34,548 nt of DNA from the NCBI RefSeq assembly GCF_004305975.1, contig NZ_BHZI01000020.1:1-34548 (forward strand). The letters run 5' to 3'. Source of the stretch: Streptomyces otsuchiensis. GTDB lineage: Bacteria; Actinomycetota; Actinomycetes; Streptomycetales; Streptomycetaceae. Within the stretch, counting starts at the first letter, position 1. Every line of letters begins with the position of its first letter. Position numbers and translations under genes: made by a program. A model generated the notes under the pieces. The model was not told where the DNA came from, did no database searches, and worked only from the letters and a program-made list of their open reading frames with translations. This document shows, piece after piece, positions 1 through 34,548 of this stretch.

Positions 1-2070
1 GTCGGCCTGGCCGAGGGCGAGTTGGGCGTCGCCCAGGTAGAGCAGCCAGAAGCCTTCGGGGGCGTGGTCGCGGAGTGCCAGCCCGATCTCGACGGCCTCC
101 TCGGCTGCTTCCAGCGCGGCGTGGGTGTCACCGCGTTCGAGCAGGAGGGCGCTGCGCATGCGCAGGACGTTGCCCACGCTGCGCTGGTTGCCGGCTTGCC
201 GGTGGAGCTCCAGCGCCTCGTCGAGCGGGGCGGCCGCCTCGTCGATCCGTCCCGCCTCCAGCAGCGCCTCGGCCAGATTGGCCCGCGCCACCGCCTCCCA
301 GTGCGCGTCACCGAGGGCGCGAAAGATCTCTGCTGAATCGCTGAGACGAGACTCCGCGTCCGTCAGCCGACGGGAGCGGAGGTCGATCAGAGCCAGGGCA
401 TTGAGCGCGGACGCCTCGCCCTCGCGGATTCCGAGTTCACGCCAGATCGTCAGAGCTTCCGCGTTGAACCGTTCCGCCGTCCGGTGCTCGTTGATGCCGC
501 GGAGTGAGAGGCCCATGGTCTCCAGCAGGCCGGCCTCTCCCACGCGGTCGCCCAGGCGGCGTGCCGCACGGAGACCGACCTCGGCCGTGGCCAGCCACTC
601 CGTCTCCGGTGCGGACGGGCCTCGCGTGCTCCAGAGCACCGCGGCAAGCTGCCAGGCCTGCCGGTCCATCCGGGCTTTCTCGGCGGCACTCACGGCGGCC
701 ATCAGGTTGCGCTGCTCCCGTTCGCACCAGTCCATCGCCTGGTCGTAGTCCGAGAAGGTCTGAGGAGTCACGGCTTCGTCCGGGGGCCCGAGGCCGATCT
801 GCTCTTCCGGGGCACGCCATTTCCGTGCGTTGTCCGCGGTGAACAGGTACCAGTCGACGACTCGGCGGAGTGCCGCCGTGCGACCGTCCGCGGTTTCGTG
901 GGTGCGGGCTGTCTCGTGGGCGTAGGCACGCAGCAGGTCGTGGAACTCGAACCGGTCCGGAGCCGTCTGCTCCAGCAGGTGGGCGCCGACCAGATCGTCG
1001 AGAAGCCGGCGCGCGTGGCGGGTGTTGACGTCCGCGAGTGCGGTCACGGCCCCGAGTCCTATGTCCGACCCCGGGTGCGTCCCGAGAAGCCGGAAGAGGC
1101 GTGCGCTGTCCGGGGACAGCGCACGGTAGGACCACGCGAACACGGACCGCACGGCCTCACTGTCCTGTCCGCCGCCCGTGCTCAGGGCGTCCCAGAGCGC
1201 TGACTCGTCACGCAGTTGTTCGATGAGGTCATCCAGATCCATGTAGGGGTGGCTCGCGGCGCGTTCCGCGGCGACGCGCAGCGCGAGCGGTAGATGGGCG
1301 CAGAGGCGGGCCAGCTCGGCGATCTTCTCGGTGGCGTCCTCCGTGCGGTAGCCGGAGGTGACGGCACGGATCAGCGCGACGGCCTCCGGCTCCGGGAGCG
1401 TGCCCAGCGTGATGCGACGCGCGCCGTCGTGGACTGCCAGACCGGACATGCGGCTGCGGCTGGTCACCAGCACCAGACAGCCCGGGTGGCCCGGCAGGAG
1501 CGGTCTGATCTGGGCGGCCGATGCCGCGTTGTCGAGGACGATGAGCATGCTCCGGCCGGCCAGAACGCTCCGGAACAGCGCCGCGGCGGAGTCGGCATCC
1601 GCGGGCACGCGCTCGGTGGACACGCCCAGCGCCGTGAGGAAGCCGTACAGAGCCGCCCAGGTGGTGACCGCCTGGCCCGGGTCGTAGCCGCGGAGGTTCA
1701 CATAGAGCTGCCCCTCGGGGAAACGGGCTTTGGCCCGGTGAGCCCAGTGCAGGGCGAGCGCGGTCTTACCCGCCCCGGCCGTGCCGGCGATCACGCAGAC
1801 GTCCACTACCGTCGTGTCGCCGTCCTCGGTGGCGAGGATGGCGTTGAGGTGTCGGAGTTCGGACGTCCTGTTGACGAAACCGCGTATGTCACGGGGGAGT
1901 TGCTGCGGCGTCCAGTGAGCGGCCGGAGGCTCCGGTGACAACGACGGCTGGTGGAAGTGGATGCCGCCGCTGACCCGGCCCGCCTGTACGACGTCCCGGG
2001 AGGTGCCGCCTCCGATCTCGTTGGCCTTCGCTTCCTCCGTCGGCCCGCCGGAGTCCTGTGCGTCACTCAT
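1..2070 (-). CDS. STAND (NB-ARC) ATPase with helical repeats, partial
   Basis: The frame is open from an ATG at 2070 to the left edge (690 codons); the C-terminus is outside the window. Residues 24-42 read SRDVVQAGRVSGGIHFHQP, a short glycine- and valine-rich motif before the ATPase. The NB-ARC core has Walker A GTAGAGKT at 96-103, hydrophobic-D Walker B (MLIVLDN) near 175-181, and an LPLAL motif near 260-264. From about residue 420 the protein is alpha-helical with TPR-like A/L/E repeats. STAND proteins are nucleotide-driven switches that oligomerise on sensing a ligand; Streptomyces relatives include AfsR-like regulators and NLR-like defence proteins. No DNA-binding domain is seen at the N-terminus, so a classical SARP regulator is unlikely. 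The start directly abuts the TAG of the DUF6879 gene, so translation is probably coupled. The ligand and output are unknown. Confidence 0.85.
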   Translation of the reverse strand, partial: MSDAQDSGGPTEEAKANEIGGGTSRDVVQAGRVSGGIHFHQPSLSPEPPAAHWTPQQLPRDIRGFVNRTSELRHLNAILATEDGDTTVVDVCVIAGTAGAGKTALALHWAHRAKARFPEGQLYVNLRGYDPGQAVTTWAALYGFLTALGVSTERVPADADSAAALFRSVLAGRSMLIVLDNAASAAQIRPLLPGHPGCLVLVTSRSRMSGLAVHDGARRITLGTLPEPEAVALIRAVTSGYRTEDATEKIAELARLCAHLPLALRVAAERAASHPYMDLDDLIEQLRDESALWDALSTGGGQDSEAVRSVFAWSYRALSPDSARLFRLLGTHPGSDIGLGAVTALADVNTRHARRLLDDLVGAHLLEQTAPDRFEFHDLLRAYAHETARTHETADGRTAALRRVVDWYLFTADNARKWRAPEEQIGLGPPDEAVTPQTFSDYDQAMDWCEREQRNLMAAVSAAEKARMDRQAWQLAAVLWSTRGPSAPETEWLATAEVGLRAARRLGDRVGEAGLLETMGLSLRGINEHRTAERFNAEALTIWRELGIREGEASALNALALIDLRSRRLTDAESRLSDSAEIFRALGDAHWEAVARANLAEALLEAGRIDEAAAPLDEALELHRQAGNQRSVGNVLRMRSALLLERGDTHAALEAAEEAVEIGLALRDHAPEGFWLLYLGDAQLALGQAD

Positions 2071-2715
2071 CTATCGCGCACTCGTGTTCGGCGGAGGCAG
2101 GTGGGCGACCTCGCGGTCGAAGAATGACAGCACGTCCTCGCCCGAGTGGTAGAGGTCCCGGATGAAACCGCCCCAGCGAGCGACCGTCGCCGTGCTCGTG
2201 AACCGCGTCGCTCCGTCCAGCGCCCCCCGGTCGTCGTAGGCGACCTGGTAGAGCGCACGGTCGCCGAGGACCACGACCTCCGGCAGGGCGCCCGCGGTCT
2301 CGAGGTCACCCAGCGCTTCGGCGGCTACGACGCGGATGTGGTTACCGGCTGCCGCCTGTACGCGGAACGAGTGCAGTTCCCACTGCAGGTAGGGCGTGAG
2401 CGGCTTCTCCACGACACGCACCCGGTGGAACGGAGTGCCGCGTTCCCGGTCCTGCGCGGTCTCCTCCGCCAGGTCGGCGAAGCACTCCTGGTGCTGACGC
2501 AGGGCGTCCTCCCAGCGGCCGGCCCGGAAGGACCGCCAGGAGTCGCCTTCGTCCTCGAACTCCTGGGCTCGCTCGAACTTCCAGGACTGCTGGTGGCGCA
2601 GCCCTGCCTGGACGGCCCGGAACTCCCGGCGATAGGCGTCGGTCGTCAGCCGTTCGCCTTCGGACGGGGGCAGGAGCAGCCGTCCCGCGTCGGCCCAGCC
2701 GGCGTGCTCAGTCAT
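2071..2715 (-). CDS. DUF6879 family protein
   Basis: This 214-aa soluble protein starts with ATG at 2715, 8 bp inside the end of the upstream 89-aa gene, and stops immediately before the STAND gene. Family-type segments are visible: WKFERAQEFEDEGDSW near the N-terminal third, RVRVVEKPLTPYLQWELHSF in the middle, and a PEVVVLGD...LYQVAYDDRG stretch toward the C-terminus. I recognise this as the DUF6879 pattern, abundant in Streptomyces and often encoded beside helix-turn-helix/DUF397 regulator pairs. Its biochemical function is not established. No membrane segment or signal peptide is present. The tight gene overlaps suggest it works with the 89-aa protein and the STAND ATPase. Confidence 0.8.
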   Translation of the reverse strand: MTEHAGWADAGRLLLPPSEGERLTTDAYRREFRAVQAGLRHQQSWKFERAQEFEDEGDSWRSFRAGRWEDALRQHQECFADLAEETAQDRERGTPFHRVRVVEKPLTPYLQWELHSFRVQAAAGNHIRVVAAEALGDLETAGALPEVVVLGDRALYQVAYDDRGALDGATRFTSTATVARWGGFIRDLYHSGEDVLSFFDREVAHLPPPNTSAR

Positions 2716-2977
2716 CGGCGATGTCCGGCTTCGCCGATCGCAGCATGGTGCCCGGGACGACGACGAGTCGCTCGTCGGTCGCGATGGTGACGTCCGGCGG
2801 GAGCCGGGCGGCGTAGGAGTCGGTGAGGTCACGGCCGATGACGGCGATGTCCCCGTTGTCCAGCTCCCAGATGTCCGGGCAGCCGTCGCGGCCGTTGGTG
2901 CTGCCGAGCTGTGCGGCGGACATCCCGAGCCGCCGCGCGAACCCCGCGGACGGATCGGCTTCCCACGGACGATCCAC
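2708..2977 (-). CDS. small conserved hypothetical protein upstream of DUF6879
   Basis: This is an 89-aa protein with a GTG start at 2977, preceded by a GGGAGGGG ribosome site about nine bases upstream; an in-frame TGA just upstream rules out a longer form. The N-terminal third (GFARRLGMSAAQLG) is helical. It is followed by a compact, probably beta-rich part (DIWELDNGDIAVIGRDLTD, then DERLVVVPGTMLRSAKPDI). Similar small proteins beside DUF6879 genes are common in Streptomyces genomes as I recall them, but I know of no function. It is the first gene of the unit and overlaps the next gene by 8 bp. A role as partner or regulator of the DUF6879 protein is inference from position only. Confidence 0.7.
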   Translation of the reverse strand: MDRPWEADPSAGFARRLGMSAAQLGSTNGRDGCPDIWELDNGDIAVIGRDLTDSYAARLPPDVTIATDERLVVVPGTMLRSAKPDIADD

Positions 2978-3010
2978 GACGCATCACCCCTCCCGTGCAG
3001 TCGACTACCC

Positions 3011-3016
3011 ATTGTA
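3011..3016 (-). promoter_or_regulatory. predicted -10 element of the STAND/DUF6879 unit
   Basis: Read on the minus strand this is TACAAT, a good -10 hexamer about 34 bases before the GTG of the 89-aa gene, which leaves a leader of roughly 27 nt with a strong ribosome site. No convincing -35 is visible. The hexamer sits inside an inverted repeat CCCAT-N7-ATGGG (3008-3024), a possible operator. Confidence 0.4.
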
Positions 3017-3104
3017 GTGATGGGTGTCACTCCCAGCGCAGGGTCGTTCAGGTCAGTTTCGCGTCGGAGAGCGGCGGCGGAGCGGCGCGGGTGGAGGGGG
3101 AACG

Positions 3105-3150
3105 ACGGCGCCGTCGCCGTCCCCTGGCGGGGGGACGGCGACGGCGTCGT
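3105..3150 (-). terminator. strong hairpin terminator after the NlpC/P60 gene
   Basis: Arms 3105-3124 and 3131-3150 pair over 20 bp with one G-T wobble and a 6-nt loop. The hairpin lies about 105 bp past the stop of the minus-strand NlpC/P60 gene and before the STAND unit's promoter. There is no U-tract, which is usual for actinobacterial terminators. Confidence 0.65.
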
Positions 3151-3152
3151 GG

Positions 3153-3177
3153 CACCCGACGTTCGGGGCGTCGGGTG
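3153..3177 (-). terminator. second hairpin after the NlpC/P60 gene
   Basis: CACCCGACG at 3153-3161 pairs perfectly with CGTCGGGTG at 3169-3177 around a 7-nt loop. On the minus strand it is met just before the larger 3105-3150 hairpin, making a tandem terminator. Confidence 0.5.
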
Positions 3178-3254
3178 GTATCGGGACCGACGCGCGGGGC
3201 GCCGGGTGTGGTTCCGCTCGCGGCGGATCCGTTGGGAGGTTCCTCGGCCCGAGG

Positions 3255-4160
3255 TCAGCCGATGCGGACTGCGCCGGAGGGCTGGGAGTAGCTGAGGTCC
3301 TGCTCGACCACGCCGGTCGAGGGGTTCTGGGCGCCGACGAACCGGCCGCCGCCGACGTAGATCGCCACGTGGTAGGCGCTGCCGCGTCCGCCCCAGTAGA
3401 GGATGTCGCCGGGCTGCGCCTCGCTGACGGAGATCGCGGTGCCCATGCCGGACTGCTCCTGCGAGGTGCGCGGCAGGGAGATACCGGCGTTGGCGTAGGC
3501 GGCCTGGGTGAGGCCGGAGCAGTCCCAGGCGCCGGGGCCGGTGGCGCCGAGCTGGTAGGCGCCACCCACCTGGGAGCGGGCGAAGCCGACGATGCCGGAC
3601 CCGTTGCCGGGGGCGGCCGGGGCGGACTCCTGGGCGGCGGGCGCGGAGCTGTCCGAGGTGCCGGCGGACGCGCTGAGCGGGGCGCGTTCGCTGCTGCGGG
3701 AGGCGGCGGTGGCCTCTTCCGCGGCGCGGCGCTCGGCCTCCTCCTCGGCGGCGGCCTCGCGGGCCTCCTCCTCGGCGCGGGCCTGCTCGGCGGCACGCTC
3801 GCGCTCGGCCTTCTCCTCCTCCGCCTTCTGCTTGGCGGCGGCCTTCTCGGCACGCACCCAGGCGCGGGTGTGGGCGTTGTCGAGGTCGGCCGCGGAGATG
3901 TAGCGCTCGGTCGCCTCGGCGGCCCGGGCGGCGCCGGCGACGTGGACGGTGCTGAGGGTGGTGACCTCGCCGGTGACGACCGGCAGTTCGCCGGTGGCCT
4001 CGGTGGGCTTTTCGTCGGCCGGTGCTGCGCTCGCCGGGGCGGCGACCGCCATGGTGCCCAGCACGCCGGAGAGCACACCGCCGCGGAGCAGACGGACGGT
4101 GCGAGCCTGGCGCGGCTTGCGGTGCCGTCCGGCGGTACGAGTGGTGCGGATTGGGGACAT
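3255..4160 (-). CDS. secreted NlpC/P60 peptidoglycan endopeptidase
   Basis: This 301-aa protein starts at the ATG at 4160; a GTG at 4217 is in frame but would place 19 polar residues before the signal peptide. Residues about 22-46 form a signal peptide (arginine-rich n-region, LLRGGVLSGVLGTMAVAA core, ASAAPA cleavage region). Residues about 100-150 are an Ala/Glu/Arg-rich coiled coil, then a Ser/Ala/Pro linker, then a C-terminal NlpC/P60 domain (about 188-301) with catalytic Cys in WDCSGL (C214) and His in AYHVAIYVG (H264). Where many relatives have a third polar residue (IHA), this protein reads VGA. The family cleaves peptide stems (D-Glu to diaminopimelate) in cell-wall growth and division. 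The ribosome site is weak; TTGAGC and TGATAC further upstream might form a promoter, but the 15-bp spacing is poor. Confidence 0.9.
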   Translation of the reverse strand: MSPIRTTRTAGRHRKPRQARTVRLLRGGVLSGVLGTMAVAAPASAAPADEKPTEATGELPVVTGEVTTLSTVHVAGAARAAEATERYISAADLDNAHTRAWVRAEKAAAKQKAEEEKAERERAAEQARAEEEAREAAAEEEAERRAAEEATAASRSSERAPLSASAGTSDSSAPAAQESAPAAPGNGSGIVGFARSQVGGAYQLGATGPGAWDCSGLTQAAYANAGISLPRTSQEQSGMGTAISVSEAQPGDILYWGGRGSAYHVAIYVGGGRFVGAQNPSTGVVEQDLSYSQPSGAVRIG

Positions 4161-4615
4161 GGGCACCAGCCGTATCAAGCGCTGCCAACTGTGCTCAAGA
4201 AACGTGTAATGCGACACAAGTACCCATCACGCGCGGGGAGATGTCCCTTATGTCGCGCGTACGGCGTACGTCTCCGCTCGGAGCGCGCCGGCCGCGCGGG
4301 CTCGTGCGCTGGCGATTGTCCGAAATGGCCGTTGTTCGGGGAGGCTTAGCACGTGAGCCGACCCCCGGGCAATGGTGATCATCGACGGCCCGTCAGCTCG
4401 TGACGCAGCTCATAACCGGCGAAGGGTGCGATCTCAGTCAGCGGACGACCCGCCGGGCGGGTGTGCCGACACGGTCATCGTGATGCGCCGGTGACCCCGC
4501 GACCGTCGGCGCAGCCTCTCCGGTCGGTGTCCCCGCTCGCCGTTGCCGCCAACCGTCGCGCGCGCCGGATGCGACGCAGACCACAGCCACGCGGTGGGAT
4601 GCCCGCAACCCGTGC
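4161..4615. other. intergenic region with no recognised gene
   Basis: This 455-bp gap separates the hemC-like stop from the NlpC/P60 start. It is less GC-biased near 4200-4260. I see no convincing coding frame, tRNA or riboswitch. An imperfect GTGT/ACAC inverted repeat at about 4203-4219 lies upstream of the NlpC/P60 start and could be regulatory. No strong terminator for the hemC-like gene was found. Confidence 0.5.
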
Positions 4616-5578
4616 TCAGTGGGTGAGGTCGCCCATGATCTCCATCGCCCCGTCCGCGAGGAGGCGGTCGGCCACCCCGGTGCCGAGCGAGTCCGGGTCG
4701 GCACCATGCCCGTCGGCCTCCACCATGCGCTCGCCGTCGAGGGAGAAGACCCGGGCCCGCAGGGAGAGCGTGCCGTCGGTCATGGCGCGGCCCAGTGCCG
4801 CGATCGGGCTGTTGCAGTGACCGCGCAGCCGCCGCAGCAGCGCGCGCTCGGCCTCCGTCTCCCGCCGGGTGACCGGGTCGTCCAGCGGCCGGACCGCCGT
4901 CAGGGCCCGGGCGTCGTCCTCCCGGCACCGCACGACCAGCGTTCCCGCGCCGACGGCGGGCAGCATGGTGGCGGTCGGCAGCAGCTCCGCGATCCGGTCG
5001 GCCGCGCCGATCCGGGCCAGCCCGCAGGCGCCGAGGACCAGGGCGTCGTACTCGGCCGCGTCCAGGCGTTCCAGGCGGGAGTTGACGTTGCCGCGCACCG
5101 CGCGGGTGGACAGCGCCGGGTGGTGGCGCGCCAGCTGCGCCACCCGGCGCACGGCCGAGGTGCCCACCACCGCCCCGGGCGGGAGCCCGGGAAGTCCGGC
5201 CGGGCCGCCGCGGTCCCCGGCCCCGGGCGGCACGAGCCCGCTCCGCAGGACCAGCGCGTCGCGCGGCTCGTCCCGGGTCAGGTACGCCGCCAGCAGGGTG
5301 CCCGGCGCCGGGGGAACGTCACCGGGCAGGTCCTTGACGCAGTGCACCGCCACATCGACCTCGCCGCGCAGCAGGGCGTCGTCCAGCTCCCGGCTGAAGG
5401 CGCCCTTGCCGCCGAGCCGTGACAGGGAACCCGACCAGCGGTCGCCGGCGGTGGTGAACCCGACCGCCCCGGTTCTCAGCTCCGGCCGTGCCACGGCCAG
5501 CTCGCGGCGGACCCGCGCCACCTGCGCCATGGCCATCGGAGACGAACGGGACCCGATCCGGAGCACTTCGAGCGGCAT
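4616..5578 (-). CDS. hemC: porphobilinogen deaminase (hydroxymethylbilane synthase) paralogue
   Basis: This 320-aa protein matches HemC along its full length. It opens with LRIGSRSSPMAMAQVARVR, then GDRW...GKGAFSRELDDALL and AVHCVKDLP, followed by VGTSAVRR and RGNVNSRLERLD, and carries the cofactor-attachment cysteine in LRGHCNSPIAALG (C255). HemC condenses four porphobilinogens into hydroxymethylbilane on a dipyrromethane cofactor bound to that cysteine. Two segments differ from the usual forms: HC replaces HS before the KD, and GHCNSP replaces GGCQxP. No other heme genes are nearby, so this is probably a second, diverged HemC rather than the main hem-cluster copy; that point is inference. 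The ATG has no ribosome site, but a TAGCGT -10 lies six bases upstream, suggesting a leaderless mRNA. Confidence 0.88.
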   Translation of the reverse strand: MPLEVLRIGSRSSPMAMAQVARVRRELAVARPELRTGAVGFTTAGDRWSGSLSRLGGKGAFSRELDDALLRGEVDVAVHCVKDLPGDVPPAPGTLLAAYLTRDEPRDALVLRSGLVPPGAGDRGGPAGLPGLPPGAVVGTSAVRRVAQLARHHPALSTRAVRGNVNSRLERLDAAEYDALVLGACGLARIGAADRIAELLPTATMLPAVGAGTLVVRCREDDARALTAVRPLDDPVTRRETEAERALLRRLRGHCNSPIAALGRAMTDGTLSLRARVFSLDGERMVEADGHGADPDSLGTGVADRLLADGAMEIMGDLTH

Positions 5579-5584
5579 GCGGCC

Positions 5585-5590
5585 ACGCTA
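5585..5590 (-). promoter_or_regulatory. predicted -10 for a leaderless hemC-like mRNA
   Basis: On the minus strand the hexamer is TAGCGT, fitting TAGNNT. Exactly six bases separate it from the ATG at 5578, which puts the expected +1 on the A of the start codon. The -35 region (TTCCCC-like) is weak. Confidence 0.55.
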
Positions 5591-5679
5591 GTGACGCGGC
5601 TCCGCGCGGGGAACGCAGAACGGACGTGCAGGGGGTGGTGCCCAGCGCCGGCCCGGCCCGGGTCCGGGAGGCGGTCGTG

Positions 5680-6585
5680 TCAGCGGCCCAGTTCCCGGGA
5701 GATGCGGCCGAGCTGCTCCAGCCGCTGCTCCAGCGTCGGGTGCGAGGAGAGCAGCCGGCTGAAGGACTGGCCGGAGAAGGCCGGGGCGAAGAAGAAGGCG
5801 TTGAAGGGCTCCGCCTGCCGCAGATCCCGGGTCGGGATCTGCGCCATCTGGCTGCTGACCTTGGTCAGTGCCGACGCCAGCGCGGAGGGCTTGCCGGTCA
5901 GCAGCGCCGCCCCGCGGTCGGCGGAGAGCTCCCGGTAGCGCGAGAGGAGCCGGGTCAGCAGGAAGCTGATCGCGTACACCACGGCGCTGACCAGCGGAAT
6001 GATCAGGAAGAGCAGCTGCGCCTGGTTGTTGTTGCCGCCACGGCCGCCGCGCATCATGCCGCTCCACAGGGCCATCCGCGTGACCGTGCCCGCCAGCACC
6101 CCGAGGAAGGAGGCGAACGTCATCACGGCGACATCGCGGTGCGCGACGTGGGACAGCTCGTGCGCCAGGACGCCCTCCAGCTCCTCCGGCTCCAGGCGGC
6201 GCAGCAGGCCGGTCGTCGCGCAGACCAGGGCCTTCTTCTGGCTGCGGCCGGTGGCGAAGGCGTTGGGGACATCGGTGTCGGCGATGGCGACCCGGGGCTT
6301 GGGCAAGTCGGAGAGGGCGCAGAGCCGGTCGATGGCGGCGTGCAGTTCGGGCGCCTGCTGGGGCGTGACCTCCTTGGCGCCCATGCTGTACGCGGCGATC
6401 TTGTCGCTGAACCAGAACTGGGCGATGAAGAGGCCACCGGTGAAGACCAGCACGAACGGCCAGGCGCTCTGGAACGCGGCCAGCAGAACGCCCACCAGCA
6501 CCACGTAGAGCAGACCGATGAAGAACATGGTGGTGACCATGCGGCTGGTGAGGCCGCGGTCGGGTGCGTAGCGCGTGCGGGTCAT
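5680..6585 (-). CDS. htpX: HtpX membrane zinc metalloprotease
   Basis: This 301-aa protein has the M48/HtpX layout. Two N-terminal membrane segments (about 18-38 and 42-60) precede the zinc-protease motif HELSH (H142, E143, H146), a third membrane segment about 192-212, and the downstream zinc ligand in RELSADR (E219). HtpX degrades damaged or misassembled membrane proteins, with its catalytic domain in the cytoplasm, alongside FtsH in membrane quality control. Translation starts at ATG 6585 with GGAGG eight bases upstream. PspAB, its usual actinobacterial companion, lies upstream on the same strand 306 bp away. A TAAGGT -10 and paired GACGTC sites upstream suggest htpX has its own promoter. 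Confidence 0.93.
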   Translation of the reverse strand: MTRTRYAPDRGLTSRMVTTMFFIGLLYVVLVGVLLAAFQSAWPFVLVFTGGLFIAQFWFSDKIAAYSMGAKEVTPQQAPELHAAIDRLCALSDLPKPRVAIADTDVPNAFATGRSQKKALVCATTGLLRRLEPEELEGVLAHELSHVAHRDVAVMTFASFLGVLAGTVTRMALWSGMMRGGRGGNNNQAQLLFLIIPLVSAVVYAISFLLTRLLSRYRELSADRGAALLTGKPSALASALTKVSSQMAQIPTRDLRQAEPFNAFFFAPAFSGQSFSRLLSSHPTLEQRLEQLGRISRELGR

Positions 6586-6606
6586 GGTTCTCGCCTCCTG
6601 CTTCGG

Positions 6607-6637
6607 ACCTTACGCCCGGAGACGTCGGAGTGACGTC
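6607..6637 (-). promoter_or_regulatory. predicted htpX promoter with paired GACGTC sites
   Basis: On the minus strand a TAAGGT -10 (6607-6612) lies 21 bases before the htpX ATG. Immediately upstream are two GACGTC palindromes (6621-6626 and 6632-6637), 11 bp apart centre to centre, one helical turn. The outer one is part of TGACGTCA. They fall between the -10 and -35 regions, where a repressor or activator could act. The binding protein is unknown. Confidence 0.35.
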
Positions 6638-6785
6638 AGTCCCGGGTCGGAACGCGGGTGTGCCGGGTTCGGCCCCGGGGAGGAGGCGCCGCCTCGCAGG
6701 TGGGGGTGCCGCCGCCCGTCGTTCCTTCGCGCTCCCTGCCCGGTGCGGCCGGGCGCATGCGGGTGGGTGGCGCAGCCCACGGTCG

Positions 6786-6838
6786 GCACAGAGAGCACTA
6801 GAGAGCACAGAGAGAACGGAGGGCACAGAGGCACAGCG
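6786..6838. repeat. short GCACAGAG direct-repeat cluster
   Basis: Three exact GCACAGAG copies start at 6786, 6805 and 6823 (spacings 19 and 18 bp), followed by one variant at 6831. The patch is purine-rich on the plus strand and stands out from its very GC-rich surroundings. It would appear as CUCUGUGC repeats in any transcript running from pspAB toward htpX. Confidence 0.55.
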
Positions 6839-6891
6839 GCGGGGTTCGTGACGGCGAGCGGTACCGCGGCGCCGCTTCCGTCCGTCGGGCG

Positions 6892-7464
6892 TCAGTCCGC
6901 GGTGAGTCCCGGGGCGCCCCAGACCGGGAACCAGCGGGTCAGGTCGCTCTCCGTGCGCAGATCGTCGCCGAGGGCGCTGTTGATCTGGATCTCCAGCGGG
7001 TTGTCCCGCTTCTCGCCGCCCCCGACCACCGGGGCGAACGGATAGAAGGTGCCGCGCTTGTACAGGTAGACGAGCGCCAGCGGGCGGCCCCGCGTGTCCC
7101 GGAACCCGACGAGGGAGCAGAGCAGCTGCGGGCCGAAGCCGGCGCTCTCCAGCGAGGTGTTGACCGCGTGCAGGTCGTTGACCAGCGAGACGAGGTCGTC
7201 CGGGTCGCGGCGGCACAGCAGCCAGCTGTAGCCGTAGCGGTCACGGCTGGTCTCGGCCTCGCGGCCGAGCAGGGCGGTGGTGTCCTCCTCCAGCCGGCTG
7301 AAGGCGCCGCCCTCGGCGCCGGCGAAGCACACCGAGCCCAGTCCGGTCGGCGTGAAGCCGGAGGCCGCCTGGAGGGTCACGGCGGCGGAGGGCAGGGCGA
7401 AGAGCTGGTCCAGGTCGGGCTGAACCGGCTTGCGGCGTCCGAAGATCGCGTCAAGGAATCCCAT
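6892..7464 (-). CDS. pspAB: PspA-associated protein PspAB
   Basis: This 190-aa protein begins MGFLDAIFGRRK at ATG 7464; upstream in-frame codons exist but have no start context. It is soluble, with conserved-looking stretches DRYGYSWLLCRRDPDDLVSL and LVYLYKRGTFYPFAP. I recognise it as the actinobacterial PspAB family, named for association with the phage-shock protein PspA and usually encoded beside htpX, as here. Its molecular function is not well defined; a role in the membrane-stress response together with HtpX is inferred from context. A TACGCT -10 lies nine bases upstream of the ATG with no clear ribosome site, so the leader is probably only a few bases long. Confidence 0.82.
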   Translation of the reverse strand: MGFLDAIFGRRKPVQPDLDQLFALPSAAVTLQAASGFTPTGLGSVCFAGAEGGAFSRLEEDTTALLGREAETSRDRYGYSWLLCRRDPDDLVSLVNDLHAVNTSLESAGFGPQLLCSLVGFRDTRGRPLALVYLYKRGTFYPFAPVVGGGEKRDNPLEIQINSALGDDLRTESDLTRWFPVWGAPGLTAD

Positions 7465-7473
7465 GGTGCGCCC

Positions 7474-7479
7474 AGCGTA
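7474..7479 (-). promoter_or_regulatory. predicted pspAB -10 (nearly leaderless)
   Basis: TACGCT on the minus strand fits TANNNT and sits nine bases before the ATG at 7464. Transcription would start only two or three bases upstream of the start codon. Confidence 0.4.
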
Positions 7480-7490
7480 GTAGAGGGGTG

Positions 7491-7517
7491 CGGCGGTGAC
7501 AGGTCCCGCCACCGCCG
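7491..7517 (-). terminator. hairpin after the TSUP permease gene
   Basis: An 8-bp perfect stem (7491-7498 with 7510-7517) with an 11-nt loop lies nine bases past the stop of the minus-strand TSUP gene and just upstream of the pspAB promoter, which fits a terminator between the two. Confidence 0.45.
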
Positions 7518-7525
7518 GCCGGGGG

Positions 7526-8305
7526 TCAGGCCCACCACTGGTCGTAGGCGAGGCGGCTCACCAGGGCCACCACCACGACCAGCAGCACGATCCGGACGAA
7601 TCGGCTGCCGTTGCGCATCGCCATGTGGGCGCCGGCCCAGCTGCCGGCGACGTTGAAGACCGCCATCAGCAGTGCGAGTTGCCAGAGCACAGTTCCGTGA
7701 ATGGCAAACGCGACCAGGGCGCCCAGGTTGGTGCCGACGTTGACGACCTTGGCGGTGGCCGAGGCGGACAGCATGGTCATGTGCAGCAGCCCGACGAAGG
7801 CGATGATCAGGAACGTGCCGGTGCCCGGGCCGAGCAGCCCGTCGTAGAAGCCGATTCCGCCGCCCGCGACCAGCAGGGCGAGGGCGGCGCGGCGACGGGT
7901 CGCCACCCGTCCGCTGTCGACCGTCCCGAACGCGGGGCGCAGCACCACGAAGGTCGCGACGGCCAGGAGCAGCACCATGATCAGCGGTTGGAGCACCTCT
8001 TTGCTCACCGCGGTCGCGAACGATGCGCCGACCGCCGACGAGAGGCAGGCCACGGCGCCGAACCGCAGCGCGAGGCGGACGTCGACGGGGTGGCGGCGGG
8101 CGTAGGTGAACGCGGCCACGGTGGTGCCGGTGATGGCGACGGCCTTGTTGGTGCCCAGCGCGTAGGCCGGCTGGTGCTGCGGCAGGCCCAGGAGCAGCGC
8201 GGGCACCAGCAGCAGGCCGCCACCGCCGACCACGGCGTCGACCCAGCCCGCGAGTGCGGCGGCCACGCACAGCATCACCAGGACGGGCAGGGACAGCTCC
8301 AGCAT
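7526..8305 (-). CDS. TSUP family permease (TauE/SafE type)
   Basis: This 259-aa integral membrane protein has about eight hydrophobic segments in two halves. The first half opens with AALAGWVDAVVGGGGLLLVPALL, and the second has the matching GGGIGFYDGLLGPGTGTFLI; these paired glycine-rich signatures are typical of the TauE/SafE (TSUP) family. Members move sulfur-containing or small organic anions across the cytoplasmic membrane, but the substrate cannot be told from sequence. The ATG at 8305 is chosen because upstream residues are Arg/Gly/Pro-rich and a TAGGCT -10 lies seven bases before this ATG. It is transcribed away from the nuo operon and has no obvious functional link to it. Confidence 0.88.
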   Translation of the reverse strand: MLELSLPVLVMLCVAAALAGWVDAVVGGGGLLLVPALLLGLPQHQPAYALGTNKAVAITGTTVAAFTYARRHPVDVRLALRFGAVACLSSAVGASFATAVSKEVLQPLIMVLLLAVATFVVLRPAFGTVDSGRVATRRRAALALLVAGGGIGFYDGLLGPGTGTFLIIAFVGLLHMTMLSASATAKVVNVGTNLGALVAFAIHGTVLWQLALLMAVFNVAGSWAGAHMAMRNGSRFVRIVLLVVVVALVSRLAYDQWWA

Positions 8306-8312
8306 GGGCGCC

Positions 8313-8318
8313 AGCCTA
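8313..8318 (-). promoter_or_regulatory. predicted -10 for a leaderless TSUP mRNA
   Basis: TAGGCT on the minus strand matches TAGNNT and lies seven bases before the ATG at 8305. No ribosome site is present, so the transcript probably starts at or next to the A of the start codon. Confidence 0.5.
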
Positions 8319-8600
8319 CGGACGCGCGCCGGGGCGCGTGCCCGCGGCCCGCGACTCCCCACGCCCCGCCCGTCCTCGCCCGCCCCCACTCGTAAGACCG
8401 GGGCAACAACGCGTTAACGCTGATGAAACATCTGATTCCTGGGCGTCACCGCCGGATCCGCCCGATACCTCGCACGGGCTGTTCGGGACAAATTTGCGAT
8501 GAGACGGTCGGGGCTGATAGCACGGCCGCCGCCGGCGAGGTGGTCACGGGTTCCCCGGATCACCTCGCGTGCTCCGGCCGATACCAACAGTGGAGGAACG

Positions 8601-8705
8601 GTGACGTCTCTCACCTGCGGTTTCGTCAAGGTGGCACCCCGGGTGGGGGAGATCACAAAGATCAATGAGGACCCCGTGTCACAGCTCACAGGGGTCGAGG
8701 CATAG
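8601..8705 (+). CDS. possible 34-aa small protein upstream of nuoA
   Basis: A GTG codon at 8601 is preceded by GGAGG four bases upstream and opens a 34-residue frame (begins MTSLTCGFVKVAPRVG, ends QLTGVEA). Its TAG stop overlaps the TAGGAT -10 proposed for the nuo operon. I do not recognise the peptide. It could be a real small gene, a leader peptide of a longer nuo transcript, or chance. Codon use is less GC3-biased than in the surrounding genes, which counts against it. Confidence 0.22.
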   Translation: MTSLTCGFVKVAPRVGEITKINEDPVSQLTGVEA

Positions 8706-8708
8706 GAT
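8703..8708 (+). promoter_or_regulatory. predicted -10 of the nuo operon promoter
   Basis: TAGGAT matches the Streptomyces principal-sigma -10 consensus. The expected start is near 8715, giving a leader of about 70 nt before nuoA. The -35 region is poor (TGTCAC-like at non-ideal spacing). Confidence 0.5.
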
Positions 8709-8718
8709 GCCTTCGTGC

Positions 8719-8736
8719 TTGTGAACTGACTCACAT
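8719..8736 (+). promoter_or_regulatory. Rex-like redox operator of the nuo operon
   Basis: The site reads TTGTGAACTGACTCACAT and has the inverted repeat TGTGA-N6-TCACA, the core of the Rex operator (TGTGAACNNNTTCACA type). In Streptomyces coelicolor, Rex senses the NADH/NAD+ ratio and represses cyd, rex-hem and nuo genes. Here the site begins about four bases after the predicted transcription start, where bound Rex would block initiation. Release at high NADH would raise complex I. Confidence 0.75.
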
Positions 8737-8786
8737 AGAAGTGATCTTCTTGTAGCAGCGCCGTCGACTGGAAGGAGCGAGGTGCG

Positions 8787-9146
8787 GTGAACGCGTACGT
8801 TCCCATCCTCGTGCTGGGCGCCCTGGGGGCCGCCTTTGCCGTGGGCTCCGTGATCGCGGCGGCGATCATCGGCCCGAAGCGCTACAACCGTGCCAAGCTC
8901 TCGGCCTACGAGTGCGGCATCGAGCCCACTCCGCAGCCGGCGGGCGGGGGGCGCTTCCCCGTCAAGTACTACCTGACGGCGATGCTCTTCATCGTCTTCG
9001 ACATCGAGATCGTCTTCCTCTACCCGTGGGCCGTCCACTTCGACGCCCTGGGCATGTTCGGCCTGGTGCAGATGGCGATCTTCGTCGGCCTGATCGGTGT
9101 GGCCTACGCCTACGACTGGCGCCGAGGGGGGCTTGAGTGGGACTGA
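8787..9146 (+). CDS. nuoA: NADH-quinone oxidoreductase subunit A
   Basis: This 119-aa membrane subunit starts at GTG 8787 with AAGGAG nine bases upstream. It has three membrane segments (about 4-28, 61-81 and 88-108). The loop between the first two holds YECGIEP (41-47) and the second helix contains FDIE (71-74), both hallmarks of NuoA/ND3. In complex I this loop lies at the junction of the peripheral and membrane arms near the quinone site and takes part in coupling. It is the first gene of a 14-gene operon. A 93-bp gap to nuoB is the largest inside the operon. Confidence 0.97.
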   Translation: MNAYVPILVLGALGAAFAVGSVIAAAIIGPKRYNRAKLSAYECGIEPTPQPAGGGRFPVKYYLTAMLFIVFDIEIVFLYPWAVHFDALGMFGLVQMAIFVGLIGVAYAYDWRRGGLEWD

Positions 9147-9239
9147 CGACACCGCCCACCGCGGCTCACTCCCCGCGCCCGGCGTACGCCGGCCAGGCCG
9201 GCCGGCCCCTCCGCCGAGCGGACACGAAAGGCATCTGAC

Positions 9240-9790
<551 letters not shown>

Positions 9791-9794
<4 letters not shown>

Positions 9795-10608
9795 GTGACG
9801 CCAAGGACAAGGGCAACGGTTCCCCCGCGAACAGCGGTCCGGACAAGGCCGCTTCGGAGAAGGCGGCCTCCCCGGCCCCGGCCGGGGCGCCGGAGGACAG
9901 CCAGCTGAACGACTCCGCCGGGGCGCTGCCCGCCTCGGTCCACGCGCCCGGCGAGGTCATCGCCGAGCGGCGCGGCATGTTCGGCGCCAACAACGGTGGT
10001 GACACCTCCGGTTACGGCGGCGTCCGGCGCACGGTGCGGATGCCCGCCGCCACCTCCCGGCCCTACGGCGGCTACTTCGACGAGGTCGCCGACGAGCTGG
10101 AGGGCGCCCTGGAGGAACAGGGTGTCGACCCGGCCGCCGTGATCGAGCGCACCGTCGTCGACCGCGACGAGGTCACCTTCCACATCGCCCGCGAGCACCT
10201 GCTCCGGGTGGCGCGGACGATGCGGGACGACCCGGCGCTGCGCTTCGAACTGTGCACCGGCGTCAGCGGTGTTCACCTGCCGACCGACACCGGCCGGGAG
10301 CTGCACGCGGTCTACCACATGCGGTCCATCACCCATGGCCGCCTGGTCCGGCTGGAGGTGACCGCTCCCGACGCCGACCCGCACATCCCGTCGATCGTCT
10401 CGGTCTACCCGACCAACGACTGGCACGAGCGGGAGGTCTACGACTTCTTCGGGCTCGTCTTCGACGGCCACCCCGCGCTGACCCGCATCATGATGCCGGA
10501 CGACTGGCAGGGCTTCCCGCAGCGCAAGGACTACCCGCTCGGCGGCATCCCCGTCGAGTACAAGGGCGCCCAGATCCCGGCTCCCGACCAGCGGAGGTCG
10601 TACTCCTG

Positions 10609-10609
<1 letters not shown>
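9791..10609 (+). CDS. nuoC: NADH-quinone oxidoreductase subunit C
   Basis: This 272-aa protein starts at GTG 9791, overlapping the nuoB stop (GTGA). Residues about 1-75 are a low-complexity, Ala/Ser/Pro/Lys-rich, probably disordered extension not found in shorter relatives. The rest is the 30-kDa subunit domain, ending in the signature [15 protein letters not shown]...[19 protein letters not shown]. NuoC is a structural part of the connecting module beside NuoD and NuoB. nuoD begins on the last base of its stop codon (TGATG). Confidence 0.96.
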
Positions 10610-11939
<1,330 letters not shown>

Positions 11940-11943
<4 letters not shown>

Positions 11944-12785
11944 CGGAGGCTGCCAACGCCGCCGTGGGACTGGGGATGCCCCAGCTCCCCGCGCCGGACT
12001 ACCCCGCCGACGTGCGCGAGCGGCTGGCCGCCGACGCGGCCGAGATCATCGCGCGCTACCCGGGCAGCCGCTCTGCGCTGCTGCCGATGCTGCACCTGGT
12101 GCAGTCGGAGGAGGGGTACGTCACCCGCACCGGGATGCGGTTCTGCGCCGACCAGCTCGGCCTGACCACCGCCGAGGTGACCGCGGTCGCGACGTTCTAC
12201 TCGATGTACCGGCGCAAGCCGTCCGGCGACTACCAGGTCGGCGTCTGCACCAACACCCTGTGCGCGGTCCTGGGCGGCGACGCCATCTTCTCCGCGCTGC
12301 AGGAGCACCTTGAGCTCGGCAACGGCGAGACCACCGAGGACGGCAAGGTCACGCTGGAGCACATCGAGTGCAACGCGGCCTGCGACTACGCCCCGGTCAT
12401 CATGATCAACTGGGAGTTCTTCGACGACCAGACGGTCGAGTCGGCCAAGCAGCTGGTCGACAAGCTCCGCGCCGGCGAGGAGGTCGTCCCCACCCGGGGC
12501 GCCTCGCTCTGCGACTTCAAGCAGACCGCCCGCATCCTGGCCGGCTTCCCCGACCCGCGCACCGGCGCGGTCGACGCAGGCGGCACCGGCGGCGCCGCCT
12601 CGCTGGTCGGCCTGCGGATGGCCAACGGCGAGCAGCTCCCGGCCGGCCGCCCCGCCGCCGGCGCGGGCCGCCACCCCGGCGGCGACGTCCCGCCGCAGAA
12701 CCTCAGCTCCCACGACGCGCCGGAGGAGACCTCCGCCTCCGACCCCCACCACCCGGCCGGCCCGGCCGCTGAGGAGGGTGAGTGA
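11940..12785 (+). CDS. nuoE: NADH-quinone oxidoreductase subunit E
   Basis: This 281-aa subunit starts at ATG 11940 within the nuoD stop, with GGGAGG upstream. It has the [2Fe-2S] N1a ligands C103 and C108 ([12 protein letters not shown]) and C144 and C148 ([11 protein letters not shown]). The family is usually 160-240 residues. Here about the last 75 residues are Gly/Ala/Pro-rich with histidines and acidic residues and look disordered. NuoE with NuoF forms the NADH-oxidising tip of the peripheral arm. It overlaps nuoF by GTGA. Confidence 0.96.
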
Positions 12786-14149
12786 CCGCCATGTCCACCG
12801 ACGCGACGCGCGACGCCGCCACCGCCAAGGACCTCCTCACCCCGGTGCTCTCCGCCAACTGGGGCGACACCGACTCCTACACGCTGGACGGCTACCGCCG
12901 CCACGGCGGCTACCGGGGCCTGGGCAAGGCCCTGGCCATGGACCCCGACGAGCTGATCGCCTACGTCAAGGAAGCCGGTCTGCGCGGCCGGGGCGGCGCG
13001 GGCTTCCCCACCGGCATGAAGTGGCAGTTCATCCCGCAGGGTGACAACAAGCCCCACTACCTGGTCGTCAACGCGGACGAGTCCGAGCCGGGCACCTGCA
13101 AGGACATCCCGCTCCTCTACGCCAACCCGCACTCCCTCATCGAGGGCATCGTGATCGCCTGCCACGCGATCCGCGCCTCCCACGCCTTCGTCTACCTGCG
13201 CGGCGAGGTCGTCCCCGTGCTGCGGCGGCTCCACGCAGCCGTGGCCGAGGCGTACGCCGCCGGCTACGTCGGCAAGGACGCCCTCGGGCCCGGCAAGGAC
13301 CTCGAACTGGTCGTCCACGCCGGCGCCGGCGCCTACATCTGCGGCGAGGAGACGGCTCTGCTGGACTCGCTGGAGGGCCGTCGCGGCCAGCCGCGACTGC
13401 GCCCGCCGTTCCCGGCCGTCGCCGGTCTCTACGCCTCCCCGACGGTGGTCAACAACGTCGAGTCCATCGCCTCCGTGCCCGCGATCATCGACCGCGGCAA
13501 GGAGTGGTTCCGCTCCATGGGCAGCGAGAAGTCGGCCGGCTTCACCCTCTACTCGCTCTCCGGGCACGTGGCCCGGCCCGGCCAGTACGAGGCGCCGCTC
13601 GGCATCACGCTGCGCCAGCTCCTGGAGCTGGGCGGCGGCATGCGCCCCGGCCACCGCCTGAAGTTCTGGACGCCCGGCGGGTCCTCCACGCCGCTGCTGA
13701 CCGACGAACACCTCGACATCGCCCTGGACTACGAGGGCGTGGCCGGGGCCGGCTCGATGCTCGGCACCAAGGCGCTCCAGTGCTTCGACGAGACCACCTG
13801 CGTGGTCCGCGCCGTCACCCGCTGGACCGAGTTCTACGCCCACGAGTCGTGCGGCAAGTGCACGCCCTGCCGCGAGGGCACCTACTGGCTGGTCCAGCTG
13901 ATGCGCGACATGGAGGCCGGCAAGGGCTCCATGGCGGACCTGGAGAAGCTCCTCGACATCGCCGACAACATCAACGGCAAGTCGTTCTGCGCTCTCGGCG
14001 ACGGCGCCGCCGCCCCGATCATCTCCTCGCTCCAGCACTTCCGCGAGGAGTACGAACAGCACGTCACCGGCGGTGGCTGCCCGTTCGACCAGTCCAAGTC
14101 CACCGTCTGGGCGGACGACCGAGACGCTTCCCAGGAGGTGAACGCATGA
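12782..14149 (+). CDS. nuoF: NADH-quinone oxidoreductase subunit F
   Basis: This 455-aa flavoprotein has a GTG start at 12782 favoured by GAGGAGG five bases upstream; ATG 12791 is a less well spaced alternative. The NADH/FMN site is seen in [10 protein letters not shown] (69-78), the NADESEPGT stretch and [19 protein letters not shown]. The [4Fe-4S] N3 ligands are C357, C360, C363 ([13 protein letters not shown]) and C403 (SFCALGD). NuoF takes hydride from NADH onto FMN and sends electrons into the iron-sulfur chain. It overlaps nuoG by ATGA. Confidence 0.97.
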
Positions 14150-16680
14150 CTGTCACCACCACCTCCGGTACCACCGGCGGAACCCCGGCGCTTCCCCCCG
14201 AGGACCTGGTGACGCTGACGATCGACGGCATCGAGATCTCCGTGCCCAAGGGCACCCTGGTGATCCGCGCCGCCGAACAGCTCGGCATCGAGATCCCGCG
14301 CTTCTGCGACCACCCGCTGCTCGACCCGGCGGGTGCCTGCCGCCAGTGCATCGTCGAGGTCGAGGGCCAGCGCAAGCCGATGGCGTCCTGCACCATCACC
14401 TGCACCGACGGCATGGAGGTCCGCACCCAGCTGACCTCCAAGGTCGCCGAGAAGGCGCAGGTCGGCGTGATGGAGCTGCTGCTCATCAACCACCCGCTGG
14501 ACTGCCCGGTCTGCGACAAGGGCGGCGAGTGCCCCCTGCAGAACCAGGCCATGTCGCACGGCCAGGCCGACTCCCGCTTCGAGGGCGTCAAGCGCACCTT
14601 CGAGAAGCCGGTACCGATCTCCACCCAGGTGCTGCTGGACCGCGAACGCTGCGTGCTGTGCGCCCGCTGCACCCGCTTCTCCAACCAGATCGCCGGCGAC
14701 CCGATGATCGAACTCCTGGAGCGGGGAGCCCTCCAGCAGGTCGGCACCGGCGAGGGCGAGCCGTTCGAGTCGTACTTCTCCGGCAACACCATCCAGATCT
14801 GCCCCGTCGGCGCGCTGACCTCCGCCGCCTACCGGTTCCGCTCCCGCCCCTTCGACCTGGTCTCCTCGCCGAGCATCTGCGAGCACTGCTCGGGTGGTTG
14901 CGCCACCCGCACCGACCACAGGCGCGGCAAGACCCTCCGGCGGCTCGCCGCGGAGGACCCGGAGGTCAACGAGGAGTGGATGTGCGACAAGGGACGCTTC
15001 GGCTTCCGCTACGCGCAGCTCCCCGACCGCCTCACCGTCCCGCTGGTCCGCGACGCCCAGAGCGGTGAACTCACCCCCGCCAGCTGGCCGGAGGCCCTGG
15101 CCGCCGCCGCGGCGGGGCTGTCCGCGGCCCGCGCCGACGGCGGCGTCGGCGTCCTGACCGGAGGCCGGCTGACCGTCGAGGACGCCTACGCCTACGCCAA
15201 GTTCGCCCGCGTCGCGCTCGGCACCAACGACATCGACTTCCGGGCCCGGCCGCACTCGGCCGAGGAGGCCGCGTTCCTCGCCGCGCATGTCGCCGGCAGC
15301 GGCGTCGACCACGGCGGTCCGGTCGACTACCGCGCCGTGGAACGCGCCCCGGCCGTGCTGCTGGCGGGGCTGGAGTCCGAGGAGGAGGCGCCCGGCGTCT
15401 TCCTGCGGCTGCGCAAGGCGCACCGCAACCGCGGCCAGCAGAGCTACTCGCTGGCCACCCACCTCACCCGGGGCCAGCAGAAGGCCGGCGGCGTACTGCT
15501 GCCCGCCGCACCCGGCACCGAGACCGAGTGGCTGGAGGCGCTGGCCGCCGGCGGCGGTCTGGAGGGCGCGGCCCAGGCCGCGGCCGACGGGCTGCGTCTG
15601 GAGGGCGCGCTGATCCTCGTCGGTGAGCGCCTGGCCATGGTGCCCGGCGCGCTGACCGCCGCCGTCGCGACCGCCGGTGCGACCGGCGCCCGCCTGGTGT
15701 GGATTCCGCGCCGGGCCGGGGAGCGCGGCGCCGTCGAGGCCGGCGCCATGCCGGGCCTGCTGCCGGGCGGCCGGCCCGACCACGACATCCTCGCCCGCCA
15801 GCAGACCGCCGCGGTCTGGGGCGTCGACGAGTCGGCGCTGCCCGACCGTCCCGGCCGCGACACCTCCGGCATCCTGCGGGCCGCCGCCGACGGTGAGCTG
15901 GCCGGACTGCTGGTCGGCGGCGTCGAGACCGCCGACCTGCCCGACCCGCGCGCCGCGCTGGCCGCGCTCGACCGGATCGCCGCCGACGGCTTCCTGGTCA
16001 GCCTGGAACAGCGCCCCACGGAGGTCACCGCCCGCGCCCATGTGGTGCTGCCGGTCGCCGCGGTCGCCGAGAAGGGCGGCACCTTCCTCAACTGGGAAGG
16101 CCGCTACCGCCCGTTCGAGGCCGCCATCGCGTCCGACCAGATGACCCGCCGCCATGTGCAGCCGGACGCACGGGCGTTGCACATGCTGGCCGACCATCTG
16201 GACGTGCCGCTCGGGCTGCACGACCTCAACAGCACGCGACGCGAGATCGGTGAGTTCGCGGCCTGGAACGGCGAGTTGCCGCTCGGGCCCACCGCCACCG
16301 CCGCGATGCCCCCGGCGCCCGCCGCCGGTGAGGCCGTGCTCGCCGGCCACCGGATGCTGCTCGACCAGGGCCGCCTCCAGGAGGGCGACCGGGCGCTCGC
16401 CGGTACCCGGCACGCCTCGCCCGCCCGGCTCTCCGCCGCCACCGCTGCCGCGGCCGGCATCGCCGACCGTCAGCCGATCGCCGTGACCGGACCGGCCGGG
16501 AAGGTCGAACTCCCGGCACTGGTGACCGAGATGCCCGACGGCGTGGTCTGGCTGCCGCTCAACTCCTTCGGCGGCGGGCTCTACCACGACCTCGGCGCGC
16601 ATCCCGGCGAGCTGGTCAAGATCGCCGTGTCCGAGCCCTCGGACCAGGCCCCTGAGGAGAAGGGAGGGAACGCCCGATGA
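14146..16680 (+). CDS. nuoG: NADH-quinone oxidoreductase subunit G
   Basis: This 844-aa iron-sulfur subunit starts at ATG 14146 with AGGAGG eight bases upstream. The N-terminal ferredoxin-like part has [2Fe-2S] N1b ligands C54, C65, C68, C82. Next come H116, C120, C123, C129 (cluster N5) and C169, C172, C175, C219 (cluster N4). The following molybdopterin-fold domain keeps C245, C248, C252 and C280, the motif of the extra cluster N7 found in some bacterial NuoG proteins. The C-terminal half is a degenerate molybdopterin-oxidoreductase fold rich in Ala/Gly, with no sign of a cofactor-binding active site. It overlaps nuoH by ATGA. Confidence 0.96.
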
Positions 16681-18071
16681 CCGTGCTCGCCCAAGAGGCG
16701 GATCTGTCGATGTTCGGCAACGATCCGTTCTGGCTGATCCTGCTCAAGGCGGTCGCCGTCTTCGCGTTCCTGATGGGCACCGTGCTGATCTCCATCGTCA
16801 TGGAGCGCAAGGTGCTCGGCTGGATGCAGCTGCGGATCGGCCCCAACCGGAACGGTCCCTGGGGCATGCTCCAGTCGCTGGCCGACGGCGTGAAGCTGAT
16901 GTTCAAAGAGGACATCGTCGTCAAGGGCGCCGACAAGCCGGTGTACATCCTGGCGCCGATCCTCGCCACCGTCCCGGCGTTCATGGCCATCGCGGTCATC
17001 CCCTTCGGCCCCGCCGACGACCCGGTGTCCATCTTCGGGACCGAGACCGTGCTCCAGCTGACGGACCTGCCGGTCGCGCTGCTGTACGTGCTGGCCACCG
17101 GCGCCATCGCCGTCTACGGCACCGTCCTGGCCGGCTGGTCCTCGGGGTCGACCTACCCGCTGCTCGGCGGTGTGCGCGCCACCGCGCAGATCATCTCCTA
17201 CGAGGTCGCGATGGGTCTGTCCTTCGCGGCCGTCTTCCTCTACTCCGGTTCGATGTCCACCTCGGGCATCGTCGCGGCACAGGAGGACCGCTGGTTCGTG
17301 ATCCTGCTGCCGGTGTCGTTCCTGATCTACATGATCGCCATGGTCGGCGAGGCGCACCGCCCGCCGTTCGACATGCCGGAGTCCGAGGGCGACCTCGTCG
17401 GCGGGTACCTCACCGAGTACTCGTCGATCAAGTTCGCCTTCTTCATGATGTCCGAGTACATCCACATGGTGACCGTCTCCGCGCTGATGGTGACGATCTT
17501 CCTCGGCGGCTGGCGCGCGCCCGCGCCGATCTCCTGGTGGGACGCGGCCAACACCGGCTGGTGGCCCATCCTGTGGTTCACCATCAAGCTGCTCGCCGTC
17601 ATGTTCTTCTTCGTGTGGATCCGCGGCACGCTGCCCCGGGTGCGCTACGACCAGTTCATGAAGCTGGGCTGGAAGGTCCTGATCCCGGTCGCGCTGGTCT
17701 GGCTGATGCTGGTCGCCACCGTCCGCGCCTTCCAGAACGACGGCCGCTCCTTCAGCGACATCCTGCTGTGGGTCCTCGGCGGTGTCGTCGCCCTGCTGCT
17801 GGTCTCGCTGGTGATCGACACGCTGCGGGACCGCAGCGAGCGGGCGAAAGCGGCCGCGGAGCCCGAGGAGCCCGACTTCGATCCCATGGCCGGGGGCTTC
17901 CCCGTGCCGCCCAAGCCCGGCCAGACACTGCCGCCGGTCCCACGCCGCCCCTCACGGGCCGAGCGGCACCGGGCGACCGTCGCCGCACCGAGCGGTGCGG
18001 GGACCGAGCCGGAGGACGAGGCCGTCCACGACGCACCGAGCGACGCACGGAAGGAGGACGGCGATGCCTGA
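16677..18071 (+). CDS. nuoH: NADH-quinone oxidoreductase subunit H
   Basis: This 464-aa membrane subunit has about eight membrane helices in residues 20-390. Signatures are [20 protein letters not shown] (42-61) and the cytoplasmic loop [17 protein letters not shown], both lining the quinone entry channel and the start of the proton path. It anchors the peripheral arm to the membrane arm. After the last helix there is a roughly 75-residue cytoplasmic tail rich in Pro, Arg and Glu, common in actinobacterial NuoH but absent in E. coli. The end overlaps nuoI by 8 bp. Confidence 0.96.
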
Positions 18072-18738
18072 CTTCAACAACCCGGTGGCCGGCTTCGGCG
18101 TGACCTTCAAGGGCATGTTCAAGAAGCGGCTCACCGAGCAGTACCCGGAGGAGAAGAAGCCCACCGCGCCCCGCTTCCACGGCCGCCACCAGCTCAACCG
18201 CCACCCGGACGGGCTGGAGAAGTGCATCGGCTGTGAGCTGTGCGCCTGGGCCTGCCCGGCGGACGCCATCTACGTCGAGGGCGCCGACAACACCGACGAG
18301 GAGCGCTACTCCCCGGGTGAGCGCTACGGCCGCGTCTACCAGATCAACTACCTGCGCTGCATCCTGTGCGGGCTGTGCGTGGAGGCGTGCCCGACCCGCG
18401 CGCTGACCATGACCAACGAGTACGAACTCGCGGACCGCAGCCGCACCTCCCTGATCTTCACCAAGGAGGAGCTGCTCGCGGGCCTGGAGGACCGGATGGT
18501 CGAGGCGCCGCACGCGATGTACCCCGGCGCGGACGACCAGACCTACTACCGCGGTGAGGTCCCCGGCGCGGCCGAGGGCACCGTGCGCCAGGTCGCCCGC
18601 TCCAAGGGCGAGTCCGCGCCCGGCGAGGAGGTCACCGAGGACGACGCGTTCGCCGCGGCGGCCTCCCTGGCCGACCCGGCGGGCCGCCACCACGGCGACA
18701 ACGTGGGCGACGACGGCGAACCGCCGGAGGTGCGGTGA
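18064..18738 (+). CDS. nuoI: NADH-quinone oxidoreductase subunit I
   Basis: This 224-aa ferredoxin-type subunit starts at ATG 18064, six bases after AAGGAGG, inside the end of nuoH. Two [4Fe-4S] motifs are clear: C54, C57, C60, C64 ([12 protein letters not shown]) and C99, C102, C105, C109 ([12 protein letters not shown]), holding clusters N6a and N6b. It carries electrons from NuoG toward NuoB. The last roughly 70 residues form a hydrophilic Ala/Glu/Asp-rich tail. The stop overlaps the nuoJ start by one base (TGATG). Confidence 0.97.
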
Positions 18739-19697
18739 TGAGCACGCTGACCGCACTGTCCTCGCTCGCGGCGGAGACCTCCACCTCCGGTGGCGAGGCC
18801 GCGCAGTTCTGGATCCTCGCGCCGATCGCCGTGGCCGGCGGGCTGGGCACGGTGCTGATGCGCCGGGCCGTCTACTCGGCGCTCTGCCTGGCCGGGACCA
18901 TGGTCATCCTGGCGCTGTTCTACCTGGCCAACGGCGCCTACTTCCTCGGCGTGGTGCAGATCGTCGTCTACACCGGCGCCGTGATGATGCTCTTCCTCTT
19001 CGTGCTGATGCTGGTCGGTGTCAGCGCGGCGGACTCCCTCAAGGAGACGTTGAAGGGGCAGCGGCTCATCACCGCGGGCTTCGGGCTCGGCCTCGGCATC
19101 CTGCTGATCGCCGGTATCGGCCAGGCGTCCGTGGGCTCCTTCACCGGGCTGGCGGAGGCCAACGCGCAGGGCAACGTGCAGGGCCTGGCGTCGCTGCTGT
19201 TCACCCGCTACATGGTCGCCTTCGAGGTGACGGGCGTGCTGCTGACGGTCGCCGCCGTGGGCGCCACCATGCTGACCCACCGCGAGAAGATCGAACGCTC
19301 CAAGTCCCAGCGGGAGCAGTCGGAGGAGCGGGTCAAGGACGGCACCCAGGTGCCGCCGCTGCCCGCGCCCGGTGTCTACGCCCGCCACAACGCGGTCGAC
19401 ATCCCCGGCCTGCTGCCGGACGGCACGCCCTCCCCGCTGACCGTCAGCGCCACGCTCCAGGAGCGTGGCCAGGTCCGCGAGGTGCACCACGAGGCGATGG
19501 GTTCGCTGGCCGCGCTGGAACAGCGGACGGCCGACCACCAGAACCGGCCCGGTTCGGTCAGCGGCGCGCTGGGTCCCGGCGCCCGCCCCGAACGGGAGTC
19601 CAACCGGGGCGAGTCCGGCTCGACCCGTACCACCGACGCGACCGGCACCGCCGGCGACGACGGTGACAGCGACGGCGCCGAGGAGGCCGGCAAGTGA
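18738..19697 (+). CDS. nuoJ: NADH-quinone oxidoreductase subunit J
   Basis: This 319-aa membrane subunit is read from ATG 18738, seven bases after GGAGG; the in-frame GTG at 18735 is too close to that site. Five membrane helices occupy about residues 20-180, including the [19 protein letters not shown] segment typical of NuoJ/ND6, whose pi-bulge helix helps coupling. The remaining roughly 130 residues are a hydrophilic tail, much longer than in E. coli NuoJ (184 aa), starting with a charged helix ([18 protein letters not shown]) and ending in Gly/Asp/Thr-rich sequence. The end overlaps nuoK by GTGA. Confidence 0.95.
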
Positions 19698-19993
19698 GTC
19701 CCGAGAACTATCTCCATCTCTCGGCGCTGCTGTTCACCATCGGTGCCTGCGGTGTGCTCCTGCGCCGCAACGCCATCGTGGTCTTCATGAGCATCGAGCT
19801 GATGCTGAACGCCGCCAACCTGGCGCTGGTCACCTTCTCCCGCATGCACGGGAACCTCGACGGCCAGATCATGGCGTTCTTCGTCATGGTCGTCGCCGCC
19901 GCCGAGGTCGTGGTCGGGCTGGCGATCATCGTCATGGTCTATCGCTCGCGCCACTCGGCTTCGGTCGACGACGCAAGTCTGATGAAGCTGTAA
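19694..19993 (+). CDS. nuoK: NADH-quinone oxidoreductase subunit K
   Basis: This 99-aa membrane subunit starts at GTG 19694. It has three membrane helices and the two membrane-buried glutamates known to be needed for proton pumping, E35 ([16 protein letters not shown]) and E71 ([11 protein letters not shown]), matching E. coli E36 and E72. NuoK links NuoJ and NuoN in the membrane arm. It ends in TAA 27 bases before nuoL. Confidence 0.97.
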
Positions 19994-20020
19994 GGCCAGC
20001 GGAAGAATGTGGAGTTACCA

Positions 20021-21916
20021 GTGGAATCGTTGATCGGACTGCTCGTCGCGGCACCGCTGCTCGGCGCGGCGGTGCTGCTTGTGGGCGGTCGTCGCCTGGA
20101 CCGCTTCGGCCACTGGCTGGCCACCGGCCTCGCCGCGCTGTCCTTCACCTTCGCCGCCGTGCTCTTCTTCGACATGCTCGGCCGGGAGGGCGCCGACCGG
20201 GCGTTGAGCCAGCACCTGTACAGCTGGGTGCCGGTGGCCGACTTCCAGGCCGACATCGCCTTCCAGCTCGACCAGTTGTCCATGACGTTCGTGCTGCTGA
20301 TCACCTCGGTGGGCACGCTCATCCATCTGTACTCCATCGGGTACATGGAGCACGACGTCCGCCGCCGCCGGTTCTTCGCGTATCTGAACCTGTTCCTCGC
20401 GGCGATGCTGGTCCTGGTCCTCGCCGACAACTACCTGCTGCTGTACGTCGGCTGGGAGGGTGTCGGTCTCGCCTCGTTCCTGCTGATCGGCTTCTGGCAG
20501 CACAAGCCGAGCGCGGCGACGGCGGCGAAGAAGGCGTTCGTGGTCAACCGGGTCGGTGACATCGGCCTGGCCATCGCGATCTTCCTGATGTTCTCCACCT
20601 TCGGCACCTTCGCCTTCGGCCCGGTGCTCGGCTCCGCCGAGCAGGCGAGCGAGGGCACGCTGACCGCGATCGGCCTGATGCTGCTGCTCGCCGCGTGCGG
20701 CAAGTCGGCCCAGGTGCCGCTGCAGTCCTGGCTGGGTGACGCGATGGAGGGCCCCACTCCGGTCTCGGCCCTCATCCACGCCGCGACCATGGTCACCGCC
20801 GGTGTCTACCTGGTGGTCCGCTCCGGCGCCATCTTCGACGGCGCCCCCGACGCCCAGACCGTCGTGGTCATCGTCGGCGCGGTGACGCTGCTGTTCGGTG
20901 CGATCGTCGGTTGCGCCAAGGACGACATCAAGAAGGCGCTGGCCGGTTCGACGATGTCGCAGATCGGCTACATGATGCTGGCGACCGGGCTCGGCCCGAT
21001 CGGCTACGTCTTCGCGATCATGCACCTGGTCACCCACGGCTTCTTCAAGGCCGGGCTCTTCCTCGGGGCCGGCTCGGTGATGCACGGCATGAACGACGAA
21101 GTGGACATGCGCCGTTACGGCGGTCTGCGGAAGTACATGCCGGTCACCTTCGTCACCTTCGGCCTCGGCTACCTGGCGATCATCGGCTTCCCCTATCTCT
21201 CCGGGTTCTTCTCCAAGGACGAGATCATCTACGCGGCCTTCGCGAAGGGCGGCACCGAGGGCTGGATCCTGGGCGGCGTCACGCTGCTCGGCGCGGCCCT
21301 GACCGCCTTCTACATGACCCGGATCATGCTGCTGACGTTCTTCGGTGAGAAGCGCTGGCAGCGGGACGCCGAGGGCAACGAGCCGCACCCGCACGAGTCC
21401 CCGAAGTCCATGACGATCCCCATGATCGTGCTGGCCGTCGGTTCCGTCGGGGCGGGCTTCTTCTTCAACCTGAACCACAACTTCGTCGACTGGCTGTCGC
21501 CGGTGGTCCCGACCGCCGACGGCGACTCCCCGATCAGCCACGGCATGGTCTCCGTCGCGGCCACCGTGCTGATGCTGGTCGGCGTGGGCGCCGCCTGGCT
21601 CCAGTACGGCCGCCGTCCGGTGCCCGAGGTCGCGCCGACCGGCCGCTGGATCACCCGGGCCGCCCGACGCGACCTGCTGCAGGACGACTTCAACCACGCG
21701 GCGTTCGTCACCCCCGGCAACTACCTGACCCGCGGGCTGGTCTACGTCGACCACAAGCTGGTGGACGGCGTCGTCAACGGCACCGCGGCCATGTTCGGGG
21801 GGCTCTCCGGGCGGCTGCGGAAGACGCAGAACGGCTTCGCCCGCAGCTATGCGGCATCGATGTTCGGCGGCGCGGCGATCCTGATCGCCGTGACCCTGCT
21901 GATGAGGGCGGTCTAA
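20021..21916 (+). CDS. nuoL: NADH-quinone oxidoreductase subunit L
   Basis: This 631-aa antiporter-like subunit lies at the far end of the membrane arm. The GTG at 20021 ([15 protein letters not shown]) is chosen because GGAG lies six bases before it. The upstream in-frame GTG at 20009 would add MELP and a rare TTA leucine codon. About 14-16 membrane helices are visible, with [39 protein letters not shown] and [20 protein letters not shown] as Mrp-like channel signatures, the last two carrying the channel His and Lys residues. NuoL pumps protons and provides the long lateral helix near its C-terminus. Confidence 0.96.
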
Positions 21917-21919
21917 CTA

Positions 21920-23518
21920 ATGTCATTTCCCTTGCTGACGGCCACGGTTCTGGCGCCCGCCATCGGTGCGGTCGCCACCGCGGTCGTGCCCTCGGCCCGG
22001 CGCACCCTCGCCAAGTGGGTCGCCCTGGCCGCCTCCGTGGTCACCGCCGTGCTGGCCGCGCTGGTGCTGATCCGGTTCGAGCCGGGCGGTGACCGCTACC
22101 AGCTGACCGAGTCCCACGCCTGGATCCCGGACTTCGGGGTCAGCTACGAACTCGGTGTCGACGGCATCGGTGTGGCGCTGGTGGCGCTGACCGCGGTCCT
22201 GGTGCCCTTCCTCATCGGTGCCGGCTGGAACGACGCCGACCCCAAGGAGGACGAGACGCCCGCCGGTCGCCGGTGGCGTCCCACCCAGGGGTTCTTCGCC
22301 CTGATCCTCATGGTCGAGGCGATGGTGGTGATGTCGTTCGTCGCGACCGACATCTTCCTCTTCTACATCTTCTTCGAAGCCATGCTGATCCCGATGTACT
22401 TCCTCATCGGCGGCTTCGGGGACCGCGCCGGGGAGAACTCCGAGAGCCAGCAGGCCAAGCAGCGTTCGTACGCGGCCGTGAAGTTCCTGCTGTACAACCT
22501 GGCCGGCGGCCTGATCATGCTGGCCGCGATCATCGGCCTCTACGTCGCCACCTCCGATCTGCCCGGCGGCGGTACCTTCTCGCTTCAGGCCATCACCGAG
22601 GCGCGGGCCTCCGGCGAGCTGACCTTCGCGCAGAACACCGAACGCCTGCTGTTCCTGGGCTTCTTCATCGCGTTCGCCATCAAGGCGCCGCTGTGGCCGC
22701 TGCACACCTGGCTGCCCAACGCGATGGGGGAGTCCACCGCGCCGGTCGCCGTGCTGATCACGGCGGTCGTCGACAAGGTCGGCACCTTCGCGATGCTGCG
22801 GTTCTGCCTCGGGTTGTTCCCGGAGGCGAGCGCCTGGGCCACCCCGGTGGTCATCGCGCTGGCGCTGGTCTCGATCGTCTACGGCGCGCTGCTGGCCATC
22901 GGCCAGCGGGACATGAAGCGACTGATCGCCTACGCGTCGATCAGCCACTTCGGCTTCATCGTCCTCGGCATCTTCGCGATGACCAGCCAGGGCCAGAGCG
23001 GCGCCACGCTGTACATGGTCAACCACGGCATCGCCACCGCCGCGCTGATGCTGGTCGCGGGCTTCCTGATCTCCCGCCGCGGCTCGCGCCTGATCGCCGA
23101 CTACGGCGGCGTGCAGAAGACGGCGCCGATCCTGGCCGGCACCTTCCTGATCGGCGGACTCGCGACGCTCTCGCTGCCGGGAACCGGCCCGTTCATCAGC
23201 GAGTTCCTGGTGCTGGTCGGCACCTTCACCCGCTACCCGGTGGCCGGGATCATCGCCTGCGCCGGCATCGTGCTCGCCGCGCTGTACGTCCTCATCCTCT
23301 ACCAGCGCACCATGACCGGTCCGGTGCGCCCCGAGCTGTCGAGGATGCCGGACCTGCGGCCGCGTGAACTCGCCGTGGTGGCACCGCTGATCGCGCTGCT
23401 GATCTTCCTCGGTGTTTTCCCCAAGCCGCTCACCGACATCGTGGAACCGTCGGTCCAGCACACCCTCTCCGACGTCGGCGAGAGTGACCCCGAGCCGGAA
23501 CTGGAGGCCCGCCGATGA
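21920..23518 (+). CDS. nuoM: NADH-quinone oxidoreductase subunit M
   Basis: This 532-aa antiporter-like subunit starts at ATG 21920, three bases after the nuoL stop, with only a weak, distant GAGGG upstream, so coupling to nuoL translation is likely. About 14 membrane helices are visible. Conserved channel residues are seen in YIFFEAMLIPMYFLIGGFG (the E of FFEA), AIKAPLWPLHTWLPNA and RLIAYASISHFGFIVLG. A charged loop at about residues 105-122 (Asp/Glu/Arg-rich) is cytoplasmic or external. It forms one of the three proton channels of the membrane arm. Confidence 0.96.
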   Translation: MSFPLLTATVLAPAIGAVATAVVPSARRTLAKWVALAASVVTAVLAALVLIRFEPGGDRYQLTESHAWIPDFGVSYELGVDGIGVALVALTAVLVPFLIGAGWNDADPKEDETPAGRRWRPTQGFFALILMVEAMVVMSFVATDIFLFYIFFEAMLIPMYFLIGGFGDRAGENSESQQAKQRSYAAVKFLLYNLAGGLIMLAAIIGLYVATSDLPGGGTFSLQAITEARASGELTFAQNTERLLFLGFFIAFAIKAPLWPLHTWLPNAMGESTAPVAVLITAVVDKVGTFAMLRFCLGLFPEASAWATPVVIALALVSIVYGALLAIGQRDMKRLIAYASISHFGFIVLGIFAMTSQGQSGATLYMVNHGIATAALMLVAGFLISRRGSRLIADYGGVQKTAPILAGTFLIGGLATLSLPGTGPFISEFLVLVGTFTRYPVAGIIACAGIVLAALYVLILYQRTMTGPVRPELSRMPDLRPRELAVVAPLIALLIFLGVFPKPLTDIVEPSVQHTLSDVGESDPEPELEARR

Positions 23519-23588
23519 GGAACCGGGAAGCCATCGGCGACCGTGACCCGAGCCGCCGCAACGGCGGGGCGAACGAGGAGACTTCACA
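23519..23588 (+). other. nuoM-nuoN gap
   Basis: This 70-bp gap holds a short CCGCCG-CAA-CGGCGG hairpin and the nuoN ribosome site. The hairpin is too small to be a convincing terminator. It may stabilise the mRNA or limit nuoN translation. Confidence 0.35.
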
Positions 23589-25214
23589 GTGAACAGCTGG
23601 ACGCACGCGCAGGGGGTGCTGGAGACACCGCAGTTCGAGTGGGTCGCGCTCTCACCCACGCTCATCGTGGTGGGCGCCGCCGTCCTCGGTGTGCTCATCG
23701 AGGCGTTCGCGCCGCGCCGTTACCGGTACGGCAGCCAGGTCGTCCTGGCCGTCCTCGCCCTGGCCGTGGCGTTCGCCGCGGTGGTCGGTCTCGCGGCCAA
23801 CGGTCACGCCGGCGCCGAGGCGCAGATCGCGGGCATGGGCGCGCTGGCCGTGGACGGGCCGACGCTCTTCCTCCAGGGAGTGCTGCTGCTGATCGGCTTC
23901 GTGTCGGTCTTCCTCTTCGCCGAACGACGGCTGGAGCCGGCCGAACACGGCCGGGCGGTCGACTCGTTCGCCGCGCAGGCGGCCGCGACGCCCGGTGGCA
24001 CCGCTGAGAAGCTGGCGGTGAGGTCCGGTTACACCACGACCGAGATCTTCCCGCTGATGCTGTTCGCGCTCGGCGGCATGCTGCTGTTCCCGGCCGCCAA
24101 CGACCTGCTGATCCTCTTCATCGCGCTGGAAGTCCTCTCGCTGCCGCTGTACCTGCTGTGTGCGCTCGCCCGGCGCCGGCGCCTGCTGTCGCAGGAGGCC
24201 GCGGTCAAGTACTTCCTGCTGGGAGCCTTCGCCTCCGCGTTCCTGCTCTTCGGGATCGCGCTGCTCTACGGCTACGCGGGAACTCTGTCCTACGCCGGGA
24301 TCGCCGACGTCATCTCCGGCGCCCCCTCCTCACAGGTGGACCCGGGCCTGGCCGCGACCATGGGCAACGACGCCTACCTGCTGATCGGCGGCGCGCTGGT
24401 CATCATGGGCCTGCTGTTCAAGGTCGGCGCCGTGCCGTTCCACATGTGGACCCCGGACGTCTACCAGGGCGCCCCGACCCCGGTGACCGGCTTCATGGCC
24501 GCCGCCACCAAGGTCGCCGCGTTCGGTGCCCTGCTGCGGCTGCTGTACGTCACGCTGCCCGGCATGCGCTGGGACTGGGAGCCGGTGCTGTGGGGCGTCG
24601 CCATCGCCTCGATGCTGGCGGGCGCGGTCATCGCGATCACCCAGACCGACGTGAAGCGGCTGCTCGCCTACTCCTCCATCGCGCACGCCGGGTTCATCCT
24701 CGCGGGTGTGGTGGCGGTCAGCCCCGAGGGTGTCTCCTCGGTGCTGTTCTACCTGGCGGCCTACTCCTTCGTGACGCTCGGCGCGTTCGCCGTGATCACG
24801 CTGGTGCGCGACGGTGACGGCGAGGCCACCCACCTCTCCAAGTGGGCCGGTCTCGGGCGGCGTTCACCGCTGCTGGCGGGTGTCTTCGCGCTGTTCCTGC
24901 TGGCGTTCGCCGGTATCCCGCTGACCTCCGGCTTCGCCGGGAAGTTCGCGGTGTTCCGGGCCGCGGCGGACTCGGGTGCGATGCCGCTGGTGATCGTCGG
25001 TGTGATCGCCTCGGCGATCGCGGCGTTCTTCTACGTCCGGGTCATCGTGCTGATGTTCTTCAGCGAACCGCAGCCCGGCGGCCCGTCCGTGGTGGTGCCG
25101 AGCCTGATGACGACCTCGATGCTGGGTGTCTCCGTGGTCGCCACGGTGGTGCTGGGCGTCGCGCCGCAGTACTTCCTGGACCTCGCCGGGCAGGCGGGGG
25201 TCTTCGTCCGCTGA
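23589..25214 (+). CDS. nuoN: NADH-quinone oxidoreductase subunit N
   Basis: This 541-aa antiporter-like subunit starts at GTG 23589 with GAGGAG seven bases upstream. It has about 14 membrane helices. Family signatures include LFIALEVLSLPLYLLCALAR, LLFKVGAVPFHMWTPDVYQG and LLAYSSIAHAGFILAGVVA, holding the channel Glu, Lys and His residues. It is the proximal antiporter-like channel next to NuoK. It is the last gene of the operon and is followed by a perfect terminator hairpin. Confidence 0.97.
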   Translation: MNSWTHAQGVLETPQFEWVALSPTLIVVGAAVLGVLIEAFAPRRYRYGSQVVLAVLALAVAFAAVVGLAANGHAGAEAQIAGMGALAVDGPTLFLQGVLLLIGFVSVFLFAERRLEPAEHGRAVDSFAAQAAATPGGTAEKLAVRSGYTTTEIFPLMLFALGGMLLFPAANDLLILFIALEVLSLPLYLLCALARRRRLLSQEAAVKYFLLGAFASAFLLFGIALLYGYAGTLSYAGIADVISGAPSSQVDPGLAATMGNDAYLLIGGALVIMGLLFKVGAVPFHMWTPDVYQGAPTPVTGFMAAATKVAAFGALLRLLYVTLPGMRWDWEPVLWGVAIASMLAGAVIAITQTDVKRLLAYSSIAHAGFILAGVVAVSPEGVSSVLFYLAAYSFVTLGAFAVITLVRDGDGEATHLSKWAGLGRRSPLLAGVFALFLLAFAGIPLTSGFAGKFAVFRAAADSGAMPLVIVGVIASAIAAFFYVRVIVLMFFSEPQPGGPSVVVPSLMTTSMLGVSVVATVVLGVAPQYFLDLAGQAGVFVR

Positions 25215-25252
25215 CCGGTTCGCGCGGTGGCTCGCGCGGTGGGCGGTTTCCT

Positions 25253-25302
25253 CGAACGGCCGGTGGCCGGGACCTCGACGGGTCCCGGCCACCGGCCGTT
25301 CG
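25253..25302. terminator. perfect 22-bp terminator hairpin after nuoN
   Basis: Arms 25253-25274 and 25281-25302 are exact reverse complements with a 6-nt loop, starting 38 bases past the nuoN stop. It also lies 35 bases beyond the stop of the converging lipoprotein gene on the minus strand, so it can serve both directions. Confidence 0.85.
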
Positions 25303-25312
25303 GGTGTCGGTG

Positions 25313-25337
25313 ACGGCGTCGGCGTCGGCGTCGGCGT
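25313..25337. repeat. CGGCGT hexamer microrepeat
   Basis: About four tandem CGGCGT units lie between the nuo terminator and the stop codon of the lipoprotein gene. It looks like slippage-prone, non-coding sequence. Confidence 0.5.
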
Positions 25338-25852
25338 CAGGGTCGCAGCCGCCGGAACTCCTCCTTGGTGCCGTCGTCCCAGACCAGCCGGAGGGAGTCG
25401 CCGCCGTCGCCCAGCGTCGGGAAGGCGGTGCGGTTGAGGAGCGCGCCGGGGCCCGAGCCGGCGTCGGTGCACTGCAGGGCGATCTCGGGCGACGCCTCGC
25501 CCATGGTGAGCCGCCCGAAGGGGCAGGCGTAGGTCTCGTACCCGAGGGGCGACGGCACGTACTGGACCACCGCGGCGTCGGCCCCCGACGGTTCGAGGAC
25601 GGTCAGCGTCGCGCCCTCGCGGCCCTCGTGGCCGTCTCGGTCCCCGTCTGCGGCAGGAACGCTCCAGACCCCGGCGAAGCCCTCCAGCGCGCTCTCCGGC
25701 GCCGTGGCCGGTTCTCTGCCGCCGCCAGGGTCTCCGCTGTCCACGTCGCTCCCGCAGCCGCCCAGCAGCAGCCCGGCGGCGAGCGTCAGCGTCAGGGCCA
25801 GGGCCGGTGCTCCGGCGGGCCTTGGTGCGCAGCGTCGTCGCACGGCGTTCAC
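25337..25852 (-). CDS. lipoprotein, third member of a paralogous triplet
   Basis: This 171-aa protein uses GTG 25852 (AGGAG lies very close); a second GTG three codons in is also possible. It has a lipoprotein signal ending LLLGGC (C33), a short acidic/proline linker, then a domain with GVW (W63), cysteines C110 (ACPFG) and C128 (IALQC), and an ending LRLVWDDGTKEEFRRL. The same layout, with the cysteines 17-18 residues apart, is in the two neighbouring upstream genes, pointing to tandem duplication and divergence. The cysteines may form a disulfide outside the cell. I do not recognise the family and assign no function. A run of CGGCGT repeats follows the stop. Confidence 0.75.
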   Translation of the reverse strand: MNAVRRRCAPRPAGAPALALTLTLAAGLLLGGCGSDVDSGDPGGGREPATAPESALEGFAGVWSVPAADGDRDGHEGREGATLTVLEPSGADAAVVQYVPSPLGYETYACPFGRLTMGEASPEIALQCTDAGSGPGALLNRTAFPTLGDGGDSLRLVWDDGTKEEFRRLRP

Positions 25853-25867
25853 CCTCTCCTGAGACCA

Positions 25868-25897
25868 CGACGGCTCCCGGGAAACCGGGAGCCGTCG
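25868..25897 (-). terminator. GAAA-loop terminator between lipoprotein genes
   Basis: A 13-bp perfect stem (25868-25880 with 25885-25897) closes a GAAA tetraloop. It lies 22 bases past the stop of the middle lipoprotein gene and before the next gene, so the two are probably at least partly separate transcripts. Confidence 0.75.
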
Positions 25898-25919
25898 GAT
25901 GTCTCGCTGCCGCGGAAGG

Positions 25920-26531
25920 TCAGTCCCCGCTGCCGGGCCCGCCCGGGAGGATCGACTCCAGCTCGTCGAGGTCGATGCCCTCGAAGTCGATGGAGCCGGG
26001 GTCGAAGCCCTCCAGCTCGTCGAGGCCGAACTCGCCGAGGTCGAGGTCGGCGAAGTCGACGGCCTGGTCGGCGATCCGCTCGTAGAGCCGCTGGCCGCCG
26101 CCGTCCCAGGCGACGGTCAGGCCCTCGCCGCTCACCTCGGCCCGGCCCGCGTTGTACTCGGTCGCCACGGAGCACTGCAGGCTGATCACGACCTGGCCCG
26201 CGGCCTCCTGAGCGCCGCCGAGGCAGGCGTCGTTGGGGGTGATCAGCGTCGCCAGGCCGTCCGAGCCGATCTGGAGCAGGGTGTCGCCGCCGGAGGAACT
26301 TCCCCAGATACCGGCGAGTTCGGCGCTGACGGTGCCGCCGGTGTCGTCACCGGGCTCCTCGCCGTCCGCGTCGGCGTCGCCGGTGTCCTCGCCGTCGGTG
26401 CCCTGCTGCTCGCTCTGGTCGGCCGCCGAGTCCTCCGCAGCGTCGTCGTCACCGCTGCTGCCGCACCCGGTGGCCAGCAGCACCACGGCGGCGGCCAGCG
26501 CCGGCCCGGCCAGGCGTATCGGCTTGTTCAT
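25920..26531 (-). CDS. lipoprotein, second member of a paralogous triplet
   Basis: This 203-aa protein starts at ATG 26531 behind a GAGGGAG ribosome site. The signal ends LLATGC (C23). Residues 27-66 are an Asp/Glu/Gly-rich linker. The core has AGIW (W76), C103 (ACLGG), C120 (ISLQC) and LTVAWDGGGQRLYERI, matching the pattern of its neighbours. A C-terminal acidic tail of about 45 residues, built from D/E-L-x repeats (DLDLGEFGLDELEGFDPG), is unique to this copy and could bind cations or a basic partner; that is inference. It is anchored to the outer face of the cytoplasmic membrane. Function unknown. Confidence 0.78.
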   Translation of the reverse strand: MNKPIRLAGPALAAAVVLLATGCGSSGDDDAAEDSAADQSEQQGTDGEDTGDADADGEEPGDDTGGTVSAELAGIWGSSSGGDTLLQIGSDGLATLITPNDACLGGAQEAAGQVVISLQCSVATEYNAGRAEVSGEGLTVAWDGGGQRLYERIADQAVDFADLDLGEFGLDELEGFDPGSIDFEGIDLDELESILPGGPGSGD

Positions 26532-26703
26532 GGTCTCCCTCTCGGTCCAGCTCCCGCGCCCGGAGCGGGCACGGTGACGGGCGTTCCGGAGCGGCCGGGC
26601 GGACCCGGCGCTCCGCGCGGCGCGGAGCCGCACTCCGTACTCTGCCCTACGCGCGGTGCCCGGCGGCAGCGGAGCCGGGCGAAGCGGGCCGGATCGGCCG
26701 GTT

Positions 26704-26729
26704 CTCTCCCCGGTGGCGGGAGGGGAGAG
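26704..26729 (-). terminator. hairpin after the first lipoprotein gene
   Basis: CTCTCCCC (26704-26711) pairs with GGGGAGAG (26722-26729) around a 10-nt loop, four bases past the stop codon on the minus strand. It is a modest candidate terminator. Confidence 0.4.
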
Positions 26730-26733
26730 GCCG

Positions 26734-27387
26734 TCAGCTCTCCCAGGGGCCGACGTAGGTGTGGGTGACGTCCCGCTCGTCACCGCCCTCCTCGACCCAG
26801 GTCACGAGGATGTCGTCGCCGTCCTGGACGATGGCGGCGGTGAGCGTCTTGTCGCCGTCCTCGTCGCAGTGCAGCACCGTGAACCAGTCACTGACGGGGC
26901 TGCCGAACAGCACCCCGATGCACTCCTCGGTGGAGACCGGGTCGAACCAGGCGGCGTTGGCGAAGCCGGTGCCGGTGTCCTGCTGGGCCATGATGCCGAA
27001 GAACGTGTCGTCCTCGCCCTCCCAGATGCCCTCGATCTCCTCGCCGATGTTGGCCGAGCTGTCGGGGACGGCGTCCGCGCCGGGGGAGCTGTCGGCGTCC
27101 GGGGTGGGGGAGGTGTCCGGGTCCTCCTCCCAGTCCTGCCAGTCCTCCCACTCCTCGACCTCGTCGGCGTCGAAGTCGTCGGCACCGACGCCCTCGCCGG
27201 GGATGAGGGTGAACTGGTCGCGGGCCTCGCGCAGATCGATGAGCGCCTCGCGCAGCGCCTCGTTGGAGGAGTCGCTCTCCGACCCCCCGTCGGAGCCGCC
27301 GCCGTCGTCGGAGCTGCCGCCGCAGCCGGTGAGCAGCAGTCCGGCAGTGGCCGTCGCGGCGATGGCCAGCCGCGTCCTTCGCTTCAT
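26734..27387 (-). CDS. lipoprotein, first member of a paralogous triplet
   Basis: This 217-aa protein starts at ATG 27387 after AGGGGG. The signal ends LLLTGC (C22), followed by a Gly/Ser/Asp linker and a helix (EALREALIDLREARDQF, 43-59). Residues 75-89 are an unusual acidic-tryptophan stretch (EVEEWEDWQDWEED). The core has EGIW (W122), C156 (EECIG), C174 (TVLHC) and ILVTWVEEGGDERD, the same order and spacing as the two downstream genes. The helix and the tryptophan stretch are not in the other copies. It is probably displayed on the cell surface; no function can be assigned. Confidence 0.78.
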   Translation of the reverse strand: MKRRTRLAIAATATAGLLLTGCGGSSDDGGGSDGGSESDSSNEALREALIDLREARDQFTLIPGEGVGADDFDADEVEEWEDWQDWEEDPDTSPTPDADSSPGADAVPDSSANIGEEIEGIWEGEDDTFFGIMAQQDTGTGFANAAWFDPVSTEECIGVLFGSPVSDWFTVLHCDEDGDKTLTAAIVQDGDDILVTWVEEGGDERDVTHTYVGPWES

Positions 27388-27816
27388 GAGTCGCCCCCTG
27401 GCGGGCGGTGCGTGGGCCCGGTGTCCGTGCCCCGGGGCGGGGCCGGCCCGCTCCGCCGCGCCGTCCGTTCTCGTCTCGTCGACCGTGGACCGGTCGTGCG
27501 GTGCCGGCTGCGGCGGACGGGCGTCCAGGCGTCCGGTGGAGTGCCCGGGGCGGGTGCCCCGTCCGGTCGGCCGTCCGATCCGTACCGCATCGCGCCGTAC
27601 GTTCTTCTGAATGTACACGCCAGCGTGGGGGTGGTTGGTTGCGCCGAGAGCACGGTTCGATGAGGTTCCGTACGCCGCGCGCCTCAGGCCCGGGGGCGGT
27701 GTCCGGCCGGCCGCGCGGGAGGCCGGGAGACGAACCGGCCCCGTCCCGGTGGGGACGGGGCCGACGCGGCGTGATCGTGGAGCGCTTCGGGTGCTCCGGT
27801 AGGGGCTTCGGGCGGC
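27388..27816. other. intergenic region before the lipoprotein triplet
   Basis: This 429-bp gap separates the fahA stop from the first lipoprotein start. It holds the fahA terminator (27736-27763). On the minus strand a TACATT (27612-27617) could be a -10 for the lipoprotein gene, but no -35 is convincing. No gene is seen. Confidence 0.45.
27736..27763 (-). terminator. terminator after fahA
   Basis: A 12-bp perfect stem (27736-27747 with 27752-27763) and GGTG loop lie about 53 bases past the minus-strand fahA stop. Confidence 0.75.
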
Positions 27817-29064
27817 TCAGGGCGCGGCGGCCGGGACCACCCGTCCGGTGACCTCGCCGAGGCCGATACGGGCGCCCTCGGCGCCCGGGGCCCACGCGGT
27901 GATGGTGACCTCGTCGCCGTCCTCCAGGAACGTCCGGCTGTCGTCGGCCAGTTCGACCGGATCGCGACCCGACCAGGTCAGCTCCAGCAGGCAGCCGCGC
28001 TCGCGCACCTCCGGGCCCGAGACGGTGCCGGAGGCGAAGAGGTCGCCAGTGCGCAGCGACGCGCCGTTGACGGTCATGTGCGCCAACTGCTGTGCCGCCG
28101 TCCAGTACATGGCCGCGAACGGCGGCTCGGCGATCACCTCACCGTTGAGCCGGACCGTCAGACGCAGGTCCAGCCCGGAGGGCTCCACCCCGCTGCCCTC
28201 ACCGTCCGCGAGATAGGGGAGCAGCTCGTGGCTGCGCGCGGGCGGGGCGATCCGGGCGGCGTCGAGTGCGTCCAGCGGGGTGATCCACGCGGAGACCGAG
28301 GTCGCGAACGACTTCCCGAGGAAGGGGCCCAACGGCACGTACTCCCACGCCTGCACGTCCCGCGCCGACCAGTCGTTGAGCAGGCAGACGCCGAAGACAT
28401 GGTCACGGAGGGAGGTCTGCGGCGCCGGCACACCGGGGGCGGCGGGCGTGCCGACGACGAAGCCGACCTCGGCCTCGATGTCCAGCCGCCGGGACGGCCC
28501 GAAGTCGGGGGCGGTGGCGTCGGGCGCCTTCCGCTGGCCGTTGGGGCGCGTCACGGGCGTGCCCGTGACCACCACCGTGCCCGCGCGGCCGTGGTAACCG
28601 ATCGGCATGTGCTTCCAGTTGGGCGTCAGCGGCTCGCCGTCGGGCCGGAACATCCGGCCCACGTTGGAGGCGTGGTGCTCGCTCGCGTAGAAGTCCACGT
28701 AGTCGGCGACCTCGAACGGCAGGTGCAGCGTGACGTCCTCGTCCAGCGGCCGCAACACGCCGTCGGCGGCAAGCTGTTCGCGCCGCGCGGAGTCGGTCAG
28801 CCAGGAGCGGAGCGCGGCGCGCACCTGCTGCCAGACCGGCCGTCCCGCCGCCAGCAGCGGGTTGAGGGTGGCGGCGGACAGCAGCTCGGCATGCGGGTCG
28901 CCGGCCGCGGTGGCGGCGGCCCCCGCGTCCAGGACCCAGGAGCCGTAGCGGACCCCGATCCGGCGCCGGTCGGGCGCGTCGCCGGTGGTGAAGACGCCGT
29001 AGGGCAGGTTGTCCGGGCCGAAGAGGTCGTCCTCGGCCACGTCGGGCAGGCTCACGTCAGACAT
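27817..29064 (-). CDS. fahA: fumarylacetoacetase
   Basis: This 415-aa enzyme splits fumarylacetoacetate into fumarate and acetoacetate, the last step of tyrosine and homogentisate breakdown. All the residues known from the mouse enzyme appear, shifted by two: D124 and H131 in DFYASEHHASNVGRMFR (metal ligand and catalytic base), E197 and E199 in RLDIEAEVGF and D231 in LLNDWSARD (metal ligands). The N-terminal SH3-like domain and C-terminal FAH fold are complete. The ATG at 29064 is preferred over the in-frame ATG at 29070 because a TAGGGT -10 lies exactly six bases upstream of it, predicting a leaderless mRNA. Other tyrosine-catabolism genes are not in the window. Confidence 0.95.
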   Translation of the reverse strand: MSDVSLPDVAEDDLFGPDNLPYGVFTTGDAPDRRRIGVRYGSWVLDAGAAATAAGDPHAELLSAATLNPLLAAGRPVWQQVRAALRSWLTDSARREQLAADGVLRPLDEDVTLHLPFEVADYVDFYASEHHASNVGRMFRPDGEPLTPNWKHMPIGYHGRAGTVVVTGTPVTRPNGQRKAPDATAPDFGPSRRLDIEAEVGFVVGTPAAPGVPAPQTSLRDHVFGVCLLNDWSARDVQAWEYVPLGPFLGKSFATSVSAWITPLDALDAARIAPPARSHELLPYLADGEGSGVEPSGLDLRLTVRLNGEVIAEPPFAAMYWTAAQQLAHMTVNGASLRTGDLFASGTVSGPEVRERGCLLELTWSGRDPVELADDSRTFLEDGDEVTITAWAPGAEGARIGLGEVTGRVVPAAAP

Positions 29065-29070
29065 GGCCAT

Positions 29071-29076
29071 ACCCTA
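29071..29076 (-). promoter_or_regulatory. predicted -10 for a leaderless fahA mRNA
   Basis: TAGGGT on the minus strand matches TAGNNT, with exactly six bases (ATGGCC) before the ATG at 29064. The alternative ATG at 29070 abuts the -10 and could not be transcribed from this promoter. Confidence 0.55.
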
Positions 29077-29227
29077 CGGCCCGGTACCCGGCGCGCGGCC
29101 GGTCCGAACGGGGCGTCCGCGGACCGGCGCACGCCGCGCGGCCCGCACCTCGCGGGCCCGCGGCCCGACGGGGGCATGACAGTCGCCACAGCCGGTATGC
29201 GCTGGCGGCGGGCGGGGGCCGACCGGA

Positions 29228-29233
29228 TACCCT
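29228..29233 (+). promoter_or_regulatory. predicted -10 of the polyprenyl synthase gene
   Basis: TACCCT lies 36 bases before the GTG at 29270, giving a leader of about 30 nt that includes AGGAG. The -35 region is not clear. Confidence 0.35.
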
Positions 29234-29269
29234 GCGGGGGACAACGCACCGGAGACAGGAGAAGCGCTC

Positions 29270-30280
29270 GTGACCGTCGTGGGGCCCTTCGGGGTGAGCG
29301 TGCGGGACCAGGCACTGGAGGCTGATCTCCAGGCCGGTCTGGCCGCGGTCGAGGCGGGCCTGATCGAGGCCACCAAGAGCGACGTGTCGTTCCTGAACGA
29401 GACCGCCCAGCACCTGGTGCGCGCGGGGGGCAAGAGGTTCCGTCCGCTGCTGGTCATGCTGGCCGCACAGTTCGCCGACCCGCACGCGCCCGGCGTGGTG
29501 CCCTCGGCCGTGGTCGTGGAGCTGACCCATCTGGCGACGCTGTACCACGACGACGTGATGGACGAGGCGGACGTGCGGCGCGGCGTCGCCAGCGCCAACG
29601 CGCGGTGGGACAACTCCGTCGCCGTGCTCACCGGCGACTTCCTCTTCTCCCGCGCCTCCGGCATCGTCGCCGGACTGGGCCCCGAGGCGGTCCGGATACA
29701 GGCCGAGGCGTTCGAGCGGCTCGTCACCGGCCAGATCCTGGAGACCGCCGGGCCACGCCCGGGGGACGACCCGATCGACCACCACCTGGACGTGATCGCC
29801 GGCAAGACCGGCTCGCTGATCGCCGTCTCCGGGCGGTTCGGCTCACTGCTGTCGGGCGCCGACGACGCCACCGTCCACACCCTGACCCAGTTCGGCGAGC
29901 GCATCGGCGTGGCCTTCCAGCTAGCCGACGACGTCCTCGACATCGCCAGCGACAGCCACGAATCCGGCAAGACCCCCGGCACCGACCTGCGGGAGGGCAT
30001 CCCCACCCTGCCGGTGCTGCGGCTGCGCCGGCAGGCCGAGCAGAGCGGCTCCGCCGAGGACCGGGCCCTGGTCGAACTGCTCGACTCCGACCTCACCGAC
30101 GACGCCCGGCATGCCGACGCGCTGGCCGGACTGCGCGCCCACCCGGCGCTGGAGTCGGCGCGGGCCGACGCCCTGCGCTACGCCGCCTCGGCGCGCGAGA
30201 CGCTGGCGCCGCTGCCCGACATCCCCGCGAAGGCGGCGCTGGCCGGCCTCTGCGACGCGGTCGCCGACCGTACGGCCTGA
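29270..30280 (+). CDS. long-chain polyprenyl diphosphate synthase
   Basis: This 336-aa trans-prenyltransferase starts at GTG 29270 with AGGAG about nine bases upstream. The first Asp-rich motif is DDVMD (94-98, in LYHDDVMDEAD) and the second DDVLD (220-224, in QLADDVLD); GGKRFRPLL (53-61) binds isopentenyl diphosphate, and KTGSLIAVS and the late GKTPGTDLREG loop are also typical. Small residues occupy positions before the first motif (A89, T90), which favours a long product. In actinomycetes such enzymes supply the nonaprenyl side chain of menaquinone-9; the exact chain length is inference. Its place shortly downstream of nuo fits a role in making the quinone that complex I reduces. Confidence 0.92.
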   Translation: MTVVGPFGVSVRDQALEADLQAGLAAVEAGLIEATKSDVSFLNETAQHLVRAGGKRFRPLLVMLAAQFADPHAPGVVPSAVVVELTHLATLYHDDVMDEADVRRGVASANARWDNSVAVLTGDFLFSRASGIVAGLGPEAVRIQAEAFERLVTGQILETAGPRPGDDPIDHHLDVIAGKTGSLIAVSGRFGSLLSGADDATVHTLTQFGERIGVAFQLADDVLDIASDSHESGKTPGTDLREGIPTLPVLRLRRQAEQSGSAEDRALVELLDSDLTDDARHADALAGLRAHPALESARADALRYAASARETLAPLPDIPAKAALAGLCDAVADRTA

Positions 30281-30579
30281 CCGGCGAAGGGTCCGGGGCG
30301 TCGCAGGGTCCGGGGCGCAGGCATTCCGGACTCCGGGACACCGGGGCACCGGGACGTGACCCGACCTGCGCCGACCCTCCGGGACGCGGCCGTCCCCGTC
30401 CGCCGATGTCCGGGACACCCCTAGGGGCCCGGAGGGGCACGGCGCGGTGGCGTCCTACCGTCGGATGACACGGAAGGCAACCCGTGGGCCGACGTTTTCT
30501 CCGCTTCTCCACGATGGAATCAGTACTGCCCGGAGCGAAACCGGGAAGGATCGCCTGGGGCCGAGGAGATGGGGACAAG
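30281..30579. other. intergenic region before the LolA-like gene
   Basis: This 299-bp gap holds a 13-nt direct repeat AGGGTCCGGGGCG (30288-30300 and 30305-30317). The lower-GC stretch 30450-30530 probably contains the promoter of the next gene, but no hexamer pair is convincing. No clear terminator for the polyprenyl synthase gene is seen. Confidence 0.4.
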
Positions 30580-31467
30580 ATGGCAATGGACAAGAAGCTC
30601 CGCCGGACCGTCGTGGCGGGCTCGGTGGTGTGCGGCATCGGACTGGTCGGAGCAGGGGTGTACCCGGCGCTGGCCAGCGACCGCGGACCGGAGCTTCCCG
30701 GCATCAGCGCCGAGGAGCTGCTGGTGAAGGTCACCGAGTCCGACGCCGACCAGCTCAGCGGCACGGTGCGCGTCGACCTCGGCCTGAACGTGCCGGCGCT
30801 CGGCGCGCTCGGCGACAACCTCGACGGCCCCTCCGCCCGGCTCGCCTCCCTGGCGACGGGCAACAGCACCCTGCGGGTCGCCGTGGACGGCCCCGAGCGT
30901 CAGCGGATCGCCATCGCGGACGGCTCGGAGGAGTTCAGCGTCATCCACAACGCGGGTGACGTCTGGATGTACGACAGCGCCGGCAACACCGCCTACCACG
31001 CCGAGATCCCCGAGGAGGAGCTCGCGGAGGCCGCCGACGAGGCCGCGGCGGAGGCCGAGCGCCGGCACGGCGCGGCCGGCGAGTTCGCGACTCTCACCCC
31101 GCAGGAGCTGGCGCAGCGGTTCCTCGCCGAGGCGGACGAGCACGCCGACATCACGGTCGACGGCACCGCCAAGGTCGCGGGCCAGAGCGCCTACCAGCTG
31201 GTGGTGACGCCGCACGAGACCGTCGAGAACGGCTACGCGGCCGTCGACTCGGTGCGGATCTCGGTCGACGCCGAGACCGGGCTGCCGCTCGCCGTCACCG
31301 TCCAGGGCCCGGAAGGCACCGTCGCCGACGTGGCGTTCACCCACATCCGTTACGAGCAGCCGGCGGGCGGCAGCTTCTACTTCACGCCGCCGCAGGGCGC
31401 CGACGTGGTCGACCTCAACACCGAGAACCCGCTGGAGGGCTTCGGCGGAGGGCTGCTCGACCACTGA
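30580..31467 (+). CDS. secreted LolA-like protein
   Basis: This 295-aa protein starts at ATG 30580; GAGGAG lies eleven bases upstream, and ATG 30586 is an alternative. Residues about 1-31 are a signal peptide (KKLRRTVVAG, hydrophobic core, YPALAS). The cysteine inside it is not a lipobox. The rest is beta-rich with the pattern of the LolA/LppX-like fold: LRVAVDGPERQRIAI, DVWMYDSAGNTAYH, AYQLVVTP, VRISVDAETGLPLAVTVQG, and a C-terminal SFYFTPPQGADVVDL. A charged Ala/Glu helix interrupts it at about 142-165. In LolA-type proteins an incomplete barrel binds lipid; whether this Gram-positive homologue does is unknown. Similar proteins in Streptomyces are annotated as LolA family or DUF2092. Confidence 0.75.
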   Translation: MAMDKKLRRTVVAGSVVCGIGLVGAGVYPALASDRGPELPGISAEELLVKVTESDADQLSGTVRVDLGLNVPALGALGDNLDGPSARLASLATGNSTLRVAVDGPERQRIAIADGSEEFSVIHNAGDVWMYDSAGNTAYHAEIPEEELAEAADEAAAEAERRHGAAGEFATLTPQELAQRFLAEADEHADITVDGTAKVAGQSAYQLVVTPHETVENGYAAVDSVRISVDAETGLPLAVTVQGPEGTVADVAFTHIRYEQPAGGSFYFTPPQGADVVDLNTENPLEGFGGGLLDH

Positions 31468-31484
31468 GCGGCCTGACGGGAATT

Positions 31485-31524
31485 GCCGGGGCCCGGCGGA
31501 CCGAACGGTCCGCCGGGCCCCGGC
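31485..31524. terminator. 18-bp perfect hairpin after the LolA-like gene
   Basis: Arms 31485-31502 and 31507-31524 are exact reverse complements around a GAAC loop, 17 bases after the stop codon. Confidence 0.8.
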
Positions 31525-31526
31525 GC

Positions 31527-31673
31527 GTGGGTCACCCCGGCGCTCCCGCCACCGCGGTTCAGCCCGCGACGGCGGCGGGCGCGGAGTACGGCCGCGGGCC
31601 GGTCCGGCGGGCCCTCCAGGACCGCTGGTACTTCGGCCGGCATCGGCACGGGGACATCCTGCCCGGCGGCTGA
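31527..31673 (+). CDS. possible 48-aa ORF between the LolA-like gene and metE
   Basis: A GTG at 31527 opens a 48-codon frame ending [17 protein letters not shown]. Nearly all third positions are G or C, as in real genes here, and the C-terminal half has a protein-like composition. However, there is no ribosome site, since the GTG directly follows the terminator hairpin. It may be a remnant of a lost gene or chance. I recognise no family. Confidence 0.2.
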
Positions 31674-31722
31674 CCACCGACGACCGTCAAGGCGAGCGAC
31701 CACCGGGGCCCCACCGGCCCAC

Positions 31723-31761
31723 GGCGCCGGCCCGGAGGACGTGATCCCCCGGGCCGGTGCC
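31723..31761 (-). terminator. metE terminator hairpin
   Basis: A 13-bp stem with one G-T pair (31723-31735 with 31749-31761), extended by an inner GGA/TCC pairing, lies 14 bases past the metE stop on the minus strand. Confidence 0.6.
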
Positions 31762-31775
31762 GCCCGACGTCGTGC

Positions 31776-34097
31776 TCAGCCGTCGGTGCCCAGCGACTCA
31801 CGGGTGGTGCGGGCGGCGGTGACCAGGTTCTCCAGGGCGGAGCGCACCTCCGGCCAGCCACGGGTCTTCAGACCGCAGTCCGGGTTGACCCACAGCCGTT
31901 CGGCGGGGATCGCCGCCAGGCCCTTGCGGAGCAGCCCCGCGGCCTCCTCGGCGTCCGGCACCCGGGGCGAGTGGATGTCGTAGACACCCGGTCCCACCTC
32001 GCGCGGGTAGCCGTGCGAGGCCAGCTCGCCCGCGACCTGCATGTGCGAACGGGCCGCCTCCAGGCTGATCACGTCCGCGTCGAGGTCGTCGATCGCGGAG
32101 ATGATGTCGCCGAACTCGGCGTAGCACATGTGGGTGTGGATCTGGGTGTCCGGACGTACCCCGCTGGTCGCCAGCCGGAACGCCTCGGTGGCCCAGGCCA
32201 GGTATCCGGGCCGGTCGGCGGCGCGCAGCGGCAGTGTCTCCCGGAGCGCCGGCTCGTCCACCTGGATGACCGAGGTGCCGGCCCGCTCCAGGTCGTCGAC
32301 CTCGTCGCGCAGGGCGAGCGCCACCTGCCGCGCGGTCTCCCCCTCGGGCTGGTCGTCGCGGACGAACGACCAGGCCAGCATGGTGACCGGGCCGGTCAGC
32401 ATGCCCTTGACCGGGCGGTCGGTCAGCGACTGGGCGAACTTCGTCCAGCCGACCGTCATCGGCTCGGGACGGGAGATGTCCCCGGCGAGGATCGGCGGGC
32501 GCACATAGCGGGTGCCGTAGGACTGCACCCAGCCGTGCCGGGTTGCCAGGTAGCCGTTCAGCTGCTCGGCGAAGTACTGCACCATGTCGTTGCGTTCGGG
32601 CTCGCCGTGCACCAGGACGTCGAGTCCGGCCTTCTCCTGGAAGGAGATGACCTCGCGGATCTCGGCCGCGATGCGCTCGTCGTAGCCGTCGGCGTCGATC
32701 CGGCCGGCGCGCAGGTCGGCGCGGGCCGACCGCAGTTCGCCCGTCTGCGGGAACGAACCGATGGTCGTCACCGGCAGCAGCGGAAGCCCGAGCTTGGCCC
32801 GCTGGGCGACGGCCCGCTCCGGGTAGGGCAGGCCGCGGTCGGCGTCGGCCGCCGTGACGGCCGCGGCGCGGGCGCGCACCGCCGGGTCGTGGGTGAGCGA
32901 GGAGCCCGCCCGCGAGGCCAGGTCGGCGGCGTTGGCGCGCAGCCGGGCGGTGACGGTGTCGGTGCCCTCGGCCAGTCCCCGCGCCAGGGTGACGGCCTCG
33001 TCGGCCTTCTGCCGGGCGAACGCCAGCCAGCGGGCGAACTGCGGGTCGATGTCCCGCTCGGCCGAGGCGTCCAGGGGGACGTGCAGCAGCGAGCAGGAGG
33101 GCGCGACGTCCACCCGGTCGGCCAGGCCCAGCAGCGTGGCCAGCACGCTGAGGGACGCCGACAGGTCGTTGATCCAGACGTTGCGGCCGTCGATGACACC
33201 GGCGATCAGCCGCTTGCCGGGCAGGCCGCCCGCCGCCGCGATGGCGTCGAGGTTGGCGGCGGCCCGGCCGGTGAAGTCGATCGCCAGGCCCTCCACCGGG
33301 GCCTTGGCCAGCACCGGCAGCGCCTCGCCGAGCCGGTCGAAGTAGGAGGCGACGACCAGCCGGGGGCGGTCCTCCAGCGCGCCGAGGTCGCGCAACGCGC
33401 GGGTGGCGGCGTTGAGTTCGGCCGGAGTGCGGTCCTGGACCAGCGCCGGCTCGTCCAGCTGCACCCACTCCGCGCCGGCGGCGCGGAGGTCGGCCAGGAC
33501 CTCCGCGTACACCGGCAGCAGCCGGTCCAGCAGTGTCAGCGGGTCGAACGACGGGTCCACGCCCGGCGCCGGCTTGGACAACAGCAGGTACGTGACGGGC
33601 CCGACGAGGACCGGGCGGGCGGCCAGCCCGAGCGCGAGCGCCTCCCGCAGCTCCCCGACCTGCTTGGCGGAGTCTGCCGAGAAGACCGTGTCAGGGCCCA
33701 ACTCGGGCACGAGGTAGTGGTAGTTGGTGTCGAACCACTTGGTCATCTCCAGCGGCGCCACATCCTGGGTGCCGCGCGCCATCGCGAAGTAGCCGTCCAG
33801 GGCGTCGTCCTGGTACGCCTCACGGTGCCGGGCCGGCACCGCCCCGACCATCACGCTGGTGTCCAGCACATGGTCGTAGAACGAGAAGTCCCCGGTCGGG
33901 ACCTCCCGGACGCCGGTCTCGGCGAGCTGCCGCCAGTTCTCCCGGCGCAGGCCCGCCGCAGTCTCCTGGAGCGACGCGGCCGTGACCGTGCCCTTCCAGT
34001 AACCCTCGACGGCCTTCTTCAGCTCCCGGTTCCCGCCCTGCCGGGGGTAACCGTGGACGGTCGCCCCCGCTGCCGCGGCTGCGGACTTCGGTGTCAC
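31776..34097 (-). CDS. metE: cobalamin-independent methionine synthase
   Basis: This 773-aa enzyme transfers a methyl group from 5-methyltetrahydrofolate (polyglutamate) to homocysteine without B12. The zinc ligands that bind homocysteine are visible as H656 and C658 (HTHMCYAEF), E680 (ISLEAAR) and C741 (NPDCGLKTR). Other signatures are the N-terminal [26 protein letters not shown], the internal [12 protein letters not shown] that opens the second barrel, and YDIHSPRVP. The GTG at 34097 has AAGGAG eight bases upstream. A cobalamin riboswitch precedes it, so the enzyme is presumably made only when B12 is scarce and the B12-dependent MetH cannot work. Confidence 0.97.
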
Positions 34098-34104
34098 GTG
34101 ACTC

Positions 34105-34159
34105 TCCTTCGCGAGTCGTGCGGATACGACCCCGGGACGACCCGTTCAGGCGCGAAGGA
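34105..34159 (-). promoter_or_regulatory. predicted SD-sequestering expression platform of metE
   Basis: In the minus-strand leader, TCCTTCGCG (from 34159-34151) is exactly complementary over nine bases to CGCGAAGGA (34113-34105), which contains the metE Shine-Dalgarno sequence. Pairing would hide the ribosome site. No terminator-like U-tract is seen between the aptamer and metE, so control is more likely at translation than at transcription. Confidence 0.55.
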
Positions 34160-34272
34160 ACGCGTGCGGCCGCCGACGGCCGGGCACGCCGCGTGGCGCG
34201 CCGCGTCGGTCCGCGTGTGCTCCGACCCGCCCTCGAGGGTCACCGAGATCGCCGCACGCCAGGTGGCGCGCG

Positions 34273-34480
34273 GGCAGTGGCAGGTCTTCGGACTCATGGG
34301 CCGGCCGTACACGTCAGGACGTGTACGGCGCCTACTGGCCGTCGCTTCCCGGACGCGGCACGTCCAGTGCGTGTGACGGCGGTCGTTCCCACTCACCGCT
34401 GCGGGGCAGTCCCGGATTCCCACCGGGTTCCCTCTTGCGACGCGCCTGCCTGGCGGGCAGGGCGAACCGACTGCGTCTTC
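34273..34480 (-). ncRNA. cobalamin riboswitch in the metE leader
   Basis: Read on the minus strand the leader contains the core blocks of the B12 riboswitch in order: GGGAACCCGGTGGGAATCC, GACTGCCCCGCAGCGGTGAG, the GGGAAGCGACGGCCAGTAGG block, and the closing GAGTCCGAAGACCTGCC. The boundaries are approximate. An element of this class upstream of metE is well known in actinobacteria and shuts the gene off when cobalamin is present. Confidence 0.93.
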
Positions 34481-34481
34481 C

Positions 34482-34511
34482 AGGCTAGGCGCTCCGGGCC
34501 GACCCCGACAG
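34482..34511 (-). promoter_or_regulatory. predicted metE promoter
   Basis: On the minus strand, TAGCCT (34482-34487) is a TAGNNT -10 and CTGTCG (34506-34511) a -35 with 18-bp spacing. The start near 34475 is just ahead of the riboswitch aptamer. Nothing further is recognised from 34512 to the right edge. Confidence 0.55.
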
Positions 34512-34548
34512 ACCGCGACCGCATGACGGACGCGGGCGGGGTGGGGAT

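Follow-up and report, generated by a model that had tools for sequence, protein, structure and literature searches.

Three coupled genes in Streptomyces otsuchiensis, encoding a small protein (SMALL), a DUF6879 protein and an NLR-like STAND protein, point to an undescribed input unit for bacterial cell-death signalling of the amyloid NLR type. NLRs that carry amyloid-type motifs are already known from bacteria, but to our knowledge their cues are not. On balance, we lean towards reading the trio as the receptor side of Bell/NLR amyloid-type signalling with an added input module.

The window, that is the whole stretch of DNA analysed (34,548 nucleotides), is an entire contig, and the C-terminus of the NLR and anything beyond it therefore fall outside the window. 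The features of the trio are as follows.

2708..2977, minus strand: SMALL, 89 aa, from GTG at 2977 to TGA at 2708, the first gene of the unit
2708..2715, minus strand: 8-bp overlap between the end of SMALL and the beginning of DUF6879 (bases 2715-2708)
2071..2715, minus strand: DUF6879 protein, 214 aa, from ATG at 2715 to TAG at 2071 (PF21806)
1..2070, minus strand: NLR-like STAND protein, 690 aa, open to base 1, its C-terminus truncated by the contig start
1951..1992, minus strand: core of the NLR N-terminal motif, residues 27-40, VVQAGRVSGGIHFH, from the sequence and NLR homologues
1126..1806, minus strand: NB-ARC domain with P-loop, residues 89-315 (PF00931)
1..477, minus strand: TPR region, from residue ~532 onward, C-terminus missing (TPR_12, E 7e-14; TPR_MalT at 532-688, below its cut-off)

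The NLR start codon (ATG at 2070) directly abuts the DUF6879 stop. An earlier, sequence-only reading had described these three genes as coupled by an overlap and an abutting stop and start, and had picked out a motif at NLR residues 24-42 (SRDVVQAGRVSGGIHFHQP, bases 1945-2001); both descriptions agree with the coordinates and the sequence. In Pfam, the DUF6879 protein matches PF21806 (E 3e-33; 114.9 bits against a cut-off of 23.9), and the NLR matches NB-ARC (26.8 bits, cut-off 23.5) and TPR_12 (52.3 bits, cut-off 30.1), giving it the nucleotide-binding domain and helical repeats of a Bell/NLR receptor. SMALL matched no family in Pfam, NCBIfam or PADLOC. Judging from homologues, the missing NLR C-terminus is about 110 aa long, and another contig of the same genome (C224) carries the probable 3' end followed by a convergent gene. 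A promoter and terminator scan found none, using a consensus that fits low-GC sigma-70 sites.

The operon is conserved. Among 303 relatives of SMALL, the order SMALL-DUF6879-NLR occurs in 55 of the 80 best loci, so the co-occurrence in other genomes on which the earlier reading had made its proposal depend is borne out. The trio is found in many soil bacteria, across six actinomycete families, and the 8-bp overlap is repeated in 55/67 loci. Because this overlap recurs and the core columns of the motif are 93-100% identical across 56 NLRs, the layout exceeds what chance would give. Among loci, with start codons picked by a simple rule, the zero gap between DUF6879 and NLR is not conserved. Several charged residues are invariant in DUF6879 (60 alignment rows). 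Neither SMALL nor DUF6879 was found in phage records, and neither has a credible match to solved structures or named families. DUF6879 has matches in 52 of the 61 sampled genomes of the genus and is not named in the literature searched.

The motif is present in 56/57 NLRs, with poorly conserved flanks on both sides; the search expression required Q-A, which these 56 satisfied. The conservation in homologues that the earlier reading had looked to is thus found, with the exception of the trio NLR of locus L227, which has no motif and counts against our preferred explanation. The label given to the motif, RHIM/PP-like, fared less well. The RHIM core tetrad is (I/V)-Q-(I/L/V)-G, while the window tetrad is VQAG, and across the 56 NLRs this VQA(G/R) core always has Ala in third place and has Gly in fourth place in just 52%. 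The fungal PP core, given as NxGxQxGxN in the relevant part of PMC9815663, is absent from NLR residues 20-42. As neither core is present, membership of RHIM or PP is unsupported. A BASS3 label was also set aside, since the one BASS3 effector peptide compared, VDLRDAKGVQVGDGNVQINRF, taken from an excerpt of PMC8086366, has little in common with the motif beyond V-Q-x-G. We consider the motif a probable amyloid "handshake" motif. SMALL and DUF6879 were themselves considered as motif-bearing effectors and rejected, as the ends of the window proteins and of those relatives that were inspected carry no such motif.

In three Nocardia loci (L192, L201 and L203), the gene directly downstream encodes a small effector of helical appearance whose C-terminus bears the same motif, so that receptor and effector are adjacent; in two Streptomyces loci (L054 and L055) a matched-motif effector lies one gene away. 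A matched-motif ORF is seen in only 3 of the 80 named loci, which weighs against our reading. S. otsuchiensis itself carries an effector elsewhere in the genome (G000:C267:6069-6554), whose tail, VIQADRISGGVSFH, resembles the NLR core. Within one genome, the same motif thus stands at the N-terminus of an NLR and close to the C-terminal end of a Bell-like protein, the kind of effector that the earlier reading had proposed to look for, "Bell-like" being used here on the basis of length, alignment and look. This effector matched no Pfam family and is flanked by other genes, with no NLR called beside it; receptor and effector genes of Bell/NLR systems adjoin or overlap, so the separation in this genome counts against our reading. 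Against the window motif it scores 55, the best of the effector tails scored; the next-best tail reaches 38 among the loci of the effector profile search and 39 among the effector's own relatives, and the maximum for 20 shuffled motifs was 41 over 116 kb of DNA from the window and its own genome. In the profile search, L276 had no tail, and L262 and L277 gave stretches unlike effector ends, which were kept in the list with scores of 8 and 4; among the effector's relatives, no tail was obtained for L344 and L325. Scored in reverse, the C267 effector ranks one NLR above that of the window and one equal to it (tied second to third of 76), which is less favourable to our explanation. Two further pattern matches in the genome were discarded as effectors, one lying outside any called gene (C31) and one antisense to a called gene (C196).

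The effector is present in 8/12 trio genomes and 34/138 others (p 0.004), a modest enrichment based on hand classification and uncorrected for kinship. Two of the eight positive trio genomes were sources of the search profile; once the seed genomes are set aside, the counts are 6/10 and 33/137 (p 0.02), again hand-classified and uncorrected for kinship. The wider family of the C267 effector is not enriched in trio genomes (6/12 vs 54/138, p 0.33). At the level of sequence, the conserved motif and matched effectors therefore support amyloid-type NLR signalling by the trio, the part of the earlier interpretation that stands apart from its RHIM/PP label.

The genes neighbouring the trio in the window look like housekeeping genes. 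This sits awkwardly with our reading and would suit a role outside immunity, as an AfsR-like regulator of development or antibiotics, with the pair sensing a metabolite and the NLR relaying the signal. The NLR does align to AfsR outside the AfsR N-terminal part (NF053617 positions 273-910), and relatives of SMALL-DUF6879 accompany XRE-type genes. However, it reaches 358 bits against an AfsR cut-off of 1430 and leaves the N-terminal 272 profile positions unmatched, and hence lacks a DNA-binding part of the AfsR type. Killing is a better fit to the conserved motif and the matched effectors, and NLR remnants adjoin SMALL in several loci (judged by eye), which suggests frequent loss. We regard such a regulator as rather improbable.

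In 8/29 places, SMALL and DUF6879 adjoin a second set of effector and receptor, which has a different matched motif; they also accompany a DUF6082 membrane protein, and distant relatives accompany XRE-type regulators. SMALL-DUF6879 behaves as a plug-in pair, which is new here. The XRE-type setting is that of XRE-DUF397 pairs, which have been proposed, in the part of PMC7159879 concerned, as toxin-antitoxin systems and recruits of conflict systems. Together with the invariant charged residues of DUF6879, it would suit the pair being the output itself, a toxin-antitoxin-like or enzymatic pair restrained or released by the NLR, making this a receptor with two outputs. Yet SMALL is unrelated to DUF397 (hhalign probability 0.31 against seven sequences taken by eye for DUF397), neither protein of the pair has a named family or solved homologue, the motif is on neither of them in the window, and the pair also persists next to sets that already have a Bell-like effector. 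A pair acting as output thus seems unlikely.

DUF6879-motif-NLR fusions occur in Kitasatospora sp. MAA19 and on a Kitasatospora cathayae plasmid, and SMALL is fused to DUF6879 in Actinosynnema. Across 50 loci, the co-variation of DUF6879 with the TPR region is the highest of the tested pairs (partial r of the distances 0.62, vs 0.08 for DUF6879 and NB-ARC); with equal column numbers, the excess shrinks (0.69 vs 0.62, higher in 47/60 resamplings), to the detriment of our explanation. All distances correlate, as expected from common descent alone, and the DUF6879 tree, with the labels assigned there, has just 8 changes of output. Gene order might then be kept only by block inheritance or transfer, with SMALL-DUF6879 having no physical link to the NLR. 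The fusions, the retained overlap and the association of the pair with two receptor sets of unlike motifs all argue against this, and we find it very improbable.

We instead infer that SMALL-DUF6879 is an input or gating subunit of the NLR. The membership of DUF6879 in an undescribed module, which the sequence-only reading had raised, is supported by its context, and its function would be that of a partner in sensing. A conserved pair that is fused to the receptor, is translated along with it and co-varies with its TPR region makes a concrete candidate for sensing, and this gives a reason to study DUF6879. It is possible, though we hold this more tentatively, that SMALL-DUF6879 is a general actinomycete input module, one sensor pair with interchangeable outputs (an XRE-type regulator, a VQA(G/R) amyloid NLR, a Bell/receptor pair with the second motif, or a DUF6082 membrane protein), and in the NLR branch the missing sensing subunit of bacterial amyloid signalosomes, its cue read via the TPR region. 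Such output swapping would make input and output experimentally separable.

In the mechanism we propose, SMALL and DUF6879 would be co-produced and bind each other, and their complex would dock on the TPR region, sensing the trigger or gating the NLR there. Once released, the NB-ARC protein could oligomerise and cluster its flexible N-terminal motif in many copies, and this cluster may fold into a cross-beta template, by analogy with HET-S/NWD2. This template would convert the corresponding motif at the C-terminus of a Bell-like effector, for which the orphan C267 gene is the likeliest candidate here, and the effector's helical-looking N-terminal domain would presumably act at the membrane, so that the compartment is killed or arrested.

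Bacterial amyloid signalling sequences (BASS), with Bell effectors and NLRs, were reportedly described in ten profiles by Dyrka et al. in 2020. For mammalian RHIM the same logic has been proposed, a receptor motif templating an effector motif. In fungal HET-S/NWD2 and PP systems, too, the receptor motif is proposed to template that of the effector, according to an excerpt of PMC9815663; this proposed logic is alike in all of them, while their sequence cores differ from the trio's and no homology is shown. BASS systems, as covered in excerpts of four papers (PMC7889193, PMC8086366, PMC12261475, PMC9815663), resemble the trio in that an N-terminal NLR motif is matched by the C-terminal motif of a small helical effector in multicellular actinomycetes. 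They differ, within these excerpts, in that our trio has SMALL and DUF6879 as conserved partners and an effector that is mostly non-adjacent. No fitting defence family was found in PADLOC-DB 2.0.0, which gave two weak NLR matches (the P-loop stretch and the TPRs) and none for the other proteins, a further point against our explanation. The small-protein/DUF6879/XRE-type cassettes, like the trio, combine a small protein, DUF6879 and a third, output-like gene, and their small CPT-type protein is a distant match to SMALL (hhalign probability 89, E 2e-6, 58 columns); the trio's output is an NLR and not a DNA-binding protein. Unlike in the XRE-DUF397 regulator pairs of Streptomyces, described in parts of PMC10364602 and PMC6262351, SMALL is not DUF397. 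No match in Pfam, NCBIfam or PADLOC suggested an effector-associated domain (EAD). The ternary STAND/EAD conflict systems of multicellular bacteria, as excerpts of PMC7159879 and PMC8195603 present them, share with the trio a modular receptor, adaptor and effector joined by homotypic links, but in the trio that link is a short motif.

Three minus-strand genes open the contig, which belongs to an assembly of 6.15 Mb in 752 contigs:

2977-2708, minus strand, SMALL (89 aa), first gene
2715-2071, minus strand, DUF6879 protein (214 aa), second gene
2070 to beyond base 1, minus strand, NLR, third gene, its C-terminus cut by the contig start

The sequence-only reading had described a SMALL/DUF6879 overlap, a direct DUF6879/NLR abutment and a particular sequence at NLR residues 24-42, and we found all three as described; the NB-ARC domain and helical repeats (here TPRs) that it placed on the NLR were also borne out. 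Farther inward lie an NlpC/P60 gene, genes that we take to encode porphobilinogen deaminase and an HtpX-like protease, and presumably the nuo operon. With such neighbours, the trio seems to sit in core chromosome and not in a defence island.

To look beyond the contig end, we used a homologous NLR C-terminus as a query, which found one place in the same genome: the right end of contig C224 (61 residues, 49% identity), encoding the final 69 residues of an NLR-like protein. Downstream of this 3' part, the contig end holds a convergent gene and no effector. C224 also carries an mqnC-looking gene. In Streptomyces, mqnC lies near nuo, which supports, without proving, that C224 adjoins the window.

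The trio is conserved well beyond this genome. We retrieved the surroundings of 20 NLR relatives from the genus: 12 hold all three genes, one holds only SMALL and the NLR, and seven hold neither partner. In one of the 12 (L058; G055:C3, ~8.86 Mb), the NLR is interrupted by two genes resembling transposase parts; other loci retain just NLR remnants next to SMALL. The SMALL profile matches in 64/150 genus genomes, and its 29 strongest places, classed by eye and by profile, comprise 14 trios, one SMALL-NLR, eight SMALL-DUF6879 pairs with a second receptor set, and six lone, decayed or other cases. A named collection, which overlaps the genus collection so that the two trio counts are not independent, yielded 303 SMALL relatives; the best 80, ranked by similarity to the window's SMALL, comprise 55 trios, 16 pairs without an NLR (two at a contig end), three SMALL genes with an NLR or NLR remnant, and six SMALL genes alone. 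The 8-bp SMALL/DUF6879 overlap is retained in 55/67 loci, and the tree rows come from six families (Streptomycetaceae, Nocardiaceae, Nocardiopsidaceae, Pseudonocardiaceae, Thermomonosporaceae and Streptosporangiaceae).

The proposed N-terminal motif proved conserved in homologues, standing before the P-loop in 56 of the 57 NLRs recovered from the 80 loci; only L227 departs from it, with AKAITQYGMIYGGMVH at this place. Its V-Q-A, G-G and H-F-H columns are 93-100% identical across the 56, although our search expression required Q-A and allowed just a few residues at V, at the first G and at F, making these columns partly circular. The columns left free are nonetheless conserved (second G 93%, the two H 98% and 96%), while positions 15 residues away on both sides carry ~1 to 1.5 bits. 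The RHIM/PP-like label, however, fails on the RHIM and PP sequence cores.

A similar motif ends a ~115-117-aa protein encoded right after the NLR in three Nocardia loci (L192, L201, L203), and is found in a 121-124-aa same-strand protein separated by one opposite-strand gene in two Streptomyces loci (L054, L055). These five effectors and the L146 protein have in common N-x-x-x-GTV-x-(x)-N-x-(V/I)QARD(V/I)-x-G-x-I-x-F. In Nocardia alni (L222:10435-13707), a second, larger NLR-looking protein is called after the trio, where a small effector would be. A profile of the six effectors matches in 49/150 genus genomes at E 0.01, partly via NLR motifs alone. The suggested search of the window's own genome for a matching effector gave one place (C267:6144-6554, E 6e-5). 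Two Bell-like proteins of this genome were compared:

C267:6069-6554, own effector, 161 aa, with HNTISGGTQHGPVIQADRISGGVSFH ahead of a Pro-rich tail
L145:3071-4176 (contig C244), second Bell-like protein, tail YQSAGDQHFH, overlapping a 240-aa gene that matches no Pfam family; C244 has no called NLR

Against the window motif (BLOSUM62, 14 residues), the own effector scores 55 and the C244 protein 20. The best other tails reach 38 (30 loci from the six-effector search, one without a tail) and 39 (29 further loci of the own effector's relatives, two without a tail), and 20 shuffled motifs run over 116 kb of DNA from the window and its genome give no score above 41. By these scores, the NLR and the C267 effector look like a matched pair within one genome, despite their separated genes. 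The reverse test gives weaker support: against 76 NLR motifs, the own effector scores higher with L196 than with the window's motif, and equally well with L209 as with the window's. Relatives of the own effector can also have their own downstream NLR (a P-loop follows in 4/30 loci), so that the own effector may be what is left of another receptor/effector pair.

Domain-plus-motif profile matches, classed by hand like all those compared here, occur in 8/12 trio genomes vs 34/138 others (p 0.004, kinship uncorrected), an enrichment partly seeded by G003 and G146, which were among the genomes supplying the profile; leaving out the seed genomes gives 6/10 vs 33/137 (p 0.02, kinship uncorrected). 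Trio genomes show no enrichment for the wider family to which the own effector belongs (6/12 vs 54/138, p 0.33, kinship uncorrected). Elsewhere, a single 839-aa protein (L148:5163-7682) joins a Bell-like domain, motif and NLR-type NTPase, and long open frames span Bell-like matches in several further genomes. At L051:7420-9437, GASGVGFQFGGSNNTQHIHQ closes a 220-aa protein resembling a helix-turn-helix regulator, and GSSGIAFQLGGSHNTQHIHQ opens the product of the NLR-like gene that comes next; in this matched motif pair, the effector side may bind DNA.

Pairwise distances across 50 trio loci correlate more strongly between DUF6879 and the TPR region (r 0.90) than between the TPR region and its own NB-ARC (0.81). 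Once the distances are corrected, DUF6879-TPR has a partial correlation of 0.62, against 0.08 for DUF6879-NB-ARC. The corresponding r values are 0.80 vs 0.59 in 29 less redundant loci, and the gap is small (0.69 vs 0.62) with 75 columns each. This co-variation suggests that DUF6879 may contact the TPR region.

The pair also accompanies other gene sets. In eight genus loci it adjoins a Bell-like gene (end RVYQAGRDQHI-x-ER; tail not seen in L137) and a TPR gene (start GRVYQ(S/A)-x-GDQHI-x-EHHH), a second matched motif that differs from the window's. The sole such receptor run through Pfam (L132) has TPRs above the cut-off and NB-ARC just below (22.1 vs 23.5 bits). A DUF6082-type protein comes next in 8/12 named loci with the pair but without the NLR (by pattern; by Pfam in L214 and L220), and inspection by eye places an XRE-type gene after distant relatives of the pair in most of 29 DUF6879 loci (a crude pattern caught 22). 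In a DUF6879 tree of 87 rows, whose bootstrap had not settled, the 10 XRE-type rows form one group, as do the eight second-receptor rows, and the eight DUF6082-type rows (four so labelled at tree-building, with L214, L217, L223 and L248 assigned later by pattern) group with L225 (100/98); the NLR rows are not a single group (5 changes). Several fusions occur:

Kitasatospora sp. MAA19, 1058-aa frame, DUF6879-motif-NLR (Pfam: DUF6879, NB-ARC, TPR)
Kitasatospora cathayae plasmid, 1014 aa, WP_333493574.1, DUF6879-motif-NLR (Pfam: DUF6879, NB-ARC, TPR)
Actinosynnema, 291 aa, SMALL-DUF6879 (Pfam: DUF6879)

Fusion of this kind extends to the XRE-type branch, where a 255-aa protein (L138:9576-10343) combines a small CPT-type stretch with DUF6879. 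Most of 20 sampled loci (L150-L169) have a shorter SMALL relative (~78 aa) near a DUF6082-like gene (Pfam on one), seemingly at a single conserved site of the chromosome, where neither DUF6879 nor an NLR is labelled.

Neither "DUF6879" nor "DUF6082" was found in the literature searched. The titles and abstract openings searched on bacterial amyloid NLR signalling do not describe the trio, which the founding BASS paper and its supplement may mention. A bacterial NLR-related protein triggered via a partner has been reported (PMC12169576). In our reading, the trio would form the receptor arm of a Bell/NLR amyloid-type system in which SMALL-DUF6879 provides the input or gate; a trigger, a polarity (activator or inhibitor) and killing are inferred for it. 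The partly seeded effector enrichment and the sub-cut-off NB-ARC match in the second receptor set lower our confidence in this slightly. As such, it would work like the published BASS systems, and we liken it to these as a kind rather than assign it to a numbered BASS family.
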